Origin: Furfurilactobacillus milii
Lineage (GTDB): Bacteria > Bacillota > Bacilli > Lactobacillales > Lactobacillaceae
NCBI RefSeq assembly: GCF_009863985.1
Contig: NZ_WEZT01000005.1
Location: forward strand, 66,466-130,465
Direction of reading: 5' to 3'
DNA: 64,000 bases
Every line of letters begins with the position of its first letter. Within the stretch, counting starts at the first letter, position 1. Positions 1 through 64,000 of the stretch are shown one piece after another. The notes under the pieces are model-generated. The model had not been told where the DNA came from and did not search any database. It worked only from the letters and a program-made list of their open reading frames with translations. The position numbers and the translations under genes were made by a program.

Positions 1-97
1 TCCTTTCATGATTGTTTTCGCAAACATCATTTTACAGAAATTTGGCCATGGGCCATTCTTTATTTAATTAGTGTTGCACTTAAAGTGTAAATTCAAG
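1..97 (-). mobile_element. End of an IS30-family element (partial, runs off the window)
   Basis: These 97 bases are the exact reverse complement of 25171-25267, the left end of the IS30-type miniature element further right. They include the terminal inverted repeat (81-97, ending ...gtgtaaattcaag) and the leader with the TGGCC-TGGCCA palindrome. The rest lies left of the window, so I cannot say whether this is an intact IS or another deleted copy. It ends 9 bp upstream of the -35 box of tig. Confidence 0.85.
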
Positions 98-105
98 CAC
101 ATTTA

Positions 106-134
106 TTTACTTTCGCGGGTGGTTACGTTAAACT
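106..134 (+). promoter_or_regulatory. Probable tig promoter
   Basis: TTTACT (106-111) and TAAACT (129-134) are separated by 17 bp, about 60 bp before the tig start. The IS30 end at 97 lies immediately upstream, so upstream control sequences may have been displaced. Assigned by consensus only. Confidence 0.5.
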
Positions 135-194
135 ATTAGGCGTATGCAATTTATCAGAAGTTTGGTGACAAACTTCAACTGGAGGAATTTTTTA

Positions 195-1538
195 ATGGTC
201 GCTAAAGCAGAATTTGCTAAAAAAGAAGGCAACCAAGGCGAGTTGACTTTCTCAATCGCTAACGAGACGATCCAAAAGGGTTTGGATCAAGCCTTCACTA
301 AAACTCGGAAACAATTAAACGTACCTGGATTCCGTAAGGGCAAAGTTCCTCGCGCTATCTTTAACCAGATGTACGGTGAAGAATCACTTTACAACGATGC
401 GTTGAACATCGTTTTGCCAGACGCTTACTCAAAAGCTGTTGAAGAAGCTGGTATTACACCAGTTGATCAACCACAAGTTGATGTTAAGAGTATGGAAAAA
501 GGTAAGGACTGGGTTTTGAAGGCTGACGTTACTGTTGCCCCAGAAATCAAGTTGGGTGAATACAAGGGTGTTACTGTGCCTAAGCAATCCACCACTGTTA
601 CCGCTAAACAAGTTAATGAAGAACTTGAAAAAATGCGCCAACAGCAAGCTGAATTGGTACTTAAAGAAGGCAAGGCCGCTGAAAAGGGCGATACTGTTGT
701 TATCGACTTTGACGGTTCAGTTGATGGTAACCACTTCGATGGTGGTAAAGCCGACAACTACAGCCTTGAATTAGGTTCGAACTCATTTATTCCTGGCTTC
801 GAAGATCAATTAATCGGTCACAAGGCTGATGAAGATGTTCAAGTTAAGGTTACGTTCCCTAAAGATTACCAAGCAAAGGACTTGCAAGGTAAAGAAGCTA
901 TCTTCGATGTTAAGATTCACGAAGTTAAGACTAAGGAATTACCTGACTTGGATGATGAATTCGCCAAGGATGTTGACGAAGACGTTGACAGTCTTGAAGA
1001 ATTAAAGGCTAAGACTAAAGACCGTTTGAAGGAAGAAAAGAAGACGGCCGCTCACGATGCTGTTGAAGATGCTGCTATCAATGCGGCTGTTGACAACGCT
1101 GAAGTTATCGGCGGCAAGATTCCTGATGCCATGATGGATGAAGACATTCACCGTCAAATGGACCAGTACTTGGCTCAAATGGCTCAACAAGGGATCAACC
1201 CTGAAACTTACTACAAGATTACTGGTACTACTGAAGACGACTTGCACAAGCAATTTGCTCCTGATGCAGAACGTCGTGTTAAGACTAACCTTGTTTTGGA
1301 AGCTGTTGTTGATGCTGAAAAGATTGAAGCAACTGACAAGGATGTTGACGGTGAAGTTAAGAACCTTGCTGGCCAATACAACATGGAAGAATCAGCAGTT
1401 CGTTCTGCTTTGACACCTGACATGTTGAAGCATGATATTGCCATCAAGAAGGCTGTTGACTTAATTGCTGACAACGCTAAGCAGGAAACCAAAAAGGCAG
1501 CTGCTAAGAAGTCTGACGACGAAAAAAAAGATAAGTAA
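195..1538 (+). CDS. tig: Trigger factor, ribosome-associated chaperone and prolyl isomerase
   Basis: 447 aa. Trigger factor binds the ribosome near the exit tunnel (protein L23) and shields nascent chains. The N-terminal ribosome-binding domain carries the signature GFRKGKVPR around residue 44. The central FKBP-type PPIase domain follows ([14 protein letters not shown], then [12 protein letters not shown]), and the C-terminal part is a helical chaperone domain ending in a charged Lys/Asp/Glu tail. The reading frame opens 51 bp further upstream, but ATG 195 has GGAGG at 181-185 and begins MVAKAEF as the family does. It is followed by its own terminator and clpX, the usual tig-clpX order of lactobacilli. 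Confidence 0.97.
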
Positions 1539-1568
1539 TATCGTCTTACATTAATAACTGTCCTACAG

Positions 1569-1604
1569 AAAGTGAGTGACCAGTAATGGTTACTCACTTT
1601 TGTG
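1569..1604 (+). terminator. Terminator after tig
   Basis: AAAGTGAGTGACCA pairs with TGGTTACTCACTTT around a 4-nt loop (1569-1600) with one G-U pair. It is followed by a short T-rich stretch, so it is a weak-tract intrinsic terminator. Confidence 0.65.
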
Positions 1605-1722
1605 TCAACGACAGAATAGTGCAAGTCATTAGCTGTTTTTCTAATTATCTGCTATTATGTTCCTAGTTTAGGTGCCATGTAATTTATGGACGGCCTAGGA
1701 TTAAAAGAGAGCGAGGGTGCTA

Positions 1723-2979
1723 ATGTTTGATAATACCGATCCTAATGGTCCAGTAACTTGCTCATTTTGTGGAAAGTCACAAGATCAAGTAAAGAAGATT
1801 GTTGCCGGACCTGGCGTGTACATTTGTAACGAATGTATTGATCTGTGTAAAGAAATTATTGATGAAGAATTTGCTGAAGACGCTGCTAGCCAAGTGTTGG
1901 ATGTACCAACACCAGCGGAAATTGTTAAAACGTTAGACCAGTATGTAATTGGTCAGAGTGAAGCCAAGCGTACTTTATCCGTTGCTGTTTACAACCATTA
2001 CAAACGGATTAATGATTTGAGTACAGAAGACGATGGTACGGAATTACAAAAGAGTAATATCAGTATTATCGGACCAACTGGTTCAGGTAAAACTTACCTG
2101 GCGCAAAGTTTGGCCAAAATTCTGAATGTGCCATTTGCGATTGCCGATGCGACGACTTTAACTGAAGCCGGTTACGTTGGTGAAGACGTTGAGAACATTT
2201 TGTTGAAGTTGTTGCAAAATGCAGATTACGATGTTGAACGGGCTCAGCATGGAATTGTTTACATCGATGAAATCGACAAGATTGCTAAAAAGAGTGAAAA
2301 CGTCTCTATTACTCGTGATGTGTCGGGTGAAGGTGTTCAACAAGCCTTGCTGAAGATTTTGGAAGGCACGATTGCTAATGTTCCACCGCAGGGTGGTCGT
2401 AAACATCCACAACAGGAGTTCATTCAAATCGACACCACGAATATATTGTTTATTGTCGGTGGTGCGTTTGACGGCATCGAAAACATCGTGAAGAACCGTT
2501 TGGGTGAAAAGACGATTGGTTTCGGTACCGATTCTGCCAATAAGGATGAAGTCGCCAACATGACTGATAAGGACATCATGCAACATGTGATTCCTGAAGA
2601 CCTGTTGGAATTTGGGCTAATTCCAGAATTTATTGGTCGTTTACCAATTCTTACAGCACTGGAAAAGCTAGATGAAGATGATTTGGTTCGCATTTTAACG
2701 GAACCGAAGAATGCGCTGGTTAAACAGTACACGAAGCTCATTGGTTTGGATGGCGTAAAGCTTGAATTTACGCATCCGGCCCTGCGAGAAATGGCAAAAC
2801 TGGCCATTGCCCGTGATACAGGTGCTCGTGGTTTACGTTCGATCATGGAAGAAGTTATGCGAGACATCATGTTTGACTTACCAAGTCGAGACGACGTCGA
2901 AAAAGTGGCCATTACTAAAGAAACGGTCACTAAGCATGCACAACCAGATCTTGTTTTAAAGAGTGAAAAGGCCTCATAG
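1723..2979 (+). CDS. clpX: ATP-dependent Clp protease ATP-binding subunit ClpX
   Basis: 418 aa. AAA+ unfoldase that recognises tagged substrates and feeds them to ClpP. An N-terminal C4 zinc finger is visible (CSFCGKS, then CNECIDLC), followed by Walker A GPTGSGKT, Walker B VYIDEIDK, the pore loop GYVGEDV, the [10 protein letters not shown] motif and sensor-2 GARGLR. A GTG six bases upstream is in frame, but ATG 1723 sits 6 nt after GCGAGGG and starts MFDNTDPNG like its relatives. clpP is not in this window. Sits between tig and engB with terminators on both sides. Confidence 0.97.
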
Positions 2980-3005
2980 TTTTACGAAAGAATGCGTTGA
3001 AGAGG

Positions 3006-3039
3006 AATGGCGTTAGCTTGCGGGCTGACGTCATTTTTT
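3006..3039 (+). terminator. Terminator after clpX
   Basis: AATGGCGTTAGC pairs with GCTGACGTCATT (two G-U pairs) around a short loop and runs directly into a T6 tract. Between here and engB the sequence AACGTCA is repeated (about 3055-3073), of unknown meaning. Confidence 0.75.
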
Positions 3040-3167
3040 GTTTAACCCACCGGTTAACGTCATTAAAACGTCACAAAATTAAGAGCTTGCTATGCTATGA
3101 TAGACACATTGAATTATAAAGCGTGTGACCAATTAAAAGGTCAGGTCACGATAAAGGAGCGTTCTAC

Positions 3168-3758
3168 ATGGAAGTGCATGATGTCGAGCTAACAATCAGC
3201 GCGGTGGCACCAAAACAATACCCAAAGGGATCTTTACCAGAGGTTGCGCTCGCCGGTCGTTCAAACGTGGGCAAGTCATCGTTGATTAATACTCTAATTA
3301 ACCGTAAAGCGTATGCCCGAACTTCAAGTCAACCAGGGAAAACACAAACTCTCAATTTTTATAACGTTGAATCTACTGTTTACTTTGTGGATGTGCCTGG
3401 ATACGGATTTGCCAAAGTTTCTAAAACAGCTCGAGAAAAGTTTGGACAAATGATCGAAACGTATCTGAGTACACGGGATCGGTTGCGCGGTGTGATTTTA
3501 CTGGTGGATGCACGTCATGATCCCTCAGATGATGATATCAGTATGCATGAATGGTTGAGTTATTATAATATTCCGATGCTCGTTGTGGCGACAAAATCAG
3601 ATAAAATTGCCCGCGGTAAATGGAATCAAGCTGAAAGCCGCATTCGTAAAGGACTTAATATGACGCCAGAAGATGCTTATATTCAATTTTCGGCGGAGAC
3701 CAAACAAGGTAAAGACGCGGTTTGGAACTGGATTGAACAGCAAGCTGGGTTGGCTTAA
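3168..3758 (+). CDS. engB: Ribosome biogenesis GTPase YsxC/EngB
   Basis: 196 aa, the usual length for this small Era/Obg-class GTPase needed for late 50S assembly. G1 is GRSNVGKS (residues 30-37), the switch I/G2 region is [14 protein letters not shown]3 is DVPGYG and G4 is TKSDK. The ATG follows AAAGGAG. It commonly lies downstream of clpX or lonA in Firmicutes, as here. It is probably transcribed from its own promoter because clpX ends in a terminator. Confidence 0.96.
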
Positions 3759-3793
3759 GTCGGGTAAAAGTTAGAACGGGAAGAGTGAACAGA

Positions 3794-4096
3794 ATGGAAT
3801 TTAATGAGTATCAAAAAGAAGCTAAGCGGACGTTATTCGGAAACGAACAAGTGCTGACTAATATCACACTCGGTGTGGCTAATGAGGCTGGTCAGGTAGT
3901 TGACCTAGTACAGCGTTATACCTTTCAGGGTCGGACACTAGATAAAGAAAAATTAACACACGAGCTTGGTGATACACTTTGGTATCTATCTCAAATAGCT
4001 GAGTGGGCCAACATTGATTTTGAAGAAGTTGCCAAAAAGAACATTGAAGAATTAAATGATCGTTATCCAGATCCACAACATGCAAAGTGGGAATAG
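3794..4096 (+). CDS. MazG-like nucleotide pyrophosphohydrolase family protein
   Basis: 100 aa, all-alpha NTP-pyrophosphatase fold. The helix-1 motif reads NEAGQVVD and the second reads ELGDTLWYL. In the family these provide acidic metal ligands (EAGE...ELGD), so the Q in EAGQ replaces an expected Glu. Homologues hydrolyse (d)NTPs to monophosphates in nucleotide sanitation; with the substitution, activity here is uncertain. A GTG 9 bases upstream is in frame, but ATG 3794 has GGGAAGAG at good spacing. It follows engB by 35 bp, probably in one transcript. Confidence 0.82.
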   Translation: MEFNEYQKEAKRTLFGNEQVLTNITLGVANEAGQVVDLVQRYTFQGRTLDKEKLTHELGDTLWYLSQIAEWANIDFEEVAKKNIEELNDRYPDPQHAKWE

Positions 4097-4099
4097 GAT

Positions 4100-4137
4100 A
4101 AAAAAACAACCAGCGATTTTACGCTGGTTGTTTTTTT
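4100..4137. terminator. Bidirectional terminator between convergent genes
   Basis: ACAACCAGCG pairs with CGCTGGTTGT around a 6-nt loop. It is flanked by A6 on the left and T7 on the right, so it can serve the MazG-like gene (+) and the small gene at 4148-4306 (-). Confidence 0.85.
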
Positions 4138-4147
4138 GCGACAAGGC

Positions 4148-4306
4148 TTACTTGTCGGCTTTCTTTTTATCATCTTTTTTTGCTTCGTCTTTTAAATGCT
4201 CGCGCTTTAGTGGCGTTTTGTTCGGGTCCTTAATATCATCAGGATCGACAGCAAATTGGTCAAACAGTTTATCTAAGTCTGTTTGCCGTTTGAAAGTTAA
4301 ACCCAT
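4148..4306 (-). CDS. Small conserved lactobacillar protein, SPJ_0845-like (52 aa)
   Basis: 52 codons: starts MGLTFKRQTDLDKLFDQF and ends in a Lys/Asp-rich tail (KKDDKKKADK). The start lies behind a strong GAGAGGAGC ribosome binding site on the minus strand and the gene ends at the shared bidirectional terminator, both arguing it is real. The MGLTFKR opening resembles a family of roughly 50-aa proteins of lactic acid bacteria that I recall under the name SPJ_0845; function unknown. No membrane segment or cysteine. Highly charged, probably cytoplasmic. Confidence 0.75.
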   Translation of the reverse strand: MGLTFKRQTDLDKLFDQFAVDPDDIKDPNKTPLKREHLKDEAKKDDKKKADK

Positions 4307-4385
4307 GTGAATTGCTCCTCTCCAAATCTAAAAACTAAGTTGGGCTAATTGTAGCAGATTTTGCTTAAAAACGAAAATGTACAAA

Positions 4386-4430
4386 TTTTATGCATTATAA
4401 CTTGCATATATTCGAAAATAATGCATAAAA
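4386..4430. promoter_or_regulatory. Inverted repeat (operator-like) upstream of amino-acid transporter
   Basis: A perfect 13-bp inverted repeat, TTTTATGCATTAT (4386-4398) and ATAATGCATAAAA (4418-4430), with 19 bp between the arms. Further TTGCATA elements occur inside it (4402) and at the -35 box (4452). The AT-rich TGCAT-containing halves recall ArgR-type boxes, but the match is loose and the regulator is inference. Confidence 0.5.
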
Positions 4431-4451
4431 CTAATTATTTTTGCAAAACGG

Positions 4452-4480
4452 TTGCATATTATTTCATCTAATCGTATACT
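4452..4480 (+). promoter_or_regulatory. Promoter of the amino-acid ABC transporter operon
   Basis: TTGCAT (4452-4457), 17-bp spacer, TATACT (4475-4480), 38 bp before the start codon. The 13-bp inverted repeat ends 21 bp upstream of the -35 box. Confidence 0.75.
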
Positions 4481-4518
4481 CATTTACATTGTAAAACTTG
4501 ATACGAGGGGCGAAACAG

Positions 4519-6009
4519 ATGAAAAAAATTTCGAAATGGTTACTTCTGGTCTTGACGATTGTCGTGACCTTGGGTGTAACCGGTGATATGAACACCAAAG
4601 CGGACAGCAATACACCAGCAACGGACCAGTACTTGAGTAAGGTGAAAGCGAAGGGTGAGCTGGTTGTCGGAACAAGTCCTGATTTTCCACCTTACGAATT
4701 CACCAAAAATATCAACGGCAAATCCAAAGTTGTCGGGATGGACATGGAAATTTCCAAAAAGGTTGCCCATGATATGGGCGTGAAGTTAGTTATTCGCCGG
4801 ATGGATTTTGATTCTTTATTGGTCGCACTCCAGACTGGTAAAGTTGATATGGTCATCGCGGGAATGAGTAAGACACCTAAACGGGCTAAGAGTGTCGACT
4901 TTAGTAACGTTTACTACAAGGCCGGCGAAGACCTAGTTATCAAGAAAAGCGATTTAAAAACGATCAAGAGTTATAAATCGTTAGCAGGAAAAGCAATCGG
5001 AGCTCAGACTGGTTCCATTCAGTACAACTTGGTCAAGAACCAAGCCACCAAGTCAACGCTGAAGGGGATGGACAAGGACACCGATTTAATCCTTGCACTG
5101 CAAACGAATAAAATCGATGCAATTGCTTTGGATCAGCCAACTGCTGAGGCCTATGCAAAGAACACTGATGGCTTGGTCGCCATTAACGCTCACTTTAAAG
5201 ACGAAGGCGAACAAGGCTCAGCCATTGCCTTTCCCAAGGGCGCACAGTCTTTGGTTAATTCGGCAAATAAATCAATTGCTGAAATCAAAGCGAAAAATTT
5301 GATTCATAAACAATATTTACCAAATGCTGGTAAATACTTGGCAACTGGAAAGTCTAAATCGGCTAAGGCAGCCAACTCAATGTGGGCTTACAAAGATTTC
5401 TTTATTGCCGGAGTTGGTTACACGCTGATGATTTCAGCAGTATCTGTTGTCATTGGTTTCTTGCTAGGTACTTTGTTAGCCCTAATGCGGTTAAGCAAGA
5501 ACAAGATTGCTAATGGTATTTCAGTTAGTTACATTGAGTTTGTGCGGGGCACGCCACTGATGGTTCAGATTCTGTTTATCTACTTTGGGTTAGGCCTCGT
5601 GGTTAACATTCCGGCACTACTTTCCGGGATTATCGCGGTTTCATTGAATTCTGGGGCGTATGTTGCTGAAGTTATCCGTTCTGGGATCAGCTCTATTGCC
5701 GTTGGTCAAACGGAAGCGTCTCGTTCACTTGGTTTATCAAGGTCGATGACAATGCGGTTTATCATCCTGCCACAAGCGATGAAGAACATTTGGCCAGCAT
5801 TAGGGAATGAATTTGTTTCCTTGATCAAGGAAAGTTCAATTGTTTCCATTATTGGGGTTAAGGATTTAATCTATCAGTCACGAATTGTTCAGGCAGATAC
5901 TTATCGTGGAGTTATGCCCTTACTGATTACCATGATTTTGTACTTTATTATGACGTTTGGCCTCTCACGGCTGATGAAGTTCTTTGAAGGGAGAATGACA
6001 CATGAATAA
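4519..6009 (+). CDS. Amino-acid ABC transporter, substrate-binding protein fused to permease
   Basis: 496 aa. The N-terminus is a signal sequence/anchor ([20 protein letters not shown]). A type-3 extracellular solute-binding domain follows (about 35-275, opening [16 protein letters not shown]). The C-terminal part (about 290-490) is a permease with several membrane segments and the EAA-type loop [33 protein letters not shown] (quoted in parts: [17 protein letters not shown]). This architecture is that of GlnP-type glutamine/glutamate importers of lactic acid bacteria. ATG 4519 is chosen because GAGGGG precedes it; a TTG 21 bp upstream is in frame. Overlaps the ATPase gene by 8 bp. The exact amino acid cannot be told from sequence. 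Confidence 0.93.
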
Positions 6010-6757
6010 CGAAACGGCGACGCCAGTACTAGAAGTGAAGCATCTGAAAAAAGTATTTGGTAAAAACGAGGTCTTGAAAGATATTAATGAGCAGGTTAGT
6101 AATGGTCAGGTGATTTGCTTAATTGGCCCATCTGGTGCTGGGAAAAGTACCTTTTTACGTTGTTTAAACATGTTAGACCAGCCGACTTCTGGTGAGGTTT
6201 TGTTTGAAGGTCAGGACTTAACCAAATTAGACGATAAACAGCTAGACAAGACACGTGAAAACATGGGGATGGTGTTTCAGAGTTTTAACCTGTTTCCGCA
6301 TAAAACAGTTATCGAAAACATTAAGCTGGCCCCAGTTAAAGTTAAGGGCGAAGACGATGCAACGGCGACCGCGACGGCAGAAAAGCTGTTGAAACAAGTT
6401 GGTTTGGAAAATAAGGCCGATGCTTTTCCAGCCAGCTTATCAGGTGGACAACAACAACGGGTAGCCATTGCGCGGGCCCTAGCCATGAATCCTAAGGTAA
6501 TGTTGTTCGATGAGCCAACGTCTGCACTTGATCCTGAAATGGTCGGTGAGGTATTGAAAGTCATGCAGGATCTTGCCAGCGAAGGGATGACAATGGTAGT
6601 TGTCACGCATGAAATGGGCTTTGCCCGTAATGTGGCCGATAAGGTTTGGTTCATGGCGGATGGCTATATTCAAGAGTCCGCTGAACCTAAAATATTCTTT
6701 GAACATCCCGAAACTGATCGCGCGAAGGACTTTCTTGCCAAAATTCTTGAGGCATAA
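6002..6757 (+). CDS. Polar amino-acid ABC transporter ATP-binding protein (GlnQ-like)
   Basis: 251 aa. Walker [10 protein letters not shown] (residues 42-50), Q-loop in [10 protein letters not shown], signature LSGGQQQR, Walker B VMLFDEP followed by TSALDPE, and H-loop VTHEMGFA. These place it in the PAAT-family import ATPases. The start overlaps the end of the permease gene, indicating translational coupling, and the pair forms a complete importer because one permease chain homodimerises. No clear terminator follows; the next gene begins 67 bp later. Confidence 0.95.
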
Positions 6758-6824
6758 ACATCAGGTTTCAAACTATCGATGATTCAGTTTTTCTTAATCA
6801 TGAGAGATAATTTTGGAGGCAAAC

Positions 6825-7970
6825 ATGGAAGACGCTGCTGCATTAAAGATTTTAACGGATTTAATTGCGATTCCGTCGGTTAATGATCGTGAATCAGAGG
6901 TTGCTGACTATTTGGCTGGCCTATTTAAGGACTTGCCGGCTCACATTGAACGTGTTACGTTTGCACCAGGCCGTGATAACTTAGTTGTTACAATTGGTGA
7001 CCATGGTCCATTACTAGGGTTCTCTGGGCATGAAGATGTGGTTGCAGCTGGTAATGAAGCTGATTGGACCTTTCCGCCGTTTGCCGGCACAATTGATCAG
7101 GGTAATGTGTACGGCCGTGGCGCCAGTGATATGAAATCTGGTTTAGCCGCACAGGTGGTTGCAATGCTGGATCTGTTAAATTCAAATCAACCGCTGCCTG
7201 GGCGTCTTCGTTTGTTAGCTTCGGTTGGTGAGGAAACCGGTGAGTATGGTGCTGCTCAGTTGACGCAACAAGGATACGCTAACGACTTGGACGGACTTGT
7301 CATTGGTGAGCCCAGTGCGTTTGACATCAAGGTGACGCACAAGGGCGTTATTGACTATAAGGTTACCTCTCTGGGTAAGGGTTCCCATTCATCACGTCCT
7401 GATCAAGGCATCAATGCAATTACGCCACTACTGAAGTTTGCTGAACAAGCTGAATCAGTGATGGCAACAAACGATAAACGGGACGATGTATTAGGCGGAC
7501 TAACGCATGTGATTAGTCAGATTGGCGGCGGTGAACAGATTAACTCAGTGCCAGCAAATGCTTGGCTAACCGGTAACATCCGGACAATTCCATCCTATCC
7601 AAACGATGAGGTCATGGCCCAGTTAGAAGACATTATTGAGTCGTTAAACCAGTCAGGTGCTAAATTAAGTATCAGTTATAGTTATCCCGAGCCACCATTA
7701 CCCTCACAGGCTGGCACTAAATTAGCAGAAATCACACAGGCCGTTTTGAAAAACACCATTCATCGTGGTGGTGAGTTAACTGCTGGAACGGGTGCGACAG
7801 ATGCATCAGAATATACGAAGGCAGGGCAGTTGCCAATCGTTATCGTCGGCCCTGCAGCAGGAACAACTGACCATCAAGTTAACGAAAACGTGGCCGTTGG
7901 TGACTATTTGACTGGATGCCATTTCTATCGAGCCTTGGCAGAAGCGTTCTGGGCACAAGCGGAAGAATAG
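6825..7970 (+). CDS. ArgE/DapE/ACY1-family metallo-amidohydrolase
   Basis: 381 aa, M20 family. Metal-site motifs are visible: GFSGHEDVV (usually SGHxDVV), GRGASDMKSG, and GEETGEYGA with the catalytic Glu pair. HKGVIDYKV begins the dimerisation domain, and ATDASEYTKAG and a late HQVNE supply the remaining ligands. Relatives include succinyl-diaminopimelate desuccinylase, acetylornithine deacetylase and di/tripeptidases; DapE is the usual automatic name but the substrate cannot be fixed from sequence. ATG 6825 follows TTGGAGG. It sits downstream of an amino-acid importer, compatible with a role in peptide or amino-acid use. Confidence 0.85.
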   Translation: MEDAAALKILTDLIAIPSVNDRESEVADYLAGLFKDLPAHIERVTFAPGRDNLVVTIGDHGPLLGFSGHEDVVAAGNEADWTFPPFAGTIDQGNVYGRGASDMKSGLAAQVVAMLDLLNSNQPLPGRLRLLASVGEETGEYGAAQLTQQGYANDLDGLVIGEPSAFDIKVTHKGVIDYKVTSLGKGSHSSRPDQGINAITPLLKFAEQAESVMATNDKRDDVLGGLTHVISQIGGGEQINSVPANAWLTGNIRTIPSYPNDEVMAQLEDIIESLNQSGAKLSISYSYPEPPLPSQAGTKLAEITQAVLKNTIHRGGELTAGTGATDASEYTKAGQLPIVIVGPAAGTTDHQVNENVAVGDYLTGCHFYRALAEAFWAQAEE

Positions 7971-8018
7971 GGTACCAGACAAAACTAATTTTAAAAAAGT
8001 TATTAATAAGGTCAGAGA

Positions 8019-8133
8019 GCGGGACATAACACGTTTTGGCTTTCTCAGGTATCGCGAATAAGGCGTTTATGGGTGCTTTTCCCATGAATGCCTTATTCGC
8101 GTTAGATGAGCAAAAGTCAGTGTTATGTCCCGC
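8019..8133. repeat. Nested long palindrome (cruciform-type element)
   Basis: The outer arms GCGGGACATAACAC (8019-8032) and GTGTTATGTCCCGC (8120-8133) are a perfect 14-bp inverted repeat. Inside it, CGCGAATAAGGC (8053-8064) and GCCTTATTCGCG (8090-8101) are a perfect 12-bp one, and ATGGG/CCCAT close the apical stem around TGCTTTT. The whole can fold as one long interrupted hairpin on either strand. It looks like a non-coding repeat unit or structured RNA rather than a simple terminator because no T-tract follows directly. Confidence 0.7.
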
Positions 8134-8140
8134 GTTTTCG

Positions 8141-8185
8141 GCAATTTTTCATCCGCATGACCTTTTGCGGTTGAAGAAAAATTGC
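8141..8185. repeat. Second hairpin in the dapE-like/uvrC gap
   Basis: GCAATTTTTC (8141-8150) pairs with GAAAAATTGC (8176-8185), and CCGCA (8153-8157) with TGCGG (8166-8170), giving a long hairpin only 7 bp after the nested palindrome. The gap 7971-8355 (385 bp) holds no credible gene; it contains this hairpin, the nested palindrome, a terminator and the uvrC promoter. Confidence 0.6.
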
Positions 8186-8212
8186 TTGTTGATATTTCAT
8201 TAGAAATTAAGT

Positions 8213-8237
8213 TGAGGCGTTATGTCTCAGTTTTTTT
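8213..8237 (+). terminator. Terminator-like hairpin before uvrC
   Basis: TGAGGC and GTCTCA form a 6-bp stem (one G-U) around GTTAT, followed by T7. The right part repeats GTTATGTC, also found in the right arm of the nested palindrome at 8122-8129, so the left outer arm of that element could pair with either copy. Confidence 0.6.
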
Positions 8238-8293
8238 GAACAAAATGGCCGAGACGTCTAGCTAAACGTTTTTCAAACAGACGCTCTTTTGTT

Positions 8294-8321
8294 TTGCGAA
8301 CACGCGTTCATGCGTTATAAT
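8294..8321 (+). promoter_or_regulatory. uvrC promoter
   Basis: TTGCGA (8294-8299), 16-bp spacer, TATAAT (8316-8321), 34 bp before the start codon. The LexA box at 8297-8310 overlaps the -35 element and spacer. Confidence 0.75.
8297..8310. promoter_or_regulatory. LexA (SOS) box controlling uvrC
   Basis: CGAACACGCGTTCA matches the Gram-positive SOS box CGAAC-N4-GTTCG at 9 of 10 defined positions (last base A). Its position over the promoter is the expected arrangement for LexA repression, and lexA itself lies 15 kb away in this window. Confidence 0.75.
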
Positions 8322-8355
8322 TTAACTACGATTTTACGAGAACGGAGGCAGTTTT

Positions 8356-10197
8356 GTGGCATCAGAACACATTGAGCATAAATTAACGTTACTACCGCCA
8401 ATGCCTGGTTGTTACCTGATGAAGGACATTAACGGCAAGATTATTTATGTCGGCAAGGCCAAAAATTTGAAAAATCGTGTGCGTTCCTACTTTAAAAGTA
8501 GTCACGAAGGCAAAACTGCCCAGTTAGTGGCTCACATTGTGGACTTTGAGACGATTGTGACGTCGACTGACAAGGAAGCTTTTTTGCTTGAAATCACACT
8601 AATTCAAAAGCATCAGCCATACTACAATATTAAGTTGAAGCGGGGCACAGGTTACCCGTATATTAAAATTACGCATGAACGTGATCCGCGAATCATCATC
8701 GCAAACGATGTTAAACACGACGGTGGATATTATTTTGGACCGTATCCCAACGTTTACGCGGCCGAAGAAACACTACATTTCTTACAAAAAGTTTATCCTT
8801 TGCGTCGTTGTTCTGGTTATAAAGGGCGACCATGCTTGTACTACCACATGGGGCAGTGCTTGGGGGCCTGCTTTAAAGAAGTTCCCGAGAGCGCGTACGA
8901 TGAGCAGATCAAACGCATTAAATCGTTTTTAAACGGTAATACCGCACGAGTTATCAAACATTTGCAAACACAAATGAAAGAAGCAGCAGCCAGTTTGGAA
9001 TTCGAGCGGGCCGCTGACCTACGTGATCAGTTGCACTACATCGATGTCACGGTTGAAAAGCAAAAGATTATCAGCAACGATCAGACGCCACGGGACATCT
9101 TTAATTTCTATCTGGACAAGGGCTGGTTATCCATTCAGGTTTTCTTTGTGCGGCAAGCACGCTTGATGAAGCGGGAAAAACGGTTGTTCCCAGTTGTTTC
9201 AACAGCACCAGAGGAAATGCAAACGTTTATCATGCAGTTTTATAATCGAAAGAATGCGGTGCTGCCTAGAGAAATTTTGGTTCCTAGCAGTATTGACGAG
9301 GACACCCGGGAATCCATCGAAGATGTGTTGAATGTCCCAGTTAACGTGCCTCAACGTGGTGTTCGTCGCGATCTGATGGAAATGGCGGGTAAGAACGCGC
9401 GACTGGTGTTGGAAGAAAAATTCCGCTTATTGGAGTTAGACGAGCACAAGACCACGGGTGCCATGCAAGAAATTGCGGATGCTTTGGGGTTACCACCCGT
9501 TTCTAAAATTGAAGCTTTTGACCATTCTCATGAACAGGGTGCTGACTTAGTTTCAGCGATGGTCGTTTTCGAAAATGGTCGACCAAATAAGAAGTTATAT
9601 CGCAAGTATAAGTTACGTACGGTGGATCACGCTGATGAAACAGCCAGCACGATGGAAGTTATTCGGCGGCGTTACACACGTTTGCTTAAAGAACATGCAG
9701 ATATGCCCGATTTAATTCTGATGGATGGTGGTGCCATTCAAATGAACGCGGCTAAGGATGTTCTAGAAAATGAGCTTGGATTGGATATTCCGGTCGCTGG
9801 AATGGTCAAAAATGATCATCACCGAACGGCGGACCTAATGTTTGGCGAGGATGATGAGCATCTAAATCTTGATCCTAAGTCACAAGGTTTTTATTTGTTA
9901 CAACGAATCCAGGATGAGGTGCACCGGTTTGCCATCACGTTCCATCGTCAACTGCACAATAAGAATTCATTAAGCTCACGTTTGGATCAAATTCAGGGCG
10001 TAGGCCCAAAAACGCGCGCAAAACTGTTGAAAAAATACGGATCGCTGAAGAAGATTGCGGCTGCACCAGTTAGTGATCTACATGAATTAGGCTTGTCAGA
10101 AACGGTTGCGCAAACCGTTCACGTGGCTGTGGCTGCCATGGTTACCGGTGAAGCCCAACAGTCGTTAAGTTATCTGGACCGTCAGCAAACAATTTAA
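8356..10197 (+). CDS. uvrC: Excinuclease ABC subunit C
   Basis: 613 aa. UvrC makes both incisions in nucleotide excision repair. The N-terminal GIY-YIG nuclease domain (MPGCYLMKD, IIYVGKAKNLKNRVRSYF) is followed by the cysteine region CSGYKGRPCLYYHMGQC and the UVR domain (FERAADLRDQL) that contacts UvrB. The RNase H-like C-terminal nuclease begins near KIEAFDHSHEQG, and tandem helix-hairpin-helix motifs (IQGVGPKTRAKLL) end the protein. The GTG start follows CGGAGG. SOS control is predicted from the overlapping LexA box. Confidence 0.97.
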   Translation: MASEHIEHKLTLLPPMPGCYLMKDINGKIIYVGKAKNLKNRVRSYFKSSHEGKTAQLVAHIVDFETIVTSTDKEAFLLEITLIQKHQPYYNIKLKRGTGYPYIKITHERDPRIIIANDVKHDGGYYFGPYPNVYAAEETLHFLQKVYPLRRCSGYKGRPCLYYHMGQCLGACFKEVPESAYDEQIKRIKSFLNGNTARVIKHLQTQMKEAAASLEFERAADLRDQLHYIDVTVEKQKIISNDQTPRDIFNFYLDKGWLSIQVFFVRQARLMKREKRLFPVVSTAPEEMQTFIMQFYNRKNAVLPREILVPSSIDEDTRESIEDVLNVPVNVPQRGVRRDLMEMAGKNARLVLEEKFRLLELDEHKTTGAMQEIADALGLPPVSKIEAFDHSHEQGADLVSAMVVFENGRPNKKLYRKYKLRTVDHADETASTMEVIRRRYTRLLKEHADMPDLILMDGGAIQMNAAKDVLENELGLDIPVAGMVKNDHHRTADLMFGEDDEHLNLDPKSQGFYLLQRIQDEVHRFAITFHRQLHNKNSLSSRLDQIQGVGPKTRAKLLKKYGSLKKIAAAPVSDLHELGLSETVAQTVHVAVAAMVTGEAQQSLSYLDRQQTI

Positions 10198-10218
10198 CTT
10201 ATTTGGGCAAATTTAAGA

Positions 10219-10254
10219 ACGTTGCTTTCAGGTAGATGAAAGCAACGTCCTTTT
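10219..10254 (+). terminator. Terminator after uvrC
   Basis: ACGTTGCTTTCA pairs perfectly with TGAAAGCAACGT, followed by CC and T4AGT4. Confidence 0.8.
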
Positions 10255-10337
10255 AGTTTTAGTTTGGCGAAGTCAGCACAACGTTTGCATTTGAAGAATT
10301 ATGTTAACAAGATAGTGGTTAAATGCAGAATTGTTTT

Positions 10338-10366
10338 TTGACCGAGCGTGTATTGCACTGTACAAT
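10338..10366 (+). promoter_or_regulatory. obgE promoter
   Basis: TTGACC (10338-10343), 17-bp spacer, TACAAT (10361-10366). This implies an untranslated leader of about 105 nt before obgE. Confidence 0.75.
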
Positions 10367-10429
10367 GGGATGAGCGAATTGTTCGAAGATTGACAGACGA
10401 TTGTGGGACGCACAACTGGTCACCACATT

Positions 10430-10459
10430 GATATAGAGAAACCAAGATATAGAAACCAA
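10430..10459 (+). repeat. Tandem duplication in the obgE leader
   Basis: GATATAGAGAAACCAA (10430-10445) is immediately followed by GATATAGAAACCAA (10446-10459), the same unit less two bases. It lies just upstream of the ribosome binding site (TGGAG) and is probably a small slippage duplication. Confidence 0.7.
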
Positions 10460-10479
10460 GAAATTATGGAGACACACAA

Positions 10480-11799
10480 ATGGCATTTGTTGATAAAGCA
10501 ACAATTGAAGTAAAAGCAGGAAACGGTGGTAACGGGATCGTTTCATTTAGACGTGAAAAATTTGTCGCTAACGGTGGTCCTTTCGGTGGCGATGGCGGAC
10601 ATGGTGGCAGTGTCATCATGGTTGTTGATGAAGGCTTGCGGACGTTAATGGACTTTCGTTATAACCGACACTATAAGGCCAAACACGGTGGCAACGGGAT
10701 GACCAAGGGGATGACAGGTCGGTCAGCGGCTGATTTGTACGTTAAGGTCCCAGGCGGAACCATCGTGCGGAACCTTGACACAGACGAAGTACTGGGTGAT
10801 TTAACGGAACCTGGTCAAGAACTTGTCATTGCCAAAGGGGGTCGTGGCGGTCGCGGTAACATGAAGTTTGCCACACCCAAGAATCCTGCCCCAGAAATCG
10901 CTGAAAATGGTGAACCAGGTCAGGAACTACGTATTGGTCTGGAATTGCAATTGTTGGCCGATGTTGGCTTGGTTGGTTTTCCATCTGTTGGGAAATCGAC
11001 CTTGATGTCGGTTATTACAAATGCAAAGCCTAAAATTGCCGCTTATCATTTCACGACGATCGATCCAAATATTGGAATGGTCCGTTTGGATGATGGTCGG
11101 GACTTCGTTATGGCTGATTTACCGGGTCTGATCGAAGGTGCGAGCGATGGTGTTGGTCTCGGCTTTCAATTTCTCCGACACGTGGAACGGACGCGTGTCT
11201 TATTACACTTAGTGGCAATGGCTGGCGATGATTTTCTCGATGAAGAAAACGCGATGGCTCCGATTGATGCCTTTCATGCGATCAACAAGGAGTTGGGCAA
11301 TTATGATGCCAGCTTGTTAGATCGGCCTCAGATTGTGGTCGCAACTAAGATGGATCTTCCGGGTGCGAAGGAACGTTTCGATGACTTTAAAGCAGCTCTG
11401 GATGAAGATGACTCATTGTCAACGAAGCCAACTGTAATGGCGATTTCTTCCGTTTCTCACGAAGGGTTGAAACCGTTGATTCAGGCAACGGCCACGCTGC
11501 TTGATCAAACACCAGCATTTGTCCCACAAGCGGATGAAAATCTTGGTGTTATGTATCAATATCAGGATGACGAAAAGCCTGCGTTTGAAGTTCAGCACAC
11601 GGATGAAGGTATCTGGTTATTGACCGGCGACAAGATTGAACGCTTATTTAAGATGACGAATACACAACATGAACAAAGTATGGTCCGTTTTGCGCGTCAA
11701 CTGCGGACGATGGGTGTGGACGATGCATTACGAGAAGCAGGCGCTCAAGATGGCGATACGGTCCAAATTTTGGACTTTACCTTCGATTTTGTTGAGTAG
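10480..11799 (+). CDS. obgE: GTPase Obg (CgtA), 50S assembly and stress control
   Basis: 439 aa. The glycine-rich Obg fold opens the protein ([33 protein letters not shown]). The G domain has GFPSVGKST (from about residue 167), switch [19 protein letters not shown] and TKMD. A C-terminal OCT domain follows (about 360-430; [12 protein letters not shown]). The monocistronic arrangement with its own promoter and long leader suggests separate control from uvrC. Essential in most bacteria, it binds ppGpp and acts in late 50S maturation. Confidence 0.97.
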
Positions 11800-11852
11800 C
11801 TGAATCCGGTAATACGGTCATTTGTTCGTGAAAACGGGTAGGGGTTTAACAG

Positions 11853-13778
11853 ATGCAAACAGCAAAAACGTCGAGTCATCGGCGTTACATAACAGGTATA
11901 GATGGTTTGCGGACACTTGCAGTATTAGGTGTGATCGCTTATCACCTGTTACCAGCGGCACTTCCAGGTGGTTTTCTGGGTGTGCCCATTTTCTTTGGGT
12001 TAACAGGTTACTTGGTAACTGATAGTTTTTTGAACTTGATTAATAAAGGAACTTCGCTGGCGGTTAACCATTTTTACAAACGCCGAATTCAACGATTGTA
12101 TCCAGCCTTGGTGGCAATGTTGGCATTGACCAGCACGTACATCACGTTGTTTGCCCGTAATCTACTGGTTGGACTGCGGGGAACGATTGTGACCAACTTG
12201 CTGTACGTTTACAACTGGTTCGAAATCAATCATGGCCAATCGTATTTCGATCGTTTCAACGGTGAGTCGCCCTTCACCCATTTGTGGACGTTGTCCATTG
12301 AGGGTCAGTTTTATCTCTTCTGGCCCTTTATTATTTGGGGACTGGTTAAACTGTTCAAACGTCGCTCACGGGTGGCGGGCGCGCTAATGGTGGGAGCTGT
12401 TATATCGGCTCTTTTAATGGCAGTGCTTTTTAAAGATGCTAATCAGGTCAACCGGGTTTACTATGGCACGGACACGCGGGCCTTTTCAATCCTGATGGGG
12501 GCCGCGTTGGCGGCAGTTTGGCCAGCTAATCACCTAAATGCAAATCTGCACGCTGCTGGTCGACGATTGTTAAACTGGGTCGGCGGCATTAGTCTGCTAG
12601 TCATGTTTATTCTGTACTGGGTGATGACAGGGACATCAACTTTCACGTACCGTGGCGGGATGTTCTTGTTTTCCATTTTTGCGACTGCGATGATAGCCGT
12701 TATTGTTCATCCTGGCGCGAGTTGGAATAAATGGCTGACTAATCCTGTATTCAATTGGGTTGGCAAGCGCAGTTACGGCATTTACCTGTATCAGTTTCCA
12801 GTTATGATTTTTTATGAGCAGCGGGTCGTCAACATTGCCCAACATACCGTGCTCAATGCGCTGGCTGAATTGGCATTGATTCTACTGTTAGCCGAGTTAT
12901 CCTATCGATTTATTGAACAACCAATCGCTCATGGACGTTTGACATCCTGGTGGGCGACGGTCAGAGCTCCAAAAACTTGGCGGCAATATCCGCGTGAAGT
13001 GATTACGAGCGCGGTGTTGGTTCTCGCGTCACTGATAACTATGGTTGGCTATGCTCAAGCAACACCTCGCAAGAAGCCACCCATTGATGCGGTAACCAAA
13101 CACATCAAAGCAGCTGGAAAACAGACGGATAAAAAGAATCGTGAAGTGGCTGCGCAAAAAGGAGCATTTGATACTTCTGAAAAAGCCACAGCCCAAACGA
13201 ACCAAAAGGCTAATAAACAACTATCTGCTCAGCAAAAGAAGCTCGCCAAGGCTTTTGATCTCCAGCCAGCGACAATGTTATCAGCACAGCACATTTCGCT
13301 AACGGCGGTGGGTGACTCGGTGTTAGTGGATAATGCGGATAGCCTACAACAAGTATTTGGACACGCCTATGTAGACGCTAAGGTTGGCCGTCAAGTTTGG
13401 GAAGCACCGTCAGTGATTCAATCACTAAAAAAACGCCATTTAATGGCATCGACGGTTTTAATTAACCTGGGGACAAATTCGCCGTTAACACAAACCCAAA
13501 TTGACGCGGTGTTGAAAGCGGTTGGTCCAAAACGGAAAGTCTTTTGGGTCAACACAATGGTGCCGACGAAAACGTGGCAAAATCAGGTTAACGATTTAAT
13601 TGCGCTCAATGCCAAACGGTCTAAGCAGGTTTATCTTGTTGATTGGTATGGTGCGAGTCACGATCAACCAAGTTGGTTTGGTCCGGATCATGTGCATCCC
13701 AACCCACAGGGGAGCGTTGCCTATACACGGTTGGTGACGAATACAGTGGTTCAGAAAAGTATTTCACCAAAAAAATAA
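11853..13778 (+). CDS. OatA-type membrane acyltransferase with SGNH domain
   Basis: 641 aa. The N-terminal half is an acyltransferase-3 membrane domain (opens GIDGLRTLAVLGVIAYHLLP, about ten hydrophobic segments to about residue 405; FTHLWTLSIEGQFYLFWP is the conserved block). A Lys/Gln/Ala-rich linker (about 410-465) leads to an extracytoplasmic SGNH esterase-like domain: GDS at AVGDSVLVD, GTN at INLGTNSPL, and D-x-x-H at GPDHVHPN. OatA proteins O-acetylate peptidoglycan and give lysozyme resistance; teichoic-acid or exopolysaccharide acylation are alternatives. All three catalytic blocks look intact. The 3' end overlaps the terminator of the convergent gene. Confidence 0.87.
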   Translation: MQTAKTSSHRRYITGIDGLRTLAVLGVIAYHLLPAALPGGFLGVPIFFGLTGYLVTDSFLNLINKGTSLAVNHFYKRRIQRLYPALVAMLALTSTYITLFARNLLVGLRGTIVTNLLYVYNWFEINHGQSYFDRFNGESPFTHLWTLSIEGQFYLFWPFIIWGLVKLFKRRSRVAGALMVGAVISALLMAVLFKDANQVNRVYYGTDTRAFSILMGAALAAVWPANHLNANLHAAGRRLLNWVGGISLLVMFILYWVMTGTSTFTYRGGMFLFSIFATAMIAVIVHPGASWNKWLTNPVFNWVGKRSYGIYLYQFPVMIFYEQRVVNIAQHTVLNALAELALILLLAELSYRFIEQPIAHGRLTSWWATVRAPKTWRQYPREVITSAVLVLASLITMVGYAQATPRKKPPIDAVTKHIKAAGKQTDKKNREVAAQKGAFDTSEKATAQTNQKANKQLSAQQKKLAKAFDLQPATMLSAQHISLTAVGDSVLVDNADSLQQVFGHAYVDAKVGRQVWEAPSVIQSLKKRHLMASTVLINLGTNSPLTQTQIDAVLKAVGPKRKVFWVNTMVPTKTWQNQVNDLIALNAKRSKQVYLVDWYGASHDQPSWFGPDHVHPNPQGSVAYTRLVTNTVVQKSISPKK

Positions 13779-13800
13779 GGCTCAACGTCAGCGTTGAACC
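13771..13800 (-). terminator. Terminator of the minus-strand gene, inside the oatA-like 3' end
   Basis: GGCTCAACG and CGTTGAACC pair around TCA. On the minus strand the hairpin is followed by TTATTTTTTT, which lies within the last codons of the acyltransferase gene. Confidence 0.65.
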
Positions 13801-13810
13801 AAACTAGCTA

Positions 13811-14113
13811 TCACATAAACATAATTTTTTCGTCAACCAGACGATAACCAAATAGCTCACGGGTTGTCGGTGACGCAATTGCAGTTTGAACCGCAATTCG
13901 CCAACTGCCCGGGAGCTTTTGCGTTCTCGTCACGAACGCATCTAGCGTTAATGGCCGATCAGCATGGGTTAAATCTATGTCCAGCACTAATCGACGGTCT
14001 GTCGGAGACTTGGTTAAGCTTACTACCGGCTGTGGTTTGTCATCAACAGAAACAAATAGGGGTCGTTGCATGTCGTAATCGGCAGTGGAAAATTTAAAAT
14101 CGACTAAGCGCAT
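13811..14113 (-). CDS. Hypothetical protein (100 aa)
   Basis: Not recognised. 100 aa, starts MRLVDFKFSTADYDMQRP and ends LFGYRLVDEKIMFM; alternating hydrophobic/polar pattern suggests a small beta-rich cytoplasmic protein. There is no signal peptide, membrane segment or cysteine. An AAAGGACC site lies upstream of the ATG and a proper minus-strand terminator follows the stop, which supports a real gene. An opposite-strand ORF of 77 codons overlaps it but lacks a ribosome binding site. Confidence 0.6.
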   Translation of the reverse strand: MRLVDFKFSTADYDMQRPLFVSVDDKPQPVVSLTKSPTDRRLVLDIDLTHADRPLTLDAFVTRTQKLPGSWRIAVQTAIASPTTRELFGYRLVDEKIMFM

Positions 14114-14342
14114 CGGTTTGGAGGTCCTTTCTGGCCGTTCATCAACAGTCGTTTGATTACAGTTCAGCTTACCATAGTGGCGGTTGGTGACGATTGTTTT
14201 TTGACTTCAAATTCAGTAGAATTGAATGCGAACTGAATGTTGACCACTGTGTCATCGTTCTTATTTAGGAACTCATAAAATGTGTGAACCCATTAATAAT
14301 ACAGTAAATACTTTTATATAGGGATTAGGTAGAAGAATAGTT

Positions 14343-15272
14343 ATGGAGATTGAATTTTTAGGTACTGGTGCCGGTTCACCGGCTAAAGCGCGCAACGTGT
14401 CGAGCCTTGCACTTCGTTTGTTGGATGAGCGCAATGCAGTTTGGCTATTTGATTGTGGTGAAGGTACGCAACATCAAATTTTAAATACAACGTTGAAACC
14501 ACGCAAAATTGAAAAGATTTTTATTACGCATCTACACGGTGATCATTTGTTTGGGTTGCCAGGTTTGCTTAGTTCACGTTCGTTTCAGGGTGGCAATGAG
14601 CCACTGACGATTTACGGACCCAGAGGGATTAAGGAATACGTTCAAACAAGTTTACGGTTGTCCGAGTCTGCGTTGACGTATCCTTTAAAGTTTGTGGAAC
14701 TCAGCGGGGATGGTGTTATTTTTGACGATGCGACCTTCACGGTTTCATGCAAACGGTTAGATCACAAAATTGTGAGTTTTGGCTACCGAATTGTTGAGAA
14801 GGATCATCAAGGTGAATTACTCGTGGATAAACTAGCGGCGGCCAAGGTGCCATCCGGACCGGTATATGGCCAGTTGAAGGCCGGCAAAACCGTCTCCTTA
14901 CCAGATGGTCGAACACTCAATGGTAAGGACTTTATCGGACCCTCTCAAAAGGGACGGATTGTGACGATTTTGGGTGATACACGTAAGACACGACGGGCGA
15001 CAGAATTGGCGCAGGATGCAGATGTGCTGGTTCATGAAAGTACGTTTGCTGCCAACGAAAGTAAATTGGCACGTAACTATTATCATTCAACCAGCGAACA
15101 GGCTGCTCAGGTAGCTCATGATGCTCATGTAGGCCGATTACTGATGAATCACATTTCGGCGCGTTATAATGGACGTGGTGCTAAAGAATTAGAGCGTCAG
15201 GCTCGCGCAACGTTTGCCAATTCAAAGGTTGTTCGGGACTTTGACGTCATTGATATTCCGTTTAAAAAATAA
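14343..15272 (+). CDS. rnz: Ribonuclease Z, tRNA 3' processing endonuclease
   Basis: 309 aa, metallo-beta-lactamase fold. The zinc motif THLHGDH (H63, H65, D67, H68) is complete, GDTRKTRR and VHESTFA follow, and NHISARY supplies the last histidine ligand. RNase Z cuts after the discriminator base of tRNA precursors lacking CCA; the tRNA-Ser in this window lacks an encoded CCA and would need it. The ribosome binding site is weak (GGTAGAAGAATAG). It starts a run rnz-SDR-LapA with short spacing. Confidence 0.95.
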
Positions 15273-15309
15273 ACCGTACAAATAGTTACGGCAGTTGAGG
15301 TGAGTGCTA

Positions 15310-16212
15310 ATGATGAACTTATCAAGTCGATTAAAAGAACTGCGTGATTTGAAGAATCGGATTGTTTTAATTACTGGCGCATCTTCCGGAATTGGTCAAG
15401 CAGCCGCTTTTGAAGTTGCTCGTCGCGGGGCAATTGTGGTTTTGGTTGCCCGTAATGAGTTGAAGTTAAATCAGGTTGCTCAACAGTGCATGTTGTATTC
15501 TGGCCGGCCAGCCTTTGCGTTTGCGCTAGATGTTGCTAATCCAGCGGCTATCGATAAAACTCTAAGTCAGGTCCGCCATGAAGTGGGCGCAGTAGACGTT
15601 GTCATTAATGCTGCCGGTTTTGGCGACATGGAGCCAGCAGTTGATACCGATCCTGAGGTAACAGACCGGATGTTTCGGGTTAACGTGCTTGGTTTGATTT
15701 ACATTACGCGTCAGCTAGCCAGCGACATGATCGATAAACATTATGGCGCAATCATTAACATTGCTTCTGTGGCCGCAAAAATTCCGACTCCGAAGGCCGC
15801 TGTTTACACAGCAACAAAAACGGCGGTTGTCGGTTACAGTGACGTATTGCGGCAAGAGTTACGGCCGTTTGGCATTCAGGTTACAACCGTCAATCCAGGT
15901 CCTGTTGCGACCAACTTCTTCAATATTGCGGATCAAGACGGCCATTACTTGTCAAAAGTTGCCAACTTCACTGTGACGCCTCAACTGGTGGCTGAGCGAC
16001 TGGTTGATACCATTGGTTATCATGTGCGCGAAATTACTGTACCACGTTATTTTGCCGTAGCCTCAGTGGCCTATCATTTGTTCCCAACAGTTGGCGATTT
16101 TGTTATCGAACAGCTATTTAAACCGCACGCCCCTAAGCGCATGCAGGTGAGTGCCGAAAGTGACGAACCTTCAGCTGATACTGAAACCGATCCGACGGAG
16201 GCACCAGAATGA
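15310..16212 (+). CDS. Short-chain dehydrogenase/reductase
   Basis: 300 aa classical SDR. The cofactor motif TGASSGIGQ, the NAAG motif, catalytic Ser in NIASVAAK and the YTATK pair (Tyr/Lys) are all present, and PGPV follows. The C-terminus carries an acidic Ser/Glu/Asp/Thr tail. ATG 15310 is preferred because GAGGTG lies 8 nt upstream; a GTG at 15304 and an ATG at 15313 are alternatives. Substrate unknown; relatives in lactobacilli are annotated as DltE/YdfG-like reductases. The stop codon overlaps the start of the next gene (ATGA). Confidence 0.88.
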   Translation: MMNLSSRLKELRDLKNRIVLITGASSGIGQAAAFEVARRGAIVVLVARNELKLNQVAQQCMLYSGRPAFAFALDVANPAAIDKTLSQVRHEVGAVDVVINAAGFGDMEPAVDTDPEVTDRMFRVNVLGLIYITRQLASDMIDKHYGAIINIASVAAKIPTPKAAVYTATKTAVVGYSDVLRQELRPFGIQVTTVNPGPVATNFFNIADQDGHYLSKVANFTVTPQLVAERLVDTIGYHVREITVPRYFAVASVAYHLFPTVGDFVIEQLFKPHAPKRMQVSAESDEPSADTETDPTEAPE

Positions 16213-16583
16213 AAAATCAATGGCGTTTAATTGCAGGGTTGATTCTAGTGCTAATTGTTGCAATTTTTGCCGTCATGAACGGAAATAGTGTACCCATTCA
16301 TTTTGGTGTAGCGACGGTTAAGTGGCCGATGATTTTGATCCTAATTGTGTCACTGTTACTTGGTGCTATTATTGCGTTGTTAGTGACAGCCGGAACGCAT
16401 GCTAGCGACAAACGGAATGGGAAACGTTCTGACAGCGAAGCAACTGCGGAAAATGATCAATTAAAGAAGCAAAATGAAGAATTAACGAGTAAAAATGAAC
16501 AGCTTAATGGGCTCTTAGATGATCGAGACAAGACCATAGAGCAGTTACAGCAGAAACTTAGTCAACAAAACAATGCGAATTAG
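16209..16583 (+). CDS. LapA-domain membrane protein (DUF1049)
   Basis: 124 aa. Two hydrophobic segments (about 6-24 and 38-60) separated by MNGNSVPIHFGVATVKWPM, the typical LapA/DUF1049 pattern. A hydrophilic coiled-coil tail follows, rich in Glu/Gln/Lys with heptad-like repeats (KKQNEELTSKNEQLNGLLD). In other bacteria LapA/LapB work in envelope assembly, but the Firmicute role is unknown. Translationally coupled to the SDR by a 4-bp overlap. Confidence 0.8.
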   Translation: MKNQWRLIAGLILVLIVAIFAVMNGNSVPIHFGVATVKWPMILILIVSLLLGAIIALLVTAGTHASDKRNGKRSDSEATAENDQLKKQNEELTSKNEQLNGLLDDRDKTIEQLQQKLSQQNNAN

Positions 16584-16624
16584 CTTTCTGCAATGCGAGA
16601 TGAAAAAATCGTTAATGTGGTTAA

Positions 16625-16668
16625 GGAAAGGTGTTTGTTTTCTGAATGCAGGGAACAAACACCTTTCC
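16625..16668. repeat. Perfect 15-bp hairpin before recJ
   Basis: GGAAAGGTGTTTGTT (16625-16639) and AACAAACACCTTTCC (16654-16668) pair perfectly around a 14-nt loop, 40 bp before the recJ start. No T-tract follows, so it is not a standard intrinsic terminator; it may stabilise the 3' end of the upstream mRNA or affect recJ expression. Confidence 0.65.
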
Positions 16669-16708
16669 AGTTGTGGATTTATTACGACGTGAGTGAGGAG
16701 GAAAGACT

Positions 16709-19033
16709 GTGCTAGAGTCCAAGTACGATTGGCAACAAGCGCCACGGGTGGAAGACGAAAAGGTCGCGACATTTGCTCACGACCTTGATGTTTCACCATT
16801 TATGGCACGACTGTTGCTGGCACGAAAGTTAGACACTGCCGATAAGGTCAACGAGTGGCTGCAACCGACCGTTGATGTGCTGCATGATCCACACGAAATG
16901 TTTGACATCGAAAAAGGTGTTGCCCGGATTCAGACAGCTGTGGAGGCTGGCGATCAGATTACGGTATATGGGGATTACGACGCAGACGGTTTGACTAGTA
17001 CGTCGTTGATGTATGAGGCTCTTGATCAGCTTGGCGCTAATGTGAACACATACATTCCTAACCGGTTTACGGATGGCTATGGACCAAACGTAGCAGCCTT
17101 TAATCGACTAATCGATGCCGGCACACAGTTGTTTGTAACAGTAGATAATGGGGTAGCTGGTAATGAAGCAATCGATGCTGCTGCCAAACGAGGCGTTGAC
17201 GTCGTCGTTACTGATCATCATGAACTGCCAGAACAATTACCCAATGCCGCTGCCATTATTCACCCTCGTCATCCACAAGGACATTATCCGTTTGGCGGAT
17301 TATCCGGTGTTGGGGTGGCCTTTAAAGTGGCCCAGGTGCTGTTAGATGCGACTGCCGATGAACTTAGTGATGAATTAGATTTGGTTGCGATTGGCGAGAT
17401 TGCGGACTTAGTGCCACTAAATGACGAAAATCATGCGCTCGTTAAATTTGGACTACAGGTAATTGCTAATACGCAGCGGCCAGGCTTGATTGCGTTGATG
17501 AAGGCTGCGGGTATTGACGGGCAGACCATCAATGAAGAGCACGTCGGCTTTGGCATTGCGCCGCGGTTAAACGCATTGGGTAGACTTGGTGATGCCAATC
17601 CAGCGGTCGAGTTGCTAACTACGTTTGATGACGCACGTGCTGAAGAGTTGGCCTCGGAAATTAATGCTCAAAATGAGAAGCGACAACAACTGGTTAAGGA
17701 TATCAGCGGTGATGCCTTGGCACAGGCGCAGACACCGAAAAATCAGGCTCGCAAAACGCTCATTATTCACGGCAAGGGTTGGCATGAAGGCGTATTGGGA
17801 ATTGTTGCTAGCAAAATAGTAGAAGCAACGCACAAACCAACACTAGTTATGAGTGAAGATTCAGAAAAAGGGACGTTAAAGGGCTCTGGACGTTCGATTG
17901 CGGGCTATGATTTGTTTAACGCCATCAATCCTGTTCGCGACAAAATGGTGGCGTTTGGTGGTCATGCGATGGCGTGTGGCTTGACCTGTCCAATAGATCA
18001 GCTCGATACTTTAGCGGCTGCTCTGGAACAGGCCTGTGTCGATCAATCGGTTGATTTGACAGCAAAGCCAGCGTTGCCTGTTGCTGGGCTAGTCCCACTC
18101 GCAGACGTTAATGCGGCTGATTACGCTGCGGTTCAAGAACTCGGTCCGTTTGGAACTGATAATCCGCAACCTGTGTTGGCATTTAAACCAACTTCGGTAG
18201 ACAATGTCCGGACTATGGGGGCGGCTAAGAACCATCTCAAATTCCAGATGGCAGATGAAGCCGGGCATCAAGTCGCGGCCATTGCTTTTGGGCGCGGTCA
18301 TCAGAGCGAACAGGTCACTGCTAACCCTGAAAATGTGAGTGTCGTAGGTACATTGTCAGCCAATACCTGGCAGGGGAAAACAACCTATCAGGTAATGGTA
18401 AAAGATTTCTCGGTGACTGGCATTACAATTGTTGATAGTCGAACGAATCATCTCGCTAAATCATTGTTTGAAAGGCCAGACACCTATTTATTTTTCCACA
18501 AAAAGTTGGTTGATCAATTACAAACTTATTTGCCAGAAGGGGCACAATCTTTGTGTGTTGGTCGTGATGAACTGCCTTCAAGCTGTGATCATTTGATTAT
18601 TGTCGATTGCCCGGATGATCTGGATGATTTAAAACAAGTGCTGAGTCACATCAAAACGGATGAATTAACGACCTACTTTTATGAACACGATTCAGCGTAT
18701 TTAGATGGTATGCCAAGTCGTGCAGAGTATGGCAAACTGTTTAAGTTCGTTGCTAGTCATCAGAATGTTGATATTGCTCATCAGTTGCCAACGTTGGCAA
18801 AGTATCTCCAAATTGATGACGCTAAATTGATTTTTATGATACAGCTGTTTTTTGAGGTGGGATTTGTTAAAATAGACTCTGGCGTTATGAATGGGGTGAG
18901 TGAACCACCGCACGTAAATCTTACTGATGCGGCAGCTTACCGACAACGTTTGACACGCATTGATACTGAAGAAAAATTACTTTATTCTAAGGCACCTCAA
19001 CTGAAGGCTTGGTTGATGGGCGCCATGAGCTAA
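16709..19033 (+). CDS. recJ: Single-stranded-DNA-specific exonuclease RecJ
   Basis: 774 aa, the long lactobacillar form. The DHH phosphoesterase core has YGDYDADGLTS, VDNG, and VTDHHELPE. DHHA1 follows (FGGHAMACGLT), then an OB domain (around VDNVRTMGAAKNHLKFQM) and a C-terminal extension of about 200 aa found in Firmicute RecJ. It degrades ssDNA 5' to 3' in recombination and repair. The GTG start has GAGGAGGAAAG upstream. The gene is 20 bp ahead of apt, as in many Firmicutes. Confidence 0.96.
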   Translation: MLESKYDWQQAPRVEDEKVATFAHDLDVSPFMARLLLARKLDTADKVNEWLQPTVDVLHDPHEMFDIEKGVARIQTAVEAGDQITVYGDYDADGLTSTSLMYEALDQLGANVNTYIPNRFTDGYGPNVAAFNRLIDAGTQLFVTVDNGVAGNEAIDAAAKRGVDVVVTDHHELPEQLPNAAAIIHPRHPQGHYPFGGLSGVGVAFKVAQVLLDATADELSDELDLVAIGEIADLVPLNDENHALVKFGLQVIANTQRPGLIALMKAAGIDGQTINEEHVGFGIAPRLNALGRLGDANPAVELLTTFDDARAEELASEINAQNEKRQQLVKDISGDALAQAQTPKNQARKTLIIHGKGWHEGVLGIVASKIVEATHKPTLVMSEDSEKGTLKGSGRSIAGYDLFNAINPVRDKMVAFGGHAMACGLTCPIDQLDTLAAALEQACVDQSVDLTAKPALPVAGLVPLADVNAADYAAVQELGPFGTDNPQPVLAFKPTSVDNVRTMGAAKNHLKFQMADEAGHQVAAIAFGRGHQSEQVTANPENVSVVGTLSANTWQGKTTYQVMVKDFSVTGITIVDSRTNHLAKSLFERPDTYLFFHKKLVDQLQTYLPEGAQSLCVGRDELPSSCDHLIIVDCPDDLDDLKQVLSHIKTDELTTYFYEHDSAYLDGMPSRAEYGKLFKFVASHQNVDIAHQLPTLAKYLQIDDAKLIFMIQLFFEVGFVKIDSGVMNGVSEPPHVNLTDAAAYRQRLTRIDTEEKLLYSKAPQLKAWLMGAMS

Positions 19034-19053
19034 GCTTAAAGGAGCTGTAAAAA

Positions 19054-19572
19054 TTGGCTTTAGACTTAACAAAATACATTGCAACGGTGCCAGATTATCC
19101 CGAAAAGGGTATCATGTTTCGTGACATCTCACCGTTGATGGGTGACGGCGCTGCATATCACCAAGCGACTGATACCATTGTCAATTATGCGCGCGACAAG
19201 CAGGTTGATATGGTCGTTGGTCCAGAATCTCGTGGTTTTATCGTTGGCTGTCCAGTGGCTTATGAATTAGGCATTGGCTTTGCGCCAGCACGTAAGAAGG
19301 GCAAGTTGCCACGTAAAACAATCAAAGCAGACTATGCTTTGGAATATGGCACTGCTTCGTTATACATGCATGAAGATGCGATTAAGCCAGGCCAGCGGGT
19401 ATTGGTTACGGATGATATTCTGGCAACTGGTGGTACGATTGAAGCAACAATTAAGCTTGTTGAACAGCTTGGTGGCGTGGTTGTTGGTTGTGCGTTCTTA
19501 CTTCAATTGAAGGATTTGCATGGCTTAGACAAACTAAAAGATTACGATACATTAGTCTTAATGGACTATTAA
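19054..19572 (+). CDS. apt: Adenine phosphoribosyltransferase
   Basis: 172 aa. Purine salvage: adenine plus PRPP gives AMP. Visible are the typical N-terminus ([22 protein letters not shown]), [16 protein letters not shown] and the PRPP-binding motif [13 protein letters not shown]. The start is TTG 19054, 9 nt after AAAGGAG; no ATG fits. Cotranscribed with recJ by spacing and followed by a clear terminator. Confidence 0.96.
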
Positions 19573-19579
19573 ATCGCTT

Positions 19580-19610
19580 GGTGTGACGGGATTTTTCGTC
19601 ACGCCTTTTT
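19580..19610 (+). terminator. Terminator after apt
   Basis: GGTGTGACG pairs with CGTCACGCC (one G-U) and runs into T5. Confidence 0.8.
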
Positions 19611-19666
19611 AGTTTCTAAAATTGTCAGGACAGCATAATAATTTTTTTGATATTTAAGTTGTCGTA

Positions 19667-19707
19667 TAAAAACGCCGTAAATGAACATTGCTGCTCATCT
19701 ACGGCGT
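19667..19707 (-). terminator. Terminator of the rpmF transcript
   Basis: On the minus strand ACGCCGTA pairs with TACGGCGT, with an inner ATGA/TCAT pairing, followed by T5. It lies just after the stop of the 35-codon ORF behind rpmF. Confidence 0.75.
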
Positions 19708-19713
19708 CATCAA

Positions 19714-19821
19714 TTACTTATTATTTTTCTTAAGACTATGAAGGATTTGGAGGGCCTTCTTGCGTGTCTTGATGTTGGGACTTCTCAGGTTTCGAATCGC
19801 AGTGCTTTGATCTATTTTCAT
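19714..19821 (-). CDS. Very small basic protein downstream of rpmF (35 aa)
   Basis: 35 codons, MKIDQSTAIRNLRSPNIKTR then KKALQILHSLKKNNK; strongly basic and probably helical. It begins directly after the rpmF stop (TAAATG), with GAGG placed 8 nt before the ATG and a terminator right after its stop, so translation is likely. The sequence recalls a roughly 35-aa lactobacillar family that I remember being called putative metal homeostasis protein; that link is from memory and the name itself is weakly grounded. Could also be a ribosome-associated peptide given the operon. Confidence 0.65.
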   Translation of the reverse strand: MKIDQSTAIRNLRSPNIKTRKKALQILHSLKKNNK

Positions 19822-19998
19822 TTAGTTTGCCTCTTTTATAATTTGTTTACCGTTATAAAAGCCATTGGGAGAAACATGATGACTCATCACATATTCACCA
19901 GTTTGTGTGTCATAGTGGATAGCTGGCGCTGTGATTTTATGCGCTGTACGACGCCGGTTACGCCGAGTTTTGGATGTTTTGCGGGCTGGAGTGGCCAT
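19822..19998 (-). CDS. rpmF: 50S ribosomal protein L32 (bL32)
   Basis: 58 aa. MATPARKTSKTRRNRRRTAH is the characteristic basic N-terminus of bL32. The protein has no CxxC pairs, so it is the zinc-free paralogue type. ATG 19998 with GAAGG upstream is preferred over an in-frame ATG 18 bp earlier, which would add MKEGLL. Transcribed alone with the 35-codon ORF from a strong minus-strand promoter. Confidence 0.95.
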   Translation of the reverse strand: MATPARKTSKTRRNRRRTAHKITAPAIHYDTQTGEYVMSHHVSPNGFYNGKQIIKEAN

Positions 19999-20052
19999 GA
20001 GCAAACCTTCTTTCATTTATAAAACATGTAAATAGTAACGATTACTTTTTAC

Positions 20053-20080
20053 AGTATAAACGAAACATGACATTCGTCAA
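20053..20080 (-). promoter_or_regulatory. rpmF promoter
   Basis: On the minus strand TTGACG (20080-20075), 16-bp spacer, TATACT (20058-20053), about 55 bp before the rpmF start. Confidence 0.7.
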
Positions 20081-20141
20081 CCACTTTGTTTAGACTAATT
20101 TAAAAAGTGCTTATTTCAACTGATAAAAATCAGCACTACCG

Positions 20142-20169
20142 TTGTGTAGGGGTGTTTTTATGCTATACT
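20142..20169 (+). promoter_or_regulatory. tRNA-Ser promoter
   Basis: TTGTGT (20142-20147), 16-bp spacer, TATACT (20164-20169), 15 bp before the mature tRNA 5' end. Confidence 0.75.
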
Positions 20170-20184
20170 ATTTGAGTACCTCTT

Positions 20185-20273
20185 GGAGAGTTGGCAGAGT
20201 GGTAATGCAACGGACTCGAAATCCGTCGAACCCGTTTATAGCGGGCGCGCAGGTTCAAATCCTGTACTCTCCT
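20185..20273 (+). tRNA. tRNA-Ser, anticodon CGA
   Basis: 89 nt class II tRNA. Acceptor GGAGAGT pairs with ACTCTCC, anticodon stem ACGGA/TCCGT encloses CTCGAAA giving anticodon CGA (reads UCG). A long variable arm with CCCG/CGGG and the TTCAAAT T-loop are present. CCA is not encoded. The gene stands alone with its own promoter and terminator. Confidence 0.95.
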
Positions 20274-20289
20274 TTATACCCTTGGCAGG

Positions 20290-20328
20290 AAAACACCACC
20301 CATTGACGTTTGATGAGTGGTGTTTTTT
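20290..20328 (+). terminator. Terminator after tRNA-Ser
   Basis: AAAACACCAC pairs with GTGGTGTTTT, with the T-run extending past the stem. Confidence 0.8.
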
Positions 20329-20399
20329 CTAAATTAAATTAATGCCTGGGCGTTTTTGGAAACAACTAAAATTGATCTGCTAAAAAGGAGCTTGCTAAG

Positions 20400-21560
20400 A
20401 TGAACATTGGGATCGATAAGATGGGGTTCTATACACCCCATTTGGTGTTAGATATGACGGATTTAGCTCACGCGCGCGGGGATGATCCTGATAAGTATCA
20501 TATCGGCATTGGTCAATCAGAAATGGCTGTTGTGCCTCCAACGCAGGATGTAGTCACCATGGCGGCCAATGCAGCGGATCAAATTATCGAAGACTCAGAC
20601 AAACAGGCAATTGATCTTATTTTATTTGCGACTGAATCTGGTGTGGATAACTCTAAGTCTGGTGCCGTTTATGTTCAACGTTTGCTTGGACTGACGGAAC
20701 ATACACGAGCCATTGAGGTCAAACAGGCTTGTTATTCTGCCACGGCGGCTTTGCAATTAGCCAAAGACTATATTGCCGCACATCCGCAACGTAAAGCGTT
20801 AGTGTTAGCTAGTGACGTCGCTCGTTATGGCTTACACACACCTGGAGAAATCACTCAAGGTGCGGGCGCAGTCGCCATGGTTGTCAGCGCGAACCCACAA
20901 ATATTAGCAATCAGTGACCAAAGTACGTACTTGACGCAAGATGTGATGGACTTTTGGCGGCCGGTTTACGCAACGGAGGCACGTGTGGACGGACATTTTT
21001 CCGCCAACATTTACGTTGACTTTTTTACAGATGTTTGGACTCGATTCAAAAAGACATATGGTGCCGATGTAGCAGATTTTGACGCAATGTTGTTTCATTT
21101 GCCGTTTTCTAAGATGGGCTTAAAAGCGTTGCGAACTGTATTGCCGACGGATGACACGGTGGCATCTCGGTTGACTGATAACTTTGAATCTGCCAGATTG
21201 TGGAACCGACATGTTGGTAATCTCTACACGGGCTCATTATATTTAAGTTTGTTGTCATTATTAGCAAACGGTACATTAGCGGCTAATGCACAGCTGGGAT
21301 TGTTTAGTTATGGCTCAGGCGCGGAAGGTGAGTTTTACACGGCATCGGTTCAGCCGAACTATCGGAATGGGTTTGATCAGGTCAAAATTGAATCATTACT
21401 CAATGCTCGTCAACGGGTATCGGTAGCCGAGTATGAACAGCTCTTTAATGATCAATTGCCGACTGATGGAAGTACGAAAAAATTAGACATTACGGCTGAT
21501 CCGGCACATTTTGTGCTTGCCGGCATTGATAGTGAACAGCGTCAGTACCAAGCGCACTAG
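20400..21560 (+). CDS. mvaS: Hydroxymethylglutaryl-CoA synthase
   Basis: 386 aa. Condenses acetyl-CoA and acetoacetyl-CoA to HMG-CoA in the mevalonate route to isopentenyl diphosphate. The catalytic cysteine is C111 in EVKQACYSATAAL, the general base Glu lies in ATESGVDNSKSG, and the His region is FHLPFSKMGLKAL. Start ATG 20400 follows AAAAAGGAG. Feeds the undecaprenyl pathway, whose uppS lies 16 kb downstream; Gram-positive cocci and lactobacilli use this route instead of MEP. Confidence 0.96.
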   Translation: MNIGIDKMGFYTPHLVLDMTDLAHARGDDPDKYHIGIGQSEMAVVPPTQDVVTMAANAADQIIEDSDKQAIDLILFATESGVDNSKSGAVYVQRLLGLTEHTRAIEVKQACYSATAALQLAKDYIAAHPQRKALVLASDVARYGLHTPGEITQGAGAVAMVVSANPQILAISDQSTYLTQDVMDFWRPVYATEARVDGHFSANIYVDFFTDVWTRFKKTYGADVADFDAMLFHLPFSKMGLKALRTVLPTDDTVASRLTDNFESARLWNRHVGNLYTGSLYLSLLSLLANGTLAANAQLGLFSYGSGAEGEFYTASVQPNYRNGFDQVKIESLLNARQRVSVAEYEQLFNDQLPTDGSTKKLDITADPAHFVLAGIDSEQRQYQAH

Positions 21561-21660
21561 TTGACGAGAAATTCCGTCAATAGTAAGTCGTCACTTAGAG
21601 TGGTGTCACTGCGTTAAACGCAATGGATACACCTATACGATTTTATGAACGATAAAGTCT

Positions 21661-21689
21661 AAAGCTCTCGTGAATTCGAGGGCTTTTTG
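21661..21689 (+). terminator. Terminator after mvaS
   Basis: AAAGCTCTCG pairs with CGAGGGCTTT around TGAATT, followed by Ts. Confidence 0.8.
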
Positions 21690-21697
21690 TTTACAAA

Positions 21698-21723
21698 TAA
21701 AAAAAGACCACCCGTGGGCAGTC
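21698..21723 (-). terminator. Terminator of the minus-strand membrane protein gene
   Basis: On the minus strand GACTGCC pairs with GGTGGTC (with G-U pairs) around CACG, followed by T7. Confidence 0.55.
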
Positions 21724-21773
21724 ATAATAGTTCATTATTTAGGACGAAAGGCAGTAGCTAGTCCATAAGGTGA

Positions 21774-22430
21774 TTATTGTGCGAAATTAGTCGTTGCTTT
21801 TCCATTTGTGGCGCTGAATAAAACTTTTCCAGATTGATCTGGGCTGACTAATGTCAGTGTGTAATCGTCTTTAAGCGCCTTACTAATGTTTGTAGAAGAA
21901 GTGGTCAAATTCTTAACCAATGTTGGCCAATGAGCCTGATCAGCCTCGGAAGGTTGTTTTTCGAGTGCTTCCAGCGCTTTGACTGTGTTTTCGTTCTCCG
22001 GTGTGATTGTGTAAGTTTTTTTGGCACGATCAAAGGTGACTTTGCCAAGTGTTGAAAAAGCGGAGTTAAGTTGTGTCGTCATTTGATCTTCGGCGGAAGA
22101 TTTAGCGGCGCTTTTTTGTTTAGCCGTTTGGCCATTGATGACACCGCCAGTCGGGTTAAAGGTAGATGCTGCCTTGGTCAATGATGATTGAGCAGCCGCT
22201 GATGTTTGAGAAGAGTGTCGACTAGCGTTTTGGGTGGAAGATTGGCTAGCCGTTGTTTGGCTTTGATGGTGCCAGAAAGGCAGTTTAACAATTCCAAATC
22301 CCGTGATCAAAGTGAAAATCACGACAAGTGCTGTCGCAAACTTCCATGTACCGTAATTTTGTATCGAATTGAGTAAATAAAAAATGGCTAGAATTAATGC
22401 AATTCCACCGAAAATGGCTAAAAAAATCAT
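21774..22430 (-). CDS. Hypothetical membrane protein with Ser/Thr/Gln-rich linker (218 aa)
   Basis: Not recognised. Two hydrophobic segments open the protein (about 1-19 and 27-47), then HHQSQTT starts a low-complexity Ser/Thr/Ala/Gln stretch (about 52-95), and a soluble domain of about 120 aa follows (KVTFDRAKKTYTITPEN; LTLVSPDQSGKVLFSATNG). The topology suggests a small cell-surface-exposed domain. ATG 22430 has AAGGGG upstream on the minus strand; the open frame extends 36 codons further but without a ribosome binding site. The C-terminal domain may bind or sense an extracellular ligand, but nothing in sequence proves it. Confidence 0.75.
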   Translation of the reverse strand: MIFLAIFGGIALILAIFYLLNSIQNYGTWKFATALVVIFTLITGFGIVKLPFWHHQSQTTASQSSTQNASRHSSQTSAAAQSSLTKAASTFNPTGGVINGQTAKQKSAAKSSAEDQMTTQLNSAFSTLGKVTFDRAKKTYTITPENENTVKALEALEKQPSEADQAHWPTLVKNLTTSSTNISKALKDDYTLTLVSPDQSGKVLFSATNGKATTNFAQ

Positions 22431-22549
22431 GAAGATAACCCCTTTTTTCTCTGTCGTGATGACTTCTATTCTACCATTGCGACTGATGAAAGAAAAAGCG
22501 ATATTGATTATCCATAATAAAATTCGTATGATAATCATAAATAAAATTA

Positions 22550-22578
22550 TTGCATTCGAAGAAAACGTGCGTTACACT
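22550..22578 (+). promoter_or_regulatory. Promoter of the 82-aa hypothetical gene
   Basis: TTGCAT (22550-22555), 17-bp spacer, TACACT (22573-22578), 53 bp before the start codon. Confidence 0.6.
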
Positions 22579-22630
22579 ATCCATAATCGAAACACGGAGA
22601 AGAAGTGAATGATTTCAAGGAGGACCTATT

Positions 22631-22879
22631 ATGACAGCAACTCTAGGCCAAGGCAGTATAGTTCGATGTTCAAAATGCGACGATTTACAAAAGCCCTTTT
22701 TGGGTAAGGTACTTGAACACTTAACACATCATGTTATTGTACAAATTATTAATTTTGACCCGATCGATCGCTACATGGTAGATGTATTAGACGGGCAGGT
22801 GACTTTAAGAACGGACCAAGTACGTCCGTTAAGGATGATCAAAATTAATCCGCGATCCGAGAGAACGTCGCGTGGATAA
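22631..22879 (+). CDS. Hypothetical protein (82 aa), small beta-rich
   Basis: Not firmly recognised. 82 aa starting MTATLGQGSIVRCSKCDD and ending in a basic tail. The core (GSIVRC, FLGKVLEHLTHHVIVQI, GQVTLRTDQVRPL) has the strand-turn-strand character of small KOW/DUF2187-like proteins. A CxxC at RCSKCDD might be functional. Strong start: AAGGAGG is 8 nt before the ATG, and a good promoter lies upstream. Stands alone between divergent and codirectional genes. Confidence 0.7.
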   Translation: MTATLGQGSIVRCSKCDDLQKPFLGKVLEHLTHHVIVQIINFDPIDRYMVDVLDGQVTLRTDQVRPLRMIKINPRSERTSRG

Positions 22880-22972
22880 AAAATCATTGTACACATTTTT
22901 GACGATAAGTAGCAAATTAATAAAGATTTGAACAGATATAAAGTTCCATTTGTGAACATAATCGAATTTTAA

Positions 22973-23002
22973 TTGTATGATTGTTCATTTTTGTCGTATA
23001 AT
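22973..23002 (+). promoter_or_regulatory. Promoter of the deoxyribosyltransferase gene
   Basis: TTGTAT (22973-22978), 18-bp spacer, TATAAT (22997-23002), 31 bp before the GTG start. Confidence 0.65.
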
Positions 23003-23032
23003 TAGTGCATCAATTCGAGGAGGAATTATCCT

Positions 23033-23473
23033 GTGAAATCTATTTATTTAGCCAGCCCTTTTTTTGACGATGACCAAATTGATCGTGTCAAACGTGTAGA
23101 ACAGGCTCTAGCGGACAATAAAACCGTTGGTGACGTGTTTAGTCCACGAAAGTCCCAATTCCCTGAATTAACGTTCGGCAGTCCAGAATGGCAGTCGACA
23201 GCATACAAGCACGACTTGGATCATCTAAACGATGCTGATATTGTTGTTGCTGTTAGTGACTTTACAGAAGATTCCGTTGACAGCGGGACAGCCTTTGAAA
23301 TTGGTTATGCCGTGGCCAAAGGTAAGACGGTAGTATTAGTTCACGAAAAAGCGGGCCTGGTTAATTTGATGTTAGCTCAAGGCGCAAAAACATATGTTGA
23401 GCATGCTGAAGAATTGACGGCGCTTAACTTTGATCAATTGCCAGAACAACGTTACGTTGGTGAAGTTCAGTAA
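23033..23473 (+). CDS. Nucleoside 2-deoxyribosyltransferase
   Basis: 146 aa. Exchanges bases between 2'-deoxyribonucleosides in salvage, an enzyme typical of lactobacilli. The N-terminal IYLASPFF and the active-site region VDSGTAFEIGYA (nucleophile Glu about residue 89) match the family. The C-terminal part ends with DQLPEQRYVGEVQ. GTG start behind AGGAGGA. Whether it is the purine-only or the broad-specificity type cannot be told. Confidence 0.9.
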   Translation: MKSIYLASPFFDDDQIDRVKRVEQALADNKTVGDVFSPRKSQFPELTFGSPEWQSTAYKHDLDHLNDADIVVAVSDFTEDSVDSGTAFEIGYAVAKGKTVVLVHEKAGLVNLMLAQGAKTYVEHAEELTALNFDQLPEQRYVGEVQ

Positions 23474-23630
23474 AAGTGTCTGTCCAGGAAGCACTTGCTG
23501 TGGTAATGGTGATTATTTTTATTAAGGTACAGCAAACAGTGAAAATAGGTCGACTTGTACAGATTTAGTCAGTGAACAAATTGTTGCATGTCATGTGCGA
23601 TGAGAAGCGACCTATGTAAGAGGTCAGACA

Positions 23631-23680
23631 AAAAAAGCTGAGGTTTAACCACAAATGAGTGGTTAAACCTCAGCTTTTTA
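23631..23680. terminator. Bidirectional terminator between ntd-like gene and lexA
   Basis: A very long perfect stem: AAAAAGCTGAGGTTTAACCA pairs base for base with its complement across a short loop containing AAATGAG. A/T tracts on both sides let it serve both convergent genes. Confidence 0.9.
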
Positions 23681-23697
23681 CTGCCGTAATTTTGGAA

Positions 23698-24327
23698 TTA
23701 ATAAACTGAATCACGATAGAGGCCAACAACTTTACCTAAAATTGTGACATTGTTCAAAATAATAGGAGCCATGTTATCGTTCTCAGGTTGGAGCCGATAG
23801 TGATCAGACTCTTTAAAGAAACGTTTGCAGGTTGCTTCATTCTCATCGGTCATTGCAATAACAATATCCCCATTGTCGGCGTTTTGTTGACGTCGAACAA
23901 TGACACGATCGCCGGTGAGAATCCCCATGTTAATCATACTGTCACCACGAATGGTAAGCATAAAGAGGTCGCCATCATATTCGGTTAGCTCTGGTGGAAC
24001 CGGGAAATAGTCGGTAGCATCTTGGACTGCTAAGATTGGTTCACCAGCAGCAACGACACCTAAGACCGGAATTTCGTTTGGTGTCGTTGACACGCCAAGT
24101 GTTTGCAAACCAGCGTCCGTTAGTTCAATGGCACGTGGTTTAGTGGGATCCTTAACCAGCAATCCTTTTTTTTGTAAACGATCAATATGTCCATGAACTG
24201 TAGAAGTAGAGGATAAATCAACTGCTTCGCCAATTTCACGAACGGTCGGCGGATAACCTTTTTCATTAACACGTTCATAGATAAAGCGGAGTACCGCAAT
24301 TTGTTTGCTTTCGGAACTTCTTGACAT
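23698..24327 (-). CDS. lexA: SOS repressor LexA
   Basis: 209 aa. N-terminal winged helix-turn-helix ([20 protein letters not shown]). Autocleavage site Ala94-Gly95 in VVAAGEP, catalytic Ser130 in RGDSM and Lys168 in CKRFFK, all intact. RecA-stimulated cleavage derepresses DNA repair genes such as uvrC here. Start ATG 24327 gives the usual MSRSS; a GTG further upstream is in frame. Divergent from ynzC-yneF, as in Bacillus where lexA faces yneA-yneB-ynzC. Confidence 0.97.
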
Positions 24328-24362
24328 GTTCGTCAACACCTCGTCTTATTTTTGCGTAGCCG

Positions 24363-24386
24363 CGAACAAATGTGAAAACGTGTTCG
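24363..24386. promoter_or_regulatory. Two overlapping LexA-box-like sites upstream of lexA
   Basis: CGAACAAATGTGAA (24363-24376) and TGAAAACGTGTTCG (24373-24386) each preserve one full half-site of CGAAC-N4-GTTCG and a degenerate second half. They lie in the lexA leader, consistent with autoregulation by lower-affinity sites. Confidence 0.55.
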
Positions 24387-24454
24387 TGGTGGGTCCGGTT
24401 GGCGGAGCTACGCGATTTCGATAGTTAAAACTTAGCACATTTTTTGCTCTCGGT

Positions 24455-24468
24455 CAAACAAATGTTCG
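24455..24468. promoter_or_regulatory. LexA box in the lexA/ynzC divergent promoter region
   Basis: CAAACAAATGTTCG differs from CGAAC-N4-GTTCG at one defined position. On the minus strand it overlaps a TTGACC that, with a 17-bp spacer and TAAGTT, could be the lexA promoter; on the plus strand it lies about 40 bp upstream of the ynzC TATAAT. Confidence 0.7.
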
Positions 24469-24557
24469 CTTTACTGCAAATCTTTTCCACTTTTTGACTT
24501 CTTCTTGTATAATGGTCAGTCGAAGCCTTGGATAAATGATAAGGAGGGGCAGAATCA

Positions 24558-24797
24558 ATGGAATCAGAAAAATTACGTGCCCGGATTAATGAACTTGCTC
24601 ATAAACAAAAGACAACGGGACTGACCGATGAAGAGAAAGTTGAACAAAAGAAACTTCGCGAGGCCTTTTTAGCCAACTTTAGGAAGGCGTTCCGGTCACA
24701 AGTTGAAATGATGCAAGTATTCGACAAAGACGGTAAAGAAGTTACGCCAGAAAAAGTGAAGGATGTCCAACGCAAAAAAGGTTTGCGAGACGATTAA
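24558..24797 (+). CDS. DUF896 protein, YnzC family
   Basis: 79 aa, two predicted helices (EKLRARINELAHKQKTTGLT; QKKLREAFLANFRKAFRSQV) and a basic tail, the full DUF896 pattern. In Bacillus the homologue ynzC is in the LexA-controlled yneA operon; the divergent position next to lexA and the LexA box suggest the same here. No yneA-like cell-division inhibitor is present between lexA and this gene. Function unknown. ATG after AAGGAGGGG. Confidence 0.9.
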   Translation: MESEKLRARINELAHKQKTTGLTDEEKVEQKKLREAFLANFRKAFRSQVEMMQVFDKDGKEVTPEKVKDVQRKKGLRDD

Positions 24798-24888
24798 TTT
24801 GCTTTTTTTGGCATTAAAGGGTTTTCAAGCGCGTTGATGTTGTGTAGTATTACTTAATGTAATTCATCTATGGAAGGAGGTTATTTCG

Positions 24889-25113
24889 ATGTCAACAGGG
24901 TTGTGGATTTTAATCGTTATTTTAGCGGCAGTCGCCGGTGTTGTTGGTGGCTTCTTCTTTGCGCGCCGCTACATGCAAAACTACCTTAAGAATAATCCTC
25001 CGATTACTGAAGAAATGCTACGGACGATGATGCTGCAAATGGGGCAAAAGCCTTCTGAAAAGAAGTTGAAGCAAATGCTGTCAACCATGCAGAGTCAAGC
25101 ACGAAAGAGCTAA
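24889..25113 (+). CDS. YneF family protein (UPF0154), single membrane segment
   Basis: 74 aa. One N-terminal transmembrane helix ([19 protein letters not shown]) then the conserved [20 protein letters not shown] and a basic C-terminus, the full YneF pattern. Function unknown. Starts behind GGAAGGAGG. Ends at a terminator; the IS30 derivative begins 6 bp after that terminator. Confidence 0.92.
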
Positions 25114-25135
25114 TTCTGATTAATGTAATTGATTA

Positions 25136-25165
25136 AACGGGCTGGATTACTCCTGCCCGTTTTTT
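25136..25165 (+). terminator. Terminator after yneF
   Basis: AACGGGC pairs with GCCCGTT and runs into T5. Confidence 0.8.
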
Positions 25166-25170
25166 ATATT

Positions 25171-25365
25171 CTTGAATTTACACTTTAAGTGCAACACTAA
25201 TTAAATAAAGAATGGCCCATGGCCAAATTTCTGTAAAATGATGTTTGCGAAAACAATCATGAAAGGAAAGAACAAATGAATAATCGTCCCCGTAAATGTC
25301 TCGGATGGAAAACGCCTTATGAAATATTCTTTAATGTAGTGTTGCACTTAATTTGACAATTCAAG
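25171..25365 (+). mobile_element. Miniature, internally deleted IS30-family element (195 bp)
   Basis: The ends are imperfect inverted repeats: CTTGAATTTACACTTTAAGT at 25171 against CTTGAATTGTCAAATTAAGT read inward from 25365, both continuing GCAACACTA. The left 97 bp equal the complement of 1-97. After the leader and its AAAGGA site the sequence jumps straight to the last codons of an IS30-type transposase, so about 0.9 kb of the coding region is missing. It is non-autonomous; a transposase in trans could still mobilise it. TT flanks both ends, a possible 2-bp target duplication. Confidence 0.85.
25276..25356 (+). pseudogene. Transposase remnant, C-terminal 26 codons
   Basis: MNNRPRKCLGWKTPYEIFFN and then VVLHLI, the recognisable C-terminus of IS30-family transposases (NRPRKCLGWKTPYE motif). 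The deletion has left an ATG 7 nt behind AAAGGAAAG, so the original ribosome binding site now precedes a 26-residue ORF. The DDE catalytic residues are absent. Confidence 0.8.
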
Positions 25366-25407
25366 TTCTTTTTTTAATTGTGCGTTATTGGAAAGTTGGT
25401 GACCTTG

Positions 25408-27159
25408 GTGTCGATTTTTAGAAAACTTGCTTGGTACTTTAAGGCTGAGCGACGAACATATTTTTGGGGTGTGATTGGTTTATTGCTAACCGCCTTACTG
25501 GGCATCATTCCGCCAAGAATTATTGGTATGCTGGTTGATTTAATGGATAAGCGTACGCTGACTGCTGGAAAACTTGGTCTAGCACTTGGTGTCATGACTG
25601 TTACGGCCTTGCTAGCATACGCAGCCCGTTTTTTGTGGCGGACGGCTATTTGGGGAGGTGCAGCTAACCTCGAAAGAACACTACGAGAGCGGTTATACTG
25701 GCATTTTATGCAAATGGATACCGCTTTTTACCAACGGTATCGAACTGGCGATTTGATGGCCCATGCGACCAATGATCTATCGGCCGTCCAACGAGTCGCC
25801 GGTGGCGGGATCCTTCAGTTTGCCGATTCCATTATCACTGGTGGTACAACATTGGTTGCCATGATGATCATGGTTAACTGGCGGCTCACTATTTTAGCTG
25901 TCCTGCCATTGCCATTGATTGCAATTGTGGCTCGGTATGTAGGAACAAAAATTCACGTAGCCTTTGGTGAATCGCAGGCAGCTTTTTCTCGTTTAAACAA
26001 CAAGGCCCAAGAGAGTATTGAAGGCATTAAGGTTATTAAAACATTAGGTCAAGAAAAACAGGATGAAGCAGATTTTGAGGGGCAAGTTCAGGACACCATC
26101 AAAATCAACCGATACACCAATTTCTTGGACGCGATGTTTGATCCGTTGATTACGGTGATTATTGGTTTGTCTTACGTGGCGACAATTGTCTTAGGCGGTC
26201 GATATGTAACCAGTGGGGTGATCTCACTCGGACAATTGGTGACGTTCATTGCTTATGTTGGTATGCTGGTTTGGCCAATGTTTGCGATTGGTCAATTATT
26301 CAACACTATGGAACGTGGGAACGCTTCCTACGACCGGGTTAACTTTTTATTGCACGAAAAGTCTAGCATTGTTGAAAAAACGGATGGGATTAAACAGCCA
26401 GCAACAGGCACCATTAATTTTGATATCAAGGCATTTAACTATCCTGATGAGAAGCAATCACGGTTGACAAACATTGATTTTTCTTTGCCTACGGGTCACA
26501 CATTGGGCATCGTTGGCCGTGTTGGAGCCGGCAAGTCGTCCATTATTAAGTTGCTTCTACGTCAGTTTGACGATTATCAAGGCACGATTAAAATGGGTGG
26601 TCATGATATTCGTGATTACACGCTGGATGCTTATATTCGTTCTATTGGTTACGTGCCACAGGATAGTTTTTTGTTTTCAGCGTCTGTGAAAGGCAACATT
26701 GCTTTTGCAAACCCTGATTTGAGTGATCAAGCCATTGAAGATGCTGCTTACACGGCTGCGTTTGATACCGAGGTCAGTAACATGCCGGACGGCTATCAAA
26801 CGGAAGTGGGCGAAGAAGGGGTCTCACTGTCTGGTGGTCAGAAACAGCGGTTAGCTATTGCCAGAGCGTTAGTGATCGATCCTGAGGTATTGATTTTGGA
26901 TGAGGCGTTGTCGGCGGTTGATGCCAAAACGGAGGCTCAAATTCTTGAACGTTTAGGCAGTAACCGAGCAGGTAAGACAACGATTATTGCCGCACATCGT
27001 TTAAGTTCAGTTGTTAATGCTGATGAAATTTTAGTGATGACGGATGGGCATATTAGCGAACGAGGCACCCATGCCGAACTGATGGCCCAAAATGGTTGGT
27101 ACAAACGGATGTACGACCAGCAGCAATTGTCAGATTCGATTGGAGGTGGCAACGACTAA
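25408..27159 (+). CDS. ABC-type multidrug/lipid exporter, first half-transporter
   Basis: 583 aa. Six-helix exporter membrane domain (about 1-320; TGDLMAHATNDLSAVQR is the conserved coupling stretch) followed by a nucleotide-binding domain: Walker A GRVGAGKSS (from about 370), signature LSGGQKQR, Walker B VLILDEA and H-loop AAHRLSS. With the next gene it forms a YfiB/YfiC or BmrC/BmrD-like heterodimer. Start uncertain: GTG 25408 gives the family-like MSIFRKL, with GGAAAG upstream; a TTG at 25378 is further out. The IS30 derivative ends 42 bp upstream. Confidence 0.9.
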   Translation: MSIFRKLAWYFKAERRTYFWGVIGLLLTALLGIIPPRIIGMLVDLMDKRTLTAGKLGLALGVMTVTALLAYAARFLWRTAIWGGAANLERTLRERLYWHFMQMDTAFYQRYRTGDLMAHATNDLSAVQRVAGGGILQFADSIITGGTTLVAMMIMVNWRLTILAVLPLPLIAIVARYVGTKIHVAFGESQAAFSRLNNKAQESIEGIKVIKTLGQEKQDEADFEGQVQDTIKINRYTNFLDAMFDPLITVIIGLSYVATIVLGGRYVTSGVISLGQLVTFIAYVGMLVWPMFAIGQLFNTMERGNASYDRVNFLLHEKSSIVEKTDGIKQPATGTINFDIKAFNYPDEKQSRLTNIDFSLPTGHTLGIVGRVGAGKSSIIKLLLRQFDDYQGTIKMGGHDIRDYTLDAYIRSIGYVPQDSFLFSASVKGNIAFANPDLSDQAIEDAAYTAAFDTEVSNMPDGYQTEVGEEGVSLSGGQKQRLAIARALVIDPEVLILDEALSAVDAKTEAQILERLGSNRAGKTTIIAAHRLSSVVNADEILVMTDGHISERGTHAELMAQNGWYKRMYDQQQLSDSIGGGND

Positions 27160-28997
27160 TGGCACAAAATAATCATGAGTCGGTCTGGGCTCGAAGTATG
27201 TCGCTGAAAGAACAGACAACTGTTATTAAGCGTTTATTACCTTATGCGGCACCCTATAAATGGGACTTCATCTGGGCAATTGTCTTTGCCTTTTTGGTTA
27301 GTTTAATTAATGTATTGTTGCCAAAGTTGATGTCGACGTATATGGATCAGTATTTAAGGGTGCATAATTCAGGATTGCGCGTTGTCCTCTTCTTTGCCGG
27401 ATTTTATTTTCTTGGGACGATTATCAAAGCAATTTTCCAGTTTGGTCAGGAATTCTTGTACGCCATGGGTGGCGAACGAATGCTTGAAAATGTGCGTGTT
27501 AAGATGTTCCGTAAGCTCCACACACTTGGAATGCGCTACTTTGACCAAGTACCGGCCGGATCAATATTATCGCGGCTAACAAATGATACAATGTCATTTC
27601 AAACATTCTGGGCACTGTTTGCTGCCGCTATTGTGGCGTTGTTCTCAGTAATTACATCGTTTTACGCCATGTACCGAACAAACGTTAAAGTTTCGCTAGT
27701 TGTCCTCGCTTTCTTACCGATATTAATTTTTGCGATTTGGTATTATCAGCATTTTAGTAGTCGGGTTTACCGGTCTATGCGCGAACGACTAAGCGAACTG
27801 AACGCTAAACTAGCAGAGTCTATTAACGGAATTGCGGTGATTCAGGAATTTCGCCAGGAGCACCGAATGAATAGTGAATTTGAACAAACTAATCAAGCCT
27901 ATTTTGATACAAGACGGGCAATGATTCGTACCAATTCACTGTTGCTTGGTCCAATTATTGATTTACTGTTTGCTCTGGGCGAAGTTGCTGTGCTATGGAT
28001 GTTTGGTATCGATGCATTTCATCACTTTGTTCTTGCAGGTACAATTTACGCGTTTGTTCAATACCTTAGTAATTTTTACAATCCGATGGCGAACATGATG
28101 GATTCGCTCTCCGACTTTCAAGACGGTATTGTTGCCGGTTCACGGGTTTTACGAGTGATGGATGATCAAACACTCGCGCCACAACAACATCCGGTTGAGG
28201 GTGCTAAAATTACCCGAGGAAAAATCGAGTTTAAACACGTTAACTTTAGTTATGATGGTGAACATGATGTGTTACACGACGTTTCCTTGGCCGTTGAGCC
28301 AGGGCAGACGGTTGCGTTGGTTGGTCACACTGGTTCCGGTAAATCTTCAACGATAAATGTTTTGATGCGGTTTTATGAATTTGGTTCGGGCCAAGTTTTG
28401 ATAGATGATCGTGACATTCGCGATTACAGTATGACTGAATTGCGTCAACGATTTGGGCTCGTTCTTCAGGATTCGTTTATGTTTTACGGCGACATCGCCT
28501 CAAACATCCGCATGTTTGATGACAATATCAGTGATCAACAAGTTGAAGATGCCGCACGTTTTGTGTCGGCAGATCGTTTTATTGACCAATTGCCTGATAA
28601 ATATCATGCTCGTGTCATTGAACGTGGCGCCAGCTATTCTGGTGGTCAGCGACAATTGTTGTCGTTTGCACGCACGGTAGCACATAATCCAAAGGTGCTT
28701 ATCTTGGATGAGGCAACGGCCGACATCGATACAGAAACTGAAGCACTCATTCAAGATGGTCTTCAAAAACTGCAAAGTGGACGGACCACGATTGCAATTG
28801 CGCACCGGCTGTCAACGATTAGAAATGCTGATCAGATTTTGGTACTGGATCAAGGTCGAATTGTTGAGCGAGGCACGCATGATGATTTGCTGGCTAAGCG
28901 CGGGCGTTACTACGACATGTATCGGTTGCAAACAGCAGTTGATGCAGATCAACGTGAGGCACTTCTTAATAGTGAAGAAGATGATTCCAGTGCTTAA
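27159..28997 (+). CDS. ABC-type multidrug/lipid exporter, second half-transporter
   Basis: 612 aa. Membrane domain (about 25-340) then ATPase domain: GHTGSGKSS (from about residue 388), VLQDSFMFYGDI Q-loop region, YSGGQRQL signature, VLILDEATADIDTET Walker B/D-loop and AIAHRLST H-loop. Both partners keep the catalytic Glu and signature, so no obviously degenerate site is seen. ATG 27159 overlaps the previous stop (TAATG), with GGAGGTGG upstream, so the halves are translationally coupled. Substrate unknown. Confidence 0.92.
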   Translation: MAQNNHESVWARSMSLKEQTTVIKRLLPYAAPYKWDFIWAIVFAFLVSLINVLLPKLMSTYMDQYLRVHNSGLRVVLFFAGFYFLGTIIKAIFQFGQEFLYAMGGERMLENVRVKMFRKLHTLGMRYFDQVPAGSILSRLTNDTMSFQTFWALFAAAIVALFSVITSFYAMYRTNVKVSLVVLAFLPILIFAIWYYQHFSSRVYRSMRERLSELNAKLAESINGIAVIQEFRQEHRMNSEFEQTNQAYFDTRRAMIRTNSLLLGPIIDLLFALGEVAVLWMFGIDAFHHFVLAGTIYAFVQYLSNFYNPMANMMDSLSDFQDGIVAGSRVLRVMDDQTLAPQQHPVEGAKITRGKIEFKHVNFSYDGEHDVLHDVSLAVEPGQTVALVGHTGSGKSSTINVLMRFYEFGSGQVLIDDRDIRDYSMTELRQRFGLVLQDSFMFYGDIASNIRMFDDNISDQQVEDAARFVSADRFIDQLPDKYHARVIERGASYSGGQRQLLSFARTVAHNPKVLILDEATADIDTETEALIQDGLQKLQSGRTTIAIAHRLSTIRNADQILVLDQGRIVERGTHDDLLAKRGRYYDMYRLQTAVDADQREALLNSEEDDSSA

Positions 28998-29038
28998 GTG
29001 AAGGAATGACTGAGACTACGCGTTGGATAGGCAAAAAT

Positions 29039-29086
29039 AAAGGTGTACTGACGATTCCAAAGCTGGAGTCGTCAGTACACCTTTTT
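29039..29086. terminator. Terminator between ABC exporter and plsC (convergent)
   Basis: A perfect 16-bp stem, AAAGGTGTACTGACGA against its complement, followed by T-runs on the plus strand and T-rich sequence on the minus strand. Confidence 0.85.
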
Positions 29087-29116
29087 AATGACAATGATTA
29101 TGCTGTGTTTGGTTAA

Positions 29117-29851
29117 TTATGATTTACGGTTGTTGTGGACTTCTGGTTTAGTTAACTCTGCCAAATGTTCAGCTTCGACTTTTTCTTTGGTTTTCTCTGC
29201 GGCTTGTTTTTGTTGATATTCTTCATAGAGCTTTTGATTTGGATCCACATAGTGGAAGGACGGATCAATTTCTTTATCCAAAGCATCAAAGGCGGCTTGC
29301 ATTTGTTGATCAATTTGTTGTTGACCGGCATCATCTGTTTTGAATTTGCGGTCGATATAAATCGGTTCACCGAAACTGATTTTGACACGTTTGCGACTGA
29401 ATAATCCCATAAATGTCAATGGCCCTTGATAAACAGTAGGAACCAAGGGAACACCAGCAAGCTTAGCGATGACTGTGGCGCCACCTTTCATTTCACTGGA
29501 ATGACGAGTGCCAGAAGGAAAGATGATGGTCGACAGTTCACCTTGTTTTAGAATCTTGACAGGGGTCTTGATGGCTGAAGGGCCTGGGTGATCCCGGTCT
29601 ACCGGATAGGCATTGGCATGGTTGAGCACAAAACGGATGATTGGATTTTTGAAGAGTTCCTTTTTGGTCATGAACGAGAATTTTCGAGGTGATGCGGCTA
29701 GAGCGTAATAAATTGGATCAAACCAAGTTCGGTGCGGCCCCACAAGAATGTAGGTTCCTTCTGGCAAACGGTCTTTATGTGTGATTTTTGGTCGCCCGTT
29801 GACGATTAATAGGATAATGCGGGCGACAACACGAATAAATGAATAGAACAA
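29117..29851 (-). CDS. plsC: 1-acyl-sn-glycerol-3-phosphate acyltransferase
   Basis: 244 aa. Second acylation of glycerol-3-phosphate in phospholipid synthesis, at the membrane. Motif I is HRTWFD (H-x4-D), motif II around NAYPVDRD, motif III reads FPSGTRHS where most enzymes have FPEGTRS, motif IV is GVPLVPTVY. A hydrophobic N-terminal stretch anchors it, and the C-terminus is a charged coiled segment. TTG start 29851 has GGAGG 7 nt upstream on the minus strand. Confidence 0.9.
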   Translation of the reverse strand: MFYSFIRVVARIILLIVNGRPKITHKDRLPEGTYILVGPHRTWFDPIYYALAASPRKFSFMTKKELFKNPIIRFVLNHANAYPVDRDHPGPSAIKTPVKILKQGELSTIIFPSGTRHSSEMKGGATVIAKLAGVPLVPTVYQGPLTFMGLFSRKRVKISFGEPIYIDRKFKTDDAGQQQIDQQMQAAFDALDKEIDPSFHYVDPNQKLYEEYQQKQAAEKTKEKVEAEHLAELTKPEVHNNRKS

Positions 29852-30137
29852 GGCGGTGCCTCCGAGTCTTAAATGTTTTTAAAAATAGATAATCTAAAAA
29901 GCTGATAATTTATTGTGATTGACGTTTCCCGAATGTCGAAACATTGGCCTTAGTTTAAAAAATAAGTTGAAATTCGTCAACCCTGTTGATCACTGACATA
30001 AACAAAGCTGGTCGCCATGGTATTTGGAAATCTACTTGCATTTGCTAGGCTAGACCATAATAATTCTGATAAGAGTATGACGAAGATGACCTTAGAATGC
30101 AAGGTTGAAACAGTCTGTGAAAGAAGTGAACACATTA

Positions 30138-30896
30138 ATGGAACCGAACTTACTGCCAGATGAACGAATTGACCAGTTATATGGTGCCGATATTAAAATT
30201 ATTCAAAGTAAAACCGTTTTTTCATTTTCACTAGATGCGGTTCTATTAGCTGATTTTGCCAATCCCGACAGAACCAGGCGAGGATTAACCGTCGATTTAT
30301 GTGCGGGCAACGGGGCGGTCGGTTTGTTTTTCAGTCCTAAAACAAAAGGGCCAATAAAAATGGTTGAGATTCAACCACGTCTAGCCGATATGGCTCGGCG
30401 CTCAGTTAGTCTTAATGGTTTGACTACACGGGCGGAAGTTCTGACAATGGATCTTAAAGATGTGACGACGGTTATTCGTCCTGATTCGGCTGCGATTGTG
30501 ACCTGTAATCCACCTTATTTCGTTGATGCACCAACATCTCAAAAAAATCCCAATGAACATTACGCCATTGCAAGGCATGAGCTGACGACAACGTTAGCAG
30601 ATGTGATTAACGCGGCCTCAGGATTGCTGAAAATGACCGGTCACGCGTATTTTGTGTTCCGACCAGATCGTTTTTTGGAAATGATGACGTTGTTACAGGC
30701 GGCTCGTTTGGCACCCAAACGGTTGCAGTTTGTGTACCCAAAACCAGGGCGCGAAGCCAATATGTTCCTAGTGGATGCTATCAAAGACGGCAAAACAAAT
30801 GGTTTAAAAGTATTACCACCGTTGACTGTTGCAGACAACGAAGGTAACTATGTTGGTCATGTGCGTGAATTGCTTTACGGAAACGAGGCGCAATAA
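30138..30896 (+). CDS. tRNA1(Val) A37 N6-methyltransferase-like (TrmN6 family)
   Basis: 252 aa, class I SAM methyltransferase of COG4123. SAM motif I is [12 protein letters not shown] and the catalytic motif IV CNPPYF marks an amino-group N6-adenine methyltransferase. Opening [18 protein letters not shown] and [13 protein letters not shown] are typical for the Firmicute group. ATG 30138 is preferred (AAAGAAG upstream); an in-frame TTG 33 bp earlier is possible. Coupled to the GIY-YIG gene, a pairing common in Firmicutes. Confidence 0.88.
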
Positions 30897-30898
30897 TA

Positions 30899-31183
30899 GT
30901 GTCAAAGCCTTATTATTTTTATGTGCTACTTTGTGCCGACAACACGCTGTACGGTGGCTTTACAGACGATGTTGGCCGACGCTTTGCAACTCATCAGGCT
31001 GGCAAGGGAGCCAAGTACACACGACCAGCATTTCGTCATCCGTTAAAAATGATTTATGCACAGGCGTTTGAAGATAAATCTAGCGCGCTAAAGGCTGAGT
31101 ATGCATTTAAACATCAACCGCGAGCCAAAAAAATTGCTTTCCTTCAGGATCATCATGCCAACCCATTTGAAAATAATGATTAG
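30899..31183 (+). CDS. GIY-YIG domain protein (UPF0213, YazA family)
   Basis: 94 aa. [20 protein letters not shown] is a GIY-YIG core (YVL...YGGFT), and [15 protein letters not shown] and [12 protein letters not shown] complete the UPF0213 pattern including the conserved Arg and Glu. Homologues such as YazA/YhbQ are implicated in DNA metabolism, but the role is unclear. The GTG lies 2 bp after the previous stop, with GAGG in the end of the upstream gene. Confidence 0.88.
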
Positions 31184-31329
31184 TAATTAGCGAGGTTGTC
31201 CAGTTGTGTCATTAAAAGGTGGTGATTGTGTGCCATTCTTTCAGCGAAGATGGGGCTAGTTTTGTGCTAAGCTAAATTGGTATTCAAAAATTGAAATAGT
31301 TGTCAATTTTACTTGGAGGAATAAACGTT

Positions 31330-32322
31330 ATGAAAATTCTAGCTTATGGCGTACGGGATGACGAAAGGCCTTACTTTAAAACTTGGCAGGCAGCACATCC
31401 AGAAGTAACTGTTTCGTTGACACCGGCTATTTTAGATGAACATTCCGTTGATGAGGCCGCTGGTTGTGATGGGATTAGCATTTTACAAACGGATCCAGTA
31501 GGGCCAGCGATATTTGAACGACTGGTCAAAGAAAATGTGCGAGCAGTGTCGTCGCGAATCGTGGGCGCGGACGCTATGGCGCTCGATACTGCAAAAAAAT
31601 TAGGAATTAAGGTGACTAATGTGCCTGCCTATTCTCCAGCGGCAATTGCGGAATTCACGGTTAGCCAGTTATTGCAGTTGTTGCGCAACACGCGTCGTTT
31701 TGAAGCTAAAATTCACGCTCAGGATTTCCGCTGGGCACCAGATGTCTCACAGGAATTGAATCAGCAAACGGTCGGTGTGATCGGCACTGGCAGAATTGGG
31801 CGTGCGGCAATTAAAATATACCGTGGCTTTGGCGCGAAAGTCGTTGCTTACGATGTTTACCATAATGCCGAATTGGAAAAAGAGGGCGTCTATGTTGACT
31901 CATTGGCCGAGTTATATCAGGCCAGCACCGTGATTACATTACATGCGCCAGCAACCAAAGATGATTTTCATATGCTGGATCAGGATGCTTTTGCCCAGAT
32001 GAATGACGGTGTTTGGATCGTTAACGCAGGACGTGGCACGTTGATTGACAGTCAGGCGCTGATTACAGCGTTGGATAGTGGTAAGGTCGCAGGCGCCGCC
32101 TTAGATACTTATGAAAAGGAACTGCCCATTTTTAACCACGATTTAAGAAATCAACAAATTGATGATCCAACCTTCAACAATTTGTTTGCTCGCGAGAACG
32201 TTTTAATGACGCCTCACATTGCTTTTTATACAAATGTGGCCGTAAAAAACATGGTGACCGTTTCTCTCGATCACAACTTGAGTTTGATTCAAACAGGTGT
32301 CTCTGAAGATCAGGTGATTTAA
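31330..32322 (+). CDS. ldhD: D-lactate dehydrogenase (D-2-hydroxyacid dehydrogenase family)
   Basis: 330 aa. Reduces pyruvate to D-lactate with NADH, regenerating NAD+. NAD motif GVIGTGRIGRAAI with Asp in YDVYHNAELE, catalytic Arg (about 235, NAGRGT), Glu (about 262, DTYEKE) and His296 (TPHIAFY), plus the IFNHDL segment typical of lactobacillar D-LDH. Related D-hydroxyisocaproate dehydrogenase is an alternative. ATG 31330 follows TTGGAGGA; the upstream TTG in frame is ignored. Confidence 0.88.
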   Translation: MKILAYGVRDDERPYFKTWQAAHPEVTVSLTPAILDEHSVDEAAGCDGISILQTDPVGPAIFERLVKENVRAVSSRIVGADAMALDTAKKLGIKVTNVPAYSPAAIAEFTVSQLLQLLRNTRRFEAKIHAQDFRWAPDVSQELNQQTVGVIGTGRIGRAAIKIYRGFGAKVVAYDVYHNAELEKEGVYVDSLAELYQASTVITLHAPATKDDFHMLDQDAFAQMNDGVWIVNAGRGTLIDSQALITALDSGKVAGAALDTYEKELPIFNHDLRNQQIDDPTFNNLFARENVLMTPHIAFYTNVAVKNMVTVSLDHNLSLIQTGVSEDQVI

Positions 32323-32325
32323 TGC

Positions 32326-32354
32326 TTGTCACAGCACTTGGCGTTTGGTATACT
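32326..32354 (+). promoter_or_regulatory. rpsB-tsf promoter
   Basis: TTGTCA (32326-32331), 17-bp spacer, TATACT (32349-32354), beginning 3 bp after the ldhD stop. It implies a leader of about 115 nt before rpsB, long enough for feedback control, although I recognise no known leader motif. Confidence 0.8.
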
Positions 32355-32474
32355 AATTGTCGGTTCAAAACCAATTCACACCTAGCGTGATGCGCAAATC
32401 GGTGCTCAGGGATGAGTGATCTGTGCAAATGAGCGTTGGGGAGGAAAAACATTATATTTTGGAGGATTTAACAC

Positions 32475-33260
32475 ATGGCTGTTATTTCTATGAAGCAATT
32501 GCTTGAAGCTGGTGTCCACTTCGGTCACCAAACACGTCGTTGGAACCCAAAGATGAAGCGTTACATTTTTACTGAACGTAACGGTATTTACATCATTGAC
32601 TTGCAAAAGACGGTTAAGATGGCTGACGTTGCCTACAACTTTGTTAAGGATGAAGCTGCTAAGGGTTCAAACATTTTATTTGTTGGAACTAAGAAGCAAG
32701 CTCAAGACTCAATCGAAGAAGAAGCCACTCGTGCCGGTATGTACTACGTTAACCACCGTTGGCTTGGTGGTACGTTGACTAACTGGAACACCATTCAAAC
32801 ACGGATCAAGCGTTTGAAGGACTTAAAGAAGATGGACGAAGACGGTACTTTTGATCGTCTGCCAAAGAAGGAAGTTGCTTTGTTGACTAAGCAACGTGAA
32901 AAGCTTGAAAAGTTCCTTGGCGGTATCGAAGATATGCCTGGTATTCCTGATGTTATGTTCATCGTTGACCCTCGTAAGGAACAAATCGCTGTTCAAGAAG
33001 CACACAAATTGAACATTCCGATTGTTGCCATGGTTGACACGAACACTGACCCAGACGACATTGACTACATCATTCCTTCAAACGATGATGCTATCCGTGC
33101 CATCCGTTTGATCTCTTCGAAGATGGCTGATGCTGTTATCGAAGGCCGCCAAGGTGAAGACCAAGGCGCTGACGATCAACAACAAGCCGCTGCAAAGGGC
33201 GATTCGATGGAAGACATCGTTGATGCTGTTGAAGGCGACAACAAGCAAAAAAACAACTAA
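32475..33260 (+). CDS. rpsB: 30S ribosomal protein S2 (uS2)
   Basis: 261 aa. [20 protein letters not shown] is the classic uS2 opening, with [10 protein letters not shown] and [12 protein letters not shown] further on, and a Gln/Asp-rich C-terminal tail. ATG 32475 behind GGAGGA. Paired with tsf through an intervening terminator-like hairpin. Confidence 0.98.
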
Positions 33261-33276
33261 GCGATAAAACCTTAGG

Positions 33277-33327
33277 CTGTCTATCAGTTGAGACCGTTGT
33301 GGCCTGAGATTGATAGGCAGTCTTTTT
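33277..33327 (+). terminator. Terminator/attenuator between rpsB and tsf
   Basis: CTGTCTATCA pairs with TGATAGGCAG (one G-U) across a loop that can itself pair in part, followed by TCTTTTT. No promoter is obvious before tsf, so partial read-through probably sets the tsf level. Confidence 0.75.
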
Positions 33328-33373
33328 CTCAAATTACTAAGTTTATTAAAAATTATGAGGAGGCCATACTAAG

Positions 33374-34249
33374 ATGGCAGTTACAGCAGCTCAAGTTAAA
33401 GCATTACGTGAAAAAACCGGTGTTGGTATCATGGACGCTAAGAAGGCATTAGTTGCCACTGATGGTGATGAAGCCAAGGCTTTAGACTTCCTACGTGAAA
33501 AGGGTATCGCCAAGGCAGAAAAGAAGAGTGACCGCATTGCTGCTGAAGGGTTAACCGAAGTTGCTATTCATGGCAACAAGGCAGCAATTGTTGAATTAAA
33601 CTCAGAAACAGACTTTGTTGCTTCAAACGACACGTTCAAAGATCTGTTACAAACAGTTAGTGACCAAATTGCTTTGGAAGAACCTGCTACTGTTGAAGAA
33701 GCTTTGAAGTTGAAAGCTAATGACAGCGAAACGTTAAGCGATGCAATCATCTCTGCTACACAAGTAACAGGTGAAAAGATTAGTTTGCGCCGGTTCCAGG
33801 TCGTTGATAAGAATGATGACCAAGTATTTGGTTCATACCTACACATGGGTGGTTCAATTGCTTCTTTGGTTGTTCTTGAAGGTGGCGACGCCGAAACAGC
33901 TAAGGATGTTGCGATGCACGTCGCTGCAATCAACCCAGAATATGTTGACCGGACTGATGTACCGGCTGACCGTTTGAACCATGAAAAGGATGTTCTTTCT
34001 AAAGAAGACGATCTTGCTGGCAAGCCAGACAACATCAAAGAAAAAATGATCGATGGTCGTTTGAACAAGTGGTTGGCTGAAATTTCATTGAATGATCAAC
34101 CATTCGTTAAGGACGGCGATCAAACTGTTGACCAGTACGTTTCCTCGAAGAACGCCAAGGTTGTTTCATTCGTTCGTTACCAAGTCGGTGAAGGCATGGA
34201 AAAGAAGAGCGATGACTTCGTTGACGAAGTTATGGGTCAAATCAAGTAA
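33374..34249 (+). CDS. tsf: Elongation factor Ts
   Basis: 291 aa. Nucleotide exchange factor of EF-Tu. The N-terminal UBA-like domain ([19 protein letters not shown]) and the TDFVA motif in [11 protein letters not shown] are intact; two core subdomains and C-terminal module follow. ATG 33374 behind GAGGAGG. Confidence 0.98.
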
Positions 34250-34256
34250 TTAAACC

Positions 34257-34283
34257 AGGGCGTACGTTATGTGCGCCTTTTTT
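34257..34283 (+). terminator. Terminator after tsf
   Basis: GGCGTAC pairs with GTGCGCC (one G-U) around GTTAT, followed by T6. Confidence 0.75.
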
Positions 34284-34331
34284 GTAGAATGAGACGCCCA
34301 CATGGGATCTGACAAGGAGGATGTTGGTCTA

Positions 34332-35054
34332 ATGGCTGATGTAAAATACAAACGTGTAATGTTAAAGTTGAGCGGTGAAGCACTGGCCGGTGAACAAGGA
34401 TTCGGAATCTATCCGCCAAAGATTAAAACCGTTGCTGAAGAACTAAGAGAGGTTTATGCCCTTGGTGTGCAGATTGCAATTGTTGTCGGTGGCGGTAACA
34501 TTTGGCGAGGTGAAGCAGGATCTGAAATGGGCATGGAACGCGCCCAAGCTGATTACGTCGGTATGCTGGCAACTATTATGAACGCCTTGGCTTTACAAGA
34601 CAGTTTGGAAAGCTTAGATGTACCAACACGTGTCCAGACTTCTATTGAAATGCGCCAGATTGCAGAACCTTACATTCGTCGGAAGGCGGTTCGTCATTTA
34701 GAAAAGGATCGGGTCGTGATTTTTGCCGGTGGAACTGGTTCACCATACTTTTCAACAGATACGACCGCTGCTTTACGAGCAGCTGAAATCAATGCAGATG
34801 CTATTCTCATGGCTAAAAATGGCACGGACGGTATTTATTCGGCCGATCCGAATGTAGATCCTGATGCAGTCAAGTACGATTCTTTGACTCACTTGGATAT
34901 TATCAACAAGGGTCTTCATGTTATGGATACAACAGCAACGTCGTTGTCAATGGATAATAATATTCCACTGGTCGTCTTTAACTTCAACGAACCTGGCAAT
35001 GTTTTGAAGGTTGTTAAGGGTGAAAATATTGGGACAACTGTTAGGGGGAAATAA
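34332..35054 (+). CDS. pyrH: UMP kinase
   Basis: 240 aa, amino-acid-kinase fold. Phosphorylates UMP to UDP; regulated by GTP and UTP in this family. [44 protein letters not shown] and [13 protein letters not shown] are the family motifs. ATG 34332 gives MADVKYKR, with AAGGAGG 13 nt upstream; an ATG 30 bp earlier is in frame but would start before the ribosome binding site. One base separates it from frr. Confidence 0.97.
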
Positions 35055-35055
35055 A

Positions 35056-35619
35056 ATGGCTGTTAATGAACCGATTTTAAAAGATGCACAAGAACGGATG
35101 AGTAAGGCTGGTGATGCGCTGTCACGTGAGCTTGGCAATATTCGTGCAGGCCGTGCAAACGCAGGCTTGCTCGCTGATATTAAGGCGGATTATTATGGCG
35201 CGCCAACACCGATTAATCAAATGGCTTCCATCACGATTCCGGAAGCGCGTGTCTTATTAATAACACCATTTGATAAAAGTAGTTTGGATGCTATTGAACA
35301 CGCAATTTTGACTTCTGATTTGGGAATTAATCCAGCTAACGATGGTAACGCTATCCGGCTGGTTATTCCGCAATTGACTGAAGAAAGCCGGAAAGACTTG
35401 GTTAAACAAGTTCATGGTAAGGCTGAAGAAGCTAAAGTTGCCGTTCGTAATGTTCGTCGAGATGCAATGGATTCATTAAAAAAAGGTCACAAAAATGGTG
35501 ACTTTACAGATGATCAGTTGCACGATCTTGAAGAACAAGCTCAAAAAATTACGGATGCTGGCATTAAGAATGTTGAAAATATCGCCAGTGACAAAGAGAA
35601 AGAATTAATGACTATCTAG
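35056..35619 (+). CDS. frr: Ribosome recycling factor
   Basis: 187 aa. Splits post-termination ribosomes with EF-G. GNIRAGRANAGLL, the hinge YGAPTPINQMA and the C-terminal KELMTI are as expected. ATG 35056 follows AGGGGGA, one base after the pyrH stop; the open frame reaches into pyrH. Its terminator now lies on the far side of an IS30 derivative. Confidence 0.97.
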   Translation: MAVNEPILKDAQERMSKAGDALSRELGNIRAGRANAGLLADIKADYYGAPTPINQMASITIPEARVLLITPFDKSSLDAIEHAILTSDLGINPANDGNAIRLVIPQLTEESRKDLVKQVHGKAEEAKVAVRNVRRDAMDSLKKGHKNGDFTDDQLHDLEEQAQKITDAGIKNVENIASDKEKELMTI

Positions 35620-35643
35620 TTACGGCTCTGGATATTTTTTGTC

Positions 35644-35883
35644 ATATGGTAGATTGCAAATTTAATCCGAATTTTTGGACAAATTTGTCAGCATGATCTG
35701 ATAAGGTGTTTGCCAGTCAAGTATTTTAAGTGGTCTCTGATTTCGATTTTAATTCGTTCGGAATAGGTTATACTAGACAAAAGATCAGCTCCTAAAAGAT
35801 GGGTTTGTGGTAAACACCATTTTAAAGGAAGCTGATCTTTTTTGTCCGAACAGCGTTCGGATTAATTTTACAATCTATCATAT
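35644..35883 (-). mobile_element. Second miniature IS30-family element (240 bp), different lineage
   Basis: Ends are inverted repeats: ATATGGTAGATTGCAAATTT (35644 on) and ATATGATAGATTGTAAAATT (inward from 35883), both continuing AATCCGAA. Reading the minus strand there is the leader, with a strong hairpin (GATCAGCT.../AGCTGATC) followed by T6, typical of IS elements that block outside transcription, a promoter-like TATAACC, then the transposase C-terminus. Nearly the whole transposase is missing. Its repeats do not match those of the 195-bp element. Confidence 0.8.
35662..35748 (-). pseudogene. IS30-type transposase remnant, last 28 codons
   Basis: NRNQRPLKILDWQTPYQIML then TNLSKNSD before the stop, the NQRPLKxLxWxTPYQ motif that ends one branch of IS30 transposases. 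An in-frame stop precedes it, so it is not expressed as such. Confidence 0.75.
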
Positions 35884-35886
35884 AAG

Positions 35887-35931
35887 CGATTGTGATTGGA
35901 AATTTGTTTTTCCAGTCACAGTCGTTTTTTT
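35887..35931 (+). terminator. Terminator of the pyrH-frr transcript
   Basis: CGATTGTGATTGGAAA pairs with TTTCCAGTCACAGTCG (G-U pairs allowed), followed by T7. It begins 3 bp after the IS30 derivative, so the insertion separated frr from its terminator. The gap 35620-36189 (570 bp) otherwise holds the element, the uppS promoter and its leader. Confidence 0.8.
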
Positions 35932-35974
35932 ATTTAAGGTGACAATTTACTAATGAGTGCTGACTGTGGCCAGT

Positions 35975-36002
35975 TTTACCAGTTACGTTAAAGTGATACA
36001 AT
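35975..36002 (+). promoter_or_regulatory. Probable uppS operon promoter
   Basis: TTTACC (35975-35980), 16-bp spacer, TACAAT (35997-36002). The implied leader is about 180 nt and contains several small hairpins and a T6 run near 36091, but no T-box or other motif I recognise. Confidence 0.5.
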
Positions 36003-36189
36003 GCCGAGGTAGATATTTAAGACAATGATTATTGTTTGGCGACCATACATAATGGTTGTCTGTCCCATCAACCGGGCACGTTTCGTCATTTTTTAGAAGG
36101 TCACTGCGTTTATTTCGCTGTGTTTTAATGTAATGACTGGGTGTTTTTGTTAAACTAGAAAGACGTAGAATTGAAAGGTGGACGTTGTT

Positions 36190-36972
36190 TTGTTTGGACG
36201 AAAAAAGACTGTGGCACCTGAAACTTCGCCAAGTGATCTCGATGAGACACGCATTCCTAAGCACGTTGCCATCATCATGGATGGTAACGGACGATGGGCT
36301 CAGAAGCGACATTTACCACGTGTGGCAGGCCACAAGGAAGGCATGAATGCTGTTAAAAAGGTGACCATTGCGGCTAGTCATTTAGGTATTAAGGTGCTAA
36401 CACTGTATGCTTTTTCAACAGAAAATTGGAAACGTTCAGAGAATGAAGTTAACTATCTTATGCAACTGCCAGTCGATTTTTTTGACACTTTTGTACCCGA
36501 CTTGGTTAAAGAAAATGTGCGGGTTAATGTTATGGGATATACGGATCAGCTTCCGAAAAAAACCCAAACAGCTGTTAACAATGCGATTGCGGATACCGCG
36601 CACTGTACCGGCATGATTTTAAATTTTGCACTTAACTATGGCGGACAAGCGGAAATCGTGACGGCTATCCAAAAAATTGCGCAAAGAGTTGCTGACGGGG
36701 ACCAACAGGTTGCGGACATTACTACGGAAACCGTTGATCAGGCTTTAATGACGGCTCCACTTGCACCATACAATAACCCTGATTTGCTAATTCGAACTAG
36801 TGGAGAAGAACGAATTTCGAATTTTTTGCTTTGGCAAATTGCTTATAGCGAATTGGTATTTACAGAAGGGTATTGGCCTGATTTTGACGACACAGAATTG
36901 CGTCGCTGTATTGGGCAATTTCAACAACGTGACCGTCGCTTCGGTGGCGTCAAACAACAAAAAAATAAATAA
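36190..36972 (+). CDS. uppS: Undecaprenyl diphosphate synthase (cis-prenyltransferase)
   Basis: 260 aa. Makes the C55 lipid carrier for cell-wall synthesis. Catalytic Asp31 in IMDGNGRWA, FSTENWKRS, and the C-terminal RTSGEERISNFLLWQ and ELVF motifs are present. TTG 36190 (MFGRKKT) lies 8 nt after AAAGGTGG; GTG 36178 is in frame but overlaps that site. First gene of the envelope run uppS-cdsA-rseP. Confidence 0.96.
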   Translation: MFGRKKTVAPETSPSDLDETRIPKHVAIIMDGNGRWAQKRHLPRVAGHKEGMNAVKKVTIAASHLGIKVLTLYAFSTENWKRSENEVNYLMQLPVDFFDTFVPDLVKENVRVNVMGYTDQLPKKTQTAVNNAIADTAHCTGMILNFALNYGGQAEIVTAIQKIAQRVADGDQQVADITTETVDQALMTAPLAPYNNPDLLIRTSGEERISNFLLWQIAYSELVFTEGYWPDFDDTELRRCIGQFQQRDRRFGGVKQQKNK

Positions 36973-37017
36973 GAGTTTGTGACGGGCTAAGGCTTGTCCA
37001 GAAGTGAGGAGTTTCAT

Positions 37018-37803
37018 ATGCGTACTCGTGTCATTACCGCCGTTGTGGCGTTATTGATTTTTATTCCAGTGATTGTCTATGGTGGTTGGCTAATTCAATT
37101 GGCAGCTATTGTCCTTGGCGCTGTGGCGTTAGGCGAAGTGCTAGTCATGAAAAAGAAGTTGGTCGTGTCTGCGGAAGCGATTATTAGTTTTCTGGGGTTA
37201 CTTGTGCTACTGGCCCCACAGAGCTGGTTGGCATTTTTGCCTGCTAACCTCAATCGCGAATTTTTATTCTTTATTTTCGTGATGCTGTTGCTGTTACATA
37301 CTGTATTCACGCGCAACCATTTTTCGTTTGATGACGCTGGTGTGTTGACACTTGCAATGTTGTACATTGGCATGGGCTTTTACTACTTTGTTGCTGCTAG
37401 AAATACTGGTCTGTCCACACTGTTTTACATTTTGTTTGTTATCTGGACGACAGATTCGGGTGCTTATATGATTGGGCGTAAATTAGGTCGGCACAAATTG
37501 GCTCCCCAAATATCGCCCAACAAAACATGGGAAGGTTCCATTGGTGGCACGATTGTGGCCGTCATTGTCGGTAGCGTTTGGGTTGCCTTTTTCCCACAAC
37601 ACTTTAGTTTGCCGATAATGGTCGGTCTGACACTGATTTACAGTGTTTGTGGTCAACTGGGTGATTTAGTTGAATCATCTCTTAAACGTTTTTATGGTGT
37701 GAAGGATTCTGGCAAAATCTTACCAGGTCATGGTGGTATTTTGGATCGCTTTGACAGTTTGTTGTTTGTGTTACCTATTCTACATTTGACGGGATTGATT
37801 TAG
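37018..37803 (+). CDS. cdsA: Phosphatidate cytidylyltransferase
   Basis: 261 aa integral membrane enzyme forming CDP-diacylglycerol. Repeated hydrophobic segments fill most of the protein, and the C-terminal signature SPNKTWEGSIGG ... GDLVESSLKRFYGVKDSG ... LPGHGGILDRFDS is complete. ATG 37018 follows GTGAGGAG. Uses phosphatidate, the product of plsC encoded 7 kb upstream. Confidence 0.97.
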   Translation: MRTRVITAVVALLIFIPVIVYGGWLIQLAAIVLGAVALGEVLVMKKKLVVSAEAIISFLGLLVLLAPQSWLAFLPANLNREFLFFIFVMLLLLHTVFTRNHFSFDDAGVLTLAMLYIGMGFYYFVAARNTGLSTLFYILFVIWTTDSGAYMIGRKLGRHKLAPQISPNKTWEGSIGGTIVAVIVGSVWVAFFPQHFSLPIMVGLTLIYSVCGQLGDLVESSLKRFYGVKDSGKILPGHGGILDRFDSLLFVLPILHLTGLI

Positions 37804-37899
37804 GCACAAGTATTTGATTCAGAAAAATAGATGTTCAAACTTCTGGCTGTTCTTTTTTTTAGAAATAGTAGTCAGGTCAAGTGAAAGGATCCTATGTGA

Positions 37900-39165
37900 A
37901 TGGTAAAAACAATTGTTGCCTTTATTATTGTTTTTGGAATTTTAGTGGTCGTACATGAGTTTGGCCACTTTTATTTTGCCAAACGGTCAGGTATTCTTGT
38001 GCGTGAATTTTCAATTGGAATGGGGCCCAAAATTTTTTGGACACGCAAAAATGGCACATTGTATACCATCCGAATTTTGCCCTTAGGGGGTTACGTTCGA
38101 ATGGCCGGTGCCGCCGAAGATGAGGATGATCAACTTCAACCGGGAACGCCAATCAGCATCATGATGGGCGATTCCGGTAAAGTTACCAGAATTAATGCTA
38201 GTGATCAAACGACACTATTTAATGGCATTCCTGTCATTGTGACAGAGTCTGATTTAGTGGATCAACTTGTCATTAAAGGTTATGAAAATGGTGACGAAAG
38301 CGTCGTTAAAACGTATGCAGTGGAGCATGATGCGACCATCATTGAAAAAGATAGCACAGAGGTGTTGATTGCACCGCGTGACGTCCAATTTCAGTCTGCT
38401 ACGTTGTGGCATCGTATTTTAACTAACTTTGCGGGGCCACTGAATAATTTTATTCTGGCGTGGTTGGTCTTTGCCATTATGGGATTCGCCATGGGCGGTG
38501 TTGCTAGTAATAGCAATGCGATTTCAGGGGTGTTAGCAAACACGCCGGCTCAATCGGCTGGCCTAAAATCGGGTGACCGAATCGTTAGCGTTAACGATAA
38601 AGACACTAATAACTGGACGGCTGTAACAAGCGCTATTACTAGTGATACCCACGGTGACATCACACTTGGGATTAAGCGTGGTCAAAAGACAGTTAAGCAT
38701 GTCAAAATAACGCCGCAGGTAAAAACTGTTTCTGGCAGTAAAACGCGGACTGTCGGCATTAAACGTGGAATCGATACCGGCTTTTTTGCCAAGTTATTTG
38801 GTGGGTTCTGGAACACGACTGTGCTGTTATTTGCGGCGCTCGGTCATTTGTTCACGCATTTCAGTCTCAACGACCTTGGCGGACCAGTGGCGATTTATGC
38901 GAATACGGCCACAGCTACACAGGCTGGTTGGAGTGGCATTCTCTACTGGCTCGGTTTCTTATCGTTAAATTTGGGAATCGTCAACTTGTTGCCAATTCCC
39001 GCGCTCGACGGTGGTAAACTGGTTTTAAACGTCATTGAAGCAATTCGACGTAAACCATTGTCACAACAAACTGAAGGTGTCGTCACAATCATCGGATTTG
39101 GTTTTGTTTTGTTCTTGATGATTCTAGTCACATGGAATGACATCATGCGCTATTTTGTTCACTAA
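37900..39165 (+). CDS. rseP: RIP metalloprotease RseP (site-2 protease, Eep-like)
   Basis: 421 aa. Intramembrane zinc protease. HEFGH (residues 19-23) in the first membrane helix and the second metal motif ALDGGKL (about 366-372) are intact. A PDZ domain lies between (VLANTPAQSAGLKSGDRIVS), and about four membrane helices are seen. In Gram-positives it cleaves anti-sigma factors and pheromone/lipoprotein signal peptides. The start is 10 nt after AAAGGA; an ATGTGA start-stop lies between, out of frame. Confidence 0.95.
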   Translation: MVKTIVAFIIVFGILVVVHEFGHFYFAKRSGILVREFSIGMGPKIFWTRKNGTLYTIRILPLGGYVRMAGAAEDEDDQLQPGTPISIMMGDSGKVTRINASDQTTLFNGIPVIVTESDLVDQLVIKGYENGDESVVKTYAVEHDATIIEKDSTEVLIAPRDVQFQSATLWHRILTNFAGPLNNFILAWLVFAIMGFAMGGVASNSNAISGVLANTPAQSAGLKSGDRIVSVNDKDTNNWTAVTSAITSDTHGDITLGIKRGQKTVKHVKITPQVKTVSGSKTRTVGIKRGIDTGFFAKLFGGFWNTTVLLFAALGHLFTHFSLNDLGGPVAIYANTATATQAGWSGILYWLGFLSLNLGIVNLLPIPALDGGKLVLNVIEAIRRKPLSQQTEGVVTIIGFGFVLFLMILVTWNDIMRYFVH

Positions 39166-39212
39166 AACGACTGACAATGGTCGTTAACTTTTGGAAGATT
39201 GAGGAGAATTAA

Positions 39213-40925
<1,713 letters not shown>

Positions 40926-40958
40926 CGCTATTCTTTTGAAATTAAAACGTTACTGATA

Positions 40959-41002
40959 ACAAGTCGAACCTTTAGGGTATTTCCCATCAGGGTTCGACTT
41001 GT
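40959..41002. repeat. Perfect 12-bp hairpin between proS and polC
   Basis: ACAAGTCGAACC and GGTTCGACTTGT pair perfectly, with an inner AGGG/CCC... pairing. No T-tract follows on either strand, so it is not a standard terminator. It resembles in placement the hairpin before recJ. Confidence 0.6.
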
Positions 41003-41074
41003 GTGCACTGTACTGAAAAACGATTATTTTATAATTGGCTACTTAAGAACATTCATGTGGGGAGGCCGCATTTC

Positions 41075-44000
41075 GTGGCGTTAAATCAACACGAGCTTTT
41101 TATTAAATTACTAGACCAACTAAATCTCGAGTCCCAGGCGAACGACGCAGCATTTGCGAACGCGCAGATTACAGATATGGTTGTTCATGAGCAGAGTCGG
41201 ACTTGGAGTTTTGGCTTTCACTTTGACCACATTCTGCCGTTTGAAACGTTTATGAACTTTTCACAACGGCTTACCCAAGCGTTTGATGAGATTGCGACGG
41301 TAAACTTTCATATCGCCTCAAGTGACACACAGGCTGAAATTGAAACGATTGCACGGTACTGGACGTGGGCAGTTAGTCACAGCGGATTGAATGAGCAGTT
41401 TGCACGACAATTGTGTGAAGGAACTGCGCCAACTATGGACGGCGACCGAGTAATTATTACAGTGCCCAATCAAGTTGTTTCAGATTTTCTTAGCGGTGAT
41501 ACATTGACTGCTTTGGTCGCAACGTATCAGCGCTTAGGTTTTCCAGAATTGTCGTTTGCAACGACAGTTGATGAAGCTGCCTCAGCACAACAACTTGCTG
41601 ATTTTCAAGCAGCTAAGGAAAAACGAGATGAAGAAATGGTCACCAAGGCGGCCGCTGTCATTGCCAAAAACAAGGCTGAACATTCTTCTGCGCCAACGGT
41701 AAACGGCCCGGTTAGTATGGGTCGAAAAATTAAAGATGATGAACCAATTCGCCGAATGGATGAAATTACCGAAGAAGAACGTAGTGTGACCGTTGAAGGG
41801 TACGTGTTCGCAAAAGAGATTAGAGTGCTTCGGTCGGGTCGGCAATTATTGACAATAAAGATCACTGATTATACCTCTTCTTTCATTGTGAAGAAGTTTT
41901 CACGGAATGAAGATGACGAAGCTAATTTTGCGGCCATTCCTGAAAAGGCGTGGGTTAAAGTTCGCGGTTCTGTTCAGGAAGATAACTTCTCACGAGACTT
42001 AGCCATTATCGCCAACGATTTGCAGGTGGTTTCTCATACCGAACGAGAAGACACTGCGCCTGAAGATGGTAAACGGGTAGAGTTGCACCTCCATACTCAG
42101 ATGAGCACGATGGATGCTACGAATAACATTGCTGATTTTGTCAGTCGAGCCGCAAAATGGGGACACAAGGCGATTGCAATCACTGATCACGCGGGTGTTC
42201 AAGGCTTCCCGGCAGCTTTTAAGGCCGCTGAAAAGGCAGGCATTAAGATGCTGTATGGCGTTGAGGTTAACCTGGTTGATGATGGTGAGCCAATTGGAAT
42301 CAATGACGCACATGAGGTGCTAAAAGGTCACGAATACGTGGTGTTTGACGTTGAAACGACTGGCCTTTCAGCCATTTACGATAAAGTTATCGAGCTTTCT
42401 GCCGTTAAAATGCAGGATGGTAACGTCATTGATCAGTTCGAGGAATTCATTGACCCCGGTTTTCACTTGTCAGATACGACCACTAACTTAACGAGTATTA
42501 CGGATGATATGGTGGCAGGGTCTAAGACTGAAGAAGAAGTCTTTAAAATGTTCCGCGATTGGTATGGCGACGATATTTTGGTCGGGCATAACGTGACATT
42601 TGATGTCGGTTTTATGAACACTGGTTATGTGCGTCATGATATGCCAGAAATCGATAATCCGATTATTGATACCTTAACGCTGGCACGGTTTTTATATCCG
42701 ACGTTAAAGGGTTACCGTCTGAATACACTAGCCAAAAAATTCAATGTTTCATTGGAACATCATCACCGTGCCATCTTTGATGCTGAGTCAACGGGTCATT
42801 TAGCCATGATTTTCTTGAAAGATGCAGAAGAACGCTATGGCATTGTTTATCATGATCAGTTGAATGAACACATGAGTGACAATGACGCGTACAAACATGC
42901 GCGACCGTTTCACGCAACTGTGATTGCAAAAACACAGGCTGGCCTGAAGAACTTATTTAAACTTGTTTCGCTGTCGAATGTGAAATATTTCTACCGGGTA
43001 CCCCGTGTCCCGCGGAGTGAACTAAATCGTTTACGCGAAGGGCTTATCGTTGGCTCAGCGTGTTCCTCTGGTGAAGTATTTGAAGCGGCCATGCAAAAGG
43101 GGAAAGCCGAAGCACTCAAACGAGCAAAATACTACGATTATTTGGAAGTTCAACCCAAACCGGTTTACAAACCCTTAATCGAGGGTGAGTTAATTCACGA
43201 CAATGCAAAACTTGAGGCGATCATTAAGTCATTGGTTGAAATCGCTCATGAATTGGATAAACCGATTGCGGCGACAGGGGATGTTCATTACTTGGATCCT
43301 CATGATGCCATTTATCGGAAAATCCTCATTAGTTCGCAAGGTGGCGCTAATCCGCTTAATCGTCATTCCTTACCAGATGTTCATTTCCGTTCTACTGACG
43401 AAATGTTGTCAGAATTTAGTTTCCTAGGGGACGATTTGGCACAGGAATTGGTTGTTACCAATCCGAATAAAATCGTTGATATGGTCGAAGACGTGCACCC
43501 ACTGAAAGATAAGCTGTACACGCCAAGAATGGCCGGTGCGGAGGATGAAATCCGTGAACGGACAATGGACACGGCTCATGAACTATACGGTGACCCATTA
43601 CCAGATATCGTGCAAAAACGTGTTGACCGTGAACTAAAGTCGATTATTGGAAACGGGTTCTCTGTTATTTATCTGATTGCACAACGGTTAGTGCATAAAT
43701 CTAACAAGGACGGGTACTTGGTTGGCTCCCGTGGGTCGGTTGGCTCATCCGTTGTAGCAACGTTTGCCGGTATTACGGAAGTCAATCCACTGGCACCTCA
43801 TTATCTGTGTCCCAACCCAGAATGTAAGTACAGCGAGTTCTTTACGCATGGTGAATACAGTTCTGGTTATGATTTACCAGACAAGAACTGTCCTAAATGT
43901 GGAACGCTGCTTAAGAAAAATGGACAGAACATTCCGTTTGAAACATTCCTTGGATTTAAAGGAAACAAGGTTCCAGATATTGATTTGAACTTCTCCGGAG

Positions 44001-45394
44001 ACTATCAACCCATTGCGCATAACTATACTAAAGTTATGTTCGGTGAGGACAATGTATATCGCGCGGGGACGATTGGAACGGTTGCCGATAAGACCGCTTA
44101 TGGTTACGTTAAGGCTTATGAACGTGATCACGACGTTACTTTCCGCCAAGCTGAAATTGACCGTTTGTCCAGTGGCGCCACGGGTGTCAAACGAACGACG
44201 GGGCAACATCCGGCTGGGATTATCATCGTGCCGGATTACATGGATATTTACGATTTCACACCTATTCAATACCCTGCCGATGATCAAGATGCTGCTTGGC
44301 AGACAACTCACTTCGATTTCCATTCGATTCATGACAATATTTTGAAAATGGATATTCTGGGACATGATGATCCCACGATGATCCGGACATTACAAGATTT
44401 GTCAGGTATCGACCCAAAAACAATTCCCACAGACGATCCTGGTGTGATGGGGCTGTTCTCTGGCACAGAGGTGCTAGGCGTTACAGAAGAACAAATCTTC
44501 AGTAAAACAGGAACACTGGGCATTCCTGAATTCGGAACCCGGTTTGTTCGAGGGATGCTTGAAGAAACGCATCCGAAAAACTATTCTGAATTGCTACAAA
44601 TTTCAGGCCTGTCACATGGGACTGACGTTTGGCTGGGTAATGCGGAAGAATTGATTAAAGATGGCACGGCGACAATTGCTAACGTGATTGGTTGTCGTGA
44701 TAACATCATGACCGACTTGATCAACTACGGGTTGGATTCAGAAATGTCATTCCAGATTATGGAATCTGTGCGTCATGGTCGCGGGATTCCTGATGAATGG
44801 CAAGCAGCTATGCGGGAGTCGAATGTGCCACAGTGGTACATTGATTCCTGTCTAAAAATCAAGTACATGTTCCCAAGGGCGCATGCCTCTGCCTATATTT
44901 TGATGGCGTTGCGAGTGGCTTACTTTAAGGTTTACTTCCCGATGTTGTATTACGCTGCTTACTTTTCTGTTCGTGCTGATGATTTTGATCTAGTTGCCAT
45001 GTCGCGTGGTAAAAATGCGGTTAAGGCATCGATGAAAACTATTATGGACAAAGGCAACGATGCATCGACTAAGGAAAAGAGCTTGTTAACGGTGCTTGAA
45101 TTGGCTAACGAAATGATGGAGCGTGGCTTTAAGTTCAAGATGATCGATGTTGAACGTTCGGATGCGCAGAGCTGGTTGATTGACGGAGACTCATTGATTG
45201 CTCCGTTCAATGCAGTTCCCGGTTTGGGCGATAACGTTGCTAAACAGATTGTGGCGGCTCGTGAAGAAAAGCCATTCCTGTCCAAAGAAGATCTAAGCAA
45301 ACGTGGTAAAGTTTCTGCTACGATTATTGATTTTCTGACTGAGAACCATGTGTTAGATGATTTGCCAGACGAAAATCAGCTGAGCCTATTTTAA
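41075..45394 (+). CDS. polC: DNA polymerase III PolC-type, replicative polymerase
   Basis: 1439 aa, usual length for low-GC Gram-positives. N-terminal domain, OB fold (about 235-320), PHP domain ([13 protein letters not shown], about 337) interrupted by the DEDDh proofreading exonuclease (FDVETTGLS, about 426; HNVTFDVGF), zinc motif [13 protein letters not shown], catalytic [10 protein letters not shown] (about 967), and a helix-hairpin-helix region near the end. It is the leading-strand replicase. GTG 41075 follows GGGGAGG; the frame opens 72 bp earlier without a ribosome binding site. Confidence 0.98.
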
Positions 45395-45535
45395 TGTCTG
45401 AACGGACCAGTCAGTGTTTCATCTGTCAAAATTCGAACTGAGTGTGGCCGTGACAATTCCTTACTTAGAGCAAATGAGGCTGATGTCATCTTGTTTCTAA
45501 AATTTTGAAAAACTTCAACTTCATGATCAATCCAA

Positions 45536-45576
45536 ATATGCCCTATTCCTGAATTTGAGGAATAGGGCATATTTTA
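45536..45576. terminator. Terminator between polC and the VOC gene
   Basis: A perfect 15-bp stem ATATGCCCTATTCCT with its complement around GAATTTG, then TTTT. It can end polC transcription and, in reverse, that of the minus-strand gene. The 45395-45535 stretch shows nothing else I can name. Confidence 0.75.
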
Positions 45577-45647
45577 CGACTAGCCATGTTCAACGCGAAC
45601 GCATATCGGATCTTGTTTCGTTCTTTTGATGTTCAGTTCAGTAATGA

Positions 45648-46619
45648 TTATCGTAGGTTGCTTGTCAGCAGTTTGCTTTGGTTAAGGGTGGCCTTATGTT
45701 CAAAACGTTCTACTTCGTCGAACTTTACATTGTGTTTATCATACCAACGCTTGACAGTGTCTGTTTGGTCAGCAAAAAGGGGCGGTAGCGACAGTTGTTG
45801 ACCCATAGTGGAGGCTGGTTCTTCCAATGCAAAACCAGGCGCAGTAGTTGCTAATTCGATTCGGTTATCGGAGGGGTCACGAACATAAATACTTTGAAAC
45901 CAGCCCCGGTCACGATAAAGTTCAATGTCCAAACCGAGTGATTGTGCCCGTCTGTAATAACGAAACAGTGTTGATTGATCCGGAACTTGTAGTGCGATGT
46001 GATCAACGCTGCCGCGGCCCATTCGCGAGCGGTGTTTTGAATCAGGCGCTGATGTTAGGGTGATGGCTGCGCCGCTCGATGGAAGGGGGATTTGATGATT
46101 AAAGTCGTTGAGCCCCAGCCAATCCTGATAGAAGGTGACTGTTTCTGAATAATTAACATAGTCAATATTGGTTCCAAGCAGACCCACTATTTGATTCTCC
46201 ACGGGAACATCATTTGGCACCTGTTGCCGCTCCGTTAATTGACGATCCACTTCGACAAAGGTTAACAAAACACCATCCGGATCTGTGACTATTAACCCAC
46301 TAGCGCTGAGCTGTGGATGAAAGTTGGCCGCCTCAAGCCGCTTTTGCCAATAGGACGTCGTGTTTCGAGGGATGCCGATCCGGATGCCTGTTAGTCCGTG
46401 GTTTGCTTCTTGACGTTGGCCTAAGCGGTCTAAAACAAAAAAGGTGATCACGCTGCCAGGCTCGCCCAAATTATTACCGTAATAAAGGTGTCTAATATGA
46501 ACGGCTTCTTGATTGACGGAATTTTTAACGAGTCTAAGACCGAGTACTTGAATGTAAAATTGTGCATTAACGGAAGCATTACCGGTCAGTAATGAAATAT
46601 GATGTGGCGAAAAAAGCAT
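45648..46619 (-). CDS. VOC-family ring-cleaving dioxygenase/glyoxalase-like protein
   Basis: 323 aa with two vicinal-oxygen-chelate modules. First module opens FSPHHISLLTGNASVNAQFY; the second has DHIALQVPDQ and DPSDNRIELATT, giving a plausible His-His-Glu metal site. It resembles MhqA/MhqO-type proteins of Bacillus, linked to quinone and catechol stress. Start ATG 46619 has GGAGGGG upstream on the minus strand. It interrupts the otherwise codirectional polC-rimP block and may be an acquired accessory gene. Confidence 0.87.
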   Translation of the reverse strand: MLFSPHHISLLTGNASVNAQFYIQVLGLRLVKNSVNQEAVHIRHLYYGNNLGEPGSVITFFVLDRLGQRQEANHGLTGIRIGIPRNTTSYWQKRLEAANFHPQLSASGLIVTDPDGVLLTFVEVDRQLTERQQVPNDVPVENQIVGLLGTNIDYVNYSETVTFYQDWLGLNDFNHQIPLPSSGAAITLTSAPDSKHRSRMGRGSVDHIALQVPDQSTLFRYYRRAQSLGLDIELYRDRGWFQSIYVRDPSDNRIELATTAPGFALEEPASTMGQQLSLPPLFADQTDTVKRWYDKHNVKFDEVERFEHKATLNQSKLLTSNLR

Positions 46620-46699
46620 GATACCCCTCCTCAATATCAGTTGAACTTGATCATATTTTATACCGAACACGCTCAAAATGCTTGGATTGGTGCCGTTGG

Positions 46700-46728
46700 T
46701 TGTGTTTTTGGCGCTGGGATGCTATACT
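46700..46728 (+). promoter_or_regulatory. Promoter of the rimP-nusA-infB operon
   Basis: TTGTGT (46700-46705), 17-bp spacer, TATACT (46723-46728). Transcription would begin near 46735, just before the attenuator. Confidence 0.75.
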
Positions 46729-46745
46729 ATGACATGTAATTTAAG

Positions 46746-46788
46746 ACTCTTAATCTAAGAGTGAGCCATTCGTGGCTCGCTCTTTTTT
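46746..46788 (+). promoter_or_regulatory. Attenuator in the rimP operon leader
   Basis: Two exclusive hairpins share bases 46759-46762. The upstream one pairs ACTCTTA with TAAGAGT (46746-46762). The downstream one pairs GAGTGAGCCA with TGGCTCGCTC around a TTCG tetraloop and continues into T6 (46759-46788), a strong intrinsic terminator about 25 nt into the transcript. Forming the first would block the second. What triggers the switch is not visible; NusA autocontrol is an inference. Confidence 0.7.
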
Positions 46789-46814
46789 CAGGGCTAAATG
46801 AGGAGGTGGAAAAC

Positions 46815-47297
46815 TTGAGCAGTGTGACAGAAACGGTTACCCAGATGGTTCAGCCCATCGTTGACGAACATCATTTTCAGCTTGTGGATGTTGAATTTGT
46901 CAAGGAGGGTAAAAGCTGGTATTTGCGCGTCTACGTGGACAAACAAGGCGGTATTACCATTGATGACTGTGTCATCGTGAATGATGCTCTGAGTGCGGAG
47001 CTTGATGCCGCTGACCCAGATCCCATTCCCCAAGCTTACTATTTAGAAGTTTCCTCGCCAGGCGCGGAACGGCCACTTAAAAAAGAAGCCGATTTTGAAA
47101 GCGCAGTTAATCAGTACATTCACATTTCACTGTATCAACCGATTAACAAAGTGAAGGTGTTTGAAGGTACTTTGGCTAAACTTACGCCGGAAACATTAAC
47201 GTTGAATCATAAAGTCAAAGGGGTTGCTAAAACAGTGACGATTGAACGCAAAGCCATTGCAAGTGCCCGTTTGGCGATTGATTTTAGTGGTATTTAA
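46815..47297 (+). CDS. rimP: Ribosome maturation factor RimP
   Basis: 160 aa. 30S assembly factor. Two-domain pattern with [35 protein letters not shown] and a C-terminal beta domain. The start is TTG 46815 (MSSVTETV), 5 nt after GAGGAGGTGG; the frame runs upstream through the attenuator, which cannot be coding. First gene of the nusA operon as in most bacteria. Confidence 0.95.
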
Positions 47298-47372
47298 AAC
47301 ACAACTGACACAGCGATCGTGGCTAAAGTCGCGAATCGTTATCCTGACGGTTCATGTAAGGAGTACTAGGAA

Positions 47373-48530
47373 ATGAGTAAAGAATTGGTTGGGGCGCTAG
47401 ACGCTCTTGAACAAGAAAAAGGGATCAAAAAGCAAGTCGTTATCGAAGCGTTGGAAGCCGCGTTAGTTTCTGCTTACAAACGGAATTATAATCAGGCTGC
47501 TAACGTTGATGTTGAGTTTAATGAACGTAAAGGCGACATTAAGGTCTATGCAGTTAAAACTGTGGTTGAAGATGTCGAAAACGACCAGTTACAAGTAAGT
47601 CTACAAGATGCCGTTGCTATTAACCGTGCCTATGAAATTGGCGATGAAATCAAGTTTGAAGTCACACCGAAGAACTTTGGTCGGATTGCCGCTCAGACTG
47701 CTAAGCAAGTCATCATGCAACGAGTTCGTGAAGCTGAACGTGGTTTGGTTTACGATGAATATAGTCAGTACATGGATGAAGTCGTTACTGGTGAAGTTGA
47801 ACGCCAGGACACGCGTTACTTGTACGTCACGTTAGGCAGTGGTTCTAATACGGTAGAAGCCGTTATGGCTAGTTCAGACCAGATGCCAAACGAGACTTAC
47901 AAGATGCACGATAAGATCAAGGTTTATGTTTCACGGGTTGAAAATAACCCTAAGGGACCACAAGTGTTCGTTAGCCGGACACACCCAGAGTTACTAAAAC
48001 GCTTATTTGAAGAAGAAGTGCCAGAAATTTATGATGGGACTGTTGAAATCGTTTCGATTGCCCGCGAGGCTGGTGATCGTGCTAAGATTGCCGTAAAGTC
48101 CAACGATCCTAACTTGGATCCTGTTGGTACCTGTGTTGGTCCTCGTGGTCAGCGTGTCCAATCTATTGTTAATGAATTATCCGGCGAAAACATGGATATC
48201 GTTGAATGGGTGGATGACGAAGCGCAATACGTTGCAAACTCACTGAACCCGGCTGAAGTTGTTGACGTTGTGTTTGATTCTGAAAACGAGCGGGCCTGCA
48301 CGGTTGTTGTTCCGGATTATCAATTGTCATTAGCCATTGGTAAACGTGGACAAAATGCCCGTTTAGCTGCTAAGCTGACTGGTTTCAAGATTGACATTAA
48401 GTCAGAAACTGAAGCTGCCAACTTGTTTGAAGATGCGGATGATCAGGAGTATGTTGAAGCTGGATCAGACGTTGAGGTCGACAAGCCCGATTTTGAAAAG
48501 GGCGAAGACGACGATCAGTCCGAAGAGTAG
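47373..48530 (+). CDS. nusA: Transcription termination/antitermination factor NusA
   Basis: 385 aa, the Firmicute length without the extra C-terminal repeats of E. coli. N-terminal RNA-polymerase-binding domain, S1 domain (about 135-200), KH1 (VGTCVGPRGQRVQSI) and KH2 (AIGKRGQNARLA), ending with an acidic tail. It modulates pausing and termination and could act on its own operon leader. Confidence 0.97.
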   Translation: MSKELVGALDALEQEKGIKKQVVIEALEAALVSAYKRNYNQAANVDVEFNERKGDIKVYAVKTVVEDVENDQLQVSLQDAVAINRAYEIGDEIKFEVTPKNFGRIAAQTAKQVIMQRVREAERGLVYDEYSQYMDEVVTGEVERQDTRYLYVTLGSGSNTVEAVMASSDQMPNETYKMHDKIKVYVSRVENNPKGPQVFVSRTHPELLKRLFEEEVPEIYDGTVEIVSIAREAGDRAKIAVKSNDPNLDPVGTCVGPRGQRVQSIVNELSGENMDIVEWVDDEAQYVANSLNPAEVVDVVFDSENERACTVVVPDYQLSLAIGKRGQNARLAAKLTGFKIDIKSETEAANLFEDADDQEYVEAGSDVEVDKPDFEKGEDDDQSEE

Positions 48531-48566
48531 ACTGGCACTAGTTTTTAACCTTAAGGGGGAATTGTG

Positions 48567-48869
48567 ATGCATCAACGTAAAGTACCCATGCGTAAAGACA
48601 TCGTCAGTGGCGACATGTTTCCGAAAAAAGACTTGATTCGTGTAGTCAAAAATAAGGAAAATGAAGTCACAATCGATCCAACGGGTAAGCAAAATGGTCG
48701 TGGCGCCTATGTGACCATTGATACAGCGACGGCTAAAAAGGCACAACATGAGCATAGCTTGGACAAGGCGTTTGGAATGAAAGTTGACGACGCCTTCTAT
48801 GAAGAGTTAATTGCTTACGTCGATCACCAGCAAGCCCGGCGCGAGTTGTTCGGGGACGATCACAAATGA
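48567..48869 (+). CDS. YlxR family protein (RNase P modulator RnpM)
   Basis: 100 aa, DUF448. RKVPMRKDIVSGDMFPKKDL and GRGAYV are the family motifs, although most members have CxxC-like or RTC residues near the start (here MHQRKVPMR). Homologues were recently described as RnpM, an RNA-binding modulator of RNase P. ATG 48567 is 7 nt after AAGGGGGA; the GTG just before it is too close. It overlaps ylxQ by 4 bp. Confidence 0.93.
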   Translation: MHQRKVPMRKDIVSGDMFPKKDLIRVVKNKENEVTIDPTGKQNGRGAYVTIDTATAKKAQHEHSLDKAFGMKVDDAFYEELIAYVDHQQARRELFGDDHK

Positions 48870-49177
48870 CCCCAGAACAGCAATTATTAAACCTTCTTGG
48901 CCTGGCACAACGGGCGGGCCAGTTGGTTACAGGCGAACCCATGGTATTGGCAGCGATTAAAGCAGGTAATATTCGTTTTCTGTGGGTTGCAAATGACATG
49001 GGCGCAAGCTCAAAAAAGAAGTTAACTGATAAAGCAAGCTTTTACCATGTACCGGTCAGTACCGCATTTAGTGTTGCGGAACTGAGTCAGGCTACGGGAC
49101 GACAACGTTCAGCATTAGGCGTCAGCAACGCTGGCTTCGCCAAAAAAATGCAAACGTTATTGGATAAAATGAAATGA
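48866..49177 (+). CDS. L7Ae-family RNA-binding protein YlxQ
   Basis: 103 aa, L7Ae/L30e/S12e fold: [34 protein letters not shown], and the C-terminal [12 protein letters not shown]. Binds kink-turn-like RNA in relatives; cellular role not settled. ATG overlaps the ylxR stop (ATGA), so it is translationally coupled. Confidence 0.93.
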
Positions 49178-49190
49178 GGAGAGTGAAAGG

Positions 49191-52079
49191 ATGGCCAATA
49201 AGCGAATCTATGAACTCGCGAAGGAACTTAATGTTTCCAGCAAGGAGCTCCTAACGAAGGCAAGCGCCAAGGGGATGAGTTTTAATAATCACATGGCGAC
49301 CATTAGTGATGCTCAAGAAAAGACGTTACGTGGGATTATTAAACCGACTGTTCAAGCGAAAGCTGCCAATGCAGCGGCAAATGAAAAGTCTGGTGATAAC
49401 GCACCTAAACGCAAAGTCGTTCACCATTTGATCAACAATAATAAGAAATCGGACCGTCGTCATACTAATTTTGGCCGAAACGGGGCCAACTTACACGGCG
49501 AAGGGCGGATCATGAATTTGAGTAATCCACGGACGAATAATCGTCAAACAAAGCGTCAGCAAGAACAGCAGTCAACTGCACCACGCTCTCAAGCGCCTGC
49601 TTCACAAACTGCAACGAGTACTGCGGCTAAAGCGACATCACAAGCTGTTCAGTCCACTGCAACTTCAGTGACTGCTTCGTCAACTGTTAAATCAACGACG
49701 CCTCGTTCGCAGGCGGCTGCTAAGACAAGCGCTACAAGTCATGCACCGCGTTCTGCTGCTACTCATACGACGAGTCGACCAACTCAGTCTCGACCGGCTG
49801 CTAGAAACACTGATCAACGTAACGGCGGTAACAATAGTTCACGCAATAACAATAATAATCACACAACGGCTAACCGTACTGGTCGCACCAACAGTTCGCA
49901 TTCAAACGGACGTAATGGTGGCTATAACAGTAACAACAACCGTAATGGTAGCAATACTAACAATGGTGGCCGTGACAATAATCGTAGTTATGGATCACGT
50001 AACAACAACGGCTCCAACAATTCTGGTAACTCAAACAACCGGAACAGTACCAACTCGCGCAACACGAGTTCGCGCACTTCGAGCCGACAAACTGCTAATG
50101 TCGGTGCATCGTCATCCAATAACAACAGCAATGGCAGTGGTCGTAATAACCGTTTCAGTAATAGTAGCAATGGTAACCGTTTTGGCAATAACAACCGTCG
50201 TGGTGGCCGTGGCCAACAACAATATGGACAGAAGCACCAAAAGCGTAATAAACGTAATCAACGAATTAAGCAGACTGCCCAAGCACAGCCAGCACCAACT
50301 CGTAAGGAACGTCCATTACCAGATGTATTGATGTATGACGTTGGCATGAACGCTCAGGACTTGAGTAAAATCTTGCACCGTGAGACTGCGGAAATCGTTA
50401 AGAAATTATTCATGCTGGGTGTCATGGTTAACCAAAACCAAAGTTTGGATAAGGATACCATTGAAATTTTGGCAGCTGATTACGGTATCGAGGCTCAAGA
50501 AAAGCCTAAGGAAGATATTGCCGATATCGACAAATTCTTCGAAGAGCAATCGACAACTGATCCAACTAAGCTAGTACCACGTCCACCAGTTGTAACAATC
50601 ATGGGTCACGTTGACCATGGTAAAACAACACTGTTGGATCAACTGCGTAATTCTCACATTACGGCTGGTGAAGCCGGTGGGATCACTCAGAAGATTGGTG
50701 CTTATCAAGTTGAATTAAAGGGTCGTAAGATTACCTTTATCGATACACCAGGACACGCGGCCTTTACCGCTATGCGTGCACGTGGTGCTGACATTACTGA
50801 TATTACGATTTTGGTCGTTGCTGCTGATGATGGTGTTATGCCTCAAACAATTGAAGCTATTCACCACGCGCAAGCTGCTAAGACGCCAATTATCGTGGCC
50901 GTTAACAAGATTGATAAACCAGGTGCCAACCCGAACCATGTTATTGAACAGTTGTCTGCTTACAATTTGATTCCTGAAGACTGGGGTGGCGATACCATCT
51001 TTGTCGAAATTTCAGCCAAGTACGATAAGAACCTGGATGAATTGTTGGACATGATTCTTTTGCAAGCTGACTTGATGGAACTCAAGGCAGATCCAGAACA
51101 GCGTGCTCTCGGTTCAGTTATTGAAGCACGTTTGGACAAAGGTCGTGGCCCTGTTGCCACTGTCTTAGTTCAAGAAGGTACGCTTGAAGTCGGTGATCCA
51201 ATTGTTATTGGGAACACTTACGGACGGATTCGAACCATGAACAATGATCGTGGTCGGACCGTTAAAGAAGCTACACCTGCAACACCAGTGGAAATCACAG
51301 GGATGAACGATGTACCAGAAGCCGGCGACAAGTTTGTTGTCTTTGAAGATGAAAAATCTGCTCGGGCAGCTGGTGAGGAACGTGCTAAACGTGCCTTAGT
51401 TGAAGAACGCTCTCATGCTAACCACGTGACGTTGGACAATTTGTTCGACACCATGAAGGAAGGCGAAATGAAGGAAGTTGACGTTATCATCAAGGCCGAT
51501 GTTCAAGGTTCTGTTGAAGCGTTAGCAACTTCATTCCAGAAGATTCAGGTTGATGGTGTTCGGGTTAACATTATTCATCAGGCCGTTGGTGCCATCAATG
51601 AAAGTGATGTTACTCTGGCCGAGGCTTCAAATGCGATCATTGTTGGATTTAATGTTCGTCCGACCGCTCAAGCCAAGTCGCAGGCTGATAGCGATGGTGT
51701 GGACATTCGTTTGCACAACGTTATCTACAATGCTATTGATGAAATTGAATCAGCGATGAAGGGCATGCTTGAACCTGTCTACAAAGAAGAAGTTACTGGT
51801 CAGGTTGAGGTTCGTGAACTTTACAAAGTTTCTAAAGTCGGTACTGTTGTCGGTGGTATGGTTACAGAAGGCTACATCAGTAGCGATGCCGGTGTTCGTC
51901 TGGTTCGTGATGGTGTCGTCGTTTACGAAGGTAAGCTGGGCTCTCTACAACGGTTCAAGGATCAGGTTAAGCAGGTTAAAGCCGGTTTTGATCTTGGTCT
52001 AACCATAGCTGGTTATAACGACATCAAGGTTGGCGACGTTATCGAAGCCTTCGTGATGAAGGAAGTTCCCGTCGAATAA
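49191..52079 (+). CDS. infB: Translation initiation factor IF-2
   Basis: 962 aa, long for a lactobacillus. An N-terminal IF2_N module ([20 protein letters not shown]) is followed by an Ala/Ser/Thr/Gln stretch and then an extreme Asn/Ser/Gly/Arg-rich region (about 205-360). A second IF2_N-like segment ([20 protein letters not shown]) precedes the G domain: [12 protein letters not shown] (about 472), [13 protein letters not shown]-terminal EF-Tu-like and fMet-tRNA-binding domains close the protein. Starts 13 bp after ylxQ. Confidence 0.97.
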
Positions 52080-52124
52080 TCTCGGTAGTCTAGTAAATTC
52101 AAGTAACGTTAGGAGTGAAAGACG

Positions 52125-52487
52125 ATGCCAAATAAGCATTATCGTGTGGGTCGCCTGGAACAGGAGATTCAACGTGAAGTTGCTGATATTTTGCTTAAGC
52201 GGGTCCGTGATCCTCGTGTAGCCGGTGTCACTATTACCGGTGTTGAGGTAACGGGCGACTTGCAAGAAGCAACATTGTATTACAGTATCTTGTCCGATAA
52301 GGCGAGTGATAACGAAAAGGCTGCAGCTGGATTGAGTAAGGCCAGTGGTTTGATTCGTAGTGAACTTGGCAGTCGGCTAAGCATTTACAAGACACCAGAA
52401 ATCACGTTTGAGCAAGATAAATCCGTTCAGTATGGTAATCATATTGATGAATTAATTAATAAATTACATCAACAAGAACGTGACTAA
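52125..52487 (+). CDS. rbfA: Ribosome-binding factor A
   Basis: 120 aa KH-type 30S maturation factor. YRVGRLEQEIQREVADIL, VRDPRVAGVTITGVEVTGDL and the late HIDELINKL are typical. ATG 52125 behind AGGAGTG. Last gene of the nusA operon, ending in a strong terminator. Confidence 0.96.
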   Translation: MPNKHYRVGRLEQEIQREVADILLKRVRDPRVAGVTITGVEVTGDLQEATLYYSILSDKASDNEKAAAGLSKASGLIRSELGSRLSIYKTPEITFEQDKSVQYGNHIDELINKLHQQERD

Positions 52488-52491
52488 TCCT

Positions 52492-52525
52492 AAAAAGCGA
52501 CTGCCAAGACTGGCAGTCGCTTTTT
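52492..52525 (+). terminator. Terminator of the rimP-rbfA operon
   Basis: A perfect 15-bp stem AAAAAGCGACTGCCA with its complement around AGAC; the A/T tracts make it potentially bidirectional. Confidence 0.85.
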
Positions 52526-52539
52526 AGTTTTTGCTAGGT

Positions 52540-52545
52540 TATAAT
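52540..52545 (+). promoter_or_regulatory. Possible -10 element of a truB-ribF promoter
   Basis: TATAAT at 52540-52545, preceded by TGCTAGG, about 75 bp before truB and just after the operon terminator. No good -35 hexamer is seen, so it may be an extended -10 type or not a promoter. Confidence 0.35.
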
Positions 52546-52624
52546 TGTGACCGTTATTAATTCAAATTGATGGGCCACTGTACGTTGGCCTATTCTTAAA
52601 AGATGAAGTGAGGTTATCGCTGCC

Positions 52625-53533
52625 ATGGAAGGCATTTTGCCGATTAATAAGCCGCGTGGAATGACGAGTCATGACGTGGTCTTTAAACTGAGAAAAATAT
52701 TGCACACAAAAAAGATTGGCCATTCTGGAACATTAGATCCCAATGTTGATGGTGTGTTGCCTATCTGTGTGGGACCGGCTACGAAGGTTGTGCCATATTT
52801 AATGGCTTCAGGAAAGGTTTACCGTGGCACAGTGACGTTGGGATTTGCCACGGAAACTGAAGATTTAGACGGGGCGGAGATTGCTCGAAAACACTTAACG
52901 CAGCCATTTACTGATGCTCAAATTTTGCACGCCATGATGGGGTTGACTGGCGACATCGATCAAATTCCACCGATGTATTCAGCAGTCAAAGTTAATGGGC
53001 GGAAGCTATACGAGTACGCTCGGGCTGGGGAAACAGTTGAACGTCCAGTACGTCATATTCATGTCGATCGTTTTGAACAAACGGGACCAACTAGTTTCGA
53101 TAAAGAAAGCGGAACTCAAGTGATTCCGTTTGAGATTGGGTGTGGTAAGGGGACTTATGTTCGAACGCTTTCCGTTCAATTGGGTGAAGCGTTGGGCGTC
53201 CCTGCTGTTATGAGTGATTTGACACGTTTGAAAAGTGGCGGTTTTGATCTGTCACAAACAGTCACTTTAGAACAGGTTGCCGACGCAATGACCGAGGGTA
53301 ATATAAATCAGTATTTATTGCCAATTGATGTCGCGCTGGCCCACTATCCTGTTACAGAACTAACGTTAGCAGAGTGGCAGATTGTGACAAACGGCGGTTT
53401 TTTGTCGCCTTCTGTATTGGTTGATCAAGGGGTCACTGCCCTTAAGTTTCAGAATCACATTAAGGCGCTTTACCAATTATCAACTGACGGTAAAGTAGCC
53501 AAACCACTGAAAATGTTTTCGAATCATCTGTAA
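52625..53533 (+). CDS. truB: tRNA pseudouridine-55 synthase
   Basis: 302 aa. Forms pseudouridine 55 in the T-loop. GILPINKPRGMTSHDVV, the catalytic Asp in HSGTLDPNVDGVLP, and KVNGRKLYEYAR and GTYVRTL motifs are intact; a PUA-like C-terminus follows. Upstream GTGAGG is at wide spacing. Separated from ribF by 41 bp, without a terminator. Confidence 0.96.
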   Translation: MEGILPINKPRGMTSHDVVFKLRKILHTKKIGHSGTLDPNVDGVLPICVGPATKVVPYLMASGKVYRGTVTLGFATETEDLDGAEIARKHLTQPFTDAQILHAMMGLTGDIDQIPPMYSAVKVNGRKLYEYARAGETVERPVRHIHVDRFEQTGPTSFDKESGTQVIPFEIGCGKGTYVRTLSVQLGEALGVPAVMSDLTRLKSGGFDLSQTVTLEQVADAMTEGNINQYLLPIDVALAHYPVTELTLAEWQIVTNGGFLSPSVLVDQGVTALKFQNHIKALYQLSTDGKVAKPLKMFSNHL

Positions 53534-53574
53534 TGGGTGTGAATTAAAATTTTTGATATTGAAGGTGCGAAACA

Positions 53575-54549
53575 TTGCAAGTTATTTATTTACGACATCC
53601 ATACCGACCAGAACAAATTCCTGATGGACCGGTTGTTTTAGCAATGGGATTTTTCGATGGTGTGCATATTGGTCACCAGACGGTAATTGAGTGGGGGCGT
53701 AAACTGGCCAATGAGCGGGGTGTCAAACTTGCGGTGTTGACCTACACGCATCATCCTTCAATTGTTTACAAAACATCCGTTGACTCTTTTCGCTACTTAT
53801 CAACGTTTGACCGTAAACTAGAATTATTAAATCAGCTCGGTGTTGATATTGTGTATGGAATTAGTTTTACCTCCCAGTTGTCGGCAGTTGCCCCACAGGA
53901 ATTTGTTGACGATTACATGGTTGGCTTACATGCAGTGGCCGTGGTTGCCGGATTTGATCATACGTATGGCAAGAAGGCCATCGCCGGGATGGCACAATTA
54001 CCGGCTTATGCTAAGGGGCGTTTTGATGTGGTTGAGGTCAAACAAGTGGCCATTGACCAAGCAAAGGATAGTTCGACTCGAATTCGTCAGTTAATTGATG
54101 ACGGTCAACTGGCAGAAGCCAACGAGTTGTTGGGATACACGTACCAAACTACCGGAATTATTGTTCACGGTGAGGCGCGTGGGCGGACATTGGGCTATCC
54201 AACGGCCAATGTTGATCCGACAGCGAGTGAACGGGTTCCAGGCATTGGGATTTACGCAGTGTGGCTCCAAATCGGTCAGCGATGGTATCCGGGCATGGCG
54301 TCAATAGGCCGCAACGAAACGTTTGGTGAACATCGGCCTGTCACTATCGAGATTAATCTGCTTGATTTTAATCAGGAGGTTTACGGTGAAGAGGTTAAGG
54401 TCGCTTGGGGCGCATATCTGCGCGGTCAAGTTAAGTTTGACGGTGCTGATGCTTTGATACGTCAACTAGATCAGGATGCTGCCGATACACGGGTGTTCAT
54501 GGCGAAACACCTCGAAGGACCCGTTGAACATTTATCGATGAAACAGTAA
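53575..54549 (+). CDS. ribF: Bifunctional riboflavin kinase/FAD synthetase
   Basis: 324 aa. FAD synthetase N-terminal domain (ALAMGFFDGVHIGHQTVI is the nucleotidyltransferase motif, with SSTRIR later) and C-terminal riboflavin kinase (GRTLGYPTANV, YAVWLQI). Makes FMN and FAD from riboflavin. TTG start 53575 with GAAGGTG upstream; typical for the truB-ribF pair. Confidence 0.96.
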   Translation: MQVIYLRHPYRPEQIPDGPVVLAMGFFDGVHIGHQTVIEWGRKLANERGVKLAVLTYTHHPSIVYKTSVDSFRYLSTFDRKLELLNQLGVDIVYGISFTSQLSAVAPQEFVDDYMVGLHAVAVVAGFDHTYGKKAIAGMAQLPAYAKGRFDVVEVKQVAIDQAKDSSTRIRQLIDDGQLAEANELLGYTYQTTGIIVHGEARGRTLGYPTANVDPTASERVPGIGIYAVWLQIGQRWYPGMASIGRNETFGEHRPVTIEINLLDFNQEVYGEEVKVAWGAYLRGQVKFDGADALIRQLDQDAADTRVFMAKHLEGPVEHLSMKQ

Positions 54550-54558
54550 CTTTTAACG

Positions 54559-54605
54559 AAAGAACGGTTTTTTCCATATTGGGAAAGAAGCCGTTCTTTT
54601 ATTGT
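54559..54605 (+). terminator. Terminator after ribF
   Basis: AAAGAACGG pairs with CCGTTCTTT, and a second inner TTCC/GGGAA stem extends it, followed by T-rich sequence. Confidence 0.8.
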
Positions 54606-54704
54606 TTTTAGACGGAAGATACTGTGCAATTCGATCTATCATTTGACGGTTAAGTGCGTTGAAAAAAATAATTAACAAAAGATGTTTGAACTCGCCAAAA
54701 TTGT

Positions 54705-54733
54705 TTGACTTTGTTTGACCAAGTTGTTATATT
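54705..54733 (+). promoter_or_regulatory. Promoter of the hrcA-grpE-dnaK operon
   Basis: TTGACT (54705-54710), 17-bp spacer, TATATT (54728-54733), with CIRCE starting 11 bp downstream, near the transcription start. Confidence 0.8.
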
Positions 54734-54744
54734 AGTAACTGTTC

Positions 54745-54771
54745 TTAGCACTCAAATAGCGTAAGTGCTAA
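54745..54771. promoter_or_regulatory. CIRCE operator (HrcA binding site)
   Basis: TTAGCACTC, 9-bp spacer, AAGTGCTAA. The left arm is a perfect match; the first base of the right arm is A instead of G. HrcA binding here would repress the chaperone operon and itself. Confidence 0.93.
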
Positions 54772-54776
54772 AAGGG

Positions 54777-55823
54777 GTGATTAAGACGCTAACAGAACGA
54801 CAAAAAGTGATTTTGCAAGCTATTGTGCGTGAGTATACGGAAACCGGTGCGGCAGTTGGGTCTAAGGCCCTCGCAGCCCGCTTGCCAATTCACGTTAGCT
54901 CTGCAACAATCCGCAATGAAATGGCATCGTTGGAAGAACAAGGTTATGTTCAAAAAGAGCATACGTCTTCGGGACGGATTCCATCACTGGCAGGTTACCG
55001 TTACTATGTTGACCATCTGGTTAATAATGATGCGGTGGCACATGCCGATATTCAGTTAATTCAAAATGAATTGAGCGGTTCTTTCAATAAGATTGATGAA
55101 ATCATTGAAGAGTCAGCAAATTTATTATCTGAATTGACTTCTTACACTGCGTTCACGCTCAAGCCTGAACAGGCGGATGCGCGACTAAGTGGGTTTCGGT
55201 TGGTGCCTTTAGGCAATCGACAGGTGATGGCAATTTTGGTGATGGACAGCGGTGAAGTTGCTAACCAAACGTTCACGATTCCACGCTCAATGTCCAGCGA
55301 TCAGCTGGAAACAGTAGTTCGTTTGATTAATGATCAGTTGGTTGGCTTGCCGATCACTGAGATTGTGGACAAACTACGTGTGGAAATCCCTGCGAAAGTT
55401 GGTCAGTACATGCAGACACCGGAAGGCTTTTTACAAATTTTCGGTCGTGTGCTGGACCAAGCAGCTACTGAACGTTTCTTCGTTGGTGGTCGCTTAAACT
55501 TGCTGAACTTTTCTGTTAACCACAATCCGCAGGACTTAAAATCACTGTATCAATTGTTTGACACGTCGGATGACATCGCCAGTGTTTTAAGCCCACCGGA
55601 CAATAAAGTGCAGGTGAAAATTGGTAATGAGATTACCAATGATTTGCTAAAGCATTATAGTTTGGTTACAGGAACTTACGATGTGGGTTCCCACGGAAGA
55701 GGTATGATTGCCGTGTTAGGTCCAACGCGGATGCCATATTCGCGGATGATTGGTTTAGTTGGTGCATTCCGACAAGAACTGGCCGCTAAGCTTTTGGATT
55801 ATTATCGAAACCTGGATGACTAA
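54777..55823 (+). CDS. hrcA: Heat-inducible transcription repressor HrcA
   Basis: 348 aa from GTG 54777. Winged-helix DNA-binding region (LTERQKVILQAIVREYTETG, SSATIRNEMASLEEQGYV, SSGRIPS) then the HrcA core. The start is ambiguous: GTG 54765 lies inside CIRCE without a ribosome binding site, GTG 54777 overlaps the end of AAAAGGGG, while the codon where the family begins (M-LTERQ) is ACG at 54786, ideally spaced from that site. Folding of HrcA depends on GroE in relatives. Confidence 0.93.
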   Translation: MIKTLTERQKVILQAIVREYTETGAAVGSKALAARLPIHVSSATIRNEMASLEEQGYVQKEHTSSGRIPSLAGYRYYVDHLVNNDAVAHADIQLIQNELSGSFNKIDEIIEESANLLSELTSYTAFTLKPEQADARLSGFRLVPLGNRQVMAILVMDSGEVANQTFTIPRSMSSDQLETVVRLINDQLVGLPITEIVDKLRVEIPAKVGQYMQTPEGFLQIFGRVLDQAATERFFVGGRLNLLNFSVNHNPQDLKSLYQLFDTSDDIASVLSPPDNKVQVKIGNEITNDLLKHYSLVTGTYDVGSHGRGMIAVLGPTRMPYSRMIGLVGAFRQELAAKLLDYYRNLDD

Positions 55824-55876
55824 TTTTTTTAACAGTCACCAGTGGTTTGACTATAAAATTAAATGGAGGTGGCAGT

Positions 55877-56473
55877 TTGTCAAATAAAAAAGAAGCCCAA
55901 TCATCAGCAGCGAAAGATGATCAACAAGCTAAGGCAAACGCAGCTAAAGCGAAGGATCCAACGGCTAAGGACATTAAGAAAAAGGTTCAACAGCCAACGG
56001 GAAATGATACTGTCGATCAATCTGCTGAAATTGATAAGCTGAATGATAAGTTGGCAGAGAAGGATGATCAACTACTTCGAGCACAGGCAGAAATTGCCAA
56101 CATTCAACAGCGGCAAAAGAAGGAAACTGCGCAGTTGATGAAGTACGATGGTCAACAACTGGCGCACGATGTCGTTCCCGAGTTGGATAACCTTGAACGC
56201 GCGTTGAATACGGATGTTCAGGATGAGGCTGCAAAGCAGTTGAAGCACGGTGTTGAAATGGTGTATAACCACCTTCAAAATGCTTTGAAGGAAAATAACG
56301 TGACGGAGATTGAAGCGCTCAACAAACCGTTTGATCCAACGCTGCACCAAGCAGTCCAGACCACACCGGTTGGCCCTGATCAGAAGCCGGACACCGTTGT
56401 GGCGGTGCTTCAAAAGGGCTACATGCTTAAAGATCGCGTTTTACGTCCAGCGATGGTCGTTGTCGCGCAGTAA
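55877..56473 (+). CDS. grpE: Nucleotide exchange factor GrpE
   Basis: 198 aa. Long charged N-terminal region rich in Lys/Ala/Asp, a coiled coil (about 50-110) and the C-terminal beta domain with the signature VLQKGYMLKDRVLRPAMVVV. Exchange factor for DnaK. TTG 55877 lies 5 nt after GGAGGTGG; the frame opens upstream without a site. Confidence 0.95.
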   Translation: MSNKKEAQSSAAKDDQQAKANAAKAKDPTAKDIKKKVQQPTGNDTVDQSAEIDKLNDKLAEKDDQLLRAQAEIANIQQRQKKETAQLMKYDGQQLAHDVVPELDNLERALNTDVQDEAAKQLKHGVEMVYNHLQNALKENNVTEIEALNKPFDPTLHQAVQTTPVGPDQKPDTVVAVLQKGYMLKDRVLRPAMVVVAQ

Positions 56474-56507
56474 GCAATTAGATTAAATAATAAGGAAGTT
56501 TATAAAA

Positions 56508-58367
56508 ATGGCTAAAATTATTGGAATTGACTTAGGTACTACGAACTCAGCGGTTGCTGTTCTTGAAGGCAGTCAACCAAAGATTATCGCTAATCCAGAA
56601 GGTAACCGGACAACGCCATCCGTTGTCTCATTCAAGAATGGTGAAACACAGGTCGGGGAAGTTGCCAAACGGCAAGCAATCACTAACCCTAACACCGTTC
56701 GTTCAATCAAGCGTCACATGGGTGAAGCAGGCTACACGGTTGATATTGAAGGTAAGAAATATACGCCTCAAGAAATTTCAGCAATGATCTTACAGTATAT
56801 CAAGGGTTTTGCTGAAGATTACCTTGGTGAAAAGGTTGAACAAGCGGTTATTACTGTTCCTGCATACTTCAACGATGCTCAACGCCAAGCTACCAAAGAT
56901 GCTGGTAAAATTGCTGGTTTAAATGTTGAACGAATCATTAACGAACCAACGGCTTCTGCTTTAGCTTATGGTTTGGACAAAAAAGACAAAGATGAAAAAA
57001 TCTTAGTCTACGACCTTGGTGGTGGGACATTTGATGTTTCTATTCTTGAATTAGGTGACGGTGTATTTGATGTCCTGTCAACGAATGGTGACACGCATCT
57101 TGGTGGTGACGACTTTGACCAAAAGATCATTGACTGGTTAGTTGATGGCTTCAAGAAGACCAATGGTGTGGACTTATCCAAAGACACCATGGCTATGCAA
57201 CGGTTGAAGGATGCTGCTGAAAAGGCCAAGAAGGACCTGTCAGGTGTTAATGAAGCGCAAATTAGTTTGCCATTTATTTCCAGTGGTGATAACGGCCCAT
57301 TACATTTGGAAGAAACATTGTCACGTGCTCAATTCAACCAAATGACGGCTGACTTAATCGAACGGACTAAGACACCTGTTCAAAACGCTTTGCGTGATGC
57401 AGACTTGTCAATGGACGACATTGACGAAGTTATCTTAAACGGTGGTTCTACTCGGATTCCAGCTGTTCAAGAAGCTGTTAAGGACATGGCCGGCAAGGAA
57501 CCTAACCACTCCATCAACCCTGATGAAGCCGTTGCTCTTGGTGCCGCTGTTCAAGGTGGTGTTATTACTGGTGATGTGAAGGATGTTGTTTTGCTTGATG
57601 TTACGCCATTGTCACTTGGTATCGAAACCATGGGTGGTGTCTTCACGAAGTTGATTGATCGTAACACAACGATTCCAACATCTAAGAGTCAAACATTCTC
57701 AACTGCTGCCGATAACCAACCGGCTGTTGATATTCACGTGCTCCAAGGTGAACGACCAATGGCAGCTGATAACAAGACATTGGGTAACTTCCAATTAAGT
57801 GATATTCCTGCTGCACCTCGTGGTGTCCCACAAATTCAAGTTACGTTTGACATTGATAAGAACGGGATCGTTAACGTTTCCGCTAAGGATATGGGAACGA
57901 ACAAGGAACAAAAGATTACCATTAAGAGTAACTCCGGTTTGTCTGACGACGAAATCGAACGGATGAAGAAAGAAGCCGAAGAAAACGCTGACGCGGACAA
58001 GAAGCGCAAGGAAGATGCTGACCTTAAGAACGAAGTCGACCAATTATTGTTCCAAGTTGACAAGACTTTGGAAGAACTTAAGGGCAAAGTTTCTGATGAC
58101 GAAGTTAAGAAGGCAACCGATGCACGCGATGCATTGAAGAAGGCTCAATCTGACAACAACGTTGAAGAAATGAAGACCAAGAAGGATGAATTGAACAAGA
58201 TCGTTCAAGACCTTACGGTTAAGTTGTATCAACAAAATGCTAGCTCCGGACAAGCTGCTGATGGTTCAGCTGCTGGTCAGGATGATAGTCAAGCAGGTTC
58301 TGCTGACGGCGATGGCAAGACGGTTGATGGCGACTTTAAAGAGGTTAACCCTGACGACAAGAAGTAG
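56508..58367 (+). CDS. dnaK: Chaperone protein DnaK (Hsp70)
   Basis: 619 aa. ATPase domain opens [15 protein letters not shown], with [30 protein letters not shown] and the [11 protein letters not shown] motif. Substrate-binding and helical lid domains follow, ending with EVNPDDKK. No second CIRCE is present, so expression comes from the hrcA promoter. Codon use is strongly biased, as for abundant proteins. Confidence 0.98.
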
Positions 58368-58392
58368 TCTTTCGCATAAGAAATAGCGATAC

Positions 58393-58429
58393 AAGAGTCA
58401 AAGGCGCATGCGCATCTTTGACTCTTTGT
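58393..58429 (+). terminator. Hairpin between dnaK and dnaJ
   Basis: A perfect 11-bp stem AAGAGTCAAAG/CTTTGACTCTT with a self-complementary GCGCATGCGC in the loop, followed only by TTTGTG. A weak terminator or processing signal that could lower dnaJ relative to dnaK. Confidence 0.55.
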
Positions 58430-58542
58430 GTATGTGAAGACCATTTCTGTGGTAAACTTACGCAATACTAAACAAAAGGCAGAAGCTCATGGTATTCGGT
58501 ACTAGGTTATCGACATGACAAGCTTTAATTGGGGGTTCACAC

Positions 58543-59676
58543 ATGTCTCAAGGAAGAGACCCGTATGACGTGCTCGGCGTGGGTCGGGATGCGTCTCAGG
58601 ATGAGATTAAAAAGGCGTTTCGTAAACTTTCCAAAAAGTATCACCCGGACTTGAATAAAGCCCCAGATGCTGAGGAAAAGTTTAAGGAAGTTGCTGATGC
58701 TTACGAAAAGATTGGCGATCCGCAAAAGCGCCAACAATATGACCAATATGGTGATGCTGGGCAGCAGTTCGGCGGTGGCCAAGGTGGTTTCGGAGGTCAG
58801 GGCTTTGGTGGCTTTAGTGGTGGTCAAAGCTTTGGCGGTTTTGACGATATCTTTAGTCAAATGTTTGGGGGCGGTGGTGCATCTCGCCGCAATCCAAGCG
58901 CACCGCAACCTGGTCAGGACTTACAGTACTCGATGAGCTTAAAGTTCGAAGAAGCCATTTTCGGTAAAAAAACGACAATTAAATATGACCGTGAAGAAGT
59001 TTGCCACACTTGTGGTGGTAACGGGGCTAAGCCTGGTACCTCTCCGGTAACGTGTCATAAATGTGGTGGCACTGGCTACGTTGAAACAGTGCGCAATACA
59101 CCACTGGGTCAGATGCGTTCACAACAAGTTTGTGACGTTTGTGGCGGTACTGGTAAAGAGATTAAAGAAAAGTGCCCAACCTGTCACGGGACAGGTCACA
59201 ATACTGAAAACCACGAAATCGAAGTCACTGTTCCTGCAGGTGTCGACGATGGTCAACAAATGCGCTTACAAGGTCAAGGTGAAGCCGGAACAAATGGCGG
59301 TCCTTACGGAGACTTATACATTGTCTTTACGGTTCAACCAAGTAAAGATTTTCAGCGTGATGGCGCCGATATTTACTTCAGTCAACCGTTGACGTTTGCT
59401 CAAGCGGCGTTAGGTGACGAAATTGAAGTGAAAACCGTACATGGTAACGTTAACTTGAAGATTCCAGCTGGTACGCAGACTGGTACTAATTTTAGGTTGC
59501 GCGGCAAGGGTGCACCTCATTTGCGCGGCAATGGTAATGGTGATGAACGCGTTACAGTAACGGTTCAAACACCTAAGGGTCTTAATAAGGCTCAAAAGGA
59601 TGCACTTAAAGCTTTTGCCAAGGCTAGCGGTGAAGATGTCCCAACTGGTCATGGCGGTCTATTTGGCCGACGTTAA
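58543..59676 (+). CDS. dnaJ: Chaperone protein DnaJ (Hsp40)
   Basis: 377 aa. J domain with HPD (34-36), Gly/Phe-rich region (about 75-115; [14 protein letters not shown]), four zinc-binding CxxCxGxG repeats ([32 protein letters not shown]), and the C-terminal substrate-binding domains. Delivers substrates to DnaK. ATG 58543 behind TTGGGGG. Confidence 0.98.
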
Positions 59677-59702
59677 TAAGCAGTTGAATGGAAATGAATG
59701 AC

Positions 59703-59748
59703 AAGGCGTATTCTGCGGTAAAATAACTGCAGAGTACGTCTTTATCTT
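59703..59748 (+). terminator. Terminator after dnaJ
   Basis: AAGGCGTATTCTGC pairs with GCAGAGTACGTCTT (G-U pairs) around a short loop, then T-rich sequence. Confidence 0.65.
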
Positions 59749-59823
59749 TATACTAGCGAATTGAAGCCTGCCGATTGTTTGAGCACTAGTGGAAACTTTA
59801 GGCGACCATTTGTTTGATATAAA

Positions 59824-59852
59824 TTGTCGCAGGCCAAGATCATTGGTATAAT
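59824..59852 (+). promoter_or_regulatory. lepA promoter
   Basis: TTGTCG (59824-59829), 17-bp spacer, perfect TATAAT (59847-59852), about 85 bp before the lepA start. Confidence 0.75.
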
Positions 59853-59936
59853 AAGTGTTTAGAATTCAACGTCATCAAAAGGTAATGTGTGACAATACCG
59901 AAGATTAGCTTCGTGAGTCACAGGGAGGAAATGCGC

Positions 59937-61778
59937 ATGGATCTAACGGAAATGCAGGAACGACAGCGACATATTCGAAATTTTTCGATTGTTGCCCATA
60001 TCGATCACGGTAAATCAACCTTGGCTGATCGCATTCTAGAGCTGACCGATACTGTGTCCAAACGGGAAATGCAGAATCAAGTGCTGGATGACATGCCGCT
60101 GGAACGTGAACGTGGGATTACGATCAAATTAAATGCAGTGGAGCTACACTATCACGCGAAGGATGGGGAAACCTATATCTTTCACCTAATTGATACACCT
60201 GGACACGTGGACTTTTCTTATGAAGTCTCACGCTCATTAGCGGCGTGTGAAGGGGCCTTATTGGTGGTAGATGCTGCTCAGGGTGTAGAAGCTCAGACAT
60301 TAGCGAATACGTATTTAGCGTTAGATAATGATCTAGAGATTCTGCCGGTTATTAACAAAATTGATCTGCCATCGGCTCAGCCAGAAGTTGTTCGTCAAGA
60401 AATTGAAGAAGACATTGGCATTGATGCATCTAACGCCGTTTTAGCTAGTGCCAAAAGCGGGATTGGGATAACTGATATTCTTGAGCAAATCGTGCACCAG
60501 GTGCCTGCGCCGACAGGTGATTTGGACAAGCCATTAAAAGCGTTGATTTTTGATTCAATCTATGATGATTACCGTGGTGTTGTTTTGAGCCTTCGAATTA
60601 TGGAGGGAACAGTTAAGCCTGGCGACCACATTCGTTTGATGAATTCGGGAACAGAGTATGAAGTGACTGAAGTTGGTGTTAACTCACCTAAGCCAATCAA
60701 ACGTGATGTGTTGATGGCCGGAGATGTTGGCTACATCACCGCATCCATTAAGGACATTGCGGATACGCGAGTGGGTGATACGGTCACAGACGCGGTTAAT
60801 CCCACTGAAAAGGCCTTGCCGGGTTATCGTAAAATGAATCCAATGGTCTACGCAGGGCTATATCCAACTGATAATGGTAAGTACAACGATTTGCGTGACG
60901 CTTTGGAGAAGTTACAGCTTAACGATGCGGCATTAGTCTTCGAACCGGAAAAATCGCAGGCATTGGGCTCAGGCTTTCGTTGTGGATTCCTAGGAATGTT
61001 GCATATGGACGTGGTTCAGGAACGGTTGGAACGTGAGTTTGATCTGGATTTAATTACCACGGCACCTTCTGTTACGTACCATGTGGATATGACAGATGGT
61101 TCTCAAGTCATTGTGGAAAACCCGTCTGAAATGCCGGATCCTTCCAACATTAAAACGATCAATGAGCCTTACGTTAAGGCAACCATCATGGTGCCAAACG
61201 ATTATGTTGGCGCAGTGATGGAATTATGCCAACGCAAACGCGGTGACTTTGATACGATGGCATATCTTGATGATCACCGGGTAAACGTGATATACTACAT
61301 GCCATTATCTGAAATCATCTTTGACTTTTTTGACCGCCTTAAAAGTAGCACCCGTGGTTATGCATCCTTAGATTATGAGTTGGATGAATACCGCCCAGGT
61401 GATCTTGTTAAGATTGATATTTTACTGAACGGGGATAAAGTTGATGCGCTGAGCTTTATTGTTGCGCGTGAATTTGCAGCCAATCGTGGTCGAACCATCG
61501 TTGGTCGTTTGAAAACGATTATTCCTCGTCAGAACTTTGAAATCCCGGTTCAGGCGGCCATTGGCGCCAAGGTAGTGGCACGATCTGATATCAAGGCTTA
61601 TCGGAAGGATGTAACGGCTCACCTGTATGGTGGTGACCGCACGCGTCGGATGAAGCTACTTGAAAAGCAAAAAGCCGGTAAGAAACGGATGAAGGCCGTC
61701 GGAATCGTCGATGTGCCACAAGAAGCATTTATGGCTGTCCTTCAGACTGACGAAGAAGAAAGCCATAAAACGAAATAA
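59937..61778 (+). CDS. lepA: Elongation factor 4 (LepA) GTPase
   Basis: 613 aa. G1 HIDHGKST (21-28), [17 protein letters not shown], plus domain II, III and V as in EF-G and the LepA-specific C-terminal domain ([32 protein letters not shown]). Acts in translation initiation or back-translocation. ATG 59937 is 8 nt after GGGAGG; ATG 59931 is too close and the GTG at 59889 has no site. Confidence 0.97.
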
Positions 61779-61847
61779 TTGTTCATTTGACATTGACTAT
61801 TGGTGAATTAATGAGCAAAATAAGAAAGACAAATTGGAGGTGAGCGT

Positions 61848-62186
61848 GTGTTAGCACGGACCAAAACGTTTTTGAAAGCAAGTCAGTTTAAATATGAGAA
61901 GACGTACATTCGGCCGATGATGGTGCCACAACACGTGTACGTCCTCCGCTTTGGTAAGAAGAAGCTCAATAACCGTTTGATTGCAAAGTACAGTCATAGT
62001 TGGACTGGGCGGTTAAAAATTGACGAAATTGATCTTCGTCTTCACGGACAACATAATCCACGGGTATTTCAAGATGAAAATGAGTTATTGAAATACTTGG
62101 CCAGCCATATCTTGACAGATGATGGACGGGAACGATATGCAAAAGTTCGGAAAGCGGCTGAACGTGAAGAACACGTTGGTGAATGA
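61848..62186 (+). CDS. Hypothetical protein (112 aa), basic
   Basis: Not recognised. 112 aa, MLARTKTFLKASQFKYEKTY opening, a basic central part (RFGKKKLNNRLIAKYSHSW) and an acidic C-terminus. No membrane segment, cysteine or signal peptide; mixed alpha/beta character. GTG 61848 lies 7 nt after GGAGGTGAG, so it is very probably translated. Lies 69 bp after lepA and may be read through from it. Confidence 0.7.
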   Translation: MLARTKTFLKASQFKYEKTYIRPMMVPQHVYVLRFGKKKLNNRLIAKYSHSWTGRLKIDEIDLRLHGQHNPRVFQDENELLKYLASHILTDDGRERYAKVRKAAEREEHVGE

Positions 62187-62240
62187 ACTCACGGTGTGAG
62201 CGCCTTCGGTGTTTTAAGCCACTGATAATAACTGATTAAT

Positions 62241-62289
62241 ATCTCTTTGTGTCGAGTAGTAGATTAATTCGGCGCAGGGAGATTTTTTT
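62241..62289 (+). terminator. Terminator after the 112-aa gene
   Basis: ATCTCTTTGTGTCG pairs with CGGCGCAGGGAGAT using several G-U pairs, followed by T7. The rest of the 62187-62472 gap shows no gene. Confidence 0.7.
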
Positions 62290-62472
62290 GCTTCAAGGGC
62301 TGAAAATCGGCACACTGTATCCAATAGGTACGACGGGTGTAATAGGTTGTTAATCTAGTGGTTTCAATAGTTGGTTATAGAAATGATAAACTGACGGTAC
62401 AAGCTCAGTGATGGTATTTTTAGTTAATTTTTGGGACAATAGAGTTCAGAAAAAGGTTGGAGGTCAAGATCA

Positions 62473-63507
62473 ATGAAGGTAATTGAATCATTTGGCACAC
62501 AAAGTATCGATGAACGGGCTGCGATGATCGATGGCACTCGGCCAACGCCCAATGTTGGAGAGCATGACGTTCGCGTTAAGATTACGGCAGTATCAGTTAA
62601 TCCTGTCGATACCAAGTTACGACAAGCACTAACAAGCCAGACTGTAGGCACAATTCTTGGTTATGACGCAGTGGGACAGATTGCTGAAATTGGCAGTGCT
62701 GTTGATCATTTTAAGATTGGTGATCGTGTATTCTATGCGGGTAGTACTGCCCGTGATGGTGCCAATGCTGAAGAACAGGCAGTTGACGCCCGTTTGATTG
62801 CACATGCCCCTGAACACTTAACGGATGCGGAGGCCGCAGCGTTGCCACTAACGTCATTGACAGCTGGCGAGGTGCTCTTCACTAAAATGGGTTTTAAAAT
62901 GGCTGCTGATGCCAACGTCGGTCAACAACTGTTAATTATTAATGGTGCTGGTGGCGTAGGATCTGTCGCTATTCAACTGGCTAAGTGGGCAGGATTGACC
63001 GTTTCAGCAACAGCGTCACGTCCAGAAACTCGTGATTGGGTCAAAAAAATGGGCGTTACTCACATTTTTAACCATCGTGAAGCCCTGGCGCCTCAAGTGG
63101 CCGAAGCGGGAATCAATTTCTTTGATGGTATCTTAATTCTGCACTCAACCGATCAGTATTTTGAAACAGCGGCAAAATTAATCAAGCCGTTTGGTCATGT
63201 GGCATCCATCGTCGAGAATCGCGAGCCGCTGCCAATGGGACTATTGAAGAATAAGGCTGCTAGTTTTGATTGGGAATATATGTTTGCAAAAAGTGATTAT
63301 GGTGTCGATCTCAACTCCCAAGGTCAATTGTTAGCAAAAATCGCCGAGTTAGCAGATCAACAAATCTTGCACACGACGTTAACCACGACGATTGATTCAG
63401 GCATCAACGCTGACAATTTGCGGGCTGCACATCAATTAGTTGAAGCCAACAAGATGGTCGGTAAGGTGGTTGTTACCGGACCGTTTAACGGCAGTGAAAA
63501 AGCCTAA
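62473..63507 (+). CDS. Zinc-independent quinone oxidoreductase-like MDR protein
   Basis: 344 aa, medium-chain dehydrogenase/reductase. GroES-like N-terminus (VKITAVSVNPVDTKLR, LGYDAVGQIAEIGSAV) and Rossmann domain with INGAGGVGSVAIQLAKWAG. The catalytic zinc cysteine/histidine set of alcohol dehydrogenases and the structural-zinc cysteines are missing, pointing to a quinone-oxidoreductase/ZADH type rather than a zinc enzyme. ATG behind TTGGAGG; monocistronic by context. Substrate unknown. Confidence 0.88.
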   Translation: MKVIESFGTQSIDERAAMIDGTRPTPNVGEHDVRVKITAVSVNPVDTKLRQALTSQTVGTILGYDAVGQIAEIGSAVDHFKIGDRVFYAGSTARDGANAEEQAVDARLIAHAPEHLTDAEAAALPLTSLTAGEVLFTKMGFKMAADANVGQQLLIINGAGGVGSVAIQLAKWAGLTVSATASRPETRDWVKKMGVTHIFNHREALAPQVAEAGINFFDGILILHSTDQYFETAAKLIKPFGHVASIVENREPLPMGLLKNKAASFDWEYMFAKSDYGVDLNSQGQLLAKIAELADQQILHTTLTTTIDSGINADNLRAAHQLVEANKMVGKVVVTGPFNGSEKA

Positions 63508-63540
63508 TTAATTTTTAAAAGTGAAAGGAAGAAAACTAAG

Positions 63541-64000
63541 GTGCAGTGGACAGAAGTAAGCGTAACAACGACTAATGAAGCGGTAGAGGCTGTGAGCAAC
63601 ATTTTAATGGATGCTGGTGCATCTGGTACTAAAATTGATGACGCAGCGGATTTTGCTGCATTGCAACCAGAATTTCCTGGTGAACTACTGGATAAGCGAG
63701 ATTTACCACATTTGACTCATGGTGCTGTGGTGACCGCTTATTATTCTGAGACCATTGAACTCTCAACGATTATTCCGACAATTGAACAACGGATTAACGA
63801 GCTGGATAGTTTTGGCTTGGATGCCGGACCGGCAACCGTGTTGCAAAAACCAGTTGCAGAAGCCGACTGGGCGAACGTTTGGAAAAAATATTATCATCCA
63901 GTACGTGTTACGCGTTATTTGACGGTTGTTCCCAGTTGGGAGCATTATCAGACGGCCGACAAAAACGAAAAAACGTTAATTCTCGATCCTGGCATGGCGT
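63541..64000 (+). CDS. prmA: Ribosomal protein L11 methyltransferase (5' part)
   Basis: The first 153 codons are in the window; the gene runs off the right end. WTEVSVTTTNEAVEAVSNIL, ADWANVWKKYYHPVRV and the beginning of the SAM site (LILDPGMA) are the PrmA N-terminal signature. Trimethylates L11 in 50S subunits. GTG start 63541 behind AAAGGAAG, 33 bp after the MDR gene. Confidence 0.92.
   Translation, partial: MQWTEVSVTTTNEAVEAVSNILMDAGASGTKIDDAADFAALQPEFPGELLDKRDLPHLTHGAVVTAYYSETIELSTIIPTIEQRINELDSFGLDAGPATVLQKPVAEADWANVWKKYYHPVRVTRYLTVVPSWEHYQTADKNEKTLILDPGMA

Follow-up and report, generated by a model that had tools for sequence, protein, structure and literature searches.

The stretch of DNA analyzed here (the window; 64,000 nucleotides of Furfurilactobacillus milii, genome G000) holds a set of nested palindromes in the gap between an M20-family peptidase gene and uvrC (Table 1). 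As the earlier note had stated, the gap encodes no protein: no open reading frame of at least 60 amino acids lies wholly inside it, and two minus-strand frames extend into it from the peptidase gene. The inverted repeats described there were recovered by a repeat search. Perfect 14-nt arms (8019-8032 and 8120-8133) enclose 33-nt arms (8041-8073 and 8081-8113; 82% complementary) that include, by eye, a perfect 12-bp pair (CGCGAATAAGGC/GCCTTATTCGCG), and a second hairpin has arms at 8141-8153 and 8173-8185 (92% complementary). The motif GTTATGTC does recur in the right outer arm and the last stem, at 8122 and 8219, inside a 17-nt direct repeat with copies 76% alike. The run of seven T's is also present; the terminator-like stem thought to precede it was not listed by a terminator scan. 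Folded as RNA, the gap reached -132.2 kcal/mol (z = -7.45), and none of 100 dinucleotide shuffles was as stable. Rfam 15 gave no match to the element at the gathering score across the whole window and none in L017 and L019, copies of the element, or in L098, which belongs to the G004 family of Table 1. The letters of the promoter-like site before uvrC are identical in all six genomes. A tRNA at 20185-20273 is the window's sole Rfam match at the gathering threshold.

Table 1. Positions of the features discussed (window coordinates unless another record is named)
Feature	Position	Strand	Basis or remark
M20-family peptidase gene	6813..7970	+	element occupies its putative terminator site
Intergenic gap	7971-8355		between the M20 peptidase gene and uvrC
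Whole element, long form, 220 bp	8015..8234	+	alignment of 11 full copies and the G003 empty allele
Left 16-bp terminal inverted repeat, GAGAGCGGGACATAAC	8015..8030	+	sequence, copy alignment
Hairpin A: outer arms of 14 nt, perfectly matched, enclosing a long apical stem (8041-8113)	8019..8133	+	repeat search, fold, covariation
Middle copy of end motif; first copy of the direct repeat bounding the proposed short-form deletion	8122..8138	+	
Hairpin B	8141..8185	+	absent from short-form copies L019 and L065
Right terminal inverted repeat	8219..8234	-	family form GAAACTGGGACATAAC; window copy deviates at two letters
Second copy of the direct repeat	8219..8235	+	
T7: element end plus probable leftover T's of the replaced terminator	8231..8237	+	filled versus empty allele
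Promoter-like TTGCGA-16-TATAAT before uvrC	8294..8321	+	element lies upstream
uvrC	8356..10197	+	
G004 family	L098 1662-1846 (G004)		with 20 aligned matches, L156-L175
Third dispersed family, 164 bp	L106 1713-1876 (G000:C45:419299-419462)		ends GAGCTGTAGCATAAG / GAGGTTGCGACATAAG

The element limits in Table 1 come from 11 full copies with differing surroundings, and the G003 empty allele agrees with them to 1 to 2 bases. The earlier note had proposed a repeat family, to be checked by similarity search, and the search showed one. In the 2.38-Mb window genome, positions 8011-8240 gave 12 matches that reduced to eight distinct places once a weak match of 21 bases (E = 0.475) and three echoes of the palindrome on the reverse strand were removed. 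Five of the six Furfurilactobacillus genomes contained matches, as did 5 of 397 genomes in a search of the family, all of them Furfurilactobacillus and none among the 391 outside the genus (two candidates were scored per genome, so that weak relatives beyond the genus could be missed). The suggestion that such palindromes are dispersed in lactobacilli thus holds for this genus; elsewhere in the family it yielded a single looser relative, considered at the end. A 32-letter pattern found eight stretches in named genomes, all Furfurilactobacillus (F. milii FUA3430, F. rossiae DSM 15814, and F. milii C5), with records close to the window genome possibly excluded. No match was found in either the plasmid or the phage collection at an E value of 0.01, and an origin there was set aside.

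The retrieved copies represent 28 sites, 12 common to at least two genomes and 16 found in one genome only, 8 of these in F. rossiae (G002). Several weak rows of the genus search, mostly from G005, are not among the retrieved copies, and four others were left out (L006 and L071, with no end found; L032 and L036, with the left part missing). Movement looks recent in F. rossiae, since copies L013, L017, L029, and L033 are 96.8 to 99.1% alike. Neighboring genes were called with a crude open reading frame caller (at least 70 amino acids, longest first), and the majority was taken where orthologous copies disagreed. Of the 27 sites with both neighbors called, 11 lie between convergent genes, 16 between tandem genes, and none between divergent genes, which places every one of them downstream of the 3' end of at least one gene. 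At the tandem sites the element is oriented with the genes in 12 cases and against them in 4 (two-sided P of about 0.08, calculated by hand), and we do not claim an orientation bias.

Comparison of filled and empty alleles revealed how the element inserts. At the uvrC site of G003, with flanks nearly identical to those of the window, the element is absent and AACCGGGTCGTTCATTATGAACAATCCGGTT followed by a T-run stands in its place. We searched for orthologous flanks of 12 further sites and could compare 11 (S12 had no ortholog). At 9 of 13 sites, the window's among them, a terminator-like hairpin occupies the position of the element in the empty allele; S9 and S11 offered no usable empty allele, and S6 is taken up by a different repeat in the other genomes. 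Junctions and hairpin limits were read by eye, and "terminator" here means a hairpin plus T-run by sequence. In the filled alleles the hairpin is gone and the A- and T-runs beside the stem are kept. Both junctions fall 0 to 3 bases from the stem foot at S1, S2, S3, S4, S5, S8, and S10, and with the window this applies to eight of the nine hairpin sites; at S7 the loss comprises the hairpin and, on its left, about 7 bases more. No target duplication was seen at the sites with empty alleles. In five targets (S1, S2, S3, S7, and the window) just one side was judged by eye to carry a T-run, and in all five it lies at the element's right end. By the same comparison, T7 in the window is suggested to be partly the T-run of the replaced terminator.

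The replaced hairpins were unusually stable for their composition: in eight of nine, none of 2,000 shuffles, which preserve letters only and not dinucleotides, was as stable (eight were for S4). Six of the eight exactly located hairpins (all except S1) have no equally stable segment of the same length within 600 bp, and S4 and S7 have three and one, respectively. At the window site the genomes hold mixed alleles, with the hairpin only in G003, the long form in G000, and short forms in G001 and G002, which is compatible with more than one order of events. A remnant of the element suspected by eye at the G005 uvrC site was not borne out (E = 0.075).

Three of the six genomes contain matches to PF13751, used here to look for an IS1182-family transposase: one in G000, seven in G002, and one in G003. 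None was found in G001 or G005, both of which carry copies of the element, or in G004, which has a repeat family of its own with similar ends. The 577-amino-acid transposase of G003 scored 348.4 bits with NF033551 ("IS1182 family transposase"; cutoff, 270), and the companion insertion sequence therefore belongs to the IS1182 family. It is 1,830 bp long (L079 624-2453), and its ends begin GAGTTTGGGACAAAAC on the left and GAGTTTGGGACATAAC on the right. Like those of the small element, its ends are 16 bp long, and the right one contains the core TGGGACATAAC; end letters 3 to 6 differ in part between the two. In its family form, either end of the small element agrees with the right IS1182 end at 13 of 16 letters and with the left at no more than 12 of 16; the right end of the window copy, which departs from the family form at two letters, has fewer in common with the right IS1182 end. 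Exact GGGACATAAC occurs seven times in G000, six times in end or middle motifs of the small element and once at the end of the IS1182 copy. We saw no other likeness between the two beyond the ends, which indicates that the element is not simply a shortened IS1182 copy.

The IS1182 copy in G003 has also replaced a hairpin, GACCACAATTCCGATTTACTTCAGAATTGTGGTC, which is present in G000 and G001 and with two letters changed in G002. Both kinds of element, the small one and IS1182, thus share a mode of insertion. To the right of the IS1182 right end, 4 to 7 of the first 8 bases are T in all nine copies seen. F. rossiae combines the largest number of IS1182 matches (seven) with eight sites of its own, the near-identical copies among them. 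All seven of these matches (L054-L060) lie at contig ends, which suggests that the insertion sequence interrupts the assembly. In G000, the single PF13751 match (L052 1354-2778, contig C8) is an IS1182 copy that appears to be out of frame over the first 90 or so codons, and the window copy may therefore be stranded at present. It sits at the end of an open reading frame that we take to resemble ISL3-type transposases.

The element exists in two lengths. A form of 122 to 123 bp, lacking everything between the middle and right GTTATGTC copies, occupies the uvrC site in G001 and G002. At a second site the G002 copy (L068) is short, with the junction again at GTTATG, and those of G000 and G003 are long. 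The repeated motif had been proposed to give the left arm two possible partners and hence to be a possible switch. The predicted folds speak against this: every one of the 11 long copies has its left arm paired with the middle copy (mean probability of at least 0.998), and the alternative right partner is 6.5 to 10 kcal/mol weaker. The direct repeat is better read as a probable deletion point, through which the short form would derive from the long one. In the two short forms folded, the left end pairs with the right end and the foot of the stem stands directly before TTTG.

Taken together, these comparisons of sequences make it very probable that the feature is a nonautonomous, MITE-like transposable element with IS1182-type ends that replaces terminator-like hairpins. 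Counting against this reading are the confinement of the IS1182 likeness to the ends, the lack of an IS1182 element with identical ends, the genomes G001, G005, and G004 without a PF13751 match, and the sites that gave no clean empty allele. It would move when an IS1182-family transposase recognizes the 16-bp ends, and the partly common ends and the shared mode of insertion point to the resident IS1182 transposase, or a close relative, as the probable enzyme. The element would be joined at or near the foot of a target DNA hairpin, typically an intrinsic transcription terminator; the hairpin would disappear but leave the A- and T-runs that border its foot, so that the terminator stem is replaced and no target duplication arises. 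In the window, the M20 peptidase gene, which lies upstream of uvrC, would have had its terminator exchanged in this way. Later recombination between the two internal GTTATGTC repeats would leave a single long hairpin whose foot lies beside the kept T's, presumably making the site terminator-like again.

This mode of insertion is known from IS1272 and TnSha1, IS1182-family elements of staphylococci. According to the accessible parts of the reports, both insert into hairpins, several of them confirmed terminators, and delete the stem-loop sequence without target duplication (PMC5678879, PMC4923244). The element described here is like them in its hairpin or terminator targets, in the removal of the stem-loop, in the lack of duplication, and in several independent insertions per target, and IS1272 has inverted ends of 16 bp as well (PMC5678879, PMC4923244). 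As far as these sources go, there are three differences. IS1272 and TnSha1 carry a transposase gene, whereas the small element is non-coding; TnSha1 removes hairpins partially, whereas here removal usually extends to within 0 to 3 bases of the foot; and one TnSha1 target was entered in both orientations, whereas here the right end always faced the one-sided T-run. In G000, G002, and G003 the transposase is encoded elsewhere in the genome. The element works like IS1272 but, being non-coding, is not itself an insertion sequence. It is short, multicopy, and dispersed, as is a MITE, and its inverted ends match those of an autonomous element in part, the latter being the presumed driver. Since no duplication was seen, we call it a MITE-like element of IS1182 type and not a strict MITE.

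Two other origins deserve consideration. A cis-acting regulatory RNA for uvrC, a riboswitch- or attenuator-like switch, would account for the very stable nested fold and for the doubled GTTATGTC motif. It would have to operate from upstream of the uvrC promoter-like site, through an alternative pairing with a probability of about zero, in a sequence without an Rfam match whose copies stand at 27 other sites; we regard it as extremely improbable. Hardly more probable is a palindrome of the REP/BIME type that owes its spread to a RAYT (Y1) transposase and not to an IS1182 enzyme. Such a repeat would fit an intergenic palindrome at the 3' ends of genes. REP elements are shorter and are not known to have terminal inverted repeats of this kind, whereas the present element has 16-bp IS1182-type ends and takes the place of hairpins in the manner of the resident IS1182 element.

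The transposable-element reading is compatible with a further claim, namely, that the element is retained as a functional transcription terminator with its hairpin RNA under selection, so that insertion swaps one terminator for another and is nearly harmless. We consider this possible, although we would not give it even odds. In its support stands compensatory variation in hairpin A, a check proposed by the earlier note. The alignment comprised 29 of 45 extracted hairpin regions, hand-picked at about one or two per site, plus L016 added by hand. Among these 30 copies, 17 of 38 pairs had changed on both sides (3 of 500 shuffles were as high). Cells changed on both sides numbered 91, compared with 27.9 (standard deviation, 5.1) in shuffles, none of 500 being as high, and with 11 to 26 when the structure was slid along the alignment. 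The structure was derived from the same alignment that was tested, with the outer helix added by hand, and this weakens the argument to that extent. The suspicion of an undescribed structured RNA was right in that the stems covary and have no Rfam match; the feature itself is better described as a mobile element.

The mispairs lean in the same direction. On the T-run strand, G-U outnumbered A-C mispairs by 94 to 29 cells and by 57 to 26 inferred changes (P = 0.0009), an excess expected for RNA of that strand that favors RNA-level selection in the terminator direction. Singleton mispairs showed no such strand bias (9 G-U to 11 A-C), and mutation templated by the palindrome could also yield compensatory changes. 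The positions of the stems give a similarly divided picture. Both short forms place the stem foot directly before the kept T's, and the one-sided T-run targets have their T's at the element's right end; on the other side, the short-form foot is followed by TTT only, the right end of the long form does not pair with the left (probability of at most 0.001 in 11 of 11), and the two long folds inspected show no strong stem next to the T-run.

Other repeats have entered the same sites. G004, which has no match to the element, carries a different repeat with IS1182-type ends at two of them, S4 and uvrC. A profile of this family confirmed both repeats (E = 1e-62 and 6.5e-42; the one at uvrC is cut by a run of N's), and at least 44 rows matched it in G004 among the 40 of 133 candidates that were scored. 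Its 19-letter core, with up to three mismatches, occurs at 99 places in the 2.1-Mb genome and at none in the reversed control. In most aligned copies, as judged by eye, the left part forms a hairpin with T's behind it, and sequence differences between sites at the foot of the stem are compensatory. The third family, whose ends are similar too, has matches in five of the six genomes and lies at S6, where F. rossiae carries the first. It is conceivable, with about the same reserve as above, that Furfurilactobacillus hosts several lineages of terminator-exchanging elements, that every insertion takes out a terminator of the host, and that the element serves as, or decays through the deletion between its internal direct repeats to, a replacement terminator whose RNA stem is selected.

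The insertion mode is thus already known; a non-coding family that uses it, its occurrence in lactobacilli, and the combination of a covarying hairpin with a short form are apparently unreported. In the open-access literature we found no report of a nonautonomous hairpin-replacing family or of hairpin replacement in lactobacilli, which does not prove absence from print, and the accessible text of a 2024 review of prokaryotic MITEs contains no occurrence of IS1182, IS1272, or "lactobacill-" (PMC10969869). SPRITE, BOX, and RUP of Streptococcus pneumoniae are likewise small, strongly folding, dispersed repeats that occur in excess between convergent genes; in the consulted portion of the study that describes them, SPRITE resembles a terminator, and no comparable empty site was found for it (PMC3049150). 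By that description, on which the likeness rests, BOX and RUP make target duplications, unlike the present element (PMC3049150). If our reading is correct, structure-guided, hairpin-replacing transposition extends from a staphylococcal insertion sequence to small non-coding elements of lactobacilli. Under the less certain reading with several lineages, terminators would be exchangeable parts of the genome, one such family occupying the 99 places counted in G004. The ready pairs of filled and empty sites, which fix junctions to within a few bases, would provide a natural system for asking how a transposase recognizes a DNA hairpin and how bacteria tolerate the swapping of many transcription terminators. 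They also carry a warning that covarying nested palindromes between genes can be mobile elements and not regulatory RNAs.

We did not find an IS1182 element with exactly the small element's ends. An 18-letter pattern searched for such a parent in the 397 genomes of the family returned five Furfurilactobacillus genomes and one place in G388, a genome of another genus. What lies there is a related palindrome in which the motifs GAGAGTGGGACATAACGC and CGTGGGACATAAGGC occur; no transposase was recognized by eye among the open reading frames of at least 80 amino acids in the 3-kb locus, and it was rejected as the parent. The palindrome (L150, about 1410-1522) is a looser relative whose end and middle motifs are similar, scoring 10.8 bits with the element's profile. 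It lies about 560 bp from an open reading frame that looks, by eye, like the window's M20 peptidase.
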